Below the pieces are notes generated by a model that was not told the origin of the DNA, did no database searches, and saw only the letters and a program-made list of their open reading frames with translations. A stretch of 64,000 bases of DNA from Deltaproteobacteria bacterium. Its GTDB lineage: Bacteria; Desulfobacterota; Binatia; Binatales; Binataceae. A program made the translations under genes and the position numbers. The DNA is taken from NCBI GenBank assembly GCA_021780225.1, contig JAJXZF010000078.1, positions 1 to 64,000 on the forward strand, written 5' to 3'. Below, piece after piece: positions 1 to 64,000 of the stretch. The first letter of the stretch is position 1; each line of letters starts with the position of its first letter.

Positions 1-1
1 C

Positions 2-34
2 GCCGCGCTCGCCGCGGCGGGCGAACACCGCTGA
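2..34 (+). CDS. possible 3' end of a truncated gene
   Basis: A short in-frame run ending in TGA at 32-34 would encode the tail AALAAAGEHR of a protein that starts before the window. It is alanine-rich and too short to identify. It is listed only because the left edge probably cuts a forward gene. Confidence 0.25.
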   Translation, partial: AALAAAGEHR

Positions 35-110
35 ACCCGGCAACTGAGCCGCCCATCATCACCACAGCGGCGATCAAACTGAGTATTCAAACCCCTTCCT
101 CAACAGCCTG

Positions 111-581
111 CTAGAGACCGAGGGCGGTCAGTCCCGGATGGTCAGCAGGACGCGGTCCGGGGGCCGGCCAGTGGTATTTCCGCTCCGGCTCCTTGATCGG
201 CAAATCGTTGATCGAGGCGTGACGCGCGCGCATCAGGCCGTGCTCGTCGAATTCCCAGTTCTCGTTGCCGCAGGAGCGAAACCAGTTGCCCGCATCGTCA
301 CGCCATTCGTAGGCGAAGCGGACCGCGATCCGGTTCTCGCGAAACGCCCATAATTCCTTGATCAAGCGGTAATCGAGTTCCCTGTTCCATTTACGGATGA
401 GGAACTCGACGATCGCGGCGCGCCCGACGATGAATTCCGCGCGATTACGCCAGCGGCTGTTTTCGCTGTAGGCTTGGGCCACGCGATGCGGGTCGCGAGT
501 ATTCCAGGCGTCTTCGGCCATCCGCACCTTTTGCGCGGCGCTTTCGGCGTCGAACGGCGGAATCGGGAGACGAGTTGTCAT
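111..581 (-). CDS. DUF1348 family protein (NTF2-like fold)
   Basis: A 156-residue cytosolic protein with no signal peptide. It matches the DUF1348 branch of the NTF2-like/SnoaL superfamily: an N-terminal helix with [10 protein letters not shown], the [12 protein letters not shown] segment, then alternating strands ([28 protein letters not shown]) and the conserved tail [10 protein letters not shown]. Length is typical for the family. The NTF2 fold makes a cone-shaped pocket, but the substrate or role of DUF1348 proteins is not established. It is divergently oriented to the DUF169 gene, so the two may share the intergenic promoter region around 582-720. Confidence 0.85.
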
Positions 582-723
582 GCGCGATTACCTCCTGGTT
601 CAGTTTAATCCCAAATCCGGCCGCGCGGATCGCGGCGCCGCCATTTTCGCGCAATATGCTATAAGCGGGTCGGATCGGCCGGATGCGCGGCCGTCATTCA
701 ATCTCGCGAGGAGCGAATCCGCG

Positions 724-1533
724 ATGGCAGAACATCCGCAGGCTTCGGCCAACGAACCCGCCGGCTACGATTGGAACGAACTCGTCGACGATTTGAACCG
801 CCTGCTGCGGCTCAAGACGACTCCGATCGGCATGAAATTGTTCAAAACGGCCGGAGAAATGGAAGCGATTCCGAAAATCCGCCGGCCGAAATCGGTCCAT
901 ACCACCGATCAGATCGTCGCGCAGGCCGCGCGCCTCGGCTTCACCATCGGCATCACGCAAAACGATCTCGTCGGCGCGCAATGCGGCGCCGTGATCGGAC
1001 TGCATCCGCGCGACGAAGACTGGCTGTCGGGCCGCAACATGGCCGGCGTCTGGTACGAAACCATCAAGGATTCGTCGGCGCATCAGCATGCGATGGACAC
1101 CCCGCCATACGGCGTCAACGAGGCGATGGCGGTGTCGCCGCTCGCGAGCGGCAGGCTCAATCCGCCCGACGTCTGCCTGATCTACGCTTCGCCCGGCCAG
1201 ATGATCATCTTTATCAACGGCCTGCAGTGGTCGGGCTATAAGAAATTCGAGTGGGGCGTGGTGGGCGAATCGGCCTGCGCCGATTCGTGGGGACGCGCGC
1301 TCAAGACCGGCGAACCCAGCCTGTCGATTCCGTGTTTCGCCGAACGGCGCTACGGCGGCGTGCTCGACGACGAGATGCTGATGGCGCTGCCGCCGCGATA
1401 TCTGCCCAAGGCGATCGAGGGGATGAAGCGGCTGGCGGCCAACGGTTTGCGCTATCCGATTCCGCAATACGGAATCCAGTCGGACGCGCGCGCCGGGCTT
1501 GCCGTCAGCTATGGATCGCCGAAGAAAGAATGA
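724..1533 (+). CDS. DUF169 domain protein
   Basis: A 269-residue protein of the DUF169 family (COG2043). The start at 724 is chosen because AGGAG at 709-713 sits 10 bases upstream; an upstream in-frame extension to 580 has no such site. Recognisable features are LLRLKTTPIGMKLF near the N-terminus, a cysteine in AQCGAVIGL, the YASPGQMIIFINGLQW core and a late CFAERRYGG segment. The family is widespread in anaerobes, methanogens and deltaproteobacteria-related lineages, and its biochemical function is not known to me. No membrane segment is visible. It is followed by the disrupted DUF1329 gene on the same strand. Confidence 0.85.
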   Translation: MAEHPQASANEPAGYDWNELVDDLNRLLRLKTTPIGMKLFKTAGEMEAIPKIRRPKSVHTTDQIVAQAARLGFTIGITQNDLVGAQCGAVIGLHPRDEDWLSGRNMAGVWYETIKDSSAHQHAMDTPPYGVNEAMAVSPLASGRLNPPDVCLIYASPGQMIIFINGLQWSGYKKFEWGVVGESACADSWGRALKTGEPSLSIPCFAERRYGGVLDDEMLMALPPRYLPKAIEGMKRLAANGLRYPIPQYGIQSDARAGLAVSYGSPKKE

Positions 1534-1659
1534 AGCCGCGGCGCCGCTTGTAAAAATCCTCCTTAAAAGCCATTTTGCCGTCGCCACGGCGCGCGCCGAC
1601 GCCTCGCGCGAACGGCAGCCGGGCCGGCCTTTTTGAAATTTGAAAGGCGCGGCATCGAG

Positions 1660-2951
1660 ATGTTCAAATCACGCTTGTTGTCCGCGATCATCATAATTTC
1701 CACGATCGGAGCGGCCGGCCGCGCCGCTTGCGCGGCGGCGCCCGACGCATCGATCGCTCCCGGCGCGCAAATCACGATGCGGAACTGGCAAAACTACCGC
1801 CAGTTCATGCCCTAAGGAATGCAATCGCTGTTCGAGGGAAAGTACCACTGGAAAATGCCGTCCGACGTGCAAATCAACGTCGGACCAACAGTCGTTCATC
1901 CGCTGCCGAAGAACTATGTGGCGGCGACTGAGAAATTTTCGCCGCAAGTGAGAATCGCCAACCTGCCGGACGGCGGGCTGACGGTCGAGAACTATCAAGG
2001 CGGCATGCCCTTTTCCGGCCCCGCCGAACCCCAGCGCGCGTGGAAGATAATGACGGACGTGTGGTACCGCTACCTGCCGCACATCTTCGTCGATACCTAT
2101 GGCACCGGCTGCATGCAGAACGCCTATGGCAGCGTCAATTGCACGGCCGATGAAATCGTAGCCAAGCAGTTGAGCTTCAACACTGATCCCGGAATTCCCG
2201 CGACGATTTCCGGGGCCGGCGACAAATACTATACGGAATGGATCATGACGCTGGAGCCGGAGAACGAACGCTACAGCGCGAGCCTGGTCATCTCGTACGA
2301 CGATCCGGGCAAATCGCAAGACGTATATGTATTCATTCCGGCGCTGCGCCGCTCGCAGCGGGTCTCGACGGCGGCGCGCTGCACGCCGTATCCGGGCACG
2401 GACGCCACCTCCGACGATTACAGGTTCGGCCTCAATGCGAATATCACCGAGATGCGGGCGGCCGATCTCGGCGACCGGAAAATTCTTGGGATGATCGACG
2501 CGGCGCCGCCGCCCACGCGCTTTCCCGACGGCTACGACATGCCGCTGGGATGGCCCAAGCCGGCGTGGGGAAGTGGCAGCTGCGCGACGTTTATACGATC
2601 GACGTGCGCAAAATTCCCTCGCTCGCGAAGGGATATTGCTATGGCCGGCGCGTGATGTACGTTGACAAGGCGTCGTTCGCGCCGCTCTGGGAAGATCTTT
2701 ACGACACGAATCTTCAGCCGTGGAAATTCTACGCGGTGTTTCTGAACTCCCGCGACGTTCCGGGCGTCGGCCCCGTGGACAGCAACGGCTCGGCGGTCGA
2801 GGCCTTCTGGGATATCCAGAACAACCACTCGACGTTCTTCTGCGATCCCGGCCAGGGACATCCGTTCTACGTGAACGAACAGGCGCCGGAGCAGTATCAG
2901 GACGTAACGAGGTATTCGACCGCGAGCGGCCTCGACATGATCATGCGGTAG
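1660..2951 (+). pseudogene. disrupted DUF1329 family secreted protein
   Basis: A DUF1329 (outer-membrane/lipoprotein-sorting related) gene interrupted twice. The N-terminus (MFKSRLLSAIIIISTIG...ACA) is a signal peptide. An in-frame TAA at 1813-1815 falls where the intact paralogue at 9863-11221 has Leu (MPLGMQ becomes MP-stop-GMQ), which is explainable as TTA to TAA. A single base is missing near the G run at 2567-2570: DMPLGWPKPAWG is in one frame and KWQLRDVYTIDVRKIP continues in the next. All remaining segments align end to end with the paralogue, including the final RYST..GLDMIMR. The product is presumed periplasmic or outer-membrane associated. No full-length protein can be made without recoding. 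Confidence 0.85.
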
Positions 2952-2985
2952 TCAGCGCGAATCGCGCGGCGGACGGGAGATTGGT

Positions 2986-3061
2986 TGGAGGCGGCGATCG
3001 GATTCGAACCGATGCATGGAGGTTTTGCAGACCTCTCCCTTAACCACTTGGGTACGCCGCC
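2986..3061 (-). tRNA. tRNA-Cys (GCA)
   Basis: The reverse strand folds as a 76-nt cloverleaf. The acceptor stem is GGCGGCG/CGCCGCC, the anticodon stem GAGGT/ACCTC encloses the loop CTGCAAA (anticodon GCA, cysteine), and the T arm contains GGTTCGAATCC. The discriminator base is U, the usual identity base of tRNA-Cys, and the 3' CCA is encoded (2986-2988). It lies just after the broken DUF1329 gene, on the opposite strand. Confidence 0.97.
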
Positions 3062-3119
3062 CCAATCTAGGCGTTTTTCCCGCAGGGGAGGGTCAGGCTA
3101 GCACGGCCCTCCGGGGCCA

Positions 3120-3590
3120 TCAATTATGCGCGCCGGCGGCGTCCTTCACGACCATCTTGAGCGCGCATCCACCGGGCGCTTCGCCGTAACAAAGATCGCG
3201 CACGACGCCCGGCGTGAATCGCGGATTTTCGCTCGCGCGCGCGGCGCAAATCCAATGATCGCCCGCCCGGTACATCCCAACGGCGTACCACTGCCCCGCT
3301 TGAAGCGAACCGCTGTCGGAGCCGCCGATCGTGCGCGTGTCGTACACCGTGAACCCGTCGTGCCCGCCGTCGAGATCGAAGCGCATGAAGAGCATCACCC
3401 AGCGCTCGCCGCCGCGGTTCGTCGCCGTCCAGGTCATCGGATTGCTCGATGAGAACACGGGTTTGTCGCGGCACAGCCACGGACGCGGTTCGGTCGCGCC
3501 CGCCGCCGCGGCGGCGGCCACGACCATAATCGCGGCGGCGAACGACAATCCGAAGCGCAGTATCGATTCAAGCTTTCGCATCTTCAACAT
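3120..3590 (-). CDS. small secreted protein of unknown function
   Basis: A 156-residue protein with a clear Sec signal: MLKMRKLE, then a long Ala/Val hydrophobic core, with predicted cleavage after AAAAGA|TEP. The mature part of about 120 residues holds four cysteines (WLCRDKP, WICAAR, DLCYGE, GGCALK), compatible with two disulfides in the periplasm, and aromatic-rich beta-like stretches (RWVMLFMRFDLDGGHDGF). I do not recognise a family. GGAAA a few bases upstream of the ATG at 3590 could be the ribosome site. It follows the mutase gene on the same strand after about 30 bases, so it may be cotranscribed with it. Confidence 0.7.
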   Translation of the reverse strand: MLKMRKLESILRFGLSFAAAIMVVAAAAAAGATEPRPWLCRDKPVFSSSNPMTWTATNRGGERWVMLFMRFDLDGGHDGFTVYDTRTIGGSDSGSLQAGQWYAVGMYRAGDHWICAARASENPRFTPGVVRDLCYGEAPGGCALKMVVKDAAGAHN

Positions 3591-3622
3591 CCGAATTTCC
3601 GCGCGCCGCGAATTCGCGCGCC

Positions 3623-5557
3623 TTAATTTGCCGTCCCGCCGATTTCGATAATCCGGCCGACGATCGCGCCGAGGTTCCCGTCCTTGGGCGTGAAGACGGC
3701 GCGCACGCCGAGCGCGCGCAGCTTTTCGCGATCGTCTTCCGGAATAATTCCGCCCATCACCACTTTGACGCCGTCAGCGCCGCGTTCGCGCAGCATCGCG
3801 AAGGTCTCGCGCGCAATCTCCAAATGGGCGCCCGCGAGACTCGAAATCGCAAGCACGTCGGCGTCTTCCTGCAGCGCGGCCTCGACCAGTTGCGCGGGCG
3901 TTTGCTTGAAGCCGGCGAGGATCACCTCCATCCCGGACTGCATGCAGGCCTGCGCGAGCAGTTTGACCGCATTGATATGGCCGTCGAGGCCAGCTTTGCC
4001 GAGCGCGACGCGGAGTTTGCGCGGCGCGGCGGGAACGTCGAAGCGGACGACGGCCGCGGCGCGATCCAGAATCGGCGGCGTGTAGCGCCCGCGCGTCGCG
4101 CGTTCGATCGCGCCGGTCCATTCGCCGGCCGTGCCGCCGGCGCGCGCGAGCTCAAGCGTCGCCGGCATAATCGGCGCGCCCGCCGCGGCGGCCTTTCCGA
4201 GCGCTTCGAGCGCGTTCGCCACGGCGCCTTGATCGCGCCCCGCGCGCCATTCGCGCAGCTCGGCGATTCGCTCGCGCTCGAGCGACGGATAATCCGGATG
4301 GCCGATCGCGGCGGCGGGCGGAGCGAGGCCGATTTGGCCGGTGAATGCGTTGACGCCGACCTGCACGATTTCGCCCGCTTCGAGCCGGCGCTGGCGCTCG
4401 GCCAGCGCGCGGGTCAATTCCGTGCCGATGAGGCCGATCGCCTTGGCGTAGCCGGCCTCGCGCAGCCGCATCGCGATTTCGCGCGCCCGTCCGGCGGTCG
4501 CTTCGGTTAGCGCCTCGATCACCTTGCTGCCCTCGAAGATATCGCCGTAATCCGCGATTCCCGTCTCGTGCATCAGCACCTGCTGCGTGCGCAATCCGAT
4601 CAGTTGCTCGGCCTGATCGGGCAGCGCCAGCGCCTCGCGAAAGCCGGGCAACTGGAGCGCGTTGACGCGCGCGCCGGCCGAGAGCACGACCGGCAACGCC
4701 TCGTATGCGATCCGGATAATGTTCACTTCCGGCTGCTGTTCGGTGAGCGTCAGCGAGCGCACTTGGCATCCGGCGCGGAAGGCGACGTCCGCGATGCCGT
4801 ACTCGCTCGCGCACAAATCGCGCCACAGCCTGAAGTAGGCTCGGATCTTCGCGATTTCGGGCGCAAGCTCGATTCCGCTATTGATGAAGAACGAGATGCG
4901 CCGGACGGTGCGCTCGAAATCCTCGGCGCCGAGCGACGGCCGGATCGCGTCGAGGATCATCAGCGCGTTGCCGAAGGCATAGCCAATCTCCTCGGCGGGT
5001 CCCGCGCCGCTTTCCATGTAGTGATAGCCGCAGCAATTGATCGGGTTCCAGTTCGGCGCCTGCTCGACCGCGAACTTGATCAGCTCCGCGGAAATCCGCA
5101 ACGAAACCTCGGGCTGGAAAATCGAGGTCCCGCGCGCGACATATTCCTTGAGCAAATCGTTTTGCGTGGTCCCGCGCAGCTCCGTCCATGCCACGCCCTT
5201 CCGTTCGGCGACCACCAGATAAAGCGCGAGCAGGAACGGCGCGGTCGCGTTGATCGTCATCGAGGTGTTGATCTGGGCCAGAGGAATGCCCTCGAACAGC
5301 CGCTCCATGTCCTGCCAATGACAGATCGAAACGCCGGCCTTGCCCACTTCGCCGCGGGCGACTTCGGCGTCGGGGTCGAAACCGTTCTGGGTCGGCAAAT
5401 CGAAAGCGATCGAAAGGCCGCGCTGGCCTTCGCGCAGATTATTGAGGAAACGGCGGTTCGCCTGCCGGGCGTCGCCGAAGCCGGCGTAAGTGCGGATAAT
5501 CCACGGTTCGCGCGGCTGCTTCGCGCCGCTTTCGGGTTTGCGCTTGCTCTCGGCCAT
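3623..5557 (-). CDS. B12-dependent acyl-CoA mutase (methylmalonyl/ethylmalonyl-CoA mutase family)
   Basis: A 644-residue single-chain mutase. The start at 5557 (MAESKRK) has GGAGGAG at 5561-5567; a GTG nine codons upstream lacks this. The N-terminal TIM-barrel half shows PWIIRTYAGFG, GLSIAFDLPTQNGFD, the substrate/B12 segments SMTINATAP and RGTTQNDLLKEY, and GYHYMESGAGPAEEIG around the active-site Tyr-His. The C-terminal flavodoxin-like B12 domain has GLDGHINAVK near residue 525, a DxHxxG motif whose last Gly is Ala, followed by SSLAGAHL and VMGGIIP. One-chain fusion and overall length resemble MeaA (ethylmalonyl-CoA mutase) as much as the methylmalonyl-CoA mutase large subunit, so the substrate is left open. 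It sits last but one in the fabF-fabH-ATPase-mutase reverse run. Confidence 0.85.
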   Translation of the reverse strand: MAESKRKPESGAKQPREPWIIRTYAGFGDARQANRRFLNNLREGQRGLSIAFDLPTQNGFDPDAEVARGEVGKAGVSICHWQDMERLFEGIPLAQINTSMTINATAPFLLALYLVVAERKGVAWTELRGTTQNDLLKEYVARGTSIFQPEVSLRISAELIKFAVEQAPNWNPINCCGYHYMESGAGPAEEIGYAFGNALMILDAIRPSLGAEDFERTVRRISFFINSGIELAPEIAKIRAYFRLWRDLCASEYGIADVAFRAGCQVRSLTLTEQQPEVNIIRIAYEALPVVLSAGARVNALQLPGFREALALPDQAEQLIGLRTQQVLMHETGIADYGDIFEGSKVIEALTEATAGRAREIAMRLREAGYAKAIGLIGTELTRALAERQRRLEAGEIVQVGVNAFTGQIGLAPPAAAIGHPDYPSLERERIAELREWRAGRDQGAVANALEALGKAAAAGAPIMPATLELARAGGTAGEWTGAIERATRGRYTPPILDRAAAVVRFDVPAAPRKLRVALGKAGLDGHINAVKLLAQACMQSGMEVILAGFKQTPAQLVEAALQEDADVLAISSLAGAHLEIARETFAMLRERGADGVKVVMGGIIPEDDREKLRALGVRAVFTPKDGNLGAIVGRIIEIGGTAN

Positions 5558-5674
5558 TCGCTCCTCCGGCGCCGGAACGGTCACGCGGCGCCGTGCGTTT
5601 CACATCGATCAAAAGGGTAATGGCGCCGGCGTTTCAATGCCAGACGGCTCCCGCCGCGCCGCGACCCGCGACGG

Positions 5675-6634
5675 TCAGGCGGGCGCCGCCGTTCCGGCCG
5701 CGTCGCCTGCGAGCGGAAGTTCGGCCGCGAGCCGCCGGGCAAGATCGTCGTAAAGTTCGACTCCGGCCCGTCCGCGCCGCTCGGCCACTTCGATCACGCC
5801 GCAAGCGAGGCGGCGGCGCAGCAATTCGAGCGCGCGCCGGTCGCGCGTGCGGCGGCGAATATCGCCGCGCGCGATTTCGGCCAGATCCTCGATGTCGCTC
5901 AGCGCCGGATCGCGTTCGCCGAGGCGGGCGGCCCGCGCGATATCGGCGGCGGTGAAGCGGGCGTCGCTCGCGCGGTTGAAAAAGACGGCCGCCAGCTTGA
6001 TCTGAAGCGCCGCGACCGCGTGGCCGATCTCCAGCGTCTCGGCGACGGCGAGCGGCTCGGCGGTCGTGACGGCGACGATCGCGCAGCGTTCCAAATCGCT
6101 CAGCAGCGCGGCGATATTGCGCGCTTCGGTCCCCGCGACGCTCTCGCCGAAGGCGCCGCCGGCGGCGAACGGAGTGCGGATCATGCTGAGCGCCTGTCCG
6201 CTCGCGGGCGCGTCGAAGATCACAAGCTCCCACGGCTTGAGCGGCGCTTTGCGCCGTTCGATTTCGTGGCAGACCTTGCCCATCATCGTGAGTTCCCGCA
6301 CCGCCGGCGCGGCGTGCACGAAATATTGGTAGATGCGGGTGCTGAAGACCGCGCGCAGGACGGCGCGCGGCGCGACGAAGCTCAAATATTGCTCGAGCGA
6401 TTCCTGACCGCCCAGCATCATGGCGCTCAGATTCGGCGCGAGTTCCTGCGGATCGAAGCTGGGCCGGCCGCCCCACGCGCCGGCGATCGGGGCGCGCGGA
6501 TCGGCCTCGATTATCAACGTGCGCCGGCCGCCTCTGGATGCTGTCAGCGCGACCGCCGCGGCGACGGCGCTGCGGCCAACGCCGCCCTTGCCGAGCATCA
6601 CGAGCAACCGACGGCGCATCAGGTTCGCGATCAT
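5675..6634 (-). CDS. ArsA-like P-loop ATPase
   Basis: A 319-residue protein of the ArsA/Get3 branch of SIMIBI ATPases. The N-terminal loop reads MLGKGGVGRSAVAAAVA; the signature (deviant Walker) Lys is present, but the usual P-loop Lys before Ser is Arg. LLIEADPRAP (written LIIEADPRAP here) corresponds to the switch I region and VIFDAPASGQ to the switch II/Walker B region of the family (usual DTAPTGH). The C-terminus is helical and Arg-rich. Real ArsA pumps anions with ArsB, which is absent here. Position between fabH and the mutase gene suggests a chaperone-like or cofactor-delivery role, but this is speculation. Confidence 0.75.
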   Translation of the reverse strand: MIANLMRRRLLVMLGKGGVGRSAVAAAVALTASRGGRRTLIIEADPRAPIAGAWGGRPSFDPQELAPNLSAMMLGGQESLEQYLSFVAPRAVLRAVFSTRIYQYFVHAAPAVRELTMMGKVCHEIERRKAPLKPWELVIFDAPASGQALSMIRTPFAAGGAFGESVAGTEARNIAALLSDLERCAIVAVTTAEPLAVAETLEIGHAVAALQIKLAAVFFNRASDARFTAADIARAARLGERDPALSDIEDLAEIARGDIRRRTRDRRALELLRRRLACGVIEVAERRGRAGVELYDDLARRLAAELPLAGDAAGTAAPA

Positions 6635-6703
6635 GGCGCTATTCGCAGGAATCGGTTTTGTGCGCCGGATACGGACGCGGACGCCAATCCGGCCGCGCCG
6701 CGC

Positions 6704-7681
6704 CTACCAGCGGATCAGGTTGGCGCCCCAGGTCAGGCCGCCGCCGCAGGCGTTCAGCAGCACCAAATCATTGTCGTGAATCCGACCTGATTCGATCGCT
6801 TCATCGAGCGCGATCGGCACCGACGCCGCCGAGGTGTTGCCGTAGCGATCGACGTTCGTGAAAACCTTCTCCTGATCGATCCCGAGGCGCTGGCCGACCG
6901 CGCTGATGATGCGCAGGTTCGCCTGATGCGGGATGATCAGCGAAATATCGTCGAGCGACACGCCCGCGCGTTCGACCACTTTGCGGGTGATATCCTCAAG
7001 GCTCTTGACGGCGATCTTGAACAGTTCGGGACCCTTCATCTTGATCGCGTCGTTCTGATTGGTCCGCGCCTCGGCGTCGATCGGCGACTGGATGCCGCGA
7101 TTGCGCACCGACAGCAAATCCCAGTGCTGGCCCGCCGATCGCAACATGCTGCCGAGCACGCCGCGCTGGCCGGGCTCGCTGACCATCACCGCCGCGCCGG
7201 CGCCGTCGCCGAAGAGCACGGCGGTCGATCGATCGTTCCAATCCACCATGGTCGAGAGCGCGTCGGCGCCGATCAGCAGCACCCGGCTCCATTCGCCCGC
7301 GCGCATCGTCGCATCCGCCACGCTCAGCGCATAGATGAAGCCCGAGCAGGCCGCGGCGACGTCGAAGGCGGGAATTGAAGTCAGGCCGAGCCGATGCTGG
7401 AGCTGGCAGGCGAAGGAGGGAAAACCGAAATCCGAAGAAACCGTGCCGACGATAATCGCCTCGAGGTCCTCAGGCTTCATTCCGGCGCGCGCGAGCGCTT
7501 CGCGGCTGGCGCGTTCCGCCACCTCGACCAGCGACTCGCCGGTGCAGAGCGCGTAGCGCTGCGCGATGCCGGTACGGGTGCGGATCCATTCGTCCGACGT
7601 GTCCATCCGCCGCTCGAGTTCCTGGTTGCTGATAACCGTGCGGGGAGTGGCGCGCCCGGTTGCGACAATTCTCGAGCCCAT
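6704..7681 (-). CDS. fabH: beta-ketoacyl-ACP synthase III
   Basis: A 325-residue KAS III that condenses an acyl-CoA with malonyl-ACP to start fatty acid synthesis in the cytosol. The Cys-His-Asn triad is visible: Cys112 in AAACSGF, His in IIPHQANLR and Asn in YGNTSAAS. The C-terminal GGGLTWGANLIRW is characteristic. The start at 7681 (MGSRIVATGR) gives the standard length and lies 11 bases after the fabF stop; the reading frame stays open 45 codons further into fabF but has no family homology there. The gene belongs to the fabF-fabH-ATPase-mutase run. Confidence 0.95.
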   Translation of the reverse strand: MGSRIVATGRATPRTVISNQELERRMDTSDEWIRTRTGIAQRYALCTGESLVEVAERASREALARAGMKPEDLEAIIVGTVSSDFGFPSFACQLQHRLGLTSIPAFDVAAACSGFIYALSVADATMRAGEWSRVLLIGADALSTMVDWNDRSTAVLFGDGAGAAVMVSEPGQRGVLGSMLRSAGQHWDLLSVRNRGIQSPIDAEARTNQNDAIKMKGPELFKIAVKSLEDITRKVVERAGVSLDDISLIIPHQANLRIISAVGQRLGIDQEKVFTNVDRYGNTSAASVPIALDEAIESGRIHDNDLVLLNACGGGLTWGANLIRW

Positions 7682-7692
7682 GCTTGCGACCG

Positions 7693-8949
7693 CTATTTTC
7701 CATCCGCGGGCCGGAAGGCCAACGTGGTGTTGGTCCCGCCGAAACCAAACGAATTGTTGAGCGCGACCCGGATCTGTTTCGCCCGCGCCTGGTTCGGCAC
7801 GTAGTCGAGATCGCATTCCGGATCGGGGTATTCGTAGTTGATCGTCGGCGGCATCATTTCATTCGCGATCGTCAGCACGGTGAACACCGACTCGATCGCG
7901 CCGGCCGCTCCGAGCGCATGGCCGGTCATCGATTTGGTCGAGCTGACCGCAAGCCGCGCCGCGTGCTCGCCGAAAACGCGCTTGATCGCCTGCGTTTCGG
8001 CGATATCGCCCTGCGGCGTGGAGGTGCCGTGGGCGTTGATATAATCGACTTCGGCCGGATCGATGCCGCCATCCTGGAGGCATCGGCGCATGCAGCGCGC
8101 AGCGCCCTGCCCGTCCGGCGACGGCGAAGTTATATGGTAGGCGTCGGCGTTGGCGAAATAACCGACGATTTCGGCCAGGATCTTCGCGCCGCGTTTGAGC
8201 GCCGACTCGCGTTCTTCAAGAATCAGACTTGCGGAACCTTCCGCCATCACGAAGCCGTCGCGCTCGCGGTCGAACGGGCGGCTTGCCGCGGTGGGATTGT
8301 CGTTGCGCGTCGATAGCGCACGCATCGCGACAAAGCCGCCGATCCCCAGGGGCGTAATCGCCGCTTCCGCGCCGCCGGTAATCGCGGCGTCAAGATAGCC
8401 CGCACGGATCATCCGATACGCTTCGCCGATAGCGTGACTGCCAGACGCGCAGGCGCTGGTGGTGGAGAAGTTGGCGCCGCGGGCTCCATAACGGATCGAG
8501 ATTTGGCCGGGCGCGAGATTTGAAATCAGCTTGGGAATAAAGAACGGCGTGAGCCGCTTGAGCCGGCTGTCGAGAAAAATAAGATGGTTTTCCTCGATCG
8601 TCAGCAACCCGCCAATCCCGACGCCGACCAGCACGCCGATATTGTCGGCGTTGTCCTCGCTGATTGGCAGGCCCGATTGACGCATCGCCTGCTCGGTGGC
8701 GCCCATCGCATACTGGATAAAGAGGTCCATCTTGCGGACGTCTTTTTTCTCGATCCAGTCGAGCGGGTTGAAATCCCGCACTTCGCCCGCGATTCGGGTG
8801 GGAAAATCTTCAAGCTCGAAACGATCGATCGGTCCGATCCCGGACCGCCCGGCCATCAGGGCTTCCCAATTCTTCTCGACGCCGGTACCCAGAGGCGTCA
8901 CGAGGCCCACCCCGGTCACGACCACTCGGCGGTCAAAGTTCCTTGTCAT
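7693..8949 (-). CDS. fabF: beta-ketoacyl-ACP synthase II
   Basis: A 418-residue KAS II elongating condensing enzyme, close to the usual 410-415. Motifs in order: RRVVVTGVGLVTPLG, the nucleophile Cys167 in STTSACASGSHAIG, His in NAHGTSTPQGD, His in KSMTGHALGAAG, and the C-terminal NNSFGFGGTN. All catalytic residues are present. It is the first gene of a four-gene reverse-strand group; the 156-base gap to the YqeY-like gene upstream may carry the promoter. No acyl carrier protein gene is adjacent, which is unusual because acpP often precedes fabF. Confidence 0.96.
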   Translation of the reverse strand: MTRNFDRRVVVTGVGLVTPLGTGVEKNWEALMAGRSGIGPIDRFELEDFPTRIAGEVRDFNPLDWIEKKDVRKMDLFIQYAMGATEQAMRQSGLPISEDNADNIGVLVGVGIGGLLTIEENHLIFLDSRLKRLTPFFIPKLISNLAPGQISIRYGARGANFSTTSACASGSHAIGEAYRMIRAGYLDAAITGGAEAAITPLGIGGFVAMRALSTRNDNPTAASRPFDRERDGFVMAEGSASLILEERESALKRGAKILAEIVGYFANADAYHITSPSPDGQGAARCMRRCLQDGGIDPAEVDYINAHGTSTPQGDIAETQAIKRVFGEHAARLAVSSTKSMTGHALGAAGAIESVFTVLTIANEMMPPTINYEYPDPECDLDYVPNQARAKQIRVALNNSFGFGGTNTTLAFRPADGK

Positions 8950-9105
8950 AGCTGGCGCGCGTCTTCCTCCGTGAGCGCATCTCGACTTAATTTATCAGAC
9001 CGATTCGGCGAAAACACGCCGGTCCCGGCCGGCGATACACAACCTGCGATGGAGCGCCGATGTTTCGGACCGGCACGAGCATGCCTGTTGGAACGCGGGA
9101 TCGCA

Positions 9106-9537
9106 TCATTTGGCGGCAAGCGCCGTTTTGACGATTTCGCTCGCCAGCTTGCCGTCGAGCGCCGCGCCGAAGCGATCGCGCAGCGCTTTCATCAGCGGAC
9201 CGATTTGAGTTACGCCGGCGCCAATCTGTTCAACGACGAAAGCGCGAACTTCATCGGCGCCGATCGCGACGGGCAGATAGCCGTCAAGAATTTTCGCCTC
9301 GCCTTCATTTTGCTCGATAAGATCGGCGCGCGCGGCCTTGCGTGCGAATTCGAGCGCTTCGTCGCGCCGCGCCCGTTCACGCTTGATGATCTGAACGATC
9401 TCGGCTTCGTTGGCCTCCCGCCGGAGATCTTTTTCAAGCCGGGTGACTTCGGCAAGCACGCCGCGCACCGTCATCAGGCGCAGCTTGTCGCCGCTTTTCA
9501 TCGCGGCTTTTAGGTCATCCTGCAATTTAGCCTTCAC
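9106..9537 (-). CDS. GatB/YqeY domain protein
   Basis: A 143-residue helical protein of the YqeY family, which resembles the tail domain of the GatB amidotransferase subunit. It opens with the family pattern LQDDLKAAMKSGDKLRLMTVRGVLAEV and has EAEIVQIIKRERARRDEA in the middle and a GPLMKALRDRFGAALDGK segment near the end. The domain binds tRNA in GatB; the role of stand-alone copies is not settled. It is often found near rpsU, dnaG and rpoD, but not here. The start ATG at 9537 is the only sensible one. Confidence 0.9.
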   Translation of the reverse strand: MKAKLQDDLKAAMKSGDKLRLMTVRGVLAEVTRLEKDLRREANEAEIVQIIKRERARRDEALEFARKAARADLIEQNEGEAKILDGYLPVAIGADEVRAFVVEQIGAGVTQIGPLMKALRDRFGAALDGKLASEIVKTALAAK

Positions 9538-9862
9538 TCGCTTTTTCCTGCCTTATCCATCAATAAAAAGCTACATCGTTCAAATCGTCGCTGATTTCAA
9601 AACGAGCGGACCTGGATGAGTTTAGCCCGCCGAACCGATCGCGCAAAGCTCGATCGCGCCACGCCGGCGCACATCGCGACGTTCGCGGAACGGCCGGAGA
9701 TTCGCCGATCAACGCGACGAATCGACGATGGCGTCCGATTACGATTTACGAGCAACTCATCAAGCTCCGGCGGATAATTTGAAATTGGATGGAAAGCAGA
9801 AAGCGGAAAGCCAACCAACCCGGCGTTAGGGCCGGGTGGTAAATCAGCGAGGAGAGACCAAG
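9538..9862. other. divergent intergenic region
   Basis: About 325 bases between the divergent YqeY-like and DUF1329 genes. I see no convincing gene. It should hold the promoters for both sides. The strong ribosome site GAGGAGAG at 9849-9856 belongs to the DUF1329 gene. No clear palindrome or riboswitch was found by eye. Confidence 0.5.
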
Positions 9863-11221
9863 ATGAGAATGGCGGAAAAGCTCAGAATTCTGACGCTTGC
9901 CGCACTCGTGCTGTGCGTGGCCAACGGCGTCGCGCGGGCGCAGGATTACCAGCCCCCCGAACCGATGCAAAAGTGGCTTCAGAACACTGCGCATCAGGGA
10001 ACGATTCAGCCGGGCGCGACGATCACGGCGCAAAACTGGCAGCAGTACAAAGACTTCATGCCGCTTGGGATGCAGGGCCTGTTTGCCGGATCGTATTTCT
10101 GGAAGATGCCCGCCGATGTGCAGATTTCGGTGCGCGCAACCAAGATTTATCCCCTGCCGAAGGGTTACGTCGAAGCGACCGAGCAGTTCGGCACGCAGAC
10201 CCGCGTCGTCCATATGCCGAACGGCCACAACGACGTGCAGGGCTACGTCGCCGGACGGCCATTCCCGAATCCGCAGGAACCGGACAAAGGCTATAAGATT
10301 CTGGCCAACGTCTGGTTCGCCTATCTGCCACACCTGTACGTCAACACGCCGCAGAATATGGCGAGCAGCTGCACTCAGGACCGCTTCAACAACATCTCCT
10401 GCTCGAAGATCATCTTCGTCTATCGCCAGGTCGGCTATAACACCGACCCCGGAGTGCCGCGCGATGAGCCGCAGGCCAATGACGTCTGGTACACCGAATG
10501 GCTGATGCTTGAAGAGCCCGAGCAGTCGAAGTACACCGCCAACCTGCTCATCTTCCACAAGAACAACGAATTGCCGCAGGACAGCTACGTCTTCGTGCCC
10601 GCGCTGCGCCGTTCGTTGCGATTGGCGGTAAGCGCGCGCTGCGCCCCGGTCGCGGGCAGCGACTTCGTGCAGGACGACTACAACACCAAGGGCTTCAATG
10701 GCGGCCTTGCGCTGTTCAACGCGAAATACCTCGGCACGCGCAAAATCCTTGCGCTCGGCAACGATTACGCCAACGTGACCGGCGATTTTCCGAACAACTG
10801 GGATATGCCGCTCGGATGGTCCAAGGCCGACTGGGGGCCGTATGAACTGCGCCCCGTCGATATTATCGACGTGCGCCGCGTCCCTTCCGAAGCGGCCGGC
10901 TACTGCTACGGCAGCCGGATCATGTACGTCGATCAGGCGTACACCTATGGCGACTGGATTGAGGTTTACGACAGCAATCTACAGCTATGGAAGATGTACG
11001 GAGGCGGCGCGGCGCATGTCGTCAACGTGCCGCAAATCGGCCGCGTCGTGACCAACTCGGTCGTTTCGACCGCGTGGGACATCCAGAACGATCACGCCAG
11101 CTACTTCTCGAGCATCGACAAGGCCGGGCACGATCCGTACTTCAATCAGGACGCGCCCAAAGAGTACCAGGATTTCACCCGGTACAGTTCGCCGGCGGGC
11201 CTGATGCAGATCATGCGCTGA
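9863..11221 (+). CDS. DUF1329 family secreted protein
   Basis: A 452-residue intact DUF1329 protein. The start at 9863 is set by AGGAGAG about 8 bases upstream. It has a signal peptide (MRMAEKLRILTLAALVLCVA...ARA|QDYQ) and is expected in the periplasm or attached to the outer membrane; the family is related to LolB-like folds. Typical features include PGATITAQNWQQYKDFMP, YVFVPALRRSLR and MYVDQAYTYGDWIEVYDSN. In proteobacteria DUF1329 genes often sit with DUF1302, YCF48-like and MMPL/RND genes; here the latter two are at 41.3-44.8 kb. It is the intact paralogue of the broken gene at 1660-2951. Proposed roles in hydrophobic compound traffic are inference. Confidence 0.88.
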   Translation: MRMAEKLRILTLAALVLCVANGVARAQDYQPPEPMQKWLQNTAHQGTIQPGATITAQNWQQYKDFMPLGMQGLFAGSYFWKMPADVQISVRATKIYPLPKGYVEATEQFGTQTRVVHMPNGHNDVQGYVAGRPFPNPQEPDKGYKILANVWFAYLPHLYVNTPQNMASSCTQDRFNNISCSKIIFVYRQVGYNTDPGVPRDEPQANDVWYTEWLMLEEPEQSKYTANLLIFHKNNELPQDSYVFVPALRRSLRLAVSARCAPVAGSDFVQDDYNTKGFNGGLALFNAKYLGTRKILALGNDYANVTGDFPNNWDMPLGWSKADWGPYELRPVDIIDVRRVPSEAAGYCYGSRIMYVDQAYTYGDWIEVYDSNLQLWKMYGGGAAHVVNVPQIGRVVTNSVVSTAWDIQNDHASYFSSIDKAGHDPYFNQDAPKEYQDFTRYSSPAGLMQIMR

Positions 11222-11441
11222 TCCGAATCAGTCGAGCGGAGGCGGCTGCGGCCGCTCCCACATCTTGCGGCGTGACTCCCCGCTTCGTTAAGAGTGACAG
11301 CAGGCGGCGCGGCGCGGGCATGCGGAGGCGGCGATTCGGAACCATCGCGGGACGCGATTAAAGACTTCCAACCTCGCCTTTTGTGTTATATCTTACCGCC
11401 GCCCTCGGAACCGAGGATCGAGTCCGCCAAGGAGAAGCCCT

Positions 11442-12746
11442 ATGAAATTCACGTGGTTCCACCTGATGCCGTACCGCTATCTGCCCGACGGCTTCAAGGA
11501 CAAATATCGCAGCGTATGGGTGGATATTCCACGCAATCTCTACGATCCCAAAATCGGCCATCGGCTGTACAACGACTATCTCGATCAGCTTGAACTGGCG
11601 GACCGTCTGGGCTTCGACGGTCTCGGCGTCAACGAGCATCATCAGAACGGCTACGGGCTGATGCCTTCGCCGAATATCATGGCGGCCGCGATCTCGCGGC
11701 GCACGCGCAACGCCGCGCTGGTGGTGCTGGGCAACTCGATCGCGCTCTACAATCCGCCGATCCGGGTCGCCGAGGAGTTCGCGATGCTCGACGTGATCAG
11801 CGGCGGGCGGCTGGTCGCGGGCTTTCCGGTCGGCACCTCGATGGACGTGAATTTCTGCTACGGCGAAGTGCCGGCGACGATCCGCGAAAAATATTACGAG
11901 GCGCACGACCTGATCCTGCGCGCCTGGAACGAGCCGGACGTTTTCGCCTTCAACGGCAAATTCACCAAGCTGCGCTACGTCAACCTGTGGCCGAAGCCGC
12001 TCCAGCAGCCCCGTCCGCCAATCTGGATTCCAGGCGGCGGCTCGGTCGAAACCTGGGACTTCTGCGCCGACCACGGCTATCAGTACAGCTTCCTCTCCTA
12101 CTTCGGCTACAAAGCCGGCAAAAAGGTGGCCGACGGCTACTGGAACGTGATGGCCAAAAAGGGCAAGGAGATGAATCCCTACAGCCTTGGCTTCGCGCAG
12201 GTGATCGCGGTCGCGAACACCGACAAAGAGGCCGAGGAACTCTACGCGCCCCACATGGACTACTTCTACAACCGCTGCCTGCACGTCTACAACGGCTTCG
12301 CCGACGCGCCCGGCTATCGCACGCCGAGCACGATCCGCGCGGGTATCGTGGCGCAGGTCGGCAAGGAGGCGGCGCTCAGGCGCGAGGGTCTGACCTGGAA
12401 TGACTTCCTCGAACAGGGCTATATCATCGCCGGTTCGCCGAAGACCGTCCGCGAACGGCTGACCGAGGCGATGAAGAGCCTCAACTGCGGCCATCTGATG
12501 ATGCTGCAGCAGATCGGCTCGATGCCGCCCGAGTTGGTGCGGATGGGCATGGAACTGTTCGCCCGCGAGGTCATGCCGCACATGCGCGGATTGTGGCCGA
12601 ATTTCGAGGACAAATGGTCGCCGAACCCGATGCCGGAGCCGGAGCGCGCGATGCCCGCGCCGATCGACCTGCGGCGCATCGAGACCAACGGCAAGACCGT
12701 CCACGCGGCGAGTCCGGCCGCGCATGAAAGCCGGAGCGCGAAGTAG
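11442..12746 (+). CDS. luciferase-like flavin-dependent monooxygenase
   Basis: A 434-residue LLM-class oxidoreductase of the bacterial luciferase superfamily (TIM barrel, FMN or F420). Signature stretches are LADRLGFDGLGVNEHHQNGYG, RVAEEFAMLDVISGGRLVAGFPVG and the late LEQGYIIAGSPKTVRERL. A tail of about 50 residues after VMPHMRGLWP is Pro-rich and probably disordered. AAGGAGA precedes the ATG. Only 2 bases separate it from the following alpha/beta hydrolase, so the two are cotranscribed and likely act in one pathway, for example ring or ketone oxygenation followed by hydrolysis. The substrate cannot be read from the sequence. Confidence 0.9.
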   Translation: MKFTWFHLMPYRYLPDGFKDKYRSVWVDIPRNLYDPKIGHRLYNDYLDQLELADRLGFDGLGVNEHHQNGYGLMPSPNIMAAAISRRTRNAALVVLGNSIALYNPPIRVAEEFAMLDVISGGRLVAGFPVGTSMDVNFCYGEVPATIREKYYEAHDLILRAWNEPDVFAFNGKFTKLRYVNLWPKPLQQPRPPIWIPGGGSVETWDFCADHGYQYSFLSYFGYKAGKKVADGYWNVMAKKGKEMNPYSLGFAQVIAVANTDKEAEELYAPHMDYFYNRCLHVYNGFADAPGYRTPSTIRAGIVAQVGKEAALRREGLTWNDFLEQGYIIAGSPKTVRERLTEAMKSLNCGHLMMLQQIGSMPPELVRMGMELFAREVMPHMRGLWPNFEDKWSPNPMPEPERAMPAPIDLRRIETNGKTVHAASPAAHESRSAK

Positions 12747-12748
12747 GC

Positions 12749-13531
12749 ATGAAAACGACTCACAAAATCCGCGACGGCAAGTTTTCCGTCGAAACCTGGG
12801 AATTCGGCTCCGGCGAGCCGCTGCTCTTTATCCATGGCGCGGGCGGCCTGACCGGCTTCGACCCGTTCCTCGAAGAGTTGGGCAAGGATTTTCGCGTAAT
12901 CGCGCCGCATCTGCCGGGCTACGGCGAAAGCACGGGCGGCGAACTGATTGAAGACGTGGTGGATGCGGCCCTGTTCTACCATCAGTTGATGGACGAACTG
13001 GGCATCCCGAGCGCCCACATCGTCGGCCATTCGATGGGTGGGATGCTGGCGGCGGAAACCGCGGCGCTGGACGTTCATCGCGCGAAAAAGCTGGTGCTGG
13101 CGGATGCGGCCGGCTTCTGGCTGAACGAACATCCGATACCCGACTTCTTCGCGCTCGACCTGAGCGAGTTGGGATCGTATCTGTTCCACGATCCGAAGTC
13201 GCCGATCGCGCAGCTTTTCCTCGCGATTCCCGACGATCCCGAGCAGTTGGTCGAGATGTACGTCGAGCGCACCAAGCGGCTCGCGATGGCGTCGAAGTTC
13301 CTGTGGCCGATTCCCGATCGCGGGCTGAAAAAACGGGCGCATCGGATCGCCGCGCCGACGCTGCTGTTATGGGGCGAATCGGATCGGCTGGTGCCGCCGA
13401 TCTATGCGGGCGAGTTCGCCAAGCGGATCAAGAACACCAAAACTGAGATGCTCAAGGCGGCGGGCCATATGCCGATGTACGAGCAGCCGGAAGCGTTCAT
13501 CGCGGCGGTGCGCGGCTTCCTCAAGAGCTGA
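12749..13531 (+). CDS. alpha/beta hydrolase
   Basis: A 260-residue serine hydrolase. The fold is complete: oxyanion segment LLFIHGAGG, nucleophile elbow GHSMGGM, acid LLLWGESDRLVPP and catalytic His in AAGHMPMYEQPE. Spacing and length match C-C bond hydrolases (MhpC/BphD type) and related esterases. It lies 2 bases after the luciferase-like monooxygenase and is followed by a strong terminator, closing a two-gene unit. The substrate is likely the product of the partner monooxygenase; this is inferred from context only. Confidence 0.92.
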   Translation: MKTTHKIRDGKFSVETWEFGSGEPLLFIHGAGGLTGFDPFLEELGKDFRVIAPHLPGYGESTGGELIEDVVDAALFYHQLMDELGIPSAHIVGHSMGGMLAAETAALDVHRAKKLVLADAAGFWLNEHPIPDFFALDLSELGSYLFHDPKSPIAQLFLAIPDDPEQLVEMYVERTKRLAMASKFLWPIPDRGLKKRAHRIAAPTLLLWGESDRLVPPIYAGEFAKRIKNTKTEMLKAAGHMPMYEQPEAFIAAVRGFLKS

Positions 13532-13558
13532 TCGCCCAATCTGGCGACCGAACTACAA

Positions 13559-13596
13559 CGGCGGCGGAGCCATCACGGCCCCGCCGCCGTTTTTTT
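13559..13596 (+). terminator. Rho-independent terminator
   Basis: A perfect 9-bp GC stem (CGGCGGCGG / CCGCCGCCG) with a 13-base loop is followed by seven T residues (13590-13596). It ends the monooxygenase/hydrolase unit. Confidence 0.92.
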
Positions 13597-13664
13597 GCGC
13601 ACAGCCATCATCGTGTTCTATTCCATCTACCCAAATAGCAGTGCGGTTTTGCTAATATCCGCCC

Positions 13665-16468
13665 ATGCCGCTTTCCTGGAACGAAATCCGCCAACGAGCA
13701 ATCGCGTTTTCGAAAGAATGGACTGGAGCCAAGAGGGAGAGCGCTGAAAAGCAAACCTTCTGGAATGAATTCTTCGGCGTGTTCGGTATCCGACGACGTG
13801 TCGTGGCGAGTTTTGAAGAACCGGTCAAGAAAATCTCGGGCGAATACGGCTACATCGATCTGTTCTGGTCTGGCATCGTGCTTGTCGAGCACAAGAGTTT
13901 CGGCAAGAGCCTGAGCAAGGCGGAATCGCAAGCGTTCAGTTACATTCAAGACCTCGCGCGTGAAGGTCGGACGGACGAATCACCGCGCTATTTAATCGTC
14001 TCAGATTTCGCGCGAATCGCGTTGCACGATCTCGAACCGGACGACGGCGGCGCGGGACATCCTGACGTTCGCCAGAGCGCCAGTTTTGAATTTCCACTAT
14101 CTGAGTTTCACAAGTATATCCATCTTTTCGCGTTCATTCCCGGCTATAAACAGCACAAATTCGAAGAGCAAGATCCAATTAATATCCGCGCGGTCGAGAT
14201 TTTAGGCCGCCTTCATGACACGCTTGAAGCGGGTGGATATTCGGGACATAAGCTTGAGCGGTTTCTCGTTCGCATCCTCTTTTGCCTGTTCGCCGAAGAC
14301 ACCGGCATCTTCGAGCGAGAAGCGTTCAGGCTCTATCTGCTGAACCGCACCGCCGAAGACGGCTCCGATCTCGGTTTGCACCTGGCGCGTCTCTTCGAGG
14401 TGCTAAATACGCCGCCCGACGAACGCCAGGCGAATTTGGACGAGTCACTCGCCGCTTTCCAATACGTTAATGGCGATCTCTTTGCCGAAAATTTAGGCTT
14501 CGCAGATTTCAACCGCGACATGCGAAACGCTCTGCTCGCCTGTACGCGCTTCGATTGGTCGCGCATCTCACCGGCTATTTTCGGCTCGCTGTTTCAGGCC
14601 GTGATGGAGCCGAAAGAGCGGCGGCAAATCGGCGGACATTACACCAGCGAGCGCGACATTCTCAAAGTAATCCGTTCACTTTTCCTCGACGATCTGCGCG
14701 CGAAATTTGAGCGCGTCAAAAACAGCAAGGCGGAACTTAGGCGCTTTCATCAGGAGATCGCACAACTACGTTTCCTCGATCCCGCATGCGGCTGCGGAAA
14801 TTTTCTGGTCATCACATACCGCGAGTTGCGGCTGCTGGAAATCGAAATCCTGAAGCAGCTTTACGGCGAACAAAGAGCGCTCGATCTCGAACGGCCGTCA
14901 ATTATCGACGTGGATGCATTTTATGGCATCGAGATCAGCGAATGGCCGGCGCGCATCGCCGAAGTCGCAATGTGGCTGATGGACCATCAGATGAACAATT
15001 TGCTCTCCGAAGCGTTTGGCCAATATTACGCGCGCCTGCCTTTGACTAAATCGCCGTCGATCACGTGTGGCAACGCTCTCCGGACCGACTGGAAAGAAAT
15101 CATTCCGCCTAGCCAATGCCATTACATACTCGGCAATCCACCCTTTGTGGGAAAGCAATTTGCAACTGCCGACCAGAAAGCCGATATGAAAATTGTCTGT
15201 GGAAAAATCAACGGCGGTGGAGTTCTCGATTATGTTACCGCATGGTACATCAAGGCGGGCGAATATATTCAAGACACGCAGATTTTGGTCGCATTCGTTT
15301 CGACAAACTCGATAAGCCAAGGTGAGCAAGTCGGGATTCTTTGGAGCGAACTCTTCAAACGGTATCATTTGAAAATCCGTTTTGCTCATCGAACTTTCGC
15401 GTGGGCGAGCGAAGCGCGCGGCAAAGCCCACGTTCACGTTATCATTATCGGTTTCAGCGCTTGCGACGGAGATGAGAAGAGCATCTATGATTACGAAGCC
15501 GACGCGGAACGGGCGCACGTCACTTTAGTCAGAAACATCAGTCCCTATCTCGTCGAAGGGAGCGACGTAGTTGTACTTTCGCGTTCCAGTCCAGTATCGC
15601 CAGTTCCAGAAATTGTCTTTGGAAATATGCCTAACGACGGCGGGCATCTCTTACTGACTGATTTGGAAAAAGAGAAGCTTATCAATAGTGAGCCTGATTC
15701 CTTGAGATTCATTCGACCGTTTATTGGCGCGCAGGAATTCATCAATGGAGCGCGGCGCTGGTGTCTTTGGCTCAAAGACGCTTCACCCACCGAAGTTCGC
15801 GCGCTACCCGAAGTGATGAAGCGAGTCGAAGCGGTGAAGGAGCGCCGCCTCGCGAGTCCCCGAGAAACAACGCGAGCACTAGCTATGGCACCGACATTAT
15901 TCGGTGAGATCCGTCAGCCTGATGAGCAATACCTTTTAATTCCTTCTGTCTCGTCTGAAACACGCCGTTACATCCCGATCGGTTTCATGCCGCCGAGCAC
16001 TATTGCCAGCAACCTTTGCTTTTGGTCCCGCGTGCCACGCTTTACCATTTTGGCGTTCTTTCCTCAGCTATTCATATGGCGTGGGTAAAACAAGTCTGCG
16101 GTCGCCTAGAGTCCCGCTATCGATATTCTAACACGCTTGTTTACAATAATTTTCCGTGGCCACAAGCGCCAACGTCTAAGCAGGTCGCCGCAGTTGAAAC
16201 CGCCGCACGAGCGGTTCTGGATGCGCGCGAGGCATTTCCCAACGCGACGTTGGCCGACCTTTACGATCCCCTGACCATGCCGTCGATTCTCGTCAAGGCG
16301 CATGCTGAGTTGGACCGAACCGTCGATCTCTGCTATCGCCCGCAGCGCTTCGAGAGCGATCGCCAACGAGTCGAATTTCTCTTTGCGCTGTACGACAAAC
16401 TCGCTGCGCCGCTCGCGTTTCCGACAAAGAAAGGTCGACGAAAGGGTCGCTCAAAACTAGGAGCCTGA
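13665..16468 (+). pseudogene. MmeI-like fused restriction-methylation enzyme, frameshifted
   Basis: A single polypeptide of about 934 codons, close to MmeI (about 919). The N-terminal nuclease has D65-X9-E75-H-K77, the same spacing as the MmeI D-X9-ExK motif. A helical linker precedes an N6-adenine methylase: motif I LDPACGCGNFL near residue 370 and motif IV GNPPFVG near residue 490. A C-terminal target-recognition region follows. One base is missing around 16013-16018: IASNL is in frame 1, while LLVPRATLYHFGVL and VYNNFPWP continue in the next frame to 16468. The first frame would end at 16088, losing about 130 residues. Base composition is visibly more AT-rich than the flanks, suggesting acquisition. 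It is either a recent pseudogene or a sequencing error. Confidence 0.85.
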
Positions 16469-16477
16469 TTAACAAAA

Positions 16478-16957
16478 TCAGCGCACTTGAGCGTTACTAG
16501 CGGTTACGGCAGGCGGCGCGACCTTATACCCCGGCGGGTAGAGGCGGTAGCAGAGCAGGTAGACGACCACGCCGGTGATCGAGACGTACATCCAGATCGG
16601 CCAGGTCCAGCGCGCGATCTTGCGATGGCGAGCGAAATTGCCGCGCAGCGCCCGCCACAGCGTGATCAGCGCCAGCGGCACGATCGCCGTGGCGAGAATG
16701 ATGTGCGAAATCAGGATGCTGAAATAGACCGGACGGATCGCGCCCCGCCCCTGAAAACGCACGTCGCCGACGTGATAGTGATAGGTCGCGTAGGAGATGA
16801 AGAAAATCGCCGAGACCGTGAAGGCGCTCAACATGCAGGCGCGATGCGCTCGAATCCAGCGCATCCGGATAAATACGAATCCGGCCAGCAGCAGGATCGC
16901 GGCGATACTGTTCAGAACCGAATTGAGCGGGGCGAGCGAATAGTACGAAAACGTCAT
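16478..16957 (-). CDS. DUF420 membrane protein
   Basis: A 159-residue membrane protein of the DUF420 family with about five hydrophobic segments: LNSVLNSIAAILLLAGFVFI, the ACMLSAFTVSAIFFISY helix, PVYFSILISHIILATAIVPL, and a C-terminal pair ending IWMYVSITGVVVYLLCYRLYP. His residues in YHYHVGD and SHIILA are typical of the family. In Bacillus and Staphylococcus a DUF420 protein (CtaM) supports cytochrome oxidase maturation, but no oxidase genes are in this window. The start at 16957 (MTFSYYS) is chosen over an upstream, unrelated extension. It ends 9 bases from the convergent MmeI-like gene. Confidence 0.85.
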   Translation of the reverse strand: MTFSYYSLAPLNSVLNSIAAILLLAGFVFIRMRWIRAHRACMLSAFTVSAIFFISYATYHYHVGDVRFQGRGAIRPVYFSILISHIILATAIVPLALITLWRALRGNFARHRKIARWTWPIWMYVSITGVVVYLLCYRLYPPGYKVAPPAVTASNAQVR

Positions 16958-17017
16958 CGTTAGTAAAGGCGCGGCGGAGCGCGATGGAAAGATTCTACGC
17001 GGATGGCGCGCCGGGGC

Positions 17018-17055
17018 AAAAAGAATCGGCGGACCGCAATCGCGGCCCGCCGATT
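17018..17055 (-). terminator. Rho-independent terminator of the D-aminoacylase-like gene
   Basis: A 14-bp stem with one mismatch (17024-17037 against 17042-17055, loop AATC) is followed on the reverse strand by CTTTTTG. It lies just downstream of the gene at 17084-18784. Confidence 0.8.
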
Positions 17056-17083
17056 TCATTTGCGAATTATGCCCGCCGCCGTA

Positions 17084-18784
17084 TCACGCGGAGGCGCGGC
17101 CGTTGCGCAGCAGCCGGCCCGGCAGCGGACCGTCCGCCGCCATCATGTCGCGGCCCTCGCGGCGCAGGAGCGAGCCGTTGACGATCACGGCGTCTATTCC
17201 GGCCGCTTCGGAAACCAGCCGGTCAGCGCCCTTCGGCAGGTCGTGCACGCGGCGCAACCGGCCAGCGGAAATCTTGTCGGGATCGAACACCACCACGTCG
17301 CCCGCCAGTCCGGTTTCGAGACGGCCGCGATCGCTGATATTGAAGACGCTCGCCGGACGCGCCGTGAGCATCCAGATCGCCTTTTCGAGCGTCAGCGCGT
17401 TGCGCTCGCGCACCCAGTGGCCGAGCAGGTAGGTCGAGTAGCAGGCGTCGCATAGCTGGCTGGCGTGCGCGCCCGCGTCCGACAGGCCGATAACGGTGCT
17501 GGGCGACTTGAGCAGGTCCAGCACCTCCTGCTCTTCGTAGTTGAAAATCGCGAAACGGAAACGCGCTTCGAGCCGGTTCTCGATCGACAGGTCGAGCACG
17601 AAATCGATCGGATCGGCGTTGCGCTCGCGCGCGACCTCGGCGACGTTGCGCTCCTCGAGCGACGGATCGCTCGGGCAATGCGAAATCCACGCGCGCTCCC
17701 AGCGGTCGTGGTATTTGACGTCGGCGCCCGAACCGGCCTTGGCTTTGAACCTGGCGCGGAATTCGGGGTCGCGGTAGATGCGAATCTTGCTCTCGATATC
17801 GCGCGCGGCGGAGACCGGCGCGAACACCGACGACATCCCTTCAAAGATGAACGGCTCCTTGAAGGTCAGCTCGAAATTGAGCGGCCGGCAGGCCACCTGC
17901 GGGATGATCGGCAAGCCCTGACGGGCCAGTTCCTCGGATTGCGCGAGCATCCGGCGATGGCCGTCGTTGCTGCCGGTCATTCCGGCGAGCAGTGCGGTCC
18001 AGGTAATCGGCACGCCGGTTTCTTTCGCGATTTCAGCCATTTCGCCGAGAAACAGCTCGCGGCCGACGGCGGTTTGCACGACGCCGCTGCCGGCCTCGCG
18101 CAGGGCGCCGATGAGCGTCTTGATTTCGTCGAGCGTGGCCTTGCGGCTGGCGACCGGCTTGCCGCCGTAGCCGACATGGGTGACGGCCTTCGAGGTGGCG
18201 AAGCCGACGGCGCCGGCCTTGATCGCGTTTTTGACGATCGCGCGCATCTTGGCGATTTCGTCTTCGGTGGCGGCGCGCTCGGTCGCCTCCTCGCCCATCA
18301 CGTACATGCGCAGCGCGGTATGGCCGATCTGCGCCGCGCAGTTGATCGCGGTGCCGCGCTGTTCGATCGCGTCAAGGTACTGCTCGAAGGTCTCGAAGGG
18401 CCAATCGTAGCCGAGGCCGCCTTCGAGCGCCTCTAGGCTCATGCCTTCGACCTTCTCCAGCGTGCGCATGATCAGCCCGCGATGCTCCGGGCGGGTGGGC
18501 GCGACGGTAAAGCCGCAGTTGCCCATCACGACCGTGGTCACGCCGTGCCATGGCGAGATGGTCATCATGCGGTCCCACAGAAGCTGAGCGTCGTAATGGG
18601 TGTGAATATCGACGAAGCCGGGCGCGACCACGCGGCCTTTGGCGTCGATGGTTTCGGCGGCGCGGCCTGTGACCTTGCCGAGCGCGGCGATTTTGCCGTC
18701 CTTGAGGGCGACGTCGCCGGCATAGCCGGGACGGCCTGTGCCGTCGATGATGGTGCCGCCAGTGATTTTCAGATCGAAGTCCAT
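17084..18784 (-). CDS. D-aminoacylase-like amidohydrolase
   Basis: A 566-residue metal-dependent amidohydrolase of the N-acyl-D-amino-acid deacylase family. It begins with the beta-sandwich strand LKITGGTIIDGTGRPGYAGDV, followed by the metal-binding GFVDIHTHYDAQ; MGNCGFTVAPTRP, GFATSKAVTHVG and the catalytic Asp region VIGLSDAGAHASQLCD are all present, as is the returning sandwich DVVVFDPDKI. Length fits the roughly 550-residue uncharacterised subgroup common in soil bacteria rather than the 480-residue true D-aminoacylases, so the exact acyl-amide substrate is unknown. It is probably a single-gene unit: it has its own terminator, and a 280-base divergent spacer separates it from the next amidohydrolase. 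Confidence 0.9.
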   Translation of the reverse strand: MDFDLKITGGTIIDGTGRPGYAGDVALKDGKIAALGKVTGRAAETIDAKGRVVAPGFVDIHTHYDAQLLWDRMMTISPWHGVTTVVMGNCGFTVAPTRPEHRGLIMRTLEKVEGMSLEALEGGLGYDWPFETFEQYLDAIEQRGTAINCAAQIGHTALRMYVMGEEATERAATEDEIAKMRAIVKNAIKAGAVGFATSKAVTHVGYGGKPVASRKATLDEIKTLIGALREAGSGVVQTAVGRELFLGEMAEIAKETGVPITWTALLAGMTGSNDGHRRMLAQSEELARQGLPIIPQVACRPLNFELTFKEPFIFEGMSSVFAPVSAARDIESKIRIYRDPEFRARFKAKAGSGADVKYHDRWERAWISHCPSDPSLEERNVAEVARERNADPIDFVLDLSIENRLEARFRFAIFNYEEQEVLDLLKSPSTVIGLSDAGAHASQLCDACYSTYLLGHWVRERNALTLEKAIWMLTARPASVFNISDRGRLETGLAGDVVVFDPDKISAGRLRRVHDLPKGADRLVSEAAGIDAVIVNGSLLRREGRDMMAADGPLPGRLLRNGRASA

Positions 18785-19064
18785 CGTATGGTTCTCCGTC
18801 TCCGGCGTAGCCGGGATGCGATTAGTTAGTCTGGCTCCGCAAGCGCGTCGCGGGCCTGAATGAAAAGTTTAACAAGTAATGCTTATCGTATGGGAGGGCG
18901 TCGGGTAAAGCTCCGGCGAGACGCGCCGAGAGCGGATTGAGCGGCGAAAGCGCGAGTTTTAGTTTGAATTTAGGGCTATATTATGGTTAGTTCATGAATG
19001 AGAGCTTAACTCTGGGGGCCGCGAGCAAAATCACGCGGCGGACCCCGACTACGGAGGGCCTTTG

Positions 19065-20165
19065 ATGGAGAAGCCAATCATATCAGCGGACTCGCATATC
19101 ACCGAGCCGCCCGGCTGTTACATCGACCATATCGATCCGAAATTTCGCGAGCGGGCGCCGCACATGATTCACGACGACAAGCTCGGCGACATTTTCGTAA
19201 TCGAGGGGATGAACAAACCGATTCCGATGGGCTTGGTCGCGGCCGCCGGCCAGGACGCGGCGGATCTCAAGATATTCGGCGCGAAGTTCGAAGATCTGCA
19301 TCGGGGCGGATGGGATCCCGAGGCGCGGATGGCCGATCAGGTGCGCGACGGCGTCGCCTGCGAAGTCATTTACCCGACCGTCGGCATGATGCTCTGCAAC
19401 CATCCCGATTACGACTACAAGAAGGCCTGCTTCGACGCCTACAACCGCTGGATCGCGCAGTATTGCGCGGCGCATCCGGACCGCCTGATCGGGCTTGGAC
19501 AGACGGCCATGCGCTCGGTCGAGGAGGGAATCGACGACCTGCGCCGGATGAAAGAGATGGGCCTGCGGGGCGTGATGATGCCGGGGAATCCGCAGGTGTC
19601 GGATTACGACGATCCGATCTATGACCCGTTCTGGCAGGCGGCGATCGACATGGAAATGCCGCTGAGCTTCCATATCCTGACCAGCAAGCAGGACAACTGG
19701 AAGACGCGCGGGCCGCGCATCAACAATTTCCTGTCGATCATCCGCGGCAATCAGGACCTGATCGGCACGTTCATTTTCGGCGGCGTCTTCGAGCGCCATC
19801 CGAAGCTCAGGCTGGTATGCGTCGAGGCCGACGCCGGCTGGGTGCCGCATTTCATGTATCGGATGGACCATGCCTACAAGCGCCATCGGAGCTGGATGCT
19901 CAAGGGACGCGAGCTGCAAAAGATGCCGAGCGAGTATTTCCGCGAGCACGTCTATACGACCTTCCAGGACGACTGGGTGGCGTTTCAGATGAAGGATCTG
20001 TGCAACGTCAAGCGGATGATGTGGGCGAACGATTTCCCGCACAGCGATTCGACCTGGCCGTGGTCGCAGGAGGTGCTGGCCGAACACACCAAGCATCTGA
20101 CGCCGGCCGAGAAGGACGCGATTCTGCATGACAACGTCGCGGAGCTCTATCACCTGAGCATCTGA
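19065..20165 (+). CDS. amidohydrolase 2 family protein (COG2159)
   Basis: A 366-residue TIM-barrel metal hydrolase or decarboxylase of the ACMSD/amidohydrolase-2 family. GGAGG at 19053-19057 fixes the ATG at 19065 (seven bases). The N-terminal metal motif is SADSHITEP, where families with HxH often show a DxH; then PTVGMMLCNHPDYDY, GLRGVMMPGNP, SFHILTSKQDN and the late Asp in MWANDFPHSDSTWP, a hallmark of this group. Such enzymes often decarboxylate or hydrolyse aromatic-acid intermediates. The exact reaction cannot be assigned. Confidence 0.9.
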   Translation: MEKPIISADSHITEPPGCYIDHIDPKFRERAPHMIHDDKLGDIFVIEGMNKPIPMGLVAAAGQDAADLKIFGAKFEDLHRGGWDPEARMADQVRDGVACEVIYPTVGMMLCNHPDYDYKKACFDAYNRWIAQYCAAHPDRLIGLGQTAMRSVEEGIDDLRRMKEMGLRGVMMPGNPQVSDYDDPIYDPFWQAAIDMEMPLSFHILTSKQDNWKTRGPRINNFLSIIRGNQDLIGTFIFGGVFERHPKLRLVCVEADAGWVPHFMYRMDHAYKRHRSWMLKGRELQKMPSEYFREHVYTTFQDDWVAFQMKDLCNVKRMMWANDFPHSDSTWPWSQEVLAEHTKHLTPAEKDAILHDNVAELYHLSI

Positions 20166-20184
20166 GGCGCGCGCGAAAATGCGT

Positions 20185-20220
20185 AAAGCGCCGCCGGCGG
20201 ACGACCGTCGGCGGCGCTTT
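20185..20220 (+). terminator. Rho-independent terminator
   Basis: A perfect 12-bp stem AAAGCGCCGCCG (20185-20196) pairs with 20209-20220 around a 12-base loop, followed by CGTTTTCG. It ends the amidohydrolase transcript. Confidence 0.85.
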
Positions 20221-20286
20221 CGTTTTCGGCGCATCGGATATTTAATCGCTCCATATGAATCGTAACGAGGGCCGGAGTTCGACGCG

Positions 20287-21207
20287 ATGAAAGTTCTGGT
20301 GATGGGCGCGGGGGCGGTCGGCGCCTATTTCGGCGCGCGCCTGCAACAGAGCGGAGACGAGGTCGTCTATGGCGCGCGGGGTGCGAATCTCGACGCGATG
20401 CGGACGCGAGGCTTGCAATTCGCGAGCTATCAAGGAGATTTCAGCCTGCGCGTCGTCGCGACCGCCGAACCGCGCGACCATGCGCCGTATGACCTCGTGC
20501 TGTTCTGCGTGAAATCCTACGACACCGAGGCGGCCGCCCGGCAAATCGAAGGATGCCTCGCGGCGGACGGCGTAATCCTGACGCTGCAAAACGGCGTCGA
20601 GAACGAATATCGGTTGGCGGAGATTTTCGGCGGCGGCCGGGTGATGGCGGGCAATTCGCGGATTGGCGCGGAACTGGCGGCGCCCGGCAAAATCGAGCAT
20701 CGCACCGGCGGCGCGATCGAATTCGGCGAACTCGAAGGCGGCGAGACCGAACGCGCGCGCCGCTTGGCCGAGCATTTCCGCAAAGCCGGAATCCTGCAAA
20801 GCCTGGTTGCGGACATCAAGGCCATTCGCTGGGAAAAATTGCTCTGGAACGGCGCGTTCAACACGGTCGCGACGCTGGCCGAGAGCGACGTCGGCGCGCT
20901 GCTTGCCGATGAAGACGCCGTCGCGCTGCTGCGCAACCTGATGGGCGAGATCGCCGCGGCGGCGCGCGCCGAGGGCGTCGCGCTGGGCGACCGCGACATC
21001 GAGCATCAGATCACGCGTTCGCGCGCGGCGTTGAGCGCCGTCCGCCCTTCGACCTTGCAGGACCATCAGCGCGGCAAGCCGCTGGAGTACGAAGCGCTGT
21101 GCGGAGCCGTCGTGCGCGTCGCGCATCGGCACGGAATCGCGGCGCCATACATGGAAGCGGCGTACACCCTGATGAAGCTGATCGACAAACACGGCGGCGG
21201 ACGCTAA
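20287..21207 (+). CDS. panE: ketopantoate reductase family protein
   Basis: A 306-residue 2-dehydropantoate 2-reductase family enzyme, using NADPH to reduce a 2-oxo acid (pantothenate pathway in the classical case). It has the Rossmann loop MGAGAVGAYFGARL, FCVKSYDT, TLQNGVENE, the catalytic Lys in IRWEKLLWNGAFN and the C-terminal RPSTLQDHQRGKPLEYEALCG substrate region. Length is standard. The family also contains enzymes acting on other 2-keto acids, and no other pantothenate genes are near, so the specific role is likely but not certain. It precedes the extradiol dioxygenase on the same strand with about 100 bases between. Confidence 0.85.
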   Translation: MKVLVMGAGAVGAYFGARLQQSGDEVVYGARGANLDAMRTRGLQFASYQGDFSLRVVATAEPRDHAPYDLVLFCVKSYDTEAAARQIEGCLAADGVILTLQNGVENEYRLAEIFGGGRVMAGNSRIGAELAAPGKIEHRTGGAIEFGELEGGETERARRLAEHFRKAGILQSLVADIKAIRWEKLLWNGAFNTVATLAESDVGALLADEDAVALLRNLMGEIAAAARAEGVALGDRDIEHQITRSRAALSAVRPSTLQDHQRGKPLEYEALCGAVVRVAHRHGIAAPYMEAAYTLMKLIDKHGGGR

Positions 21208-21305
21208 CCGTCGCATCGGCGTCCGCTGGCCGAGCGGACGCGGATGAGGCAGTATCGCGATCAAGTGCAGAGATCGCGCAACAATCGCAATCAGGGAGAA
21301 GCGAA

Positions 21306-22214
21306 ATGGCGAGCGTAACGCAGTTGGGATATCTCGGTTTGAGCGTTTCCGACCTGAACGCGTGGCGTAAATTCGCCACGGAGGTGCTGGGCCTCGAGGC
21401 GGCCGACGGCGAAGGCGGCGCGCTGCTGCTGCGGATGGACGAGCACCATCATCGTTTCATCCTCGCCGGCGGCAGCGAGGATGACGTTTCGTTCGTCGGA
21501 TGGGAAGTATCCGATCAGCGAGCATTGCGCGAACTGGCCGCGCAATTGAAGGCAGCGGGCGTCGAATCCGCGGCGGGAACGCCCGACGAAGCGCGCTTGC
21601 GCGGCGTCGCGGAATTCATCAAGCTCCGCGATCCGAGCGGAATCCCGACCGAGGCGTACTACGGTCCGCTGATGACGTTCGAGCGGCCGTTTAAATCGCC
21701 GCGCGCGATCAGCGGCTTTGAGACGGGAACGATGGGCCTTGGCCATATCGTCGTGCGCGTGGACGACGCCGAGCGCAGCCTGCATTTTTATCGCGATCTG
21801 CTCGGGATGCGAATCAGCGATTTCATCGAGATGCGGATGCGGCGGGGGCGGCCGACCGACGCGATCAATCTGACTTTCATGCACTGCAATCCGCGGCATC
21901 ATTCGATCGCATTTGGAAACATACCGGCGCCAAAACGCCTGATGCATTTCATGCTGCAGGTGAAAGCGCTCGACGACGTCGGCTCGACTTACTATCTGGC
22001 GCAGGACCTGGGAATTACGATCACCGGCTCGCTCGGTCGCCATACCAACGACCACATGATGTCGTTCTACATGCGCTCGCCGTCCGGGTTCGAAATCGAG
22101 TATGGCTACGGGGCGCGCACCGTCGACGATGCGACGTGGAAGGTGCAGCGGCACGAAGCGCCCAGCATCTGGGGGCATCGCGGATTGCCGCAGCCGCCAA
22201 AGTCGGCCGCATGA
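21306..22214 (+). CDS. type I extradiol dioxygenase (BphC-like, VOC fold)
   Basis: A 302-residue two-domain vicinal oxygen chelate protein. AGGGAGAA lies just ahead of the ATG at 21306. The C-terminal domain holds the 2-His-1-Glu iron triad expected of 2,3-dihydroxybiphenyl dioxygenases: His in GLGHIVVRV, His in NPRHHSIAFG and Glu in SPSGFEIEYGYG. These enzymes cleave catechols next to the hydroxyls, feeding ring degradation. Length (about 300) is typical of BphC and HsaC. No hydrolase or hydratase of a meta pathway is directly adjacent, although an alpha/beta hydrolase occurs at 12.7 kb. Confidence 0.9.
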   Translation: MASVTQLGYLGLSVSDLNAWRKFATEVLGLEAADGEGGALLLRMDEHHHRFILAGGSEDDVSFVGWEVSDQRALRELAAQLKAAGVESAAGTPDEARLRGVAEFIKLRDPSGIPTEAYYGPLMTFERPFKSPRAISGFETGTMGLGHIVVRVDDAERSLHFYRDLLGMRISDFIEMRMRRGRPTDAINLTFMHCNPRHHSIAFGNIPAPKRLMHFMLQVKALDDVGSTYYLAQDLGITITGSLGRHTNDHMMSFYMRSPSGFEIEYGYGARTVDDATWKVQRHEAPSIWGHRGLPQPPKSAA

Positions 22215-22230
22215 GCGGGCTGGACGCGCG

Positions 22231-22881
22231 TCAGGCCCGCTGATTGAAGCGGTTCATCGCGCGCTCCAAACCATCGCGAATAACGGCCAAAGCCGCTTCG
22301 CCCGCGCGATCGAAGAGCGGCTCGAACGCGGTCATTTCGGCGCGGCCGAGCGGTCGAAGCACATAATCGATATCGCCTTCGGGACCGTCGGGATGGCCGA
22401 TGCCGATGCGAACGCGGTTAAAGTCCTTGCCGATCGCGCCGGCGATCGAGCGCACCCCGCGATTGCCGGCGTCGCCGCCGCCGCATTTGACGCGAAGCTG
22501 ACCCACCGGCAGATCCATGTCGTCGTGAATCACGATGATTCGTGCGGGCGGAATGCGGAAAAAACCGGCGATTCCGGCCACGCAGTCGCCGCTGCGATTA
22601 TAGAAAGTCTCCGGCCGGACCAGCATCAGGATCGAGCCGTCCTCGCGCGCCTCCGCATATTCGCCGTTGAATTTGCGGCGCGAGAAATCGGCACGGCGCG
22701 CGGCGGCCATCCGCTCAACCGTCATGAAGCCGGCGTTGTGGCGGGAGCGTCGATACTGCTCGCCGGGATTGCCAAGACCGACGACCATCCACCGTTCCAA
22801 CCCGGCATCATTGCCGGCGCTATCAGCCTCGGAGGGGCGGGCCGGGCGGAATTTATCGAACAGGCGGCCGATTCGGCTCAT
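22231..22881 (-). CDS. pth: peptidyl-tRNA hydrolase
   Basis: A 216-residue Pth that releases peptides from stalled peptidyl-tRNA. Conserved parts: VVGLGNPGEQY, catalytic His48 in SRHNAGF, Asn95 in PETFYNRSG, and HDDMDLPVGQLR with the catalytic Asp. The usual GGHNG stretch reads AGNRG (residues 138-142), so the positions of E. coli His113 and Asn114 are changed. There is an N-terminal extension of about 30 residues before the first strand. The start at 22881 is supported by TAATG overlap with the hisC stop; an internal Met at residue 32 is an alternative. Confidence 0.9.
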   Translation of the reverse strand: MSRIGRLFDKFRPARPSEADSAGNDAGLERWMVVGLGNPGEQYRRSRHNAGFMTVERMAAARRADFSRRKFNGEYAEAREDGSILMLVRPETFYNRSGDCVAGIAGFFRIPPARIIVIHDDMDLPVGQLRVKCGGGDAGNRGVRSIAGAIGKDFNRVRIGIGHPDGPEGDIDYVLRPLGRAEMTAFEPLFDRAGEAALAVIRDGLERAMNRFNQRA

Positions 22882-24011
22882 TAATCGTCCCGACCGTCAG
22901 CTTGCGGCGCCGATTTCCGGATTTTTGGAACCAGCGGAGCCAGCGCGGCGAACAGCGCGGTCATCTCGGCCGGCGTACCGATCGAAATTCGCAGCGCGTC
23001 GCGAAAAACGGATTTCGGGAAATGCCGCACGAGGATGCCGCGCCGGCGCAACGCGGCCGCAACCGGCGCCATGTCCCGCCCCGGCATCCGCGCCAGCAGA
23101 AAATTCGACGATGATTCAGGTACGTCAAATCCGAGCGCGCGCAGCCGGTTCGCGCTTTGCGCCCGCGTTTTCCTCACGCGCTCAACATTCCGGCGCATCC
23201 ACGCCGCATCCTCGAGAGCGGCCGCGCCGGCGGCGATCGCCGTGCGATTCAGATTGTAGGAATCCTTAACTTTCAGCAGCGACTCTATAATCGCCGGATT
23301 CGCGAACAAAAGACCGAGACGCATCCCCGCGAGCGAGAACGATTTCGACAGCGTCCGCATCACGACGACATTCGGATGCCGTTTCGCGAGATGAAGCGCG
23401 CTGGCGTCCGCGAAGTCCACATAGGCCTCGTCGATCGCGAGGATGCGACCCTTCAGCCGCCGCGCCAGCGCGTCGAGTTCGCGGGCCGGCGCGAGCGTGC
23501 CGCACGGAGAGTTCGGACTGCACACGATCGTAAGCTTGGCTTGTTCACGGCCCAGCGCCTCCAGCGGCGGCGCGTAGTTTTCTTCAAGCGGGATTGCGCT
23601 CACCCGGGCTTCCTGGATTTCGGCGAGCGTGTCGTACAGAGAATAGGTCGGCATCGCATAAGCGACGGCGTCGCCCGGCCCCAGCGCCGCTCGAAACAGC
23701 ATCGCGAGCAATTCGTCGGAACCATTGCCGGCGAGGATCCTGCCGCGCGGAATTTTGTAAAGTTTCGCCGCGGCCGTGACGAAAGCGTCGGAACGCGGCG
23801 GCGGATAAAGGCGCAGCGCCGCGTTTGCGGAATCGATTATGGCCCGCCTGACGCGCGGAGAGGGTGGATACGGATTCTCGTTGGTATTGAGCTTGATCAG
23901 GCGCTGACCGGGGCGCGGCTGTTCTCCCGGCGCATACGGCGCCATCCGTTCAATTGCTTCGCGAAACATCGGCTGTTGTTTTACCTGTTGCGGTTTGAAA
24001 GCGCGAGCCAA
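22881..24011 (-). CDS. hisC: histidinol-phosphate aminotransferase
   Basis: A 376-residue PLP aminotransferase (fold I) for the histidinol-phosphate step of histidine synthesis. Signatures: LNTNENPYPPSP, GNGSDELL, CSPNSPCGT, AIDEAYVDFA, the PLP Lys in RTLSKSFSLAGMRLG, and NFLLARMP. All key positions are present. The listed start is a TTG directly after the cutA stop; an ATG at 23969 (MFREAIERM) is equally possible and would still leave a complete fold. No other his gene is nearby. The hisC stop overlaps the pth start. Confidence 0.92.
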   Translation of the reverse strand: MARAFKPQQVKQQPMFREAIERMAPYAPGEQPRPGQRLIKLNTNENPYPPSPRVRRAIIDSANAALRLYPPPRSDAFVTAAAKLYKIPRGRILAGNGSDELLAMLFRAALGPGDAVAYAMPTYSLYDTLAEIQEARVSAIPLEENYAPPLEALGREQAKLTIVCSPNSPCGTLAPARELDALARRLKGRILAIDEAYVDFADASALHLAKRHPNVVVMRTLSKSFSLAGMRLGLLFANPAIIESLLKVKDSYNLNRTAIAAGAAALEDAAWMRRNVERVRKTRAQSANRLRALGFDVPESSSNFLLARMPGRDMAPVAAALRRRGILVRHFPKSVFRDALRISIGTPAEMTALFAALAPLVPKIRKSAPQADGRDD

Positions 24012-24012
24012 T

Positions 24013-24417
24013 TCAGCCGCGCGCCGGCGATCGCCGCGTTCGTTTGATCGGAGCGGCCGTTTCGCACAGCCATCGAAGGTATGCCGCCGAGCCGCCGGCG
24101 ATCGAAAGCGCGATCACCTCAGGCGTTTCATAGGAGTGCATTGCCAGGATTCGCCGCTCCATCTTTTTGTATTGTGCGACGGTCGTCTTGATCAGCAGCA
24201 GCCATTCCCGGTCGTCCTCGACGGCGCCGCGCCAGCGATAAATCGAGCGGATGTTGGGAATCATATTCACGCACGCAGCAAGCCTTTCTTCCACGAGAGA
24301 GCGCGCAATCGCGACCGCCTGTTCCTCGCCCGCGGCGGTTGCGAGCGCAAGACGCGCGCGCGCAGCGCCGGTCCGTGCTGAACGAATCCGTGCGCCGCCG
24401 CCAGCTTTTCCCGCCAT
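24013..24417 (-). CDS. cutA: divalent-cation tolerance protein CutA
   Basis: A 134-residue CutA1-type protein, a small ferredoxin-like trimer. The family core is clear: ATAAGEEQAVAIARSLVEE, ACVNMIPNIRSIYRWRG, LLLIKTT and the HSYETPEVIAL segment. The start at 24417 is selected because AGAGGAGG lies six bases upstream; an ATG at 24435 overlapping the stop of the AsmA-like gene is the alternative. It may bind divalent metals, though the cellular role of CutA is debated. It is cotranscribed with the AsmA-like gene and hisC. Confidence 0.93.
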   Translation of the reverse strand: MAGKAGGGARIRSARTGAARARLALATAAGEEQAVAIARSLVEERLAACVNMIPNIRSIYRWRGAVEDDREWLLLIKTTVAQYKKMERRILAMHSYETPEVIALSIAGGSAAYLRWLCETAAPIKRTRRSPARG

Positions 24418-24431
24418 TTGCGGCCTCCTCT

Positions 24432-27400
24432 TCATGGCTTGATCGTATTCGGCGCAATCAGATTGATCGGCAGGCTGAGCGTCTTGGCGAGGAACTCGGC
24501 GACCGAAGTAATCGGTTGCGGCACGACCGCGGGATCGTCGATCGGTCCGTAAACGCGAAAATAAGCGGCGACGAGTCCCTTGCTGCCGGCGGCAAGATTG
24601 CGGCCGATCAACGGAATATGGCCAATGAACCAATTGAACGAATCGAACGGTATCAACGCGACATGCATGTTCATGGCGGCGTTGCCGGCGTCCACCGACC
24701 CGCTGGCGACGATTTCCATGACCGGACCGCGCAATTTGAAATTTTTGGTCTCGAAAATTCCGTTCGCGCCGGCCGCGTCGCAACTTAATTTGGTGAACGG
24801 AATTCCGGATGCGCTCGGATCCGGCAGGCGCGCGGTAAGCCAATTTTTAACGTCGATGAAGCTCAGAATCCGGCTGATAACGGCGAACCGGTTAAGCGTT
24901 CCGTTCGTCGCTTCGATTCCTATGTTACCGCGCATCGACGAAAAAAAGTCCACGTCAGTATCAGCCCAGATATCGACCTTCGTCGCCAGCTTGCCCACAA
25001 TCGCCGGCTTGCGGTTCCCTGAAAGCAGGAAAATTTGCGCCGCATCCATCTGCGCGCCGAGTCCGACGATATGTATCCAGTTGTCGGGACCGGTGAGGCC
25101 GGAAATCGTGAGTCGTACGCGGCCGCCAAGCGCTCGCGAACCAAAATTATAGACGCGCCAGTGGCCGCCGCCTCTTTCAAAGTCGGTGGCCATATTCTTC
25201 ATGATCAGGTTTCCGAACTTCGCGCGTTGCGCTTTCAGATGCCCAAACACCGGAAACGGAAAATCCGTGACTTTGGTTTTCGGCAACCATGGCATTCGGA
25301 TAAATTTCAGCGCCGCGAAATCGAAAGCCGCCGCGTCCGCGGCAATTTCTACTTTCGGATCCGCCAGTTGCGCCACCTTGATCTTCAAATCGACCGGCTT
25401 TCCTTCAAACGCCGCGCCCGGCACGTTTAAATCGAGACCGGTTCCATTCAGCGCGACCGTCGCGGAATTCACCAGGATCGGCGATCGCAGGAAACCAAAA
25501 CCCAAATCGCCGCCGCCCATCGTGAGCGCGCCTGTAATAGTGGGCGCGCGATTATTCGAAGAATCGCTGTTGACATTCAGCCTGCCGTCAACGGGGCCGT
25601 GGACATGCAACTGCTTCGCGTCGACGAACAGCGGGAGCCAGCGTTCGGCGCGAATCTGATGCGCCTCCACGGTAAAGTTTTCAAACCGCGGATAAGGCGC
25701 ACCCGGTCCAATTGCGCCTCCGAGCACGAGATTGCCGCCGCCGGGCAGCGACGGCGATACTTTCAGACTCTTCACCCGCAAGCCGGCGGGACCTGCGGCG
25801 ATCGCGCCGCCGTCAAAATCGATTTGCGCGGGCGCACCGCGTATCTTCAAGCCCAGCCGTTCGGGCGACACGTCAAATGAATATTCGCCAGGCGCTCGCA
25901 ATCGCAGATTTATCAGGCGTCCGGCGGCGCTGGCGTATATGTTCGCGGAGCCGCTCGCGCCCTCCAATCGATCGGCCCACGCCAGTTTGCGCGACGCGAT
26001 CAGCGGCGCCGTCAGCGCGAATAGTTCGCCCGCGTCGAAATTGCCGCTTCCCCGTATTCGATAGGAAATCTCTCGCGGCGCATCGCGAAGTTGGGCCTCG
26101 CCATCGATTTTTTTCAGGTCCGATTGACCGAGAAACCCGGAAGCGCGGCTGAGCGCCAGCTTCCCACCATCATAAGCGACCGACGCCGATATGCGGCGGA
26201 AAGCAGGCAATCCCGACCCCGCGGGCGAGTCGTATCCAGCGTCGACGACAGACGCATCAAGCATCAGAGCGTCGCGGATCGTGAACGCGGTCCAATTCCG
26301 CAGAGGCTCGGCGGTTTGCAGCACGGCTTTGGCCAACCGCACCTTGCCGGAGGTCAGGCGCCCCAGCGCCGCATTCAGCCAAGACGGAACCGCGCGGAGA
26401 TGCCGCAGTTGAGCCGCGACCGTCGCGATTTGGAACGCGCCGTCGCTCACGCTGAGGCTGATCGTCCGATCGGGGTCGTAGGGCGATCCGATTTCGAGGG
26501 CGCCCGCAATCACCGCCGACTGGTCCCTGAAAACCTCCACCTGGCTCAATTGCATTCGCGCGGTGGAGGCGTTGAACCGCGATCGGAGCGCGCAGTTCCC
26601 CAGCATGATCGGAGAGGATAGCGCCCCGCCGGAAACGGCTAGTCGCGTGAAATCGGCGTCTTCGGCGCCTGCCACTTCGCCATTGCGCGACATGGAGAAG
26701 CGGACAAAACCGGTGGCCGAGCCGGTCGCTTTCAAACCCGCAGGTCCTTCAAACCCGCCCAATTCGAGACCGTGGAAAACCATCCTGCCAACCAGGATCG
26801 GCCCGACCTCCGGCCCGGGATCCATCCCGAGACGCACATTCCCCGACAGGTCGAGTCCGGCGAACGGCGCATGCGTCCAGTGCGCGTCGAAGTCGAGCAG
26901 CCACGGCAGATGTCCCGGACGGCGATGTTCCTTGCGGGCGACAACGGTGAATTCGTCTATCAATGGCGTGGAATCGACGTCGTGCAATTGCGCGTGGTGA
27001 ACTTCAACCTGATAGGTGACGTCGCCGATCGCATCCAGCGCGGCAAGCAGGTAGTCCGCGGCTGCCACATCCGGTTTTGGCAATCCGTGCGGAGTCAGCC
27101 CGGCGGCGCTCGCGGGAATCCGAACTATCGGCCGATCGAGTTCAAGCGAATGCAGCGGCAAACCGGCGCTTGCGAAAATCGCGTGATAATTCACGACCGC
27201 GCGAAGATCGTCGAGCGTGGCCACCTGGCGTCCCTGATAGTAGACGGCCGGGCGCTCGAGCAGCACGTTCAGATGCCCGCCGAATCTCAACCGGGTCCGC
27301 GCCGGCCGAATTTCGAGTCCGGTTCCGGCATTGATGCGCGCGAGCACGGCGGCGACGACCGCCGGCTGATTGTGAAACGCGACCACGATCACGCTCCCGG

Positions 27401-27452
27401 CCAAAACCACGATGACCAAGACAATCGCCAGCAGTACGCGCAGTAACCTCAT
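24432..27452 (-). CDS. AsmA-like inner-membrane anchored periplasmic protein
   Basis: A 1006-residue protein with one N-terminal membrane anchor (LLRVLLAIVLVIVVLAGSVIVV) and a very long periplasmic beta-rich part. The AsmA family start is visible (RINAGTGLEIRPARTRLRFGG) as is the AsmA-like C-terminal region (GNIGIEATNGTLNRFAVISR through FNWFIGHIPLIGRNLA and VYGPIDDPAVVP). YhdP/TamB-type relatives form hydrophobic grooves that carry phospholipids between membranes; the same is inferred here. It lies between typA and cutA on the same strand, with ATGA contact to the cutA region. Confidence 0.85.
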   Translation of the reverse strand: MRLLRVLLAIVLVIVVLAGSVIVVAFHNQPAVVAAVLARINAGTGLEIRPARTRLRFGGHLNVLLERPAVYYQGRQVATLDDLRAVVNYHAIFASAGLPLHSLELDRPIVRIPASAAGLTPHGLPKPDVAAADYLLAALDAIGDVTYQVEVHHAQLHDVDSTPLIDEFTVVARKEHRRPGHLPWLLDFDAHWTHAPFAGLDLSGNVRLGMDPGPEVGPILVGRMVFHGLELGGFEGPAGLKATGSATGFVRFSMSRNGEVAGAEDADFTRLAVSGGALSSPIMLGNCALRSRFNASTARMQLSQVEVFRDQSAVIAGALEIGSPYDPDRTISLSVSDGAFQIATVAAQLRHLRAVPSWLNAALGRLTSGKVRLAKAVLQTAEPLRNWTAFTIRDALMLDASVVDAGYDSPAGSGLPAFRRISASVAYDGGKLALSRASGFLGQSDLKKIDGEAQLRDAPREISYRIRGSGNFDAGELFALTAPLIASRKLAWADRLEGASGSANIYASAAGRLINLRLRAPGEYSFDVSPERLGLKIRGAPAQIDFDGGAIAAGPAGLRVKSLKVSPSLPGGGNLVLGGAIGPGAPYPRFENFTVEAHQIRAERWLPLFVDAKQLHVHGPVDGRLNVNSDSSNNRAPTITGALTMGGGDLGFGFLRSPILVNSATVALNGTGLDLNVPGAAFEGKPVDLKIKVAQLADPKVEIAADAAAFDFAALKFIRMPWLPKTKVTDFPFPVFGHLKAQRAKFGNLIMKNMATDFERGGGHWRVYNFGSRALGGRVRLTISGLTGPDNWIHIVGLGAQMDAAQIFLLSGNRKPAIVGKLATKVDIWADTDVDFFSSMRGNIGIEATNGTLNRFAVISRILSFIDVKNWLTARLPDPSASGIPFTKLSCDAAGANGIFETKNFKLRGPVMEIVASGSVDAGNAAMNMHVALIPFDSFNWFIGHIPLIGRNLAAGSKGLVAAYFRVYGPIDDPAVVPQPITSVAEFLAKTLSLPINLIAPNTIKP

Positions 27453-27520
27453 CGGACTCGACGTGGGTCGAATTTTCCGCCGCGCCGAAGAGATTTACAA
27501 ATTTAAATTGATTCCCGCCG

Positions 27521-29365
27521 TCAGGCGCCGGCCGCGCCGGATTCGGCCGCGTCCGACCACGCCGCGCGATGCTTTCCGCGCAGCGCGGTTTTCAGAATTT
27601 TGTTCCGCAGCCTGACCGAGTTGGGCGTGAGTTCGACCAATTCTTCCTCGTCGATCCACTCAAGCGCCGTATCAAGCGTCATCACGCGCGGCGGCGTGAG
27701 GCGAATCGCCTCGTCGTGGCCCGCGGCGCGGATGTTGGTGAGCTTCTTCTCGCGACAGACGTTTACCGGCAAATTGGTCTCGCGCGAGTATTCGCCGACA
27801 ATCATGCCTTCGTAAACCGGATCGCCGGCGGAAATGAAAAACCGGCCGCGTTCCTGAAGATGGAAGATCGCGTAGCCAGTCGCCGCGCCGTCGCGATCTG
27901 AAATCATCGCACCGTTCTGGCGCGATCGAATCGATCCGGACCACGGCGCATAGCCGTTGAAGATCGTATGCATCACGCCGAGTCCGCGCGTTTCGGCAAG
28001 GAACCGCCCGCGAAATCCGATCAACCCGCGCGACGGGGCGTCGTACTCAAGTCGAACGCGTCCGCTGGCGTGCGTTTCCATCGAACGCATCCGGCCTTTG
28101 CGCGCCGAGAGCAGTTGCGTGACCGTGCCGATATGCTCCTCCGGAATGTCGCAGACGATGAATTCCATCGGTTCGAGCACCGCGCCGTTCTCTTCCCGGG
28201 TGAGGACGGTGGGTTTTGAAACCTGAAGCTCATACCCTTCGCGGCGCATCGTCTCGAGAATCACGGCCAGCGCCAGTTCGCCGCGGCCCATCACGCGCCA
28301 GGCCTCGGCGCTGATTTGCTCGACGCGCACGCTCACGTTGCGGCGCGATTCGAACAGAATCCGTTCGCCGAGCTTGCGCGAGGTCACAAATTCGCCTTCG
28401 CGTCCCGCCCACGGCGCGTTATTGACGGAAAAGGTCATCGCGACGGTCGGCTCATCGACGCGGATGCCCGGCAGCGAGCGCGGCGCTTCGAGGTCCGCGA
28501 TCGTGTCGCCAATTTCAATCTCGTCGCTGCCCGCGACCATCACGATATCGCCGGCGCGCGCTTCGCCGCGTTCGACCCGCTTCAGTCCCTGCCAACCGTA
28601 CAGCCGCGTGATCTTGCCGGCCGTGCGGGTGCCGTCCGGACGGCAAAAGGAATAATTTTCGCCGACCTTGAGCGCGCCCGCGACGATGCGGCCGATCGCC
28701 AGACGGCCGACATAATCGTCGTAGTCGAGATTGTTGACCTGAAACTGCACCGACGCGTCGGGATCCACATCCGGACCCGGCAACTGACCGATTATCGTCT
28801 CAAACAGCGGGCGCAGGTCGCGTCCCGGCTCGCTCAGGCTGGCCGCTGCCGTACCCGCGCGGCCATTCGTATAAAGGACGGGAAAATCGATCTGACTCTC
28901 GTCGGCGCCCAGATCGATGAAAAGGTCGTAAACTTCGTCCAACACCTCGGTCGGCCGCGCATCGTGCCGGTCGATCTTGTTGATGCAAACGACCGCCGGA
29001 AGCTTGGCCTCCAGCGCTTTTTTGAGCACGAAGCGCGTCTGCGGCAACGGCCCCTCGCAGGCGTCGACCAACAGCAGCACGCCATCGACCATCGACAGCG
29101 TCCGCTCGACTTCGCCGCCGAAATCGGAATGGCCGGGGGTATCGACGATATTGATGCGGATGTCGCCCCACGTGATCGAGGTGTTTTTCGCCATGATCGT
29201 GATGCCCCGTTCGCGTTCCAGCGCGTTCGAGTCCATCACGCGATCGACCACCTGCTCATTGGCGCGAAAAACGCCCGATTGACGCAACAACGCATCGACC
29301 AGCGTGGTTTTGCCGTGGTCGACGTGCGCCACGATCGCGAGATTTCGAATATCCTGCCGTCGCAT
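27521..29365 (-). CDS. typA: ribosome-associated GTPase TypA/BipA
   Basis: A 614-residue translational GTPase, the usual length for BipA. G motifs: G1 GHVDHGKT, G2 within ERGITI, G3 DTPGHSDFGG and G4 NKIDRHDARP. Domain II and III follow, and the BipA-specific C-terminal region includes RGLIGFRGRFL, GAMISDRDGAATGYAI and KKLTNIRAAGHDE. It acts on ribosome assembly or translation under stress. It is the middle gene of the reverse housekeeping block; 68 bases separate it from the AsmA-like gene. Confidence 0.97.
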   Translation of the reverse strand: MRRQDIRNLAIVAHVDHGKTTLVDALLRQSGVFRANEQVVDRVMDSNALERERGITIMAKNTSITWGDIRINIVDTPGHSDFGGEVERTLSMVDGVLLLVDACEGPLPQTRFVLKKALEAKLPAVVCINKIDRHDARPTEVLDEVYDLFIDLGADESQIDFPVLYTNGRAGTAAASLSEPGRDLRPLFETIIGQLPGPDVDPDASVQFQVNNLDYDDYVGRLAIGRIVAGALKVGENYSFCRPDGTRTAGKITRLYGWQGLKRVERGEARAGDIVMVAGSDEIEIGDTIADLEAPRSLPGIRVDEPTVAMTFSVNNAPWAGREGEFVTSRKLGERILFESRRNVSVRVEQISAEAWRVMGRGELALAVILETMRREGYELQVSKPTVLTREENGAVLEPMEFIVCDIPEEHIGTVTQLLSARKGRMRSMETHASGRVRLEYDAPSRGLIGFRGRFLAETRGLGVMHTIFNGYAPWSGSIRSRQNGAMISDRDGAATGYAIFHLQERGRFFISAGDPVYEGMIVGEYSRETNLPVNVCREKKLTNIRAAGHDEAIRLTPPRVMTLDTALEWIDEEELVELTPNSVRLRNKILKTALRGKHRAAWSDAAESGAAGA

Positions 29366-29483
29366 ATTGCCCTGAATATAAATACGCGGCCGAGACGCTT
29401 ACGCCTGCCGACCGCGCACGCTCATTTTACCGGTCCGTTCCGTCCGAGTAAACGCGGCCGGCGCAAGCCTGGTTCAAGCCCGC

Positions 29484-30071
29484 TCAGGGCGTCGCCGCGG
29501 CGCTCGGCGGCGCCGAGCCATAGGGCGGACCATACGGATTTTTGTTCTGTTCGCGCTGCAATTGGTCGAGCAACTGTTTGACGTTCTTGACCTGCACGAT
29601 TTTCCACTGGCCCTGCTCGCGAGCCATCCGCACTTCCCAAACCTTGCCCTTGTTGTCCTGCCACCGCGTGGATGCGGTGTCGCCATCGCGATGCAGCATC
29701 AGGATGGCGCCGGCGACCGCGACCGCAGGCATCTGCACCTGCCGCGCGCCGTTATCGACCTTCCGTTCCGCCCACGAATCCAGCAAAGCCGCCATCGGAC
29801 CGGAGAAGAGTTGCACCGCGCCCTTGCCGAGAAGTTCGGTAACGACGTTGCCGCCACCCGACTGATCCGAGACCATTTCATCGCCGGCGTTGACGACCAC
29901 CTTTTGGAAATCCACGAAACGCGCCGCGCCCGCGCCGTCACGCGCGTCGATCGCCTGTTTGAGCTGGAAAATCGTCCATGACGGCGTTCCGGGCAGATAG
30001 AAAACCGCCCAAGCCGCCGCGGCCGCGAGGATTAGAATCGCCGTCAGATGGCGAATCGCGAAGCGCGCCAT
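29484..30071 (-). CDS. DUF2939 domain protein
   Basis: A 195-residue protein. The start at 30071 has AAAGGA six bases upstream. A single hydrophobic stretch (AILILAAAAAWAVFYL) serves as uncleaved anchor or signal. It is followed by PSWTIFQLKQAIDARDGAGAARFVDF, the DUF2939 signature. The rest is a small alpha/beta domain exposed to the periplasm, ending in a Pro/Gly/Ala tail. Function is unknown. It lies between pgl and typA on the same strand. Confidence 0.8.
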   Translation of the reverse strand: MARFAIRHLTAILILAAAAAWAVFYLPGTPSWTIFQLKQAIDARDGAGAARFVDFQKVVVNAGDEMVSDQSGGGNVVTELLGKGAVQLFSGPMAALLDSWAERKVDNGARQVQMPAVAVAGAILMLHRDGDTASTRWQDNKGKVWEVRMAREQGQWKIVQVKNVKQLLDQLQREQNKNPYGPPYGSAPPSAAATP

Positions 30072-30132
30072 ATTCGTCCTTTCGCGCGTGGTCCGGAAGC
30101 TTCCAGCCGGCCGAGGAAATTGCCGCGAAGCC

Positions 30133-30873
30133 TCACGCGAGCTTCGCCGCCGCGGCCCGGTCAAGCAGCCAGATGACGTCGCCGTCGGCCGGCGCAATCA
30201 CCTGCGCGGGATATCGCTCGGCGTCGCGCGGACCGCGCAGCACGTTCCACACCGCCTGCGCTTTCGCCTCGCCCGCCACGATAAACATCACATTGGCGGC
30301 GTTATTGAAGACCGGCGCGGTCAGCGATACGCGATGGCGCTGGGTCGGATCGTCCACCTCGACGGCGACCGCCAGATGCTCCATCTCGCGGATCGCCGGA
30401 CTTCCGGGGAACAGCGACGCGGTATGGGAATTGTCCCCCAATCCCAGAAGTGCGAGGTCGAAGCGCGGAAACTCGCCTTCGCTCAAGCCGAAATGGCCGC
30501 GGATTTCCTCTTCGTAGGCGGTCGCCGCATCCGCCGGCGGGCGCTCGCCGAGCATCCGATGAACCTGGTTCGGCCTCAAGGTCAGTTTGGAAAGCAGCGT
30601 GCGCGTCGCCATCGCATAGTTGCTCGCGGGATCGTCCGGCGGCACGCAGCGTTCGTCGCCCCAGAAAAACTGCACTTCCTTCCAATCGACGCTCAACATG
30701 AATTTCGTGCCGAGCATCGCGTACACCGACGCCGGCGTCGATCCGCCCGAAAGGCAAAGCGCGAACTCGCCGTGCGTGCACACGGCCTCGCCCGCAAGAT
30801 GCGCAATCTCCTCGGCCGCATGCGCGAAGAGCGCCTGCGCGTCGTCGAGCACCACGATTTTTGGCTCGCCCAT
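30133..30873 (-). CDS. pgl: 6-phosphogluconolactonase
   Basis: A 246-residue enzyme (SOL/DevB type) hydrolysing 6-phosphogluconolactone in the oxidative pentose phosphate pathway. Motifs: LCLSGGSTPASVY, FFWGDERCVP, SNYAMATRTLL, and LLGLGDNSHTASLFPG, where the common form is GMGxDGHTASLFPG. The first ATG is at 30873; a GTG two codons upstream is possible. It follows the transaldolase/isomerase gene by about 50 bases and forms a sugar-phosphate operon with it and transketolase. zwf and gnd are not in the window. Confidence 0.93.
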   Translation of the reverse strand: MGEPKIVVLDDAQALFAHAAEEIAHLAGEAVCTHGEFALCLSGGSTPASVYAMLGTKFMLSVDWKEVQFFWGDERCVPPDDPASNYAMATRTLLSKLTLRPNQVHRMLGERPPADAATAYEEEIRGHFGLSEGEFPRFDLALLGLGDNSHTASLFPGSPAIREMEHLAVAVEVDDPTQRHRVSLTAPVFNNAANVMFIVAGEAKAQAVWNVLRGPRDAERYPAQVIAPADGDVIWLLDRAAAAKLA

Positions 30874-30926
30874 CTCCACCCGTTCCGTTCGATTTTAATC
30901 GTCCAGCGCCACGCCGCCGCCCGCGC

Positions 30927-33776
30927 CTATCCGAGCGCTTCGGCGATCGCGCCCCGCAATACGCCCATCGCGCTCGGCGCGTCGCCGTGCAGATGCGCGC
31001 GCAAGACCCGCCGGCCGTGCCGGTCGAGCGATTCGTAGTCGCCCCGATGCTGCGCTTCGTTGAGCGTCGCGAACCCATAGGGCGCATTCGGAATCATCGG
31101 GTTGTCCGAATGATCCTGCGTGATTTGCAGGAACAATCCCGTATTTGGTCCGCCCTTGTGAAGCTGCCCGGTCGAATGCAAAAAGCGCGGCCCGTAACCG
31201 AAGGTCGTCGCGATTTTAAGCCGGTTGCGCACCATTGTCCGGATGCGCGCGATCTCGCGCTCAACCAGCGGATCCGCCGCGACGTAGGCCATCGCCGCGA
31301 AATAGTCGCTCGGCTTCGCCAGCCCGAAAAACGCCTTGAGCAACGCCTCGAAATCGCCGGCGCCGCCCAATTTCGCCCGCACGCCATCCGGGCAGAAGAG
31401 CGAAACGATTCCGTGCTCGGCCGCCGGATGCTCTTCGGCGAATTTGTCGCGCGCCGCGAACTCCTTGAGCAGCCGGTTCGTATTATCCTTGCTCTCCTGC
31501 ACGTTGGGTTGATCGAAAGCGTCGATGCCGAGCAGCGCGCCCGCGGTCGCCGTCGCAATCTCCCAGCGCATGAACTCTTCGCCCAGATCGAGCTTGTCCT
31601 CGATCGCAATCCGGATCACCGGCAGGCCCGCCTTTTCCAGCGCCGCGACCGCCGCGTCCTGCACGGGATCGGCGCCGTTCTCGAGCCGCAGATAGACGAA
31701 CATCCGGTCGCCGCCGTAAACCTCCGGCGCGCCGATCGGTTCGTCGCAGACCGGCACGATTCCCACGCCGTCCTTGCCGGTGCTCTCGGCGACGAGCTGC
31801 TCCAGCCAGAGGCCGAACGTCGCGATCGACGGCGAAACGATCAGCGTCAGTTTGTCGCGGCCTTGTTTGTGCAGCACGCCCAGCGCGGCGCCGAGACTCA
31901 CGCCCGCGTTGTCGCGCGCCTTCACGCACGCCGCCGAGCTGTGCGCCATCCTGATTGCGCGATCGACCAGCGCGCCGGCGTCGATTCCCATCAGCGCCGC
32001 GGGCGCCAGGCCGAAATACGAAAGCGCCGAATAGCGGCCTCCGATATCCCGCGGATTCAAGAAGATGCGGCGGAAACCGCGCGCATGCGCGACGTTTTCC
32101 AGATGCGTGCCCGCGTCGGTAATCGCGACGAAGCTGCGGCCCGCCGCGTTGCCGCGCCGCGCCGCCACCTGCTCGAAGAAGTACGCGCAATGCGACATCG
32201 TCTCGACGGTTCCGCCCGATTTCGACGAAACCACGAACAGGGTCGACATGATATCGATGCGCCGTTCGACCGCGCGAATCCGATCGGGCACGGTGGAGTC
32301 GAGCACGTGAATCCGCGGAAAACCCGGCGCGCTGTAAAACGTCTTCGCGAGCGTCTCGGGACACAGGCTCGAACCGCCCATGCCCAGCAATACGACGTCC
32401 TGGTAACGCTCGTTACGAACGCCGTTCGCGAACTCGCGCAACGCTCCCGCCTGCCCGGCCATCGTTTCCGGCACGGTCAGCCATCCGAGCGCGTTGCGGA
32501 TGATCTCCTGATGCGCCGGCGCTTTTTTCCAGAGCGTCGCATCCTTCCGCCACAAGCGGGAGGGAAAGTCCTCGGCGTCGAGGCGCGCACAAGCCGCCGC
32601 GATTTCTTTCTCCGCCGACGGCGCGACCACCTGCTGCCGATCGCGCGCGCCCGCCAGAATCGCGTCGCGCCGCTTTTTGATTACGGCAAGCAAATCGTCG
32701 AACGACTTGGCGAACGCATCGACGCCCTCGCGCTGCAGCACTTCGCCGACTTCGTACAGGTCGATGCCGATTCCGCGCAGTTGCTCGACCGTCTCTTTCG
32801 CATCTGCGGCGCCGGTTTCCAGCGTCGCGCGCGGCGCGCCGTGGTCGCGATACGCGTCCATCGTCGCCGGCGGCATCGTGTTCACCGTCTCCGGGCCGAT
32901 CAATTCCTGCACATACTTGATATCGCTGTATTTCGGATCCTTCGTTCCGGTCGACGCCCACAGCGGCCGCTGGACGCGCGCGCCGCGCGCCGCCAGGGCC
33001 TTGAACTCCGCTCCGCCGAAAAGCTCCTTGAACCGCTGATAGATCATCTTCGCGTTCGCGACCGCCGAGGTCCCGCGCAGCGCCGCGATCGCTTCGTCCG
33101 GGTTGCCCTTGAGCTTCTCGTCGATCCGCTTGTCGATCAGCGTTTCAACGCGGCTCACGAACACGCTCGCCACCGAGGCGATGCGATCCAGCGGCTGGCC
33201 CGCGCGCGCCCGCGTTTCGAGCCCCCGGATATAGGCGTTCGCGACATTCTCGTAATGCTCGAGCGAGAACATCAGGGTCACGTTGATGCACCGCCCCTCG
33301 GCGATCAGCTTCTCGATCGCCGGAATTCCGGCGGGCGTGGACGGGACTTTGATCATCAGGTTGGGCCGGTCGATCAGTTTGAAATAGCGCCGGGCCGCTT
33401 CGATCGTGCCGTCCGTGTCGTGCGCCAGCAGCGGAGAAACTTCATAGCTCACATAGCCGGTGCGCCCGTTGCCGCGCTCCCAGATCGGCCGCAGCCGATC
33501 CGCGGCCAGCTTGATATCGGCGGTCGAAAGCGCCTCGTAAATCTCGTCCACGCTCTTGCCCGCGCGGACCAGCTCGGTCAGTTCCTCATCGTAGTCGTTG
33601 GAGCCGGCGATCGCCTTTTCGAAAATCGTCGGATTCGACGTCATCCCGTCGACTCCGTCGTCTTCGATCAGCTTGCGGAATTCATCTGAAACGAGCAGGT
33701 GGCGGCGGATATAGTCGAGCCATACGCTCTGGCCGAATTGTCCCAATTGCTTGAGCGGACTTACAGAATTGCTCAT
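30927..33776 (-). CDS. tal-pgi: bifunctional transaldolase / glucose-6-phosphate isomerase
   Basis: A 949-residue fusion. Residues 1 to about 370 are transaldolase: GQSVWLDYIRR, MTSNPTIFEKAI, the Schiff-base Lys in LMIKVPSTPAG, and WASTGTKDPKYSD. From about residue 400 the phosphoglucose isomerase half shows LLGMGGSSLCPE, FVVSSKSGGTVET, YSALSYFGL, and a late FGYGPRFLHSTGQLHKGGPN. Such fusions are known in several bacterial groups and channel carbon between the pentose phosphate pathway and glycolysis. GGGAG precedes the ATG. It sits between transketolase and pgl, consistent with one operon. Confidence 0.95.
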   Translation of the reverse strand: MSNSVSPLKQLGQFGQSVWLDYIRRHLLVSDEFRKLIEDDGVDGMTSNPTIFEKAIAGSNDYDEELTELVRAGKSVDEIYEALSTADIKLAADRLRPIWERGNGRTGYVSYEVSPLLAHDTDGTIEAARRYFKLIDRPNLMIKVPSTPAGIPAIEKLIAEGRCINVTLMFSLEHYENVANAYIRGLETRARAGQPLDRIASVASVFVSRVETLIDKRIDEKLKGNPDEAIAALRGTSAVANAKMIYQRFKELFGGAEFKALAARGARVQRPLWASTGTKDPKYSDIKYVQELIGPETVNTMPPATMDAYRDHGAPRATLETGAADAKETVEQLRGIGIDLYEVGEVLQREGVDAFAKSFDDLLAVIKKRRDAILAGARDRQQVVAPSAEKEIAAACARLDAEDFPSRLWRKDATLWKKAPAHQEIIRNALGWLTVPETMAGQAGALREFANGVRNERYQDVVLLGMGGSSLCPETLAKTFYSAPGFPRIHVLDSTVPDRIRAVERRIDIMSTLFVVSSKSGGTVETMSHCAYFFEQVAARRGNAAGRSFVAITDAGTHLENVAHARGFRRIFLNPRDIGGRYSALSYFGLAPAALMGIDAGALVDRAIRMAHSSAACVKARDNAGVSLGAALGVLHKQGRDKLTLIVSPSIATFGLWLEQLVAESTGKDGVGIVPVCDEPIGAPEVYGGDRMFVYLRLENGADPVQDAAVAALEKAGLPVIRIAIEDKLDLGEEFMRWEIATATAGALLGIDAFDQPNVQESKDNTNRLLKEFAARDKFAEEHPAAEHGIVSLFCPDGVRAKLGGAGDFEALLKAFFGLAKPSDYFAAMAYVAADPLVEREIARIRTMVRNRLKIATTFGYGPRFLHSTGQLHKGGPNTGLFLQITQDHSDNPMIPNAPYGFATLNEAQHRGDYESLDRHGRRVLRAHLHGDAPSAMGVLRGAIAEALG

Positions 33777-33825
33777 CGCGATTGCTCCCTGCGCGAACGC
33801 GGACCGCCGCGCCCGCGGCCCCGAC

Positions 33826-35856
33826 CTAGCGGCCGATCAACTCGAGCGCCCGTTCGGTCACATTCTCGACCGTGAAACCGAAATGTTTCATCGCCTCGTT
33901 CGCCGGCGCCGACGCGCCAAAGCTCGTCATCGCGACCACGCCGCCGTCGATCCCGACCCATCGATACCATCCGTCAGGCGCGCCCGCTTCGACCGCCAGC
34001 CGCTTGCGAATCGCCGGCGGCAGCACCTCGTCGCGGTACGCCAGGGGCTGCTTATCGAAAAGCTCGAAACTGGGCATGCTGACTACCCGCACCGCATGTC
34101 CGCGCTTCTCCAGCTCGGCCTTGGCGCCGAGCGCCAGATGGAGTTCGGAGCCGGTTCCAATCAGGATCAATTCCGGCGGGCGGCCGGCCGTCTCGCACAG
34201 CACGTAAGCGCCGCGCGCGAGTTCCGCGGCGGGCGCCGCGGCCGACCGGTCGAGGGTCGGAATTTTTTGCCGCGACAAAACCAGCATCACCGGCCCGCCC
34301 CGATGCGTCATCGCGGCGCGCCACGCTTCGACCGCCTCGTTGGCGTCGCCCGGGCGGATAACGGTCAAATTCGGAATCGCGCGCATCGCCGTGAGGTGCT
34401 CGACCGGCTGATGGGTCGGCCCGTCCTCGCCCACGCCGATCGAGTCGTGCGTGAAAACGTAAATCACATGCTGTTCCATCAGCGCGGCGAGCCGAATCGA
34501 CGGACGGCAATAGTCGGTAAAAACGAAGAAGCTCGATCCGTATGGAATGAACCCGCCATGCAGCGCGATTCCGTTGAGGATCGCGCACATTCCATGCTCG
34601 CGGATGCCGAAATGGAGATTGCGGCCGGCGTAATTGCCGCGCTCGAAATCGCCGCCGTCAACCACGTCGGTGAACGTCGATTCGTTCAAATCGGCGGCGC
34701 CGCCGAACAGGTTCCACACATGCGGATGGATGGCGCGCTCGGCCTTCGACGCCGACTCGCGCGTCGCGAACGGCTGCTCTTTCGTGAACACCGGCAGGTC
34801 GGCGTCCCACCCCTTCGGCAACCCGCCCGCGACCATCGCGCGGAACTCCGCCGCCGCTTCGGAGTGGCTCTTCGCCCAGCCGTCGAAACGATCCTGCCAG
34901 TCGCGTTCATGCCGCGCGCCCCGCTCGACGCATTTGCGGAATTCGCCGAGCGCCGCGTCGGGAACATAAAAGTCCGGTTCGGCCGGCCATCCGTAAAACT
35001 GTTTGACTAGCTTGATCTCTTCGGCGCCGAGCGGCTTGCCGTGCGCCTCGGAGGTGTCCTGGCGATGCGGACTGCCGTAGCCGATATGGCTGCGCACGCG
35101 AATCAGCGACGGACGGCCGTCTTCGGCAATCGCACTGTCGATCGCATGGCTCAGCGCGGCGAGGTCGTTGGCGTTTTCGACCACCTGCGTATGCCATCCG
35201 TAGGCGTCGAAGCGGCGCGTAACATCTTCGGAAAACGACAGGTCGGTATGACCGTCGATCGTCACGTGATTGTCGTCATAGAGATAGACGATGTTGCCGA
35301 GTCCGAGATGGCCGGCGATCGACGCCGCCTCGCTGGCGATTCCCTCCATCAGGTCGCCATCGCTGACGATGGCGAAAATGCGATGCTCAAACAGGCGGGC
35401 GTTATCGCGCTCGAACCGCGCCGCCATGTGCTTGGCGGCGATCGCCATCCCCACGCCGTTGCCGAAACCCTGCCCGAGCGGACCGGTGGTGGTCTCGACG
35501 CCCGGCGTCAAGCCGTGCTCCGGATGGCCAGGCGTTTTGCTGTGAAGTTGGCGAAACCGCTTGAGTTCCTCGAGCGGCAAATCGTAGCCGGTCAGATGCA
35601 GCGAGGCATACAGCAGCATCGAGCCATGTCCGGCCGACAGCACGAAACGATCGCGCCCGTACCAGTGCGGATTCTTCGGATTGTGCTTCAGATAGCGGGT
35701 GAAGAGCAGATAGGCGACCGGCGCCATCCCCATCGGCATCCCCGGATGACCCGAATTGGCCTTTTGCACCGCGTCGATCGCGAGCACGCGAATCGAGTTG
35801 ACGCACAGTTGGTCGAGTTCGGCCTGCGTAAGTTTCGAATCCGATGCGAGTGCCAC
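33826..35856 (-). CDS. tkt: transketolase
   Basis: A 676-residue thiamine-diphosphate enzyme of the non-oxidative pentose phosphate pathway. Motifs: [42 protein letters not shown], the ThDP/Mg site [15 protein letters not shown]...DDNHVTIDG, and the Tyr-domain [19 protein letters not shown]. The start is GTG at 35856 with GGAG shortly upstream. It is the first gene of the tkt, tal-pgi, pgl group; about 50 bases separate it from the next gene. Confidence 0.97.
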
Positions 35857-36211
35857 CTTGGCTCCAATTCCTTGTGATGGATTTCTGTCAGCCGGATCGC
35901 TCGGCGGACCGCGCTGCGGTCCGGAGCCGGCCGCATGCCCTGAATCTTTCCGCGCGCCGATCGAATCCGGCGGTCAAACGGCGTCCGCGGACAGTCAGGA
36001 TCCGCCGCCGTCGCGAAGATTCTCCCACTTGGCGAATCAACGGATCAAGGCGCGCCACGCCGCGACGGCGGCCGGCGTCCACAATTTCGCTTCGATTTCA
36101 CGGTTCGCGCGGTTGACGGCGGCGCACTGTCGCCTATAGCAATTCCATTGGGCGCGAATCGCTTCGCGCCAATCGACCGCTGCAAAAGCGAATCGGTCAG
36201 GGAGGCTCGCG
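35857..36211. other. divergent intergenic region
   Basis: About 355 bases between the divergent transketolase and epoxide hydrolase genes. It presumably holds both promoters. I see no gene, clear hairpin or operator; the GGGAGG near 36200 is the epoxide hydrolase ribosome site. Confidence 0.45.
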
Positions 36212-37366
36212 ATGGCTCACGGCGCAATCGCACCGTTTCGAATTGAAGTTTCAGACGAAGTTCTGCGCGACCTGCGGGAACGGTTGGCGCGCACCCGGTT
36301 CCCCGACGAAGTGCCCGACACGGGATGGGAATACGGCGCTAATCTCGCCTATATGAAGGAATTCATCGAATATTGGCGCACCAAATACGACTGGCGCATC
36401 CACGAAGCCGAGCTTAACCGCTTCGCGCAATTTCATGTCGAGATCGACGGAATCGACATTCACTATATCCATGAGCCCGGCCGCGGGCCGAATCCAAAAC
36501 CGCTGCTGCTGTCGCACGGATGGCCGGGTTCGATTTGCGAATTCACGCGGATTATTCCGATGCTCACCGATCCGGGCGCGCACGGCGGCGATCCGAACCA
36601 TTCGTTTACGGTGATTGCGCCTTCCTTGCCGGGCTACGGCTTCTCCGGCCATCCGCGCACGCGCGCGATCAACATTCAGGCGATCGCCGAGATTTTCCAT
36701 GCGTTGATGACCGAAGTGCTGGGTTTTTCGCGCTATTGCGCCCAAGGCGGAGATTGGGGTTCGGCGATCACTTCACGGCTCGGCGAGGTGCACGGCGCGA
36801 GCCTTCACGGCATCCATTTGAACATGCTTTTCGTCGGCGGCCGGCGCGACGATTCGAACGAGCTGTCCAGCGAAGAGAAAGTATTTTTGGCCGACATGGA
36901 TCATTTTCGGCGCGAAGAGACCGGCTATCAGTGGATTCAGGGAACCAAGCCGCAAACGCTGGCCTACGGCCTGAACGATTCGCCCGCCGGATTGGCGGCA
37001 TGGATCGTCGAGAAATTTCGCACCTGGTCAGATTGCGGCGGCAATCTGGACGCCGCTTTAAGCAAGGATCAGGTGCTGACCAACATCATGGTTTATTGGA
37101 TCACCCAATCAATCAATTCGTCAACCCGGCTGTACTACGAAGGGCGGCATCATCCGTGGCGTCCAGACCGGTCGGGGCGGATCGAGACGCCGACCGCCGC
37201 GGCGATTTTTCCCGGCGAAATCCTGAAGCCGCCCCGGGCGTGGGCCGAACGAGCCTTCAATATCCAACGCTGGACCGTGATGCCCGTCGGCGGCCATTTC
37301 GCCGCGATGGAACAGCCGAAATTGTTGGCTGACGATATCCGCGCCTTCTTCGGCCCGATGAAATAA
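36212..37366 (+). CDS. epoxide hydrolase (microsomal-like, EHN domain)
   Basis: A 384-residue alpha/beta hydrolase with the N-terminal EHN domain (FRIEVSDEVLRDLRERLARTRFPDE, then GWEYGANLAYMKEFIEYWRTKYDWR). The oxyanion HGWPGS, nucleophile Asp in QGGDWGSAI and C-terminal catalytic His in GGHFAAMEQP are present. Length and architecture match microsomal epoxide hydrolases and related bacterial enzymes that open epoxides to diols. No secretion signal. It likely processes oxidised hydrophobic compounds and is probably monocistronic. Confidence 0.92.
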   Translation: MAHGAIAPFRIEVSDEVLRDLRERLARTRFPDEVPDTGWEYGANLAYMKEFIEYWRTKYDWRIHEAELNRFAQFHVEIDGIDIHYIHEPGRGPNPKPLLLSHGWPGSICEFTRIIPMLTDPGAHGGDPNHSFTVIAPSLPGYGFSGHPRTRAINIQAIAEIFHALMTEVLGFSRYCAQGGDWGSAITSRLGEVHGASLHGIHLNMLFVGGRRDDSNELSSEEKVFLADMDHFRREETGYQWIQGTKPQTLAYGLNDSPAGLAAWIVEKFRTWSDCGGNLDAALSKDQVLTNIMVYWITQSINSSTRLYYEGRHHPWRPDRSGRIETPTAAAIFPGEILKPPRAWAERAFNIQRWTVMPVGGHFAAMEQPKLLADDIRAFFGPMK

Positions 37367-37406
37367 GCAGAACGAGCCGTGAATCACGAATGGGGCGTTA
37401 ACGCGA

Positions 37407-38273
37407 TCAGGGAAATGTCGAAAAGGGACCGCTAAAGCCAAAAGGCGATCCGCCGTAGCCAAACGGCGCCATCGGCGTCATTGGAGTGATTGGCGCCATC
37501 GGCGTCATCGGCGCGGGAACGCCGCCGTAGGGCGGATATGCGCCCGGATAGCCATAGGTTGAAGGATAGCCAGGTCCGACCGCGAATCCGCCCGGGCCGC
37601 TCGTCGCCATCCCGGCGCCCAAAATGCCCAGCAGCGCGACCAATGGCGCAAGCGAATTCATGCCTGGCGCGCCCGGCTGTTGGTATTGCTGATACTGCTG
37701 AATCTGCGCGGATTGATTTTGCTGGTCGTAGTAGCCCTGCGCTCCCGACGTCGAGTTTGCCGACTGGGCGGCATTCGGATCGTAATAGCCGCCATTTGAA
37801 TTATTTGCTCCGGCGCCGGGAACGTTCGCTTGGCTCGCAGCCAGCAATTGCGAATCCACAACGACCCGGTTCTCAACGTCCACTTCCGGGTCGTTGATGT
37901 AATCCTCGGCCTGCCGCTGCGCGTCGGATTTACCGCGATCGGTCGCCACGTATCCGTAGAGCACGACCGCGCGCTGCCCGGTCGAAGGGTTCCGCAGAAC
38001 CTGGCCGCCGACCAGCGGGAGGCGATTGCGCTGAAAATGGGCGGTCAAGGCCAGACTTGCGTCCTTATCGACCACCATTCCGCTCAGATTCGGCGCGCTG
38101 CCCGGCGACGACGACCGTCCGGAGCCTGACGCTGATTCGGAGCCGGCCTTCGACGCGCCGAAACCGTATTCGTGCGTATTCCCGGCCGGTCCGGCACACG
38201 CTTGAACAAGCGTCATCGCGCCCGCAAGCCATACGCCGAGCAGCATTTGCGCCGCGCGCTTCATGGTAAGCAT
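37407..38273 (-). CDS. lipoprotein with low-complexity C-terminus
   Basis: A 288-residue lipoprotein. GGAG five bases ahead supports the ATG at 38273 (MLTMKRAAQ); the signal peptide ends in the lipobox VQAC. A Ser/Gly-rich linker follows, then a domain of about 80 residues (LALTAHFQRNRLPLVGGQVLRN...DYINDPEVDVENRVVVDSQLL) that faintly recalls BON-type domains. The C-terminal half is low complexity: Gln/Tyr-rich stretches, a possible helix NSLAPLVALLGILGAGMA and Pro-Met repeats (PMTPMAPITPMTPMAP). Function is unknown; the product is presumably outer-membrane anchored. Confidence 0.75.
   Translation of the reverse strand: MLTMKRAAQMLLGVWLAGAMTLVQACAGPAGNTHEYGFGASKAGSESASGSGRSSSPGSAPNLSGMVVDKDASLALTAHFQRNRLPLVGGQVLRNPSTGQRAVVLYGYVATDRGKSDAQRQAEDYINDPEVDVENRVVVDSQLLAASQANVPGAGANNSNGGYYDPNAAQSANSTSGAQGYYDQQNQSAQIQQYQQYQQPGAPGMNSLAPLVALLGILGAGMATSGPGGFAVGPGYPSTYGYPGAYPPYGGVPAPMTPMAPITPMTPMAPFGYGGSPFGFSGPFSTFP
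37465..37508. repeat. 17-bp direct repeat within the lipoprotein gene
   Basis: GGCGCCATCGGCGTCAT occurs at 37465-37481 and again at 37492-37508 (period 27). It encodes the MTPMAP repeats of the lipoprotein and could change copy number by slippage. Confidence 0.8.
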
Positions 38274-38411
38274 TCTACTCCAGTTGACCATCTCCCAAAA
38301 CCTTGACTCCGCACGCGGTTTTCAGCGCCGGCATTGGCGCTTTCCGAACGGGTTTATGCTAAGCTCTCGCTAGCTATTTTGCGCGACAAGCGATGTCGCG
38401 CGAGGCCGAGG

Positions 38412-39008
38412 ATGGAAAGCACGAGTATGGTCAGCCTCGCCCACCGTCGCGTGTGCGGGTCGTTTAGTTGGACGACCCTTATGATTCTGGCGCTCGCGAC
38501 AATCGCCGGATGCGCAGCGGAAAAGCAGCCGCTCGAAATCGAACTCACGCAGATAGCGCCATACAATCGCGCCGCCAAGCCACCGAGCTGCGAGATGCCG
38601 CTGCTCGACAAGATGCCCCTGACGCAATTCCAGCAGGTCGCGATCGTTGAAGCCTGGGCGGACAAACGCGACGATCAGAGCGACGTCCTGCCGGCTCTGC
38701 AGCGCAAAGCGTGCGAGACCGGCGCCGACGCGCTCGTGATCATCAACAGCAAGCATCAGGACATCAAGAATTTGCTCTATCGCGCCTCGCCCAACGAGCA
38801 GATGACGGAAACGACCGAGAAAAACGCCTACGCGACGTCGGCCGACTATATCCAGGAGGCCGAGCATACGCGGCGTATCGGCGAGGCCGGCCACAACGGC
38901 TTTTATATCGATGCGGTAGCGATCAACTACCGCCATCAAAAGAGCCAGCCGTTGTTCGGAACGGGTTCGCCGACCGTCTCGATGCCCGCACCGCCGCCGA
39001 AAGGCTAG
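38412..39008 (+). CDS. lipoprotein of unknown function
   Basis: A 198-residue lipoprotein. From the ATG at 38412, the signal has TTLMILALATIAGC with lipobox IAGC. The mature part includes a paired-cysteine region (PPSCEMPLLDKM and RKACETGADALVI), the latter resembling small envelope lipoproteins with a GADALVI strand, and a Pro-rich tail. I do not recognise a named family. It is divergent to the preceding lipoprotein gene; the short spacer of about 140 bases probably contains both promoters. An in-frame ATG at 38427 is an alternative start. Confidence 0.7.
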   Translation: MESTSMVSLAHRRVCGSFSWTTLMILALATIAGCAAEKQPLEIELTQIAPYNRAAKPPSCEMPLLDKMPLTQFQQVAIVEAWADKRDDQSDVLPALQRKACETGADALVIINSKHQDIKNLLYRASPNEQMTETTEKNAYATSADYIQEAEHTRRIGEAGHNGFYIDAVAINYRHQKSQPLFGTGSPTVSMPAPPPKG

Positions 39009-39193
39009 CGGCGCGAAGCGAGGCGCGCAGTAGCCGGACCATCTTCGATCGCTTTGTAATCCAGCAAGCGAGAACGCCTGCGGCGCCGTCTCGACCCTGC
39101 CTTGCGCGGGGAACCTGACCGCACGAAGCTTGTGCGCTTGATCCAGAATCCGCGGTTTCAGCCACGCCGATCCGGAATACTCCGAAGCCGGCC

Positions 39194-40021
39194 TTATCCG
39201 GCGATCGCCCGCTTCAGCGACTTGCGCGCTGAAGGCGCCTCGCTCGCCCGTGGCTGGCTCGATGCCGGGCGGATTCCCTGAGCTTCGGTAAATTGGTCGG
39301 ATTTGGGCGCGACGCCGAATCGCATCAATTCGACGCGCTCCATCTCGGGACCGTCGGGACCGCCCTGATAGGCGATCGTTTTGATTAAGCCGACATTCGG
39401 CGCGTACCAATCCACGTAGGTTAGTTTAAGTTGCTGTTTGGATTCGGCGTAGGCTCCGCCCTGATAGCGCGCTCGCGTTTCGATTCGAATACATCCGGTG
39501 AAATGTCCCGCCGGTACGGCGATCGCGGCAGGCTCGCCGAAGCTCTTGTGGCTCTGCACGATTTCAAATCCGCCCGGAAGCTTGCCGTACGGAAAAAGCT
39601 CGTTGTTCCAGGCCTGATTGGGCGTCAGATGCGCCGGCAGGAAATTGTCCTCTTCCGACTTTCCCCATGCGGGCGTGGTGATGCGATGTTTGTCGTAATC
39701 CAGGCCCGACAAGCGCGTCAGATATCCGGAATCATCGACATACACGATTGGCCGCAGGCCGGCGCGATCGAGATCGTAAAATTCCGCGACCACCAAACCC
39801 GTCAATTTGAGCGCGGGCACGTATTGGGCTCCGACCACGCGGTCGGTGATGACATACGAAGTGTGCTGGCTCTTGCTGTCGATCCGGTAGGTCCAGACCA
39901 TGTTGGTCTTGAGCGGAAAGAAATTGGCGTGGAGGTCGATTTTGGCGGACGCAGGCCTGCTGCACGCCGCCGCAATGGTCATGAGCGCGGCCAAGCCGGC
40001 CGCAGCAAACCGATCGCGCAT
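39194..40021 (-). CDS. lipoprotein, paralogue of the next gene
   Basis: A 275-residue lipoprotein. GGGGGA seven bases upstream supports the ATG at 40021 (MRDRFAAAG); lipobox IAAAC. The mature domain aligns throughout with the product of 40145-40987: NFFPLKTNMVWTYRIDSKSQHTSYV, EFYDLDRAGLRPIVYVDD, GCIRIETRARY and DWYAPNVGLIKTIAYQGGPDG. The unusual conserved block suggests one recent family of unknown function at the envelope. The C-terminus is Ser/Ala/Arg-rich and diverges from its neighbour. Confidence 0.8.
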   Translation of the reverse strand: MRDRFAAAGLAALMTIAAACSRPASAKIDLHANFFPLKTNMVWTYRIDSKSQHTSYVITDRVVGAQYVPALKLTGLVVAEFYDLDRAGLRPIVYVDDSGYLTRLSGLDYDKHRITTPAWGKSEEDNFLPAHLTPNQAWNNELFPYGKLPGGFEIVQSHKSFGEPAAIAVPAGHFTGCIRIETRARYQGGAYAESKQQLKLTYVDWYAPNVGLIKTIAYQGGPDGPEMERVELMRFGVAPKSDQFTEAQGIRPASSQPRASEAPSARKSLKRAIAG

Positions 40022-40144
40022 CGCAATGTCCCCCGTTCGCGCCATCGCAACGGCGCGAAAGCAATGCCGCTCCGGCATACCGGCAGGGGTCAGACTCTGC
40101 CGGTCCCCGATGCCGGAACAGCAGTTCTCGCCCGGATTTAAAAC

Positions 40145-40987
40145 TCAGTCGGTTTTGGCGACCGCGGGCGATTTCGCGGATTGTGGCGCATCCCCGGCCG
40201 AATTGCCAACGCTCGATGCGCCTGAATTATTCGATGCGCCCGACGCGGCGCTGGTGGCGGGCGGAATCGAGTAGCGCAGCAATTCCACATGCTCCATCTC
40301 TGAACCGCCCGGTCCGCCTTCGAGCGCGACCGTCTTGATCAGTCCGACATGCGGCGCGTACCAGTCGCGATACATCAATTTGAGATTCTTGTTTCCCTTC
40401 TGCGCATAAGTGCCGCCCTCGTATTTGGCGTCGGTGTCGATGCGAATACATCCCGGGAAACTGCCGGCCGGCACCATGATCGGCTGAGGTTCGAAATAGG
40501 TGTGATGGTTCTGGGTAATGTCGAAGGAGCCTGAGATGTGGCCGAAGGGGTAAATCTTGCTGCTCCAGTTAAGGTTGGGCGAAAGCATCTGCGGCATGAA
40601 TTCGCCCTCTTCCGAGCGGCCCCATGCCGGCGCCTCTATATCCTGCTTTTGGTAGGCCAGTCCCGACAGGCGGTCGAGATAGCCGTTGTGGTTGGTGTAA
40701 ACGATCGGCCGCACGCCGCCGCGATCGAGGTTGTAGTATTCCTCGACGACCATCCCGGTAACATTCAGCGCCGGAACATATTCCTGCCCGACCACCGTAT
40801 CGGTGACGACGTACGTCGTATGTTGGCTTTTGCTATCAACCTTATAGGTCCAGCTCGCTTTGGGCGGGAGCGGGAAAAAATCGCTCGAAGTGCGGCTGTC
40901 AAATTTTGCCCGAGGCTGCTGTTGGCATGCGCCCAGGAACGCGACGGCAAATCCCGCGATTGTCAAAAAGACCGGCTTTCGCATCAT
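40145..40987 (-). CDS. lipoprotein, paralogue of the previous gene
   Basis: A 280-residue lipoprotein with signal MMRKPVFLTIAGFAVAFLGAC (lipobox LGAC). It shares with the neighbour WTYKVDSKSQHTTYVVTD, EEYYNLDRGGVRPIVYTN, FPGCIRIDTDAKYEGGTY and YRDWYAPHVGLIKTVALEGGPGG. After this domain there is a Ser/Ala/Asn-rich low-complexity tail. The pair is a tandem duplication on the reverse strand, 123 bases apart, lying just downstream of the YCF48-MMPL operon. Role unknown; likely periplasmic face of the outer membrane. Confidence 0.8.
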   Translation of the reverse strand: MMRKPVFLTIAGFAVAFLGACQQQPRAKFDSRTSSDFFPLPPKASWTYKVDSKSQHTTYVVTDTVVGQEYVPALNVTGMVVEEYYNLDRGGVRPIVYTNHNGYLDRLSGLAYQKQDIEAPAWGRSEEGEFMPQMLSPNLNWSSKIYPFGHISGSFDITQNHHTYFEPQPIMVPAGSFPGCIRIDTDAKYEGGTYAQKGNKNLKLMYRDWYAPHVGLIKTVALEGGPGGSEMEHVELLRYSIPPATSAASGASNNSGASSVGNSAGDAPQSAKSPAVAKTD

Positions 40988-41327
40988 AAACGTAAATCTC
41001 CCGCGCTTTCAGCCATTCGAATCGGCGACGACCGCATGCGCCGGGACGAAGTCCCAATAATTGACGATAAATTCAGGCAAAAACTTCAATCGTTGCGAAA
41101 TTGTTCGCGATTGCTCCGCGGATTCGAGGTTCACACTTGAGTATAACCATTAAATGGGGAAGTACCCGACATCCCTGGTTTCGCCCGCTCTGTCCGGTGA
41201 AAACCGCCTGGTGCGATAAAAGACGTGGCGGACGCTTCTGGCGTCCGCCACGTCGGCTTGGTTGAAACCGTTCGGACCTATCGGCGAATCATGCCGATAT
41301 AGCCGGAATGTGCGCGCGGGCTTTCGG
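40988..41327. other. intergenic region
   Basis: About 340 bases between the MMPL gene and the lipoprotein pair on the same strand. It contains the terminator at 41216-41253 and, presumably, the promoter for the lipoprotein genes. No gene was found. Confidence 0.5.
41216..41253 (-). terminator. Rho-independent terminator of the YCF48-MMPL operon
   Basis: A perfect 13-bp stem ACGTGGCGGACGC (41223-41235) pairs with 41241-41253 around a five-base loop. Read on the reverse strand it is followed by CTTTTATC, as expected after the MMPL gene. Confidence 0.85.
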
Positions 41328-43754
41328 TCACGAAGCCGCCGCGGTGGCGCTCGGCTTTTCGCGTTCCTTCATCGCATTACGGCCGCCGAACACGAAGCTC
41401 GGACGCGCCCACGACAGATAGCACGGCAGGATGATACAGCCGGCTATCATGTTCGTGCCCATCAAGAAGATCAGCAGCGTGCTCATCTCGTTGTGGAACA
41501 GCAGCGGCGAGAAGATCCACGGGAAAATGCCGCCGATCATGACGAGGAAGGTGTTGAACACCGCGACGCCGGTCGTCTGCAACGCGAGCACGATCGCGTC
41601 ATCGACTTCCATGCCGCCCATGACCTCGTCGCGGATTCGCGCGACCATGTAAATTCCGTAATCGACGCCGAGTCCGATACCCAGCGAAATGACCGGTATC
41701 GTATCGATCGTCAGGCCGATATCGCGCGCGTTCATGTAAATGAAGGCGCCGAAGTTGGCGAGGACGCAGGCGAACAGGAACATGAACGCCGCGACGAACG
41801 AACGGAACGAGAACAGACAGAACACCCACACCACGCCCAGCACGAACGTGATGTTCAGGAAGTCGAGTTCCTTCAACACGTCGTTGGCTGAGAGATACAG
41901 GCCCGCGATGCCCGCGAGATAATCGACGTGGACTTTGTTCAGATCCGGATCCGGCGAGACCCGCTCGTCAACGAACCGCTTGATGCGTTCCCTGATGTTC
42001 TCGAGAGTGTCGTAGTTGTGGTCGCGCAAGAGCACCCGGATACAGGTGTCGTTATTGGAACGGTTCGAGATGAAACGCTCCAATTCGCCGGGCGCCGATC
42101 CGTTCAAATACAGGAACCACAGGTTGCCGGACATCTCGACCGAATCCGGCACGGCCAGATATTTCGGATAGCCATAGTGGAACATCTCGTTGAACGGTTC
42201 CGAAACCGTCGACGAGAAAGATACGACCTGCGCCACCTTCGGATCTTCGAACAGATAGGCGCGCATGTCGTCAACCATCCGCAGCACGTTCGGACCCAAA
42301 ACGGATTGCGCGCTGGGGTAGGACGGAGTCGTGAGGATGATCCATCCCTCTTCGAGAGGGAATTTCTTTCCGACCGCCAGAATATCCTTGTTAACCTTGG
42401 AATTGTTCTTGTAAAGCGGAGTGCCGGCGGTCGAATAACCGATTTTGGAATCAAGTCCGGAGATGATGCCGTAGACCAGAAATCCGCACGACCCCCAGAG
42501 CAATACCTTGCGCAGCAGGCCGGGGCGCGTCGGAACATGCACGAACCAGTCGAGGAAATCGCGAACCGCGCTTCGAGAGCCTGACCCGTCGCGCTGCCTG
42601 CGATGCTTGATCTCGGGCGTCGGCAGATAGCTCATCAGGATGGGCTGGAAGATGAAGACCATCGTGAGGCTGCCGGCGAGCCATATCGTGCCGGCCAGCG
42701 CGATATGCTGCAGGACCGGGATACCTCCAAACGAGATGAAGATGATGCCGCTGATGTCGGCCAGAATCGACAGCAATCCGGGCGGCAACATGAAGTCGGT
42801 CGTGGCCGCGCAGGCCGCCAGCTTGTCGCCGAGGCGATCAAGTTCGTCATGCAAGCGGCCCTGCCACTGAATACCGTGCGACATGTCGCGCGCGGTCAGG
42901 ATGAACGGTATGACCAGCATGACGGGGTCGAAGTCGTAACCCATCAAACCGACAAAACCGAGGCCCCAGATGGCCGACAAGAAACCGGTGACGATCGGCG
43001 CCCACCAGCGGCTGCGCTGGCTGCCCGTGATCCACAGGATGAAGATCATCACGCCGATCGCGATCAGGAACAGCGTAAGGACGGTGGATTCGTAATAATA
43101 GCCGAAGCCGCGAACGATTGGCTCGCCCGCGATATAGATGCGGTTGTTCGCGTCCTGGTATTGCTTGACGATATCCTGAACCTGATAGAAGAGCTTCTTG
43201 TAGTCCAGGCCGCGCTCGTTGAAGGAGGCGGTCACCATCGCGCTCGTCAAATCCGAACTTACCAACTGCGAGATGTTCGACTGATTGGCCTGAACGGTCT
43301 TCTTGAGAGCCGCGATTCCGGCCGCGTCCTTCGGCACTTCCGGAAACATGAAGGGTTTGATCGTCAGCGAACCCGGCGTCGCTTCCGCGTAGCTCACGCG
43401 ATAGGAGGCGAGCGACAGCACCTCGTTGTGGTCCACGCCCGGCAGCTTGTCCACGTCGCGCTGAATTTCCTGGATCTTCGTCAGCGTGCTGACGTTGAAA
43501 ATGTCGCCCTGCTTGACCTGAACCATCACGGCCAGCGTCTGCGCGCCGCCGTACTTGTGCCACTCCTGATAGAGCTGTACGTCGTGATGATAGCTCGGGA
43601 AAAAGTCGTCAAACTTGGTTTGGACAACAACCTTGGTGCATTCAAAGCCGAAGAAGGCGCTGATAATCAGCAGGATTGCACCGACGATGGCCCTGTTGCG
43701 GACGACGAAATCGCCGATCCGCAGGGAGGTCATTTTTACTGAACTGCTTGCCAT
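41328..43754 (-). CDS. MMPL/RND family exporter (HAE3-like)
   Basis: An 808-residue inner-membrane transporter of the RND superfamily (COG1033). It has the two-fold RND plan: one membrane segment near residue 20 (AIVGAILLIISAFFGFE), a large periplasmic loop, a five-helix block (LTLFLIAIGVMIFILWI and following), then the same again after residue 420 with GLGVDYGIYMVARIRDEVMGG in the second block. GGGAGAG upstream fixes the ATG at 43754, giving a 19-base overlap with the YCF48-like gene and thus translational coupling. Family members move lipids or other hydrophobic molecules using the proton gradient. Substrate unknown. Confidence 0.9.
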   Translation of the reverse strand: MASSSVKMTSLRIGDFVVRNRAIVGAILLIISAFFGFECTKVVVQTKFDDFFPSYHHDVQLYQEWHKYGGAQTLAVMVQVKQGDIFNVSTLTKIQEIQRDVDKLPGVDHNEVLSLASYRVSYAEATPGSLTIKPFMFPEVPKDAAGIAALKKTVQANQSNISQLVSSDLTSAMVTASFNERGLDYKKLFYQVQDIVKQYQDANNRIYIAGEPIVRGFGYYYESTVLTLFLIAIGVMIFILWITGSQRSRWWAPIVTGFLSAIWGLGFVGLMGYDFDPVMLVIPFILTARDMSHGIQWQGRLHDELDRLGDKLAACAATTDFMLPPGLLSILADISGIIFISFGGIPVLQHIALAGTIWLAGSLTMVFIFQPILMSYLPTPEIKHRRQRDGSGSRSAVRDFLDWFVHVPTRPGLLRKVLLWGSCGFLVYGIISGLDSKIGYSTAGTPLYKNNSKVNKDILAVGKKFPLEEGWIILTTPSYPSAQSVLGPNVLRMVDDMRAYLFEDPKVAQVVSFSSTVSEPFNEMFHYGYPKYLAVPDSVEMSGNLWFLYLNGSAPGELERFISNRSNNDTCIRVLLRDHNYDTLENIRERIKRFVDERVSPDPDLNKVHVDYLAGIAGLYLSANDVLKELDFLNITFVLGVVWVFCLFSFRSFVAAFMFLFACVLANFGAFIYMNARDIGLTIDTIPVISLGIGLGVDYGIYMVARIRDEVMGGMEVDDAIVLALQTTGVAVFNTFLVMIGGIFPWIFSPLLFHNEMSTLLIFLMGTNMIAGCIILPCYLSWARPSFVFGGRNAMKEREKPSATAAAS

Positions 43755-44764
43755 TGCTCTCCCGCATTATCCGTCAGCAGAATGGTTCCGTTGAGACCGA
43801 CCGCGACGCCGAGTTTTCCCGCGAACGCCAAATCCGTCAAATCATGGAAGGTCGACCGTTCGCTAGGCTTCCACTCGCCTCCCGCGGCCTGACCGAACAT
43901 CCGGCCGCCCGCGCCGCCGACCCAAAGCGCCTTCGACGACGGGTCTTCCGCAACCACGTAGCTGGCCACCGGATCGGGCAGTTGTCCCTTCTGCCAGGTC
44001 TTGCCGCCATCGTTGGTGGAGGCGGTATCTCCGGCAAGGCCGGCGACGACGCCGTGCTGCGTATCCGTAAATGTCACAGTGAAGAACGGCCCAATCGTGA
44101 AATCTCCCGTGTTGCCGCCGTAATTGACGGTCCAGGTCTGCCCGCCGTCAGTCGAGGCGAGGATGGTCGAAAATTCGCCCACCATCCATCCGTGTTGCGG
44201 ATCGGTGAAGGTGACGTCGAAGTACGTGACGTCCTTCGGCGACTTGACCGGCTGCCAGGAGTCGCCGCCGTCGGTGGTGCGAAGAATCGTTCCGTCGGCC
44301 CCCACAATCACCACGTTCTTGTCGTCGATGACGGCGATTTTGAACAGGTTCTTGGTGGTTCCGCTCTTCTGCAAACTCCAGGTATCGCCGCCGTCGGTGG
44401 TGTGAAGGATGATCCCTTCTTCGCCAACCACCCATCCGCTCTTGCCCGTCGCATCGAAACGGATCGAGTACAGATCGCGGTCTTGGAAGAGCCGTCCGCC
44501 AGGGCGTTCCTGCATCGTCCGCTGAACCCAGGTTTTGCCCTGATTAGTCGAAGTCAACAGCAGCGCCTTCGAACCGACGACAAAGATCTCATTGTCCGGG
44601 CGAATCGCGACGCCGAACAGACTGAGCCAGGAAGGCGCGGAGTTGCGTTTGACGCCTTCAGTGGCGCTGTCGGCGGTAATCGCCGTTGCCGCCACCGTGA
44701 GGAGGCAGGCGGCCGCCGCCGCTACGATCGTAAATCTGCTGGAACGCATTGGCTGAAATTTCAA
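43736..44764 (-). CDS. YCF48/HCF136-like beta-propeller protein
   Basis: A 342-residue secreted protein with signal peptide (FTIVAAAAACLLTVAATAI). The mature part is a seven-bladed propeller with repeated Asp-box-like motifs: TSTNQGKTW, HTTDGGDTW, RTTDGGDSW, ASTDGGQTW and STNDGGKTW. In plants and cyanobacteria HCF136/Ycf48 assists photosystem II assembly, but non-photosynthetic bacteria often encode such proteins beside MMPL exporters and DUF1329 genes. The overlap with the MMPL gene argues for a joint role in export across the envelope. Confidence 0.88.
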   Translation of the reverse strand: MKFQPMRSSRFTIVAAAAACLLTVAATAITADSATEGVKRNSAPSWLSLFGVAIRPDNEIFVVGSKALLLTSTNQGKTWVQRTMQERPGGRLFQDRDLYSIRFDATGKSGWVVGEEGIILHTTDGGDTWSLQKSGTTKNLFKIAVIDDKNVVIVGADGTILRTTDGGDSWQPVKSPKDVTYFDVTFTDPQHGWMVGEFSTILASTDGGQTWTVNYGGNTGDFTIGPFFTVTFTDTQHGVVAGLAGDTASTNDGGKTWQKGQLPDPVASYVVAEDPSSKALWVGGAGGRMFGQAAGGEWKPSERSTFHDLTDLAFAGKLGVAVGLNGTILLTDNAGEQWQAVQ

Positions 44765-45326
44765 ACCTCGACTACCTCATTATTTGCGTCGAAATAACGC
44801 GCGTGCGTTGATCATCCGCGGCGCATCGGCGAAACGCGCCGCCTCTTCAACCGCCGGCGCGCGATTTTCGCATGTGCCCACTCGCGCCAATTGGCGCGAG
44901 GAAAAACGCGGACGCATCGCTCCGCGGGTTAATTCGATCGCATTATCCCCAATCCCCGAAAGCGCTCGTCAAGAGTCATAGACGCCGCTTCCCCGGGACC
45001 CCCGGGTCCAAAGTTCTGCAAGGGCTTACAACATGGTTGACGGGGCTGTCAAGCGACGCTTCCCTCCGACCCGCAATGGCGCGCGAGGCTGAGCCAGACG
45101 GCGAAAACGCTTCGGCGCCTTTTGCAAGAAAACGATACCCGCCAGTCCGCGCGGGATTTGAAAATCTGCGCGCCGGAGCGCGATCAAGCGCGATTGCCCG
45201 GACCTGCGCCAAAGTCGCGTCGAACGGCTCTCCTCGCGCGAATTCGCTTTACGCCGATCTTCCCGGCGCAGTAGAGATCGAACCGCAACCGGCGGCCGGC
45301 CAACGTCCAAAAGGAGCCTGATCGAA
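44765..45326. other. intergenic region with palindrome
   Basis: About 560 bases between the divergent YCF48-like and deacetylase genes. Open frames here have no family resemblance and no ribosome sites, so I see no gene. The perfect palindrome at 44881-44900 is the main feature. Confidence 0.5.
44881..44900. promoter_or_regulatory. 20-bp perfect palindrome, candidate operator
   Basis: CTCGCGCCAATTGGCGCGAG is a perfect inverted repeat with no spacer, 117 bases upstream of the YCF48-like start. Length and symmetry fit a dimeric repressor site; the regulator is unknown. Confidence 0.45.
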
Positions 45327-46172
45327 ATGAACAAGAACGTAACAGTTTGTTTGAGCTTCGATTTCGACGCGATCTCGGTTTGGATCGGAACTTTCCATGC
45401 GAAATCGCCCAGCGCGATCTCGCGCGGCGAATTCGGCCGCGTCGGCAGCGAGCGGCTGCTGCGGATGCTCGACGAATGGGAAATCAAGGCGACGTGGTTC
45501 ATCCCCGGTCATACCGCGGACGCATTTCCAGCCACGGTCGAGAAAATCGCGGCGGCAGGCCACGAAATTGGACATCACGGTTATTTTCACGATCGCCCGG
45601 CGTCACTCGAGGAGGAAGCGCGCGATTTCGATCGCGCAGCCGCGGCGCTCAAACGCGTAACCGGCCAGGTTCCCGTCGGCTACCGTTCGCCGGCGGCGGG
45701 CCTGATGCCCTCAACGCTCGAATGTTTGCGCGAACGCGGCTTTCTGTACGACAGCAGCATGATGGGCGACGATTTCACGCCCTACTATTGCCGGGTCGGC
45801 GATCAGGCGCCGGCCGACGGTCCCTTCGTATGGGGCCGGCCGACGCCGCTGATCGAATTGCCGTTCACCTGGGGGCTCGACGATTTTCCCGCCTTCGAAC
45901 ACGTATGGACGCGCAACGGCGTGAACCCCGGTCTCGCGGCGCCGTCGCGGATGTTTGAAATCTGGTGGGGCGACTTCGAATATCTGTACGAGCGGCTCGG
46001 CGAGGGCGTTTACATCTTGACGATGCATCCCCAATCGATCGGCCGGGGCCATCGCTTGCTGATGCTCGAACGCCTGGTCGAGCAGATGCGGATGCGGACC
46101 GGAGTGCGGTTCGTTACGATGCGCGAAGCCGCCGAGGAATTTCGGCGCCATAACCCGCCGCCGGGACAATAA
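45327..46172 (+). CDS. polysaccharide deacetylase family protein
   Basis: A 281-residue NodB-homology (CE4) protein. The catalytic Asp motif appears as LSFDFDA; the metal pair is HEIGHHGYFHDRP (HxxxH), followed by YRSPAAG and a late TMHPQSIGRGHR. No signal peptide is present, so it is cytosolic; the arrangement resembles PuuE/PgdA-like members that act on small amides, such as allantoin-type or peptidoglycan precursors, rather than secreted chitin deacetylases. AAGGAG lies ahead of the ATG. The next gene, a metal transporter, is 124 bases further. Confidence 0.88.
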   Translation: MNKNVTVCLSFDFDAISVWIGTFHAKSPSAISRGEFGRVGSERLLRMLDEWEIKATWFIPGHTADAFPATVEKIAAAGHEIGHHGYFHDRPASLEEEARDFDRAAAALKRVTGQVPVGYRSPAAGLMPSTLECLRERGFLYDSSMMGDDFTPYYCRVGDQAPADGPFVWGRPTPLIELPFTWGLDDFPAFEHVWTRNGVNPGLAAPSRMFEIWWGDFEYLYERLGEGVYILTMHPQSIGRGHRLLMLERLVEQMRMRTGVRFVTMREAAEEFRRHNPPPGQ

Positions 46173-46296
46173 CCTCGGCGCGATCCGGCGCGCGAATTCG
46201 CTTGTGAAGATTCGCGCGCCGCTTCCGCGCCGGTCCGAAGATTGCCTCTTTGCACGCAATCCCATATTGATTGGCGCGGTTGGATCATTTGCGTCG

Positions 46297-47166
46297 ATGA
46301 GTTTCTTTTCTGCGGAACCCGCCGGAATTGCAGCGCTGGGATTGATCCTCGGGATGCGCCACGCGACCGATGCCGATCACGTGGTCGCGGTAACGGCGAT
46401 CTTGAGCCGCGAGCGCAAAATCGCCGTGGCCGCGCGAATCGGCGCGGTCTGGGGTCTCGGCCATACGCTGACCGTGATGGCGGTGGGCGCGGCGATTATA
46501 ATTCTGAAAATCGCCATTCCGGCTCGGCTTGGACTCGCGATGGAGTTCGCGGTCGCGCTGGCGCTAATCGCGCTGGGGGCGAACGCGGCGGCGGATCTAA
46601 TCCGATCGATCGCGCGAAAAATCCTCGGCCGCCCCCATCCGGCCGATCCCGCGGCGCACGTCCACTCGCATCGCCACCTTCATTTTCAAGCGGATTTCAA
46701 TGAAAGCTTTGCGCATAGCCATCCGCATGTTCATAGCATCGGCCGTGCGCACTCCGCCGATGCCGGCCACGAACATCTGACGCTTGCCGAAGAACCCGCG
46801 CGATTCGGCTTCTTCGCGCGTTTCGCCGCTACTCGGCCGCTCACGCGATCTTTCGCGGTCGGTCTCGTCCACGGTCTGGCGGGCAGCGCGGCGATCGCCC
46901 TGCTGGTCCTGAGCGCAATTCCGCAGCCGCTCTGGGCCGCGGCGTACCTTGCGGTATTCTGCGCCGGCGTGATCCTCGGGATGGCGCTGCTGACGATCGC
47001 GATCGCGGCGCCGTTCATATTCGCCGCACGGCGCTTCACGCATTTGCACGAGGCGCTGGTCGCCGGCTCAGGACTGCTCAGCTTCGGCTTTGGCCTCGTT
47101 CTGGCTTATCAGATCGGCTTCGTCGAACGCCTGTTCGGAACGGCCCTGCCCTGGATTGCGTATTGA
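46297..47166 (+). CDS. nickel/cobalt transporter (NiCoT/UreH-like)
   Basis: A 289-residue inner-membrane protein with about six hydrophobic helices. The metal-selectivity motif GMRHATDADHVVAVTA (HX4DH) is in the first helix, WGLGHTLTVMAVG in the second, and a His-rich cytoplasmic loop (HSHRHLHF, HSHPHVHS, HEHL) in the middle. GLVHGLAGSAAIALLVL is typical of the second half. The start at 46297 is chosen because homology begins there; the frame is open to 46204. It probably imports or exports Ni or Co; cobalt would feed B12, which the mutase at 3.6 kb needs, but this link is conjecture. Confidence 0.88.
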   Translation: MSFFSAEPAGIAALGLILGMRHATDADHVVAVTAILSRERKIAVAARIGAVWGLGHTLTVMAVGAAIIILKIAIPARLGLAMEFAVALALIALGANAAADLIRSIARKILGRPHPADPAAHVHSHRHLHFQADFNESFAHSHPHVHSIGRAHSADAGHEHLTLAEEPARFGFFARFAATRPLTRSFAVGLVHGLAGSAAIALLVLSAIPQPLWAAAYLAVFCAGVILGMALLTIAIAAPFIFAARRFTHLHEALVAGSGLLSFGFGLVLAYQIGFVERLFGTALPWIAY

Positions 47167-47180
47167 TCCAGCCGCGCCGC

Positions 47181-47597
47181 TCACGCCGCGCGTTTGAACT
47201 TCGGCAAGGACACATCGGGCGTCACGTCATCGAAAACCACCTCGACCGGCATCCCTAGCTCAAGTTCCTCCGGCTTGACGCCGGTCAGCCACGTCACCAT
47301 CCTGACGCCCTCGTCCAGCTCGACGATCACCGGGCTGTACGGGATGTGCGCGGCGAATTGCGCCATCATCGGCTGGCGCGCCGTGGTCCACGAAAACACT
47401 TTGCCGCGCCCCTTCGAGCGCGCCCATTCGAATTCAAACGACCCGCACTTGGCGCACATATCGCGCGGAATATGGCGCCATGCGCCGCATCCAGTGCAAC
47501 GCTGAAAGCGCAATTCGTGGTCCGTGCAGAATTTGTAGAACTCCGCCGAATATCCGCCGACTCGCGGCGTCGGCAATTTATACATTTTGTCGGCCAT
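47181..47597 (-). CDS. DUF35 OB-fold/zinc-ribbon protein
   Basis: A 138-residue acyl-CoA-associated protein. It has an N-terminal helix, a rubredoxin-like zinc ribbon (C in RCTGCGAWRHIPR and CAKCGSFEFEW, four cysteines) and a C-terminal OB fold (KVFSWTTARQPMM, YSPVIVELDEGVRMVTWL). Such DUF35 proteins are obligate partners of thiolase-like enzymes; here the gene is 6 bases after one. The complex probably binds CoA substrates. It is the last gene of the reverse cluster starting at 51247. Confidence 0.92.
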   Translation of the reverse strand: MADKMYKLPTPRVGGYSAEFYKFCTDHELRFQRCTGCGAWRHIPRDMCAKCGSFEFEWARSKGRGKVFSWTTARQPMMAQFAAHIPYSPVIVELDEGVRMVTWLTGVKPEELELGMPVEVVFDDVTPDVSLPKFKRAA

Positions 47598-47603
47598 CGC
47601 GCC

Positions 47604-48788
47604 TTATCTCCTGAGAATCGCCAGTCCGCCGTCGCCGAAATCGCCCCATCCCGTCACCAGTCCGATTTGCGCGTCTTTGACCTGACGCGGACCGCACTGA
47701 TGGCGCAACTGGCGCGCCGCCTCGACGATGTGATTCATCCCCCACACGTGCGCCTCGGACAGCAGGCCGCCGTGCGTGTTGAGCGGCAGATCGCCGCCGA
47801 GCCGGATGCGCTCGGGCGTGGCGAAATCCTTGATTTCGCCGCGCTTGCAGAAGCCCATCGCCTCGATCTGCAGCATCACGACATAGGTGAAGCAGTCGTA
47901 CACCTCGAGGAAATCGATGTCCTTGTGCGTCACGCCCGCCATCCCGAACGCTTTCGGCGCGGCGAAGCTGAGGCCGATCACGAAGGGATCGGGCCGCGCC
48001 GGAATGTCGTCGGCGGGATACGGATGGCCCTCCGCGACCCCGGAAATGTAAACCGGCGGATGCTTGAGGTCGCGCGCGCGCGCCGCCGACGTCACCACCA
48101 CCGCGCACGCGGCGTCGGTTTCCAGGCAGCAGTCGTACAGCCGGAACGGATACGACACCCAGCGCGCGGCGAGATAGTCGTCCATCGTCAGCGGCCGGCC
48201 GCGCATCATCGCCTTTTCATTCAGCTGCGCGTTGGCGCGGCCGTTCACCGCGATCGCGCCCATCGTCTCGAACGGCGTGCCGTACAGATGCTTATGCCGG
48301 GTCGCCAGCCATGCGTACCATTGCACCGGCACGGTCGCGCCGAACGGCAGATAGAACGCGCCGATCGTGTTCATCATCGGATTCGGTTCGGGCATCGGCT
48401 TTTCGCCGGTCTCCGCCCGCGCCCCGCCGCCGCGCACCGGATTCGACGAATAGCCGTTCCATCCAAGCGGAATCAGCACGTTGTTCGCGACTCCCGCCGC
48501 AACCGCCATCGCCGCCGCCTGCAGCGACACCACCGGACTCGCGCCGCCCATATGCACCGTCGTCGCGAAACGCAAATCCTCGATGCCCAGATTCGCCGCG
48601 AAATGCTCCGCCACCGATCCGATCGGCGGCCCGACGATTCCGTCGATGTCGTGCGGCTTCAGTCCCGCGTCGCCGATCGCCGCCAGCGACGCCTCCAGCA
48701 TCAGCCTCAGTTCGGTCTTGCCCGATCCCCGCGTGAAGGCGCTTTCGCCCACGCCCACGATGCAAGCCTTGTCCTTGAGCGTGTCCAT
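47604..48788 (-). CDS. thiolase-superfamily protein lacking catalytic Cys (Ltp2/SCP2-like)
   Basis: A 394-residue thiolase-fold enzyme of the SCP2/Ltp group. The N-terminal Cys position of thiolases reads VHMGGASPVV (Gly at about residue 82), the usual His in the EVHD motif is Tyr (FLEVYDCFT), and the C-terminal Cys motif reads GWGDFGDGG. It therefore cannot do normal Claisen thiolysis. In steroid side-chain degradation, Ltp2 with a DUF35 partner is a retro-aldolase that releases propionyl-CoA; the adjacent DUF35 gene makes a similar carbon-carbon lyase role likely here. Its ATG overlaps the CoA-transferase stop (TGATG). Confidence 0.88.
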   Translation of the reverse strand: MDTLKDKACIVGVGESAFTRGSGKTELRLMLEASLAAIGDAGLKPHDIDGIVGPPIGSVAEHFAANLGIEDLRFATTVHMGGASPVVSLQAAAMAVAAGVANNVLIPLGWNGYSSNPVRGGGARAETGEKPMPEPNPMMNTIGAFYLPFGATVPVQWYAWLATRHKHLYGTPFETMGAIAVNGRANAQLNEKAMMRGRPLTMDDYLAARWVSYPFRLYDCCLETDAACAVVVTSAARARDLKHPPVYISGVAEGHPYPADDIPARPDPFVIGLSFAAPKAFGMAGVTHKDIDFLEVYDCFTYVVMLQIEAMGFCKRGEIKDFATPERIRLGGDLPLNTHGGLLSEAHVWGMNHIVEAARQLRHQCGPRQVKDAQIGLVTGWGDFGDGGLAILRR

Positions 48789-50008
48789 CAGTAAATGACC
48801 TTTTCCTCCATCAGAATTTTGATCTCCGCGTCCGACAATCCCAGCATCCCGCCGAAAATCTCGCGGTTGTGCTGGCCCAAATCCGGCGGATACGAATAGT
48901 TGAGCTTCTCCGCTCCGCTCAGTTTGACCGGCATCCCCGGCAGAATCCGCTCGCCCACCTCATGATGGTCCATCTTCCACCAGTAGCCCCACTCCCACAG
49001 ATGCGGGTCCTGATGCAACTCGACGCTGTCGAGCACCGGGCCGGCCGGCACGCCGGCCTTTTGCAGCTCCACCGCCAGCTCCCGATGGCCGCGCGTGCGC
49101 GTGAATTCGCGCAGCTCCGCATCGAGCGCGTCTCGATTCGTCCAGCGCCCATACTGATCGGCGAATTTCGCGCCGCGCGCCCATTCCGGATCGCCCATCA
49201 CGCCCCGCAGCGCCGTCCATTCGGCGTCGTTCGCGACCGCGATAGCGATCCATTTGTCCTCGCCCTGGCACGGGTAGGTGTTATGCGGCGCCATCGCGTC
49301 GTCGCGATTTTCCCACTGCCGCCGATCGCGCCCGTTCATGAAGTAATCGGTGAACCACTCGTGCATCTGCCCGATCACCGTCTCGCCCATGCTCGCGTCG
49401 ATCCACTGCCCCTCGCCGGTGCGGTTGCGATGCCGCAGCGCAGCGAGCGCGTGAAACACCACCGTCGATGCGATCGCATAGTCCGGCCACGTCCCGCCCG
49501 TCTGGCGCGGCGGCCCGCCCGCGTAGCCCTGCGCGTCGAACATCCCGACGAACGAGCACGCCATCGGCCCCCATCCGACCCATCCCGACGGTTCGAGTCC
49601 GGTTTTGCCCAACAGCGACACCGAAATCATGATGATGTCGGATTTGATCTTGCGCATCTCGTCGTAAGTCAGGCCGAGGCTTTCCGCCGTCCCGCGCGGA
49701 AAACATTCGAGCACGAAATCGCTGCGCCGGATTATCTCGTGCGCCAGCTCGCGCCCTTTCGGATGCTTCAAATTCAGATTGATCGCCTTCTTGCCGTAAT
49801 TCAGCGCGTGGTAGAAGCCGCAGCGATTCATCCCCGTTTTCCGATCCGCCATCCCCGCGGGATTGGTGCGGCTGATATCGAGATAGAGCTGCGATTCGAT
49901 CTTGATCACCTCGGCGCCCATCGTCGCGAACCATTGCGCGATTTGCGGTCCGTTGATGATCCAACTGAAGTCCGTGACCCGGACCCCCTCGAGCGGCAAT
50001 CGTCCCAT
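48788..50008 (-). CDS. class III CoA-transferase (CaiB/BaiF family), catalytic Asp present
   Basis: A 406-residue family III CoA-transferase. Opening MGRLPLEGVRVTDFSWIING and GAEVIKIE are typical; the presumed nucleophile Asp176 lies in TWPDYAIASTVVFHALAAL, 21 residues before the conserved TGEGQWID. The C-terminal half has GPVLDSVELHQDPHL. It moves CoA between carboxylic acids to activate a substrate for the following thiolase/DUF35 step. A second homologue lies directly upstream on the same strand, suggesting a heteromeric enzyme. Confidence 0.92.
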   Translation of the reverse strand: MGRLPLEGVRVTDFSWIINGPQIAQWFATMGAEVIKIESQLYLDISRTNPAGMADRKTGMNRCGFYHALNYGKKAINLNLKHPKGRELAHEIIRRSDFVLECFPRGTAESLGLTYDEMRKIKSDIIMISVSLLGKTGLEPSGWVGWGPMACSFVGMFDAQGYAGGPPRQTGGTWPDYAIASTVVFHALAALRHRNRTGEGQWIDASMGETVIGQMHEWFTDYFMNGRDRRQWENRDDAMAPHNTYPCQGEDKWIAIAVANDAEWTALRGVMGDPEWARGAKFADQYGRWTNRDALDAELREFTRTRGHRELAVELQKAGVPAGPVLDSVELHQDPHLWEWGYWWKMDHHEVGERILPGMPVKLSGAEKLNYSYPPDLGQHNREIFGGMLGLSDAEIKILMEEKVIY

Positions 50009-50038
50009 CGGCTCCCTCCTGTGCGCCCGGCCGCGCGC

Positions 50039-51247
50039 TCAGACAACTCCCGCCGCGCGCAAGCCCGCCTGCGCTTCGGCGCCGATTCCAAGCCGCGCGA
50101 AAATCTCGCCGTTATGCTCCCCCAGCATCGGCGCCCGCCGCGGCTCCGGCGGCGTTTCCGTCATCGACACCAGCGTCCGCGGCATCCGGATCGTCCCCGC
50201 TATCGGATGCGCGATATCAACGAACGCTGCGCGCGCCTTGAGGTGCGGATCGACCGCGGCCTGCGCCACCGTATGCACCGGCCCGATCGTCAGCCCCAGC
50301 CGCTGCCCCTCGATCACCAGATACTCCATGTCATGCTTGGCCAGCTCCTCGCGCACCAGCATGCGCAGGATATCGTCGTTATCGTGCCGGCCCGCGATAT
50401 CGTCGAAAATTTCGTTGTCCAGCTCCGGCGGATTTCCCAACAACTGCTTGAGCGCTCGCCAATGCGCGTCGGCCGTCCACAGCGTGTAGATATAGCCGTC
50501 GCGGCACGGCAGCGGCTCCAATCCGACCTGCACCTTCGCCCGCAGCCGGCTGAACGGGACGCCGACGTAGGAATACGCCGCCATCTCGATCTTCGCCGTG
50601 TTTGCCGTCGCCTGCCAGCACGGCGCGTCGATCCACTGGCCGCGGCCGGTCGCGTCGCGATCGGCCAGCGCCATCATCGCCGCCGCCGCCGCGTTCGCCG
50701 CGCCCATCATCTCCGCCGGATGCCCCGGCGCGCGCAGCGGATTCTCGCGCTCGCCGTCGTCCACCAGCGTGGGCGTGTTGTAGCCGGTCAGGCTCATCGC
50801 CCACGCGATCAAATCCGTTCCTTTCCAGTCGCGATACGGCCCGGTCTGCCCGAACGGCGAAATTGAGGCCACCACCAGCCGCGGATTGACCGCGTTGAGC
50901 GCCTCGTAACCGAGTCCGATCCGCGTCAAATGGCCGACCGGATAGTTTTCGATCAGCAGGTCCGCGTCCGCGATCAGCTTGCGGAAAAGCTCCGCGCCGC
51001 TCGCCGTCGCCGGATCCAGCGTGACGCTCTTCTTGCCGGTGTTCAGATAGCCGAAAAAGGCGCTTTTCTCCGGATGCGGCTCGCCGCCCGGGTACGGCGG
51101 ATGGCGCCGCGCCTCGTCGCCGCGTCCCGGCGGCTCAAGCTTGATCACCTCGGCGCCAAGGTCGGCGAACATCTTGCCGCACATCGGCCCCGAGACCATC
51201 TCGGCGTATTCGACGACCTTCAGATCGTCCAGCGCTGCCTTCGCCAA
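50039..51247 (-). CDS. class III CoA-transferase (CaiB/BaiF family), Asp-to-Glu variant
   Basis: A 402-residue family III protein, homologous along its length to the next gene product. MAKAALDDLKVVEYAEMVSGP, GAEVIKLEPPGRGDEAR and ISPFGQTGPYRDWKGTD are diagnostic. At the position aligned to the nucleophile Asp it has Glu179 (HPAEMMGAANAAAAA, again 21 residues before TGRGQWID). It may be the non-catalytic or weakly active partner in a heteromer, as in benzylsuccinate CoA-transferase where one subunit lacks the Asp. First gene of the four-gene cluster. Confidence 0.9.
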   Translation of the reverse strand: MAKAALDDLKVVEYAEMVSGPMCGKMFADLGAEVIKLEPPGRGDEARRHPPYPGGEPHPEKSAFFGYLNTGKKSVTLDPATASGAELFRKLIADADLLIENYPVGHLTRIGLGYEALNAVNPRLVVASISPFGQTGPYRDWKGTDLIAWAMSLTGYNTPTLVDDGERENPLRAPGHPAEMMGAANAAAAAMMALADRDATGRGQWIDAPCWQATANTAKIEMAAYSYVGVPFSRLRAKVQVGLEPLPCRDGYIYTLWTADAHWRALKQLLGNPPELDNEIFDDIAGRHDNDDILRMLVREELAKHDMEYLVIEGQRLGLTIGPVHTVAQAAVDPHLKARAAFVDIAHPIAGTIRMPRTLVSMTETPPEPRRAPMLGEHNGEIFARLGIGAEAQAGLRAAGVV

Positions 51248-51581
51248 GTTCCCGCCTCCTTGCGCCTGATCATGCGGCGCGGCGCGGAGCCGCCGCCCAA
51301 CTCCCGCTCATGTCATTCCTAGGGTTGTGAATTTTTTGCGGTGCGGACGTTCCCATAACCTTCGCCGGCCAAAAGATTTCAAGCGCCCAGCCGGGTTTCG
51401 TCATTCCGGGCTGGTCCCGAGCACAGCGAAGAATCCCTGATCCCGGAAACATTCACAAGCTCCGAGCCGAAGGCGAAGAATCACGAAATCCGATTCGCGG
51501 CCGGCTTTCCCCGTCATTCTTCACTTCGCGGACTCCGTTCGGAATGGCGATGCGGGCTGACGCCGGGCTTCTCCATCCGGC
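51248..51581. other. intergenic region with dispersed-repeat-like text
   Basis: About 334 bases between reverse-strand genes. It contains stretches such as GTCATTCCGGGCTGGTCCCG near 51400 and GAAGAATCCCTGATCC, resembling short mobile repeat units common between genes of many proteobacteria. No gene found. Confidence 0.4.
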
Positions 51582-52700
51582 TCAGCCGGCGAAACGCACC
51601 GTCGCCGCCATGCTCCGGGAGAGTATCTCGACCGCCTCCGACACCATCTCCTCAAGAATCTCTCGCGCCGGCCGGATCTTGCGGATCATCCCGATCGACT
51701 GTCCGGCGAAACCCGGCGTGATATCCTTGCGTCCGGCCTGCCGCGCCGCCTCCATCACCGGCATCGAAATCAGTCCCTGGAACGGCATCGGCAGCGGCTT
51801 CAATCCCGACGCCTCGAACTCCTCGGCCCATTTGTTCTTGATAAAGCGCGCGGGCTTGCCGGTTACGCATCTTGAAACGACCGTGTCTTCCGAGCCCGCC
51901 TCGACGATCGCCTCTTTCTGGAAATCTTCGATTCCCGACTCCGGCGTAGCCAGAAACGGCGTGCCGATCCATACGCCCGCCGCGCCCAGCGCCAGCGCCG
52001 CGACCAGCCCGCGTCCGTCGGCGATTCCGCCCGCCGCCAGCACCGGAATCGGCCGCACCGCGTCGACCACCTGCGGCACCAGCACCATCGTGCCGACGCG
52101 GCTGTTGTGGCCGCCGCCGTCGGTCCCCTGCGCGATGATCACGTCCACGCCCGAATCGACGAAGCGCCGCGCATGCTTCACCGCGCCCGCGATCGCCATC
52201 ACCTTCATCCCGCGCTTGTGCGCCTCGGGAATCATGAAGCCGGGATCGCCCAAGCCGGCGACATAGACCGGCACGCGCTCGTCGAGCACTATTTCGATTT
52301 GCTGATTGAAAAAATCGCGCGAAAACGCGAATCCGCGGCTCGCCATCTTCGCCGGATCGGGATCGGGAATCTGATGGCGCCGCTTGAACTCGCGGGCGAA
52401 ATCGATATGCGCTTGCGGCAGCTCCGCCTTGAACTTCTGCACGCTCCCGCCCGATGGCACGGTCGAGGGCAGCAGCGTATCGACGCCGAACGGCTTGTCG
52501 GTCAATTCGCGGGTGCGCCGGATCCATTGGCGCAGCTCGTCGGGCTGGCAGGCCGCAGCGCCGAGCACGCCCAGGCCTCCGGCGTTGGAGACGGCGGCGG
52601 CGAGCGCGGGCGTGGACGCCCCGCCCATCCCGGCCAGCATGATCGGATATTTGATTCCGAACAGATCGCAAATCGCTGTATGCAGCACCTTTTCGCTCAT
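51582..52700 (-). CDS. nitronate monooxygenase family flavoprotein
   Basis: A 372-residue FMN enzyme (NPD/2-nitropropane dioxygenase family, TIM barrel). Signatures: YPIMLAGMGGASTPALAAAVSNAGGLGVLG, the phosphate loop DVIIAQGTDGGGHNSRVGT with the active-site His, PVLAAGGIADGRGLVAALALGA and GVWIGTPFLAT. Many members oxidise nitronates, while others are enoyl reductases or part of acyl pathways; the position upstream of the CoA-transferase cluster fits either. It is on the same strand but 330 bases from the cluster. Confidence 0.9.
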   Translation of the reverse strand: MSEKVLHTAICDLFGIKYPIMLAGMGGASTPALAAAVSNAGGLGVLGAAACQPDELRQWIRRTRELTDKPFGVDTLLPSTVPSGGSVQKFKAELPQAHIDFAREFKRRHQIPDPDPAKMASRGFAFSRDFFNQQIEIVLDERVPVYVAGLGDPGFMIPEAHKRGMKVMAIAGAVKHARRFVDSGVDVIIAQGTDGGGHNSRVGTMVLVPQVVDAVRPIPVLAAGGIADGRGLVAALALGAAGVWIGTPFLATPESGIEDFQKEAIVEAGSEDTVVSRCVTGKPARFIKNKWAEEFEASGLKPLPMPFQGLISMPVMEAARQAGRKDITPGFAGQSIGMIRKIRPAREILEEMVSEAVEILSRSMAATVRFAG

Positions 52701-52867
52701 CGCGGACGATTGCTCCTTGGCGGCGGACGCCTTGGGCGCCAGCCTTTGCGCCGGACTATAGCGCGAAACCGTTTCTGTTGAGAATCAACGGCTTCATCGC
52801 TCCAGCCTCGGCGTTATATGCTGTCAGGCGCGGGGCAAAAGTCGAAATTGAAGGATGCGATCGGAAA

Positions 52868-53062
52868 ATGAAGACCAAGAACTGGCGTGAAATCCGAGCG
52901 CGCAAGTTCCCGCCCGAAAAACTCGGGGAGATCGATCAAGCGGTCGCCGAAGAATTGTGGATCGCCGAGGCCCAACGCCGCACAGACGAACTCGCCACCG
53001 GCAAAGTCAAAGGCGTTCCTGTCGCAAAGGCGCTGAAAAGGGATCGCGGCCAAGTGACTTAA
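52868..53062 (+). CDS. small addiction-module (antitoxin-like) protein
   Basis: A 64-residue protein with start at 52868, shown by GGAAA and AAGGATG nearby. The C-terminal half (AEAQRRTDELATGKVKGVPVAK) follows the pattern of the unstable antitoxin family (TIGR02574-type, helix then ELxxGKVKxxP). The N-terminus (MKTKNWREIRARKFPPEKLGEIDQ) looks like a short helical DNA-binding or dimerisation part. No RelE/ParE toxin follows directly; instead the ATPase gene begins 39 bases downstream, so it may belong to that unit as its regulator or antitoxin, or it may be an orphan. Confidence 0.6.
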   Translation: MKTKNWREIRARKFPPEKLGEIDQAVAEELWIAEAQRRTDELATGKVKGVPVAKALKRDRGQVT

Positions 53063-53101
53063 AGCCGCGCCAGAAAACCGGATGACGGCAAGAGAAAAAC
53101 C

Positions 53102-54319
53102 ATGCAGGGCGTGAAGACGATTCGCTCGCTCCGACTCACTAATATGCTCTCCTACGGGAGCAATGGGTCTTCCATTGATTTGGAACCTCTGAATATACTT
53201 ATTGGACCCAACGCTTCTGGCAAATCGAATCTGATCGAGGCAATTAGTCTGCTAGCCGCAACGCCTAAAGATCTCCTTGCGCCGTTTCGCGAGGGAGGAG
53301 GCGTAGCAGAATGGATTTGGAAGGGAAAGCGACAAGCTCGCGCGGAGTTGGAAGCAATTCTCGACTATCCGCAAGGTGTGCAGGCGCTCCGCTATCGGCT
53401 CGCGTTCACGGTCGCCCAGTCACGATTGGAGATCGTCGATGAAGCTATCGAAAATGAACACCCGAACAAACCCGGAGCGGCCAAGCCATACTTTTTCTAT
53501 GCTTTTCAAGCCGGGCACCCAGCCATTAATGTTCGCACAAAGCTCGATCAGCAGCCGGGAACGAATGGCGGTCGCACGGAGCGCATGCTGAGGAGAGAAG
53601 ATATCAGTCCTGAACAGTCAATTCTCTCTCAGCGAAAGGATGTGGATCTTTATCCGGAGATAACCTATGTAGGAACTCAATTCAGCCAGATCCGATTCTA
53701 TCGAGAATGGAACCTAGGGCGTTACACCGCTTCTCGAATGCCACAAAAAACCGATCTTCCTGAAGATTTCCTCCTGGAGGATTTCAGCAATCTTGGTCTC
53801 GTGCTGAATGACCTCCAAAACCGCGCCGACACGAAGCGAAAGCTGCTGGAGAAACTGCAATTATTTTATGAAGGGGTCGAGGACGTCACGACGAAGGTGC
53901 AGGGCGGCACAGTGCAGGTCTTTTTCCATGAAAAAGGCTTGAAGACCCCGGTACCCGCCACACGGCTGTCTGATGGAACCCTGCGATACCTCAGCTTGCT
54001 GCTTATACTTTGTCATCCTTCACCACCACCGCTGGTGTGCATCGAAGAGCCAGAATTAGGCCTCCACCCTGACGTGCTCCCAGTGCTGGCTGATTTATTT
54101 GTCGAAGCCGCCGCTCGCGCGCAATTTATAGTCACTACCCACTCTGAATCGCTGATATCCGCGCTTTCCGACGTTCCTGACGCGGTGATTGTTTGCGAGC
54201 GTGGCGCAGACGGAACCACGCTCAAACGTCTCGAACCTCCGAAACTCACCGAATGGCTGGACCGGTACAAGCTCGGCGAGCTGTGGCGCATGGGCGAGAT
54301 CGGGGGCACTCGATGGTGA
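53102..54319 (+). CDS. AAA/ABC-type ATPase (OLD/RecF-like, AAA_21)
   Basis: A 405-residue ABC-type ATPase of the OLD/RecF/SMC class without long coiled coils. Motifs: Walker A LIGPNASGKSNLIEA (residues 34-48), ABC signature ATRLSDGTLRYLSL near 290, Walker B VCIEEPELGLHPDVLP near 315 and H-loop TTHSESL near 345. Base composition is more AT-rich than surrounding metabolic genes. The last seven bases overlap the following DUF4276 gene, a layout typical of two-protein systems where an ATPase senses and a nuclease-like effector acts (OLD, PARIS and relatives). Confidence 0.9.
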   Translation: MQGVKTIRSLRLTNMLSYGSNGSSIDLEPLNILIGPNASGKSNLIEAISLLAATPKDLLAPFREGGGVAEWIWKGKRQARAELEAILDYPQGVQALRYRLAFTVAQSRLEIVDEAIENEHPNKPGAAKPYFFYAFQAGHPAINVRTKLDQQPGTNGGRTERMLRREDISPEQSILSQRKDVDLYPEITYVGTQFSQIRFYREWNLGRYTASRMPQKTDLPEDFLLEDFSNLGLVLNDLQNRADTKRKLLEKLQLFYEGVEDVTTKVQGGTVQVFFHEKGLKTPVPATRLSDGTLRYLSLLLILCHPSPPPLVCIEEPELGLHPDVLPVLADLFVEAAARAQFIVTTHSESLISALSDVPDAVIVCERGADGTTLKRLEPPKLTEWLDRYKLGELWRMGEIGGTRW

Positions 54320-54933
54320 GTGAGATTCGGATATACATTGAAGGCGGTGGCGACGGCAGTGAATCCAAAGCGGCCATTCGCGAGGGCTTCGGCCAATTCT
54401 TCGACCCTCTACGACAACTTGCACGCGAGCGACGTATCCGATGGCGAGTGATTGCATGTGGTGGTCGCAGCGCAGCTTTTGATAATTTCAAGACAGCTCT
54501 GAAGGATCACTCAAGCGCATTCAACGTCCTTTTGGTGGATTCCGAAGGTCCGGTCTCAAAAACTCCTTGGAACCATTTGCTTGCTCGAGATGGATGGGCA
54601 ATACCTGCTGTCGGCGATGAACAGTGCCATCTCATGGTCCAATCCGTTGAGGCGTGGCTTGTGGTCGATCGCGCCGCTCTCCGGAATTTCTATGGCGCCG
54701 AGTTTATTGAGAGCGCGCTCCCAACCCATGCCAGTATCGAGACCATCCCCACAAAAAACCTCGGATCCGCCCTGGAACGAGCCACTCGCAACACATCCAA
54801 GGGACCGTACCATAAGATTCGCCATTGTTCGGCTTTGCTCAAAAGACTTGATCATACCGTTGTCCGCTCCGGAGCGTCCTATTGCGAACGACTCTTCACG
54901 ACGCTCGCCGCACAGATGGGGACGACTATCTGA
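54313..54933 (+). CDS. DUF4276 family protein (TOPRIM-like?)
   Basis: A 206-residue DUF4276 protein starting at 54313 inside the ATPase gene end (stop 54317-54319). Conserved parts: IYIEGGGDGSESK at the N-terminus (E10, D14), NVLLVDSEGP (D76, E78), HLMVQSVEAWLVVDRA and CSALLKRLDHTV near the end. The E then D-x-(D/E) order on predicted strands resembles the acidic residues of TOPRIM nuclease domains, which is my inference. DUF4276 genes are usually paired with such ATPases. The likely role is effector nuclease of a defence pair. Confidence 0.82.
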   Translation: MVSEIRIYIEGGGDGSESKAAIREGFGQFFDPLRQLARERRIRWRVIACGGRSAAFDNFKTALKDHSSAFNVLLVDSEGPVSKTPWNHLLARDGWAIPAVGDEQCHLMVQSVEAWLVVDRAALRNFYGAEFIESALPTHASIETIPTKNLGSALERATRNTSKGPYHKIRHCSALLKRLDHTVVRSGASYCERLFTTLAAQMGTTI

Positions 54934-55310
54934 TGAGCGCGGCCAAATGCACGGGCGGAGCGGCTTATTGCGAGTAGAAACGCGGACTAGTAGTTAATTT
55001 GTCGATCTTCGCTGACGAAAAACTCAGACGGCATTAATCGCTCCGGCTTGAAATACCGTAGTTGCATTCGCACGGAAAGTTTGCGAGCGCGCGACTCCAT
55101 CAGTGGAGGCCATCGTTTATCGCCCCGGCGCGGCTCAAGCGTTCATCCGGATTTTTTCCAGATCCTCGCGCAGCGCCGAGCGCACTTCCGCGCCGACCTG
55201 CCTCACCAGATTCGGCCTTCGGATCCTGTTATCATGCTCAACAGCCCCCGCTGATTTGGCAAAGTTTGCCATTATTGATATTCTGCACATGACTTCAAGA
55301 GATAGCCGCC
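54934..55310. other. intergenic region ahead of the ParD/ParE pair
   Basis: About 377 bases without a convincing gene. A short reverse open frame of about 50 codons (55135-55290) ends in RSALREDLEKIRMNA but overlaps the ParD promoter region; it is more likely chance or a remnant. The right end carries the palindromic promoter at 55256-55284. Confidence 0.45.
55256..55284 (+). promoter_or_regulatory. ParD/ParE promoter with palindromic operator
   Basis: TTGGCA (55256-55261), 17-base spacer, then TATTCT (55279-55284) forms a sigma70-like promoter about 27 bases before the antitoxin start. The perfect inverted repeat GGCAAAGTTTGCC (55258-55270) overlaps the -35 box, as expected for autoregulation by the ribbon-helix-helix antitoxin. 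Confidence 0.6.
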
Positions 55311-55592
55311 ATGCCGACCCGCAACGTCAGCCTGACCGCCGAGCAGGACGCCTTTGTCGAAAAGGTCGTGAAAGCCGGCGAATACCAGAACGCCAGCGAA
55401 GCGATTCGCGACGCGCTGCGCGTGCTTCAGCAAAAACGGCGCGAAGACGCGCTCAAGCTCAAGGCTCTGCGCGCGCAGGTCAAGGCCGGCCTTGAGGCGC
55501 TCGAACGCGGCGATTTCGTGGAAGTCGCCGACGCGGATCTCGATTCATATCTTGAAACTTTAACCGCAACGCACACCCGAAACGCATCCTGA
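55311..55592 (+). CDS. parD: ParD-like antitoxin (ribbon-helix-helix)
   Basis: A 93-residue antitoxin. The N-terminus is a ribbon-helix-helix DNA-binding domain (TRNVSLTAEQDAFVEKVVKAGEYQNASEAIRDALRVLQ), the C-terminus a charged helix that should bind the toxin (LKALRAQVKAGLEALERGDFVEV). It is followed after 4 bases by the toxin gene. It is expected to neutralise ParE and to repress the shared promoter through the palindrome upstream. Confidence 0.9.
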   Translation: MPTRNVSLTAEQDAFVEKVVKAGEYQNASEAIRDALRVLQQKRREDALKLKALRAQVKAGLEALERGDFVEVADADLDSYLETLTATHTRNAS

Positions 55593-55596
55593 TCGC

Positions 55597-55962
55597 ATGG
55601 CGCGATTTCGGCTGTCGCGGCCAGCGCGAGCGGATATCGCCAACATTCTGACCGCCAGCGAAGAGCGCTGGGGAACCACGGGACGGCTTCGTTATGCCGC
55701 GCTACTAGCCGGAGCGATTCGTTTCATCGCCTCCCATCCCGAAGACGCGACGACACGCGCGCGCCGAGAGTTGGCCGCGGGTCTTCGCAGCCTCCATCTG
55801 CGCCACGCACGGCGCTGGGGTCCAAGACCCGTCGTGGAAAGGCCCGTGCACGTTCTCTACTACCGCGCGGTTGCCACGGATTTGATCGAGATAGTGCGCG
55901 TGCTCCACGAGCGGATGGAGCCCGGCCGCCATTTAGGCGTAGACCCACCGGACGAGCGGTGA
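55597..55962 (+). CDS. parE: ParE/RelE-family toxin
   Basis: A 121-residue toxin of the ParE group. Family pattern: RFRLSRPARADIANILTASEERWG, then LRYAALLAGAIRFIASHPE, VHVLYYRAVATDLIEIVRVLHERME. ParE proteins typically inhibit DNA gyrase. Slightly longer than usual because of a C-terminal tail. It forms a type II toxin-antitoxin pair with the upstream gene. No other mobile-element gene borders it. Confidence 0.88.
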   Translation: MARFRLSRPARADIANILTASEERWGTTGRLRYAALLAGAIRFIASHPEDATTRARRELAAGLRSLHLRHARRWGPRPVVERPVHVLYYRAVATDLIEIVRVLHERMEPGRHLGVDPPDER

Positions 55963-56066
55963 TGCTTTCGCGAACGGCGGCGGCGATTGCATGTGGGCGC
56001 CGAGTTCGCTAGCTCTCACCCCAAACGCGGCCGCATCGACAGGCGGCCAAGCGACGGAGCCGCATC

Positions 56067-56873
56067 ATGCCAGCTTTGCTGTTCGAGGTCCGCGACCATA
56101 TCGCCTATCTCACCGTCAACCGTCCCGAAGTCCATAACGCGCTCAATCCCGAAGTGATGGTGCGGATGGCCGAGGCGTGGCGGCGCGTCAACGAGGACGA
56201 CGAAATCCGCGCCGCGATCGTCACCGGCGCGGGCGACAAATCCTTCTCGGCCGGAGCCGACCTCGGCAAGCTGATCCCGCTCTTCACCGGCGCGCGCAAG
56301 CCCGAGGACGAGTGGGACCAGAAGCTCTTCGCCGACCGCAGGCTCGGCGACCAGGCGCTGCTGCGCAAATTCGACGTCGACAAGCCGATTATCGCCGCCG
56401 TCAACGGCTCCTGTATCGCCGGAGGGTTCGAGCTGATGCAGGCGTGCGATCTGCGCGTGGTCGCCGAACACGCGCGCTTCGGCCTGCAAGAGGTCAAATG
56501 GGCGATCGTGCCGGCCGGCGGTTCTCTCGTCCGGCTGCAGCGGCAGATGCCCTACTGCAAGGCGATGGAAATCCTGCTGACCGGAAATCTGATCGACGCG
56601 GCCGAGGCCTACCGGCTGGGACTGGTTAACTACGTCATGCCGGCCGGCCAGGTGATGGCGAAGGCGGAGGAGCTGGCCGCGACGATCGCGGCCAACGGCC
56701 CGCTCGCCGTCAAGGCGATCAAGCAGGGCGTGCGCCGCGCCGTCGGCCATCCCTACGAGGAAGGCTTCTCGATCGAAAACGAGGTCACGCGCCCGGTGAT
56801 GAAATCCCGCGACGCGCAGGAAGGGCCGCGCGCCTTCATGGAAAAGCGCAAACCGCATTACCAGGGCCGCTGA
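56067..56873 (+). CDS. enoyl-CoA hydratase/isomerase (crotonase) family
   Basis: A 268-residue intact crotonase. It starts MPALLFEVRDHIAYLTVNRPEVHNALN; oxyanion and CoA region FSAGADLGKL; AAVNGSCIAGGFELMQACDLR with the first catalytic Glu; and FGLQEVKWAIVPAGGS with the second. Both Glu residues of a hydratase are kept. It ends GPRAFMEKRKPHYQGR. It adds water to 2-enoyl-CoA in acyl-CoA breakdown. A close paralogue lies broken at 60423-60792. A rhodanese gene follows by 38 bases. Confidence 0.93.
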   Translation: MPALLFEVRDHIAYLTVNRPEVHNALNPEVMVRMAEAWRRVNEDDEIRAAIVTGAGDKSFSAGADLGKLIPLFTGARKPEDEWDQKLFADRRLGDQALLRKFDVDKPIIAAVNGSCIAGGFELMQACDLRVVAEHARFGLQEVKWAIVPAGGSLVRLQRQMPYCKAMEILLTGNLIDAAEAYRLGLVNYVMPAGQVMAKAEELAATIAANGPLAVKAIKQGVRRAVGHPYEEGFSIENEVTRPVMKSRDAQEGPRAFMEKRKPHYQGR

Positions 56874-56911
56874 ACCATAATCCGCATCGCATCCGAACGA
56901 AGGAATTCGCC

Positions 56912-57322
56912 ATGCCGCCGAAATTGAAAAAGGGCGTAAAAGAACTGGTCGCCGAAGCCAGCGCGCAAATCGAAACCGTCAGCGCCGAACAGGCGATCGC
57001 GATGAAGGACGATCCCGGCGTGATGCTGGTCGATATCCGCGATATCCGCGAGCTGCAACGCGACGGCCGCGTGCCGGGCGCCTATCATGCGCCGCGCGGG
57101 ATGCTCGAGTTTTGGGTCGATCCCGAAAGCCCCTATTACAAGGAAGCCTTCGGCGCCGGCAAAAAGCTGGTGATCTTTTGCGCGGGCGGCGGACGTTCGG
57201 CGCTCGCCGCGCTCGTGCTCAAGGACATGGGCGTCGCTCCGGTCTGCCATATCGGCGCCGGGTTTCGGGGATGGAAGGCGGCGGGCGGTCTGGTTGAGAC
57301 GATGCCGTCGCGCAAGGAATAG
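56912..57322 (+). CDS. rhodanese-like protein
   Basis: A 136-residue single-domain sulfurtransferase. LVDIRDIRELQRDGRVPGAYHAP is the classic rhodanese strand-helix, and the active loop is VIFCAGGGRSALAA with the catalytic Cys and Arg (CxxxxR). An N-terminal helix of about 35 residues precedes the domain. It is cytosolic and may move sulfane sulfur. It lies just after the intact crotonase and is probably cotranscribed with it. Confidence 0.9.
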   Translation: MPPKLKKGVKELVAEASAQIETVSAEQAIAMKDDPGVMLVDIRDIRELQRDGRVPGAYHAPRGMLEFWVDPESPYYKEAFGAGKKLVIFCAGGGRSALAALVLKDMGVAPVCHIGAGFRGWKAAGGLVETMPSRKE

Positions 57323-57408
57323 GGTTGACGCGAGAGCCGTCGCGGGACGGCGCCTGGCGTTCCAGCCTGTCATGCCGGGAGTCGCGCCAAGCCTCCGTCC
57401 GCAATGGA

Positions 57409-57431
57409 TTCGCGGGTCAAGCCCGCGAATG
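57409..57431. repeat. short dispersed inverted repeat
   Basis: ATTCGCGGG TCAAG CCCGCGAAT is a perfect 9-bp hairpin inside TGGATTCGCGGGTCAAGCCC and onward to GAATGACG, a form very like the palindromic intergenic units spread through many alphaproteobacterial genomes. Confidence 0.55.
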
Positions 57432-57533
57432 ACGCAGAAGAGTCTGACCGGACTCGATCCGGGCATCCATGTACATGCCGGGACACGCTCGGGCGCCATC
57501 TGGCGCCACGGGCGCGATCGCGCCGCGACATGG

Positions 57534-58355
57534 TCAAAAAAGCCAGCCGATCGTGCCTTTTTCGAACGTGCCGTGCTGATTCGTCGTGATTCCGAAGCCG
57601 ACGCCAAAATTGAACTCAAGTTGCGGCATCAGGTAGAGGTTGACGGCGGGAACGATAAACTGCTGCTGTTCCGGCCAGATATACGGTTCTTTGACCGCTC
57701 CTATATCGCCGAAATATTCCAACGACGGCTCAAACCACTTGGTCAGCAGATAGCTTATCTGACCCATCGGCTCCAATGAGATTCCCGCCCGCGTTCCCGG
57801 CCCGCTGAACTGCTTTTCGAAGGAGAAATTGGCTATCGCGGTCAAACGCCGCCAATGAGTTTCGACAATCGGCATGAACTCGATATTGAACGGATCCGGT
57901 ACGGCCGCGCGGCGCATGTACTGCAGCTCGATATTCGCGCCGAATTGGACCGGCCAATCCTCGGTCTGCGGGATGCCGAAATGGACCTTGCTGCGTGCGC
58001 CCGCGTATTCCCATTTGCCCGGCTCGAACATCGCGGTGCAGAGATATTGCCCCACTTCCAGATACGGCAGCAGGCCGTAGGTTAATTCGTAGGTGGCGTG
58101 CGTTTGATAGAGCGGGAGATTTGATTTGGACGCTTCCCCGACCGCCGTGCTGATGTAATTGGAGTGCAATTCGGCCATAAATTGGCCTTCCGGCACGGTA
58201 TCGATCGAATAAATCTGAATTTCGTAGAAGTCGGTCGCATTTGCGACGCGCGGCATAACCAGAACCGCCAGCAGCAAACAAACGCCAAGCGCCAGAACGG
58301 AAAATCGATCCCGGCCAGCGGCGCCGGATCGGCGCCCTGCGGCGCCTCGCGCCAC
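57534..58355 (-). CDS. outer-membrane beta-barrel protein
   Basis: A 273-residue secreted protein. A GTG at 58355, four bases after the TetR stop and preceded by AGG, is the likeliest start; the frame is open a little further. The signal core is LALGVCLLLAVLVMPRVANA|TDF. The mature chain has many alternating aromatic beta strands (FYEIQIYSIDTV, ATYELTYGLLPYLEVGQY, GANIELQYMRR) and a final strand ending FEKGTIGWLF with the terminal Phe typical of outer-membrane proteins. Its placement with TetR and diiron genes suggests a channel for a hydrophobic substrate. Confidence 0.75.
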   Translation of the reverse strand: MARGAAGRRSGAAGRDRFSVLALGVCLLLAVLVMPRVANATDFYEIQIYSIDTVPEGQFMAELHSNYISTAVGEASKSNLPLYQTHATYELTYGLLPYLEVGQYLCTAMFEPGKWEYAGARSKVHFGIPQTEDWPVQFGANIELQYMRRAAVPDPFNIEFMPIVETHWRRLTAIANFSFEKQFSGPGTRAGISLEPMGQISYLLTKWFEPSLEYFGDIGAVKEPYIWPEQQQFIVPAVNLYLMPQLEFNFGVGFGITTNQHGTFEKGTIGWLF

Positions 58356-58359
58356 GGCG

Positions 58360-58956
58360 TCAGGCCTGCAATGGTCTCCGGAGGATACCGACAAAATGGC
58401 GCGCTACAACTTCCGGCGAATCGCCGCCTGAATGATACCAGACCTGCGACCAGTTTAGCGCACCGAACAAAAGCAGGCGAAGATAATGACGATCGACATC
58501 GGGCGGCAGCGGCAAATCCTCGATCAAACGCCGGAACCGCATCTCGTAATCCTGGCGAAGCTCGCGAATCCGTCCCGCAAAGGCGCCGGCCTCTTGCGGA
58601 CGCGTGCGAATCATCGCCTGCGAATAATCGCGATGGGCGATCAGCGCGCGCAAATGCGCCGCGCAGGCAGCCTCCAGCCGCTTCCACGGCTCGGCGGCGT
58701 TCGCAACGGCCACATCGACAGCGTCGGCGATTCGGCGCTCGCCCTCCTCATAGACGGCCAGCAGCATCTCTTCCTTGGATTCGAAGTGATAATAAATCGA
58801 ACCCGAGAGCATCCCGACCGTCTTTGCGATATCCCGCATCGACGTGGCGTGAAAGCCGCGTTCACTGAACAGTTGCGCCGCCGCGTCAAGCAGTTGGGCG
58901 CGGCGATTGTCTTGCCGCGGCGCGCGCAGCGGCGCTGGCGAGGAACTCACGGGCAT
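58360..58956 (-). CDS. TetR family transcriptional regulator
   Basis: A 198-residue repressor. The N-terminal helix-turn-helix is standard: RRAQLLDAAAQLFSERGFHATSMRDIAKTVGMLSGSIYYHF, then a ligand-binding helical domain (YEEGERRIADAVDVAVANA onward). Only 52 bases separate it from the upstream diiron gene and 4 bases from the outer-membrane gene, so it probably controls this three-gene unit, likely through the palindrome-like site near 60134-60147. The inducer is unknown, possibly an acyl-CoA. Confidence 0.9.
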   Translation of the reverse strand: MPVSSSPAPLRAPRQDNRRAQLLDAAAQLFSERGFHATSMRDIAKTVGMLSGSIYYHFESKEEMLLAVYEEGERRIADAVDVAVANAAEPWKRLEAACAAHLRALIAHRDYSQAMIRTRPQEAGAFAGRIRELRQDYEMRFRRLIEDLPLPPDVDRHYLRLLLFGALNWSQVWYHSGGDSPEVVARHFVGILRRPLQA

Positions 58957-59008
58957 CGGTCAACCTTCTTCCTTCCGGCCGGCCGATCCCGCGAGATTGC
59001 GCTCGCGA

Positions 59009-60022
59009 TCAGACGCCGGGCTGCGACTCCAGAGTGGCCGCTCGTCCATCAATTGTGGGGTCGATTCCCAATTTCCGCAAGTTCTCCGCCGTGCGCGGAG
59101 TCATCAGGCCGACCTTCTTCATATTCGATACGACCTGCGTGTACATCTCGCGCCGGAAAATCTGGCGGAAAAATATGTAATCGTTGCTCTTGGCGCTCTC
59201 GACCCGGATTTTCTGAATCTGATCGATTTCGCCCTTGCTGAAACCAACCTTCTCGAAGGCTTCGCGCGGGAACTGGCCGCGCAACACCAGCCGGCACGCT
59301 TCCGCGACGAAATCCTCAAGCTCGCTCATCTCCGACGGCGACAGGCTCGCGACCATGTCGGGCAGTCCGATCACCGAAAAACCCATGTGCCGGGATTCGT
59401 CCTGCAGCACCCGCTTGCTGATCGATTGCAGCACCGGATCCTGCGCCGTTTCCGCCAGCATCCGGAACAGCCCCACCGCGAAGGTCTCGGCAATCAACTG
59501 CAACCCCGCGGTCTTGAGGAACCATTTGCCCTGTCCGAGCAGATAATCGAACAGATGCTTCAAGTTGTGGTTCATCGGATAGACGCGGCCGCCGCATTTA
59601 TCGAGCAGATAGCGGCTCAGGACCTCGGCATGCCGCGCTTCGTCGACAACCTGGGTCGATTGGAAAAACTTGGCGTCGTTGGTCGGCACCATATCGACCA
59701 ACTGGCTGCACGCGAGCATCGCGCCCTCTTCGCCATGAAGGAGCTGCGAAATCCGCCAGCAGGAAAATTCCACGTTCAGCTCGCGGCGGGTTTTTTCGTC
59801 CAGCTTGTTCCAAAACTCGCTGCCGTAGCCGTCGATAAGGCCGTCGGCGAAAATTCCCTTGTCCAGATCCACCGGCTGCGACCAATCGATATCGCGCGAA
59901 GCGTTCCACTGGTCGCGCTTCGCGTTTTCGTAAAGCCGCCGCATATCGGGGGCAAGCACGCCGTACTCCCGCTGATAGAGAGTCTCGTATTCGCTTTGAA
60001 TGCGATGTTCAGTTTCAGTCAT
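59009..60022 (-). CDS. ferritin-like diiron protein (oxygenase-like)
   Basis: A 337-residue helical protein with a complete ferritin-type diiron set: Glu98/99 in LLHGEEGAML, E128xxH131 in VVDEARHAEVL, Glu179 in QLIAETFAVGLF, and E209xxH212 in LQDESRHMGFS. This is the pattern of R2-like, AurF-like and acyl-acting diiron oxygenases. It has no signal peptide. It starts a three-gene unit with TetR and an outer-membrane protein and has a sigma70-type promoter at 60099-60128. Probable role: oxygenation of a hydrophobic substrate. The precise subfamily is unclear to me. Confidence 0.82.
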   Translation of the reverse strand: MTETEHRIQSEYETLYQREYGVLAPDMRRLYENAKRDQWNASRDIDWSQPVDLDKGIFADGLIDGYGSEFWNKLDEKTRRELNVEFSCWRISQLLHGEEGAMLACSQLVDMVPTNDAKFFQSTQVVDEARHAEVLSRYLLDKCGGRVYPMNHNLKHLFDYLLGQGKWFLKTAGLQLIAETFAVGLFRMLAETAQDPVLQSISKRVLQDESRHMGFSVIGLPDMVASLSPSEMSELEDFVAEACRLVLRGQFPREAFEKVGFSKGEIDQIQKIRVESAKSNDYIFFRQIFRREMYTQVVSNMKKVGLMTPRTAENLRKLGIDPTIDGRAATLESQPGV

Positions 60023-60098
60023 TGAGGCCTCCGCGAAATCTGGTCGTCACCCACCGGGTTGGCGCGTTTTGCAAACGTCAATACCAAACGCTTGCTTG

Positions 60099-60128
60099 CT
60101 TATACTGAAACATCGTGCTTCCTGTCAA
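60099..60128 (-). promoter_or_regulatory. sigma70-like promoter of the diiron operon
   Basis: On the reverse strand TTGACA (60128-60123), an 18-base spacer and TATAAG (60104-60099) lie about 77 bases upstream of the diiron start codon. Confidence 0.65.
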
Positions 60129-60133
60129 GCGGC

Positions 60134-60147
60134 TGAACGCTCATTCA
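60134..60147. promoter_or_regulatory. candidate TetR/FadR-type operator
   Basis: TGAACGCTCATTCA is a near-palindrome (TGAA...TTCA) directly upstream of the -35 box. It recalls the TGAATGA..TCATTCA sites of TetR-family acyl-CoA regulators. Confidence 0.4.
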
Positions 60148-60422
60148 TTACTCTCACCGGCGACAAGGTACAACCGCCACTTCGCCGGGGCGCGGCGCCA
60201 CGGCTGATCGCTCTCATCGACCCGTCGCGCATCTGGATGATAATTTCGGCCGGCGCGCGATTGTACGACGCAGATCTTGTGGTTCGTTCGCTGAAGTCCG
60301 CGCCAAACTTCCGTCGCCCATGCGCCGGCGGTGCAAAAACCGCCGATTCATTCGATTGTCCATCGGCGCGAAGTCTCTCTTAAGATATTGGAGCCACAGA
60401 AATTATCCTCCGAGGTTAGCCG

Positions 60423-60792
60423 ATGCCCGCTCCGCTGTTCGAAATCCGCAATCACATCGCTTATCTCACGCTCAATCGGCCCGAGGTTCACAACACGATC
60501 GACCCCGAATTGATAGTTCAATTGGCCGAAGCCTGGCGACGCCTGGCGGCGAACGATTCCGGCCGCGCAAGTGATGGCGAAGGCCGAAGAATTGGCGGAA
60601 AAGATCGCCGCCAACGGCCCACTCGCCGTGCGCGCAATCAAGCAAGGCGTCGGAAGAGTATCGGGACGCCCGCTGGAGGATGGCTTCAAGATTGAGAGCG
60701 AGCTCGCGCGCGGAGTGTTTTCCTCGGATGACGCCAGGAAAGGCCCGCGCGCCTTTGTCGAAAAGCGCAAGCCCGACTTCAGGGGAAAGTGA
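60423..60792 (+). pseudogene. crotonase remnant with large internal deletion
   Basis: The first 47 codons (MPAPLFEIRNHIAYLTLNRP...AEAWRRLAANDSG) match the N-terminus of the intact crotonase at 56067, and the last 70 (VMAKAEELAEKIAANGPLAVRAIK...GPRAFVEKRKPDFRGK) match its C-terminus, but about 150 residues between them, including both catalytic Glu residues, are missing. The two halves are also in different frames; the junction is near 60560-60570. The end overlaps the next broken gene (GTGA). Confidence 0.88.
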
Positions 60793-61582
60793 GCGGAAAA
60801 CCCATCGTGAACTATCAAGCCATACTGTACGAGCGGCACGGCGCCGTCGCCAAAATCATCACCAACCGTCCACGTTACAAAAACGCCCAATCGCGCGTGA
60901 TGATCGAGGAGATGGATCATGCGTTCGCCGCGGCCAACGCCGACGAAGACGTGCGCGTGATCGTGCTCGGCGCGGCCGGCGAGAGGTTCTCGTCGGGACA
61001 CGATATCGGCACCCCCGAGGAAAAAGAGGACATGCGGCGCCGCCCATTTCCAAAAGGGGTGCGCGGCGAGTACGCGCTCTCGCGATATCTGTTTCTCGAC
61101 GCCACTTTGCGCTGGCGCAACCTGGACAACCGACGATCGCGCAAGTTCAGGGAATGTGCATCTTTGGCGGCTGGATGTTCGCCGCCGCGATGGACCTGAT
61201 CGTCGCCGCCGACGACGCCATGTTTTTGCCGGCGCTGATGCAGTATTTTTCGATACCGTGGGATCTGCCGCTGCGCAAAGCCAAGGAGGCCGTGTTCCGG
61301 GACCGCTTTATCGGCGCCGAAGAGGCGTGCCGGTTCGGATTCGTCAACTACGTGGTTCCACGCGATCGCCTCGAAGAAGAAACCATGGCGCTCGCCAACG
61401 AGATTGCGGAAAACGATCCCTTCACGCTCAGAATGGCGAAGTTGGCGATGAACTCCGCGCAGGACGAAATGGGCTTCAGCAACTCGATCCGCAACGCTCA
61501 TTCGCAATATTCGCAATATATGGTTCACGGCCTGGACAGCTACACGAAAGACAAGCTGGAAGGCCGAGGTTTCCGAAGGTGA
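60789..61582 (+). pseudogene. crotonase gene with single-base frameshift
   Basis: The start is a GTG overlapping the previous stop, with AGGGG just upstream. The N-terminal half (IVNYQAILYERHGAVAKIITNRP, GERFSSGHDIGTPEEK, FLDATLRWRNLD) is in one frame; after 61129 the family sequence continues one frame over (PTIAQVQGMCIFGGWMFAAAMDLIVAADDA, FVNYVVPRDRLEEE). One base is missing in the GAC-AA-CCG region, where GACAAGCCG is expected. The second part ends at 61582, while a third frame would add MPGVTQALKTRGK to 61623, so a second shift is possible. Originally a roughly 265-residue acyl-CoA enzyme. Confidence 0.82.
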
Positions 61583-61633
61583 TGCCCGGCGTCACGCAGG
61601 CGCTGAAGACCCGCGGCAAGTAGTGCGACTATC

Positions 61634-62032
61634 ATGAACGGAGCGGCGGAAAGCTCGCGCGGCGGATGCCATTGCGGGCGCGTCGCGTTCGAGGTCGCGG
61701 GCCGCCCGGCGCGCGTGGTCGAATGCAACTGCTCGATTTGCGCGAAGAAGGCGTACTTGCATTGGATTGTGCCGAAGGAAGATTTCCAGTTGCTGACGCC
61801 GGCGGAAAATCTCGCGATTTACACCTTCAGCACGGGCGTGGCGCGCCACTATTTCTGTCCGGTATGCGGCGTCGCGCCGTTCTATATCCCGCGCTCCGAC
61901 CCCGACAAAATCGACGTGAACGTTCGCTGTCTTGAAGGGATCGATCTCGATCAGCTCGCGATCGATCGTTTCGACGGCCGCACTTGGGAGAGCGCCATCG
62001 CCGGATGGCGCGCGACACCGGAGCGTGATTGA
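61634..62032 (+). CDS. GFA family (CENP-V/glutathione-dependent formaldehyde-activating-like)
   Basis: A 132-residue zinc protein of the GFA superfamily. Metal ligands are visible: GGCHCGRVAFEV, ECNCSICAKKAYLHW and FCPVCGVAPFYIPR (the expected CxC, CxxC, CxxCG arrangement). Most members have unknown function; a few assist formaldehyde detoxification with glutathione. It lies between broken crotonase genes and ends about 80 bases before a VOC gene. Confidence 0.9.
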   Translation: MNGAAESSRGGCHCGRVAFEVAGRPARVVECNCSICAKKAYLHWIVPKEDFQLLTPAENLAIYTFSTGVARHYFCPVCGVAPFYIPRSDPDKIDVNVRCLEGIDLDQLAIDRFDGRTWESAIAGWRATPERD

Positions 62033-62113
62033 TGACCGGAGTTTAGCGGCGTATGGCGCCGTTGCCTGAGTCACGATCATGATTCGCGCGCTTTACGCGA
62101 AAGGAGACTAAAG

Positions 62114-62539
62114 ATGGCGCGAGGCGGAATCAGTCATATCGCATTGACGGCGCGAGACTTCGACCTCTCCACCGGCTTTTACGATCAAGTGCTCGGTTTC
62201 ATGGGTTTTGAACGCGTCGAAGTTCCCGAGACAACCCAGCAGGCGATGAAAACCCGGCTGCGCGCGTGGGCCAGTCCAAACGGTTCGATCACGTTGCGTC
62301 CGGCGCACGCGGCATCGGCCGGCAAGACTCACGATCGCAACGCGCCCGGCCTGAACCATCTTGCCTTCAACGCCGACAGCCGCGCCGACGTCGACGGTTT
62401 GCACGCGCTGTTGCAGCGGATCGGGGCGAAAATACTCGATGCGCCGGCGCAATACCCTTATTTCGCGGAGTACTACGCGCTCTATTTCGCGGATCCTGAC
62501 GGCGTAAAAATCGAACTCGTCTTCTGGCCCCCGGCGTAG
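62114..62539 (+). CDS. VOC family (glyoxalase-like) protein
   Basis: A 141-residue single VOC unit. Paired beta-alpha-beta modules: ISHIALTARDFDLSTGFYDQVLGFMGF and GLNHLAFNADSRADVDGLHALLQRIGA, with potential metal residues His8 (ISHIAL), the LNHLAF His and the Glu in GVKIELVFWPPA. AAAGGAG precedes the ATG. Possible dioxygenase, isomerase or resistance function; the exact activity is unknown. Confidence 0.88.
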   Translation: MARGGISHIALTARDFDLSTGFYDQVLGFMGFERVEVPETTQQAMKTRLRAWASPNGSITLRPAHAASAGKTHDRNAPGLNHLAFNADSRADVDGLHALLQRIGAKILDAPAQYPYFAEYYALYFADPDGVKIELVFWPPA

Positions 62540-62702
62540 GCGGCGCTTTTTGGAAATCAACCGGCCTCATTCAGAGCGCCGGTTCCCGACCGGATCGCGA
62601 AGTCACATACCGTTGAAGCTGGCTCAGGCAGCGTTAATGCGGCTATGAATTTGGGGCGCAGAGCCGCGACGTTCCAAACCATACGGCTCCGACGGAGAAG
62701 CA

Positions 62703-63541
62703 ATGGCATACGAAAATTACAAAGTCGTGAGCGTGGAGGTTCGCGGAAAAGTCGCCTACGCGACGATCAACAATCCGCCGATCAATCTGATCACCGGCCG
62801 CTGCTGGACGACCTCGTCCGCTTGTCGAGCGAACTCGAAGCCGACAAGGATTTGCTCGTGGTCGTGCTGAGAAGCGCCAACCCGGATTTCTTCATCGCGC
62901 ACTTCGACGTCGCCGCGATTCTGGAATTTCCGATCGAAAAACCCGCGCGCCACGAAGATTACGCCAACGCGTTCTATCACGACATGTGCGAGCGCTTCCG
63001 CCTGATGGACAAGATCACGATCGCGCAGATCGAGGGCCGCGCGGGCGGCGGCGGATCGGAACTGGCGATGTCGTTCGATATGCGTTTCGGGGTGCGCGGC
63101 AAAACGATCATCAATCAGATGGAGGCGCCGCTCTGAATCCTTCCCGGCGGCACGGGAACACAGCGCCTGCCGCGATTGATCGGCAGAAACCGCGCGGTCG
63201 AGGTTATCCTCGGCGGAATTGATTTGGACGCGGAAACCGCGGAGCGCTGGGGTTATTTGAACCGCGTCTTCGACGCCGGGCAGATCGCGCCTTATGTCGA
63301 ATGGCTGGCGCAACGGGTCGCGTCGTTTCCGGTGGAAGCCGTGCGGCTGACGAAACAGGCGATCAATTCGGCCGAAAAACCGTTGGCCGAAGGGCTCCGA
63401 GACGAAAGTTATCTGTTCCAGCAACTCGTGCGCACCGAGAGCGGACGGCGCAATATGCGCAAGTTCCTCGAAATCGGCGGTCAGACGCGCGAAGGCGAGC
63501 TCAAGATCGGCGAGTTGAACGGGTTGCTCGGAAAATTTTGA
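62703..63541 (+). pseudogene. crotonase gene with frameshift and nonsense codon
   Basis: GGAGAAG precedes ATG 62703. MAYENYKVVSVEVRGKVAYATINNPPINLIT is followed near 62799 by a one-base loss; RPLLDDLVRLSSELEADKDLLVV continues in the next frame through AQIEGRAGGGGSELAMSFDMR. At 63134-63136 an in-frame TGA interrupts EAPL-stop-ILPGGTGTQRLPRL, where Gly (GGA) is expected. The remainder, VEVILGGIDLDAETAERWGYLNRVF to GLLGKF, is intact. Two lesions of different kinds argue for a true pseudogene. Confidence 0.85.
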
Positions 63542-63577
63542 TTTTTATACCCAACCTGCCGTTGCAACGGCGCGGTA

Positions 63578-63607
63578 ATCGGACGGGCGTCCAGCCGCCC
63601 GTCCGAT
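63578..63607 (+). terminator. probable terminator hairpin
   Basis: A perfect 12-bp stem ATCGGACGGGCG (63578-63589) pairs with 63596-63607, loop of six bases, followed by CAGTTTG. It lies between convergent genes; the weak T run lowers certainty. Confidence 0.5.
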
Positions 63608-63660
63608 CAGTTTGAATTGAACGGTCTCGCGGAGCGCGATGCTCCGCCGCCGCTGCGCTT

Positions 63661-64000
63661 TCAGCGCCGCCGGAAATGCGGAATCACCTCCGCCGCGAAC
63701 AGCTTCATGCTCTCGTACACAGCCGCGGCGTCGGCGCCGGGCACGGCCATGTAGAGCACCAAATGGGTCACGCGGGTGCGCCGCTGATAATCCTCGATCA
63801 GTTCGATCGCGGTCGCCGGCGTGCCGACGATCGGCGGTTCGCCGAAAAATCGCGCCGTGTCGCTGTGGCGCAATTCGCCGACCGGCGGGATGTTCTGCCC
63901 GTACAGTTCATCGCCCGGAAGATCGCTGGCTTCGCGGAACCATTCGCCGTAGCACGACAGCATGTAATGCAGGCCGCGCTCGGAATGATCCCACGCCTCC
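63661..64000 (-). CDS. luciferase-like monooxygenase, partial (C-terminus)
   Basis: The C-terminal 112 residues of an LLM-class flavin monooxygenase running off the right edge (N-terminus missing). Visible: the upstream in-frame EAWDHSERGLHYML, then FFGEPPIVGTPATAIELIEDYQRRTRVTHLVLYMAVPG and the terminal KLFAAEVIPHFRRR. The late VGTPATAIELIEDY element matches the family. The gene ends with TGA at 63661-63663. Confidence 0.8.
   Translation of the reverse strand, partial: EAWDHSERGLHYMLSCYGEWFREASDLPGDELYGQNIPPVGELRHSDTARFFGEPPIVGTPATAIELIEDYQRRTRVTHLVLYMAVPGADAAAVYESMKLFAAEVIPHFRRR

Follow-up and report, generated by a model that had tools for sequence, protein, structure and literature searches.

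A putative substrate-inducible operon joining an AurF/R2-class diiron protein, its own TetR-family regulator, and an outer-membrane barrel

The stretch of DNA analysed here (64,000 nucleotides, referred to as the window) comes from a probable member of the uncultured phylum Binatota and carries three genes that are packed on the minus strand behind a TTGACA–18–TATAAG promoter, as the initial annotation had described: a diiron oxygenase-like gene, a gene encoding a TetR-family regulator (the local TetR), and a gene encoding an outer-membrane β-barrel protein (Table 1). The TTG start of the barrel open reading frame overlaps the TetR stop codon, and no gene for an electron-transfer partner was seen in the operon. 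The pattern TTGACA-N16–18-TATAA is found a single time in the window and in none of 100 shuffled versions, and the −35 box is retained as TTGACA in the window and in loci L003–L009 and L011, and as TTTACA in L019. A generic promoter scan of the window did not return the promoter of the diiron operon among its results because that scan requires the second hexamer to end in T. The crotonases to which the initial annotation had pointed are present nearby, but they lie outside the operon and on the opposite strand; one open reading frame (56067–56873) is intact, whereas two pieces (60423–60790 and 60789–61582) are broken.

Table 1. Genes and sequence features of the diiron operon and its upstream region.
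Feature	Position	Strand	Remark
Diiron oxygenase-like protein (AurF/R2 class)	59009–60022	−	337 aa
Local TetR-family regulator	58360–58956	−	198 aa
Outer-membrane 12-stranded β-barrel protein	57534–58394	−	286 aa from TTG start; true start uncertain
−35 box TTGACA	60123–60128	−	read from sequence
−10 box TATAAG	60099–60104	−	18-base spacer to −35; read from sequence
Candidate operator of local TetR, AAGCAAGCGTTTG	60085–60097	−	starts 1 base past −10 box
Near-palindrome TGAACGCTCATTCA	60134–60147	.	5 bases upstream of −35 box
Shine–Dalgarno-like GGAGG, diiron gene	60028–60032	−	read from sequence

AurF (PF11583) is the only Pfam family that scores above its cut-off for the diiron protein (52.2 bits against 29.6, and 51.8 bits in the genome search). 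The full ferritin-type diiron ligand set that had been read from the sequence was confirmed by conservation, with the ligands being E98, E128, H131, E179, E209, and H212; five of these six positions are conserved in 74/74 aligned rows, and E98 in 73/74 (one gap), in an alignment from which L042, L045, L066, L077, and L080 of the 78 loci were excluded on account of length, stops, or cut ends. The arrangement EX28DEXXH is present twice (E98-X28-D127E128xxH131 and E179-X28-D208E209xxH212), and it fits the EX28-37DEXXH motif of the diiron N-oxygenases given in PMC6783550. The same paper describes an AzoC model in which His-225 serves as a third His ligand, four residues before Glu-229; this third His of the AurF-type N-oxygenases is absent from the window family, in which the corresponding position 205 is Ile (49) or Val (25) in 74/74 rows. 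The protein therefore resembles the AurF/CmlI/AzoC N-oxygenases in its family score, its doubled motif, and its best fold matches, but differs from them in the lost His, in an identity of 13–17%, and in the location of its gene, which by our reading is outside any recognisable natural-product cluster.

The AlphaFold2 model of the diiron protein (pLDDT 89.2) was compared with known structures by Foldseek and VIA, and its nearest folds are those of AurF and CmlI (VIA Z 21.3–22.3), tied with R2lox (up to 21.5), R2 (up to 21.3), and aldehyde-deformylating oxygenase (ADO, about 21), with listed Z scores of 20.7–22.3. VIA-align is unable to separate these five, and structure alone therefore leaves the enzyme unplaced; the structure-based placement that the initial annotation had suggested thus led to the AurF/R2 class, but not to a single member of it. 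A profile search of the PDB ranked ADO and R2lox ahead of AurF, with ADO 5uxg as the best natural match (E 8.6e-9) behind a designed helix bundle, and aligned residues 26–62 with the N-terminal part of R2lox chains. A phmmer comparison of the single protein with the PDB yielded nothing beyond designed and model peptides, a single ferritin-like chain of natural origin (5n5e), and ADO matches that were weak, and no match was found in PHROGs for either the diiron or the barrel protein. The likeness to ADO, which provides the best natural sequence match in the PDB as well as a comparable Z score, is partial in its alignment, and the ADO proteins are about 220 aa long compared with 337 aa here. By sequence and model, the diiron protein falls within the AurF/R2 dimetal class and does not resemble a storage ferritin; the outcome that had been named beforehand as speaking against the oxygenase reading, a grouping with non-oxygenase ferritins, was therefore not obtained.

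The diiron gene is tied to TetR regulators by gene order, and the tie is real. A TetR domain lies within about 0.6 kb of the diiron homologue in 45/88 loci, where three arrangements are found (10 downstream on the same strand, 29 upstream on the same strand, and 6 upstream and divergent), compared with a background of 5 domain matches in 600,412 bp located more than 1.5 kb away from the diiron gene, a density that is a lower bound because adjacent TetRs had served as the seed of the profile. In its whole 3.8 Mb, the genome of the window has no more than 8 TetR_N matches. For the placement of arrangement labels on the tree, the contig-limited rows L017, L018, L034, and L035 were left out. The enzyme does not need an adjacent TetR, since many loci are without one, including 19/23 Rokubacteria-titled loci, 5/5 Chloroflexi/Dehalococcoidia-titled loci, and eight close Binatota-type loci (L012–L018 and L020). 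Neighbour clusters in the Rokubacteria loci provided no functional clue, with a neighbour gene picking that missed the diiron open reading frame in 14 loci (6/29 Rokubacteria/Chloroflexi and 8/29 distant).

The local TetR carries a TetR_N domain (PF00440) that scores 72.8 bits against a cut-off of 24, in agreement with the initial annotation, and a TetR_C_24 domain of 58.7 bits. Its orthologue resides immediately downstream of the diiron gene in 10/78 loci of the species-genome scan (L003–L011 and L019). The string AAGCAAGCGTTTG, at up to 2 mismatches, is present in 10/10 sequences with an orthologous TetR and readable upstream DNA, and in 0/9 close relatives without the TetR. In the relatives it forms the imperfect palindrome AARCAARCGYTTGYTT, of which 5/8 pairs are palindromic in the window and 6–7 in L006–L009, L011, and L019. 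The exact string has a single copy in the whole genome; the 5 one-mismatch copies elsewhere in the genome do not rise above the control with the reversed pattern (6 forward, 4 reverse), and no larger regulon is therefore claimed for the local TetR. Within the window, copies at up to 2 mismatches occur at chance level (2, against a shuffle mean of 1.58), so it is phylogenetic footprinting, and not rarity, that supports the operator. On a tree of 16 rows, TetR presence changes twice and the operator goes along in 2/2 independent pairs, and because there are just two such changes the sign test gives p 0.5. This footprint makes AAGCAAGCGTTTG, beside the −10 box, the likely operator of the local TetR, in place of the near-palindrome that had been proposed. 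A similar layout is known from self-regulated operons in which a lipid-responsive TetR repressor controls an oxygenase, such as those of the Bm3R1 type; the repressor gene inside the operon and the candidate operator over the promoter are shared with these systems, but the candidate operator sequence differs, and a diiron enzyme is found instead of a P450.

The product of the third gene, annotated as a β-barrel protein with a terminal Phe, is predicted to be an outer-membrane barrel, with a signal peptide, a mature part encoded at about 57537–58235, and a C-terminus that reads ...GWLF. Its AlphaFold2 model (pLDDT 93.4) has 12 strands, and the best folds found by VIA are FapF (Z 20.2, rmsd 3.3, 213 residues) and the COG4313 channel 4rl8 (Z 20.1, rmsd 3.4, 220 residues), with KdgM at Z 19.1 and with FadL (Z 13.8) and the copper protein PcoB (Z 12.2) below the COG4313 score. 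The 12-stranded barrel and a conserved N-terminal segment ahead of strand 1 are shared with the COG4313 channels (Pput2725, SphA, and TcpY) and FapF, and the model from residue 5 on aligns to 4rl8 from residue 1 on. In contrast, the identity is 9%, the relatives of the window barrel sit with MoxR–DUF58 or cupredoxin/haem/FTR1 genes, and 0 Pfam families match the barrel at E up to 1, with no match to Phenol_MetA_deg, the Pfam model of the COG4313 family. The barrel is COG4313/FapF-like and joined the operon only recently; by synteny, it is the third operon gene in the genome of the window and its three nearest relatives only, and is absent from the operon in the other loci compared.

The reading favoured here, with a probability of roughly 0.55, is that the three genes form an oxidation operon that its substrate induces and its own TetR controls. 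The TetR encoded by the second gene would bind AAGCAAGCGTTTG over the transcription start and repress the operon, as footprinting suggests, and a small organic ligand, which by analogy with other TetR regulators is probably the oxygenase substrate or a related acyl or lipid compound, would release it. The product of the first gene would be a soluble diiron enzyme of the AurF/R2 type whose metal site has six ligand residues (the fold being predicted and the ligands assigned by conservation), and this enzyme would activate O2 for the hydroxylation or another oxidation of a hydrophobic organic compound, which the outer-membrane channel may plausibly admit. The operon may even have two inputs, with the near-palindrome as a tentative second site, because this site is most like the promoter site of a TetR encoded beside a flavin monooxygenase gene.

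The near-palindrome next to the −35 box is indeed present and TetR-operator-like, but it is not supported as the operator of the local TetR, as it is kept only in the window, L003, L004, and L005 among the upstream regions tested, with a changed centre in L005, and is missing from L006–L009, L011, and L019, all of which keep the local TetR; the recognition helix is the same in L008, L009, L011, and L019, those of the site-less loci in which it could be printed. The site resembles known lipid-responsive TetR operators, and the initial annotation suggested an acyl-CoA-responsive local TetR acting through TGAACGCTCATTCA on a hydrocarbon or lipid uptake-plus-oxidation module that feeds the nearby crotonases. 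The conservation of the site in four loci is in line with this account, as are the fold match of the barrel to a channel of the COG4313 family, which PMC4493636 implicates in hydrophobic-molecule uptake, and the prediction of alkane degradation in Binatota genomes in PMC8262859. Nevertheless, the account is quite improbable in view of the TetR-bearing loci that lack the site, the strand and breakage of the crotonases, and the loci L009, L010, L011, and L019, which keep the diiron gene and TetR with no orthologue of the intact crotonase nearby (the only upstream crotonase of L019 is 32% identical). A hydrocarbon or lipid as such may still be the substrate, with the crotonases outside the operon and the barrel relatives mostly in metal/redox or MoxR–DUF58 settings. 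The palindrome is one mismatch away from the promoter sequence TGAACGTTCATTCA of a contig-37 TetR gene that adjoins the flavin monooxygenase gene and a ferritin-like gene; this sequence is kept as TGAACRTTCATTCA in genomes G065, G009, and G083, and the palindrome is a possible operator of this second, distant TetR. Dual control, with the local TetR at AAGCAAGCGTTTG, the contig-37 TetR at the palindrome, and the diiron enzyme in a wider oxidation regulon, is conceivable but somewhat doubtful. Both the contig-37 TetR and the diiron-promoter site are present in G000, G065, and G009, but G105 retains a diiron-promoter site and lacks that TetR, and in G083 the reverse holds. The 3.8 Mb genome has the pattern TGAAYGNNCRTTCA at 3 places and its reversal at 0 (across the seven genus genomes, the reversed control is 0 in all but G009, which has 1), whereas by our own estimate chance alone would give about 0.5 to 1 place per genome; the third place is conserved in G105 and G143, and thus several regulators may use the motif. 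This third place lies between genes read as MFS and amidohydrolase.

Two further readings concern what the barrel and the enzyme do. The barrel could serve metal (iron or copper) supply, provisioning the diiron enzyme, rather than substrate uptake, as the neighbours of a second barrel subfamily suggest: a cupredoxin gene is adjacent in 24/25 fetched loci, a haem-binding-domain gene in 15/25, and a gene for the iron permease FTR1 in 6/25, counts that include L158 and L149, the source of the queries. A Pfam tally of 150/187 mechanical neighbour open reading frames (L147, L150, L158, and L167 left out) gave 13 Cupredoxin_1, 9 Haem_bd, and 2 FTR1 matches, and in L147 and L148 the gene order is cupredoxin–FTR1–barrel–diiron gene, so the pairing of barrel and diiron gene recurs in another family. 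However, the window barrel belongs to the other subfamily, which outside the diiron operon lies ahead of a MoxR–DUF58 operon in 18/23 fetched loci, no metal gene was seen in the window operon, and the PcoB match is weaker than the COG4313 match, which leaves metal supply rather unlikely. A non-oxygenase role of the diiron protein, as an R2-like radical protein, a desaturase-like protein, or an inactive or storage ferritin, is less likely still. The fold scores of R2 and R2lox are tied with those of AurF and CmlI, and the PDB profile search ranks ADO and R2lox above AurF. R2 proteins share the 4 Glu/2 His ligand set, and their radical tyrosine is located four residues past the first His, at the equivalent of position 135; the window protein has Leu at this position, and the 74 rows have L 40, F 18, Y 15, and V 1. 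The R2lox equivalog models of NCBIfam also score far under their cut-offs (28 bits against 194, and 13.5 bits against 315), with AurF as the sole Pfam family above its own.

Beyond the favoured reading of a TetR-controlled oxidation operon, AurF/R2-class diiron proteins are versatile in their chemistry, which includes N-oxidation, hydroxylation, radical generation, and deformylation, and the six-ligand branch occurs widely among phyla with few cultured members. Since a dedicated TetR accompanies many copies and a candidate operator can be mapped in one clade or more, the sensors could offer a route to the substrates. In PMC8262859, alkane oxidation in Binatota genomes is credited to CuMMO, PrmABC, AlkB, CYP153, and LadA, and the available main text contains 0 occurrences of "diiron" and "ferritin". 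By title or the start of the abstract, the diiron–TetR gene pair is not treated among the literature matches listed, and the string TGAACGTTCATTC was not found among the matches listed for TetR and operator literature. A broader proposal, more tentative than the operon itself, is that AurF-like diiron enzymes with six ligands make up a large and so far unstudied class in Binatota, Myxococcota, Rokubacteria, and Chloroflexi, many copies of which acquired their own TetR, that this class may form a sensor-plus-oxygenase repertoire for many organic substrates, and that the closest kin of the window also gained a channel and perhaps a second input shared with the flavin-monooxygenase locus. Within the class to which the window belongs, a diiron homologue was found in 104/145 genomes searched, with 9–12 matches in several of them, and in two genomes with up to 12 homologues, 5/8 fetched loci have an adjacent TetR.

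The window lies within contig 36, and the genome measures 3.8 Mb in all. On the minus strand, the diiron gene is followed in the direction of transcription by a TetR gene and then by the gene of a β-barrel protein. The promoter TTGACA-18-TATAAG was found where the initial annotation had placed it and occurs once in the window; the description of diiron, TetR and terminal-Phe barrel genes lying on one strand behind it is confirmed, and the interpretation attached to it is upheld in part. The nearest relatives by diiron protein come from metagenome-assembled genomes titled bacterium, Deltaproteobacteria bacterium, Candidatus Binataceae or Proteobacteria; from these titles, we infer that the host is a member of the Binatota.

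Features of the window in and around the diiron operon
Feature	Position	Strand	Remark
AAA ATPase (AAA_21), then DUF4276 protein	53102-54933		candidate anti-phage defence
ParD/ParE-type toxin–antitoxin pair (PF03693, PF05016)	55311-55962
Enoyl-CoA hydratase-like gene	56067-56873	+	intact; adjoins rhodanese gene
Barrel protein, 286 aa	57534-58394	-	third gene; signal peptide, terminal Phe
TetR regulator, 198 aa	58360-58956	-	second gene
Diiron protein, 337 aa	59009-60022	-	first gene
Candidate operator of the local TetR	60085-60097		beside the -10 box
Palindrome of the initial annotation	60134-60147		upstream of the -35 box
Broken crotonase-like piece	60423-60790		partial match
Broken crotonase-like piece	60789-61582		partial match
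Broken crotonase-like piece	62645-63541

AurF is the sole Pfam family above the cut-off for the diiron protein (52.2 vs 29.6 bits), and the E-X28-DEXXH motif is present twice; the passages of PMC6783550 on AzoC report a motif of this type for that enzyme alongside AurF and CmlI. With the AlphaFold2 model (pLDDT 89.2), the best Foldseek matches were AurF (TM 0.63/0.68) and CmlI (TM 0.61/0.70), and VIA-align returned CmlI (Z 22.3, rmsd 2.8, 266 residues) and AurF (Z 22.0, rmsd 3.4, 284 residues), tied with R2lox (Z 21.5), R2 (Z 21.3) and ADO (Z 21.1). A profile search of PDB sequences with the diiron family was headed by a designed helix bundle (E 2.7e-9), with ADO (E 8.6e-9) and R2lox (E 1.8e-6) both ahead of AurF (E 0.096). 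The Pfam, motif, fold and profile results therefore place the protein in the AurF/R2 dimetal class, in line with the diiron oxygenase-like class first assigned to it, and it is very likely an oxygenase or oxidase. The ligands E128, H131, E179, E209 and H212 are kept in all 74 aligned rows and E98 in 73, the remaining row having a gap. The AzoC model, as described in the same passages of PMC6783550, has a third histidine, His-225, whose counterpart at position 205 is isoleucine in 49 and valine in 25 of the 74 rows; a six-ligand metal site should therefore be expected from the alignment, and this test speaks against an N-oxygenase identity. A hydrocarbon or lipid is a reasonable guess as the putative substrate.

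Within the window's class, 145 genomes were searched and 104 of them have diiron matches at E values up to 0.001; several carry 9 to 12 (10 to 12 in G006, G029, G045, G069 and G081). A species-genome scan for homologues yielded 78 loci with Binatota-type, Rokubacteria, Chloroflexi, Myxococcota, Methylomirabilota and unclassified Deltaproteobacteria/Proteobacteria titles. When these and 10 hand-picked loci from further genomes were counted with a profile built from three TetRs adjoining diiron genes, a TetR domain lay close to the diiron homologue in 45 of 88 loci (same-strand in 10 downstream and 29 upstream cases, divergent and upstream in the other 6), which upholds the proposed link between the two genes. 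The background more than 1.5 kb from the diiron gene was 5 domain hits in 600,412 bp, a lower bound given that neighbouring TetRs had served as seeds of the profile; an independent Pfam TetR_N count gave only 8 matches in the entire window genome. On a quick tree of 74 diiron rows, 70 of them labelled, the four TetR states (downstream, upstream same strand, upstream divergent, none) required 8 changes, compared with 31.8 on average for shuffled labels, so the association has, by this tree, been made or broken several times. The absence of an adjacent TetR in 19 of 23 Rokubacteria-titled and all five Chloroflexi/Dehalococcoidia-titled loci speaks against the pairing as a general rule. This branch of AurF-like proteins, with six ligands and coupled to TetRs, is among the most useful new points of the analysis, as is the mapped candidate operator of the local TetR.

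That operator is most likely the motif AAGCAAGCGTTTG beside the -10 box, rather than the palindrome upstream of the -35 box that had been likened to acyl-CoA-responsive TetR operators. The motif, exact or with at most two mismatches, lies upstream of the diiron gene in 10 of 10 sequences in which the orthologous TetR lies downstream and the upstream DNA is readable (the window, L003-L009, L011 and L019); L010 has the TetR, but just 11 usable upstream bases. It was not found at up to three mismatches in nine close relatives without the TetR (L012-L018, L020 and L045), among which the available DNA is limited to 435 bases downstream in L017 and 278 bases upstream in L018, and one of 14 more distant loci (L058) had a three-mismatch match at a different position. 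In relatives, the motif broadens into the imperfect palindrome AARCAARCGYTTGYTT; of its 8 pairs, 6-7 match in L006-L009, L011 and L019 vs 5 in the window. The TetR recognition region MLSGSIYYHF is identical in the window and the eight loci that yielded a sequence (L006 and L007 gave none). The genome holds a single exact copy of the motif, which starts one base past the -10 box, where a bound repressor would block RNA polymerase. On the tree, the operator matches both independent changes in TetR presence, two being too few for significance alone.

The upstream palindrome TGAATGAGCGTTCA is retained in the window and in two of its three nearest relatives, L003 and L004; in the third, L005, the centre is changed to TGAATGGCCGTTCA, and conservation drops strongly in the DNA further upstream. 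Beyond these four, it was not found at up to three mismatches in the other diiron upstream regions tested, and it is the motif beside the -10 box that tracks the TetR. The palindrome may instead serve a different TetR. In this genome, TGAAYGNNCRTTCA occurs at three places: the diiron promoter, the promoter of a contig-37 TetR gene, and contig 39, between two genes tentatively read as MFS and amidohydrolase. Its reversed control gave none here and one in G009, another genome of the genus. The contig-37 site differs from that at the diiron promoter by one base, is placed between TTGACG and a presumed -10, and is conserved (identical in G083, TGAACATTCATTCA in G065 and G009). The TetR gene there is flanked on one side by a flavin monooxygenase gene in divergent orientation, with an FMO-like Pfam match, and on the other by the gene of a 205-aa protein of ferritin-like look without Pfam match. 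A second regulator at the diiron promoter would fit the joint presence of this TetR and the diiron-promoter site in G000, G065 and G009, yet the evidence is mixed: G105 carries the site but not the TetR, G083 shows the reverse, and G059 has only a fragment of the TetR and no site at its diiron promoter, while G143 has neither diiron match nor TetR.

The contig-37 cluster (L190:830-7743) holds a luciferase-like monooxygenase, the flavin monooxygenase, which looks like a Baeyer–Villiger enzyme by its fingerprint, the TetR, the ferritin-like protein and a pair of DUF455 proteins. G059 has a TGAACGCGCGTTCA site a few hundred bp ahead of a remote diiron homologue (L197:490-1514; 27% identity, E 1e-13).

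The mature barrel protein is predicted to have 12 strands (pLDDT 93.4), and its best fold matches are FapF (Z 20.2, rmsd 3.3, 213 residues) and the COG4313 channel 4rl8 (Z 20.1, rmsd 3.4, 220 residues), followed by KdgM (Z 19.1) and FadL (Z 13.8), in agreement with the outer-membrane barrel originally proposed. It matches no Pfam model, the COG4313 likeness being one of fold only. The parts of PMC4493636 on this group implicate COG4313 proteins in hydrophobic-molecule uptake and describe Pput2725 as a 12-stranded barrel with the N-terminus as constriction. Among the 78 diiron loci, only L003-L005 have the barrel within the diiron operon. Elsewhere, of 23 loci drawn from 24 listed places outside the diiron operon, 18 (L151-L153, L155-L157, L210, L212-L217, L220-L224) have this barrel subfamily directly ahead of a membrane protein-MoxR-DUF58 operon. 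In G000, G065, G009 and G105, the DUF58 gene is still present and the only near copy of this barrel subfamily adjoins the diiron gene, so the barrel gene seems to have moved to the diiron operon. Another barrel subfamily, whose scanned members had no Pfam match, was followed in 25 loci (L158, L167-L186, L147-L150) from about 41 listed places, including the query sources L158 and L149; its neighbours are a cupredoxin gene in 24 of them, the gene of a haem-binding-domain protein in 15 and an FTR1 permease gene in 6. Two genomes of another family have the order cupredoxin-FTR1-barrel-diiron (L147:4061-7226, L148:5062-8114), with barrel and diiron genes 18-19 bases apart by mechanical ORF ends; L149 retains a 40-residue diiron-gene remnant beside the barrel gene and L150 none. 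A barrel of this superfamily thus probably joined a diiron gene twice; it may bring in either substrate or metal. In G109 (L154:1207-5637), a barrel gene adjoins a luciferase-like monooxygenase and an 80% identical relative of the contig-37 flavin monooxygenase.

The crotonase genes, earlier suggested as part of a possible module, are outside the diiron operon: the intact one is on the plus strand, and the two pieces nearest the promoter are partial matches, spread over different reading frames or lacking the central part. Longer frames matching some of the pieces occur in L003 and L005, and the crotonase-rhodanese pair keeps its downstream place in L003-L008, truncated in L005 where the contig ends. 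Further off, a toxin–antitoxin pair precedes the intact crotonase gene, and the AAA_21/DUF4276 pair has very high PADLOC scores for HEC-01A and HEC-01B (598 and 248 bits).
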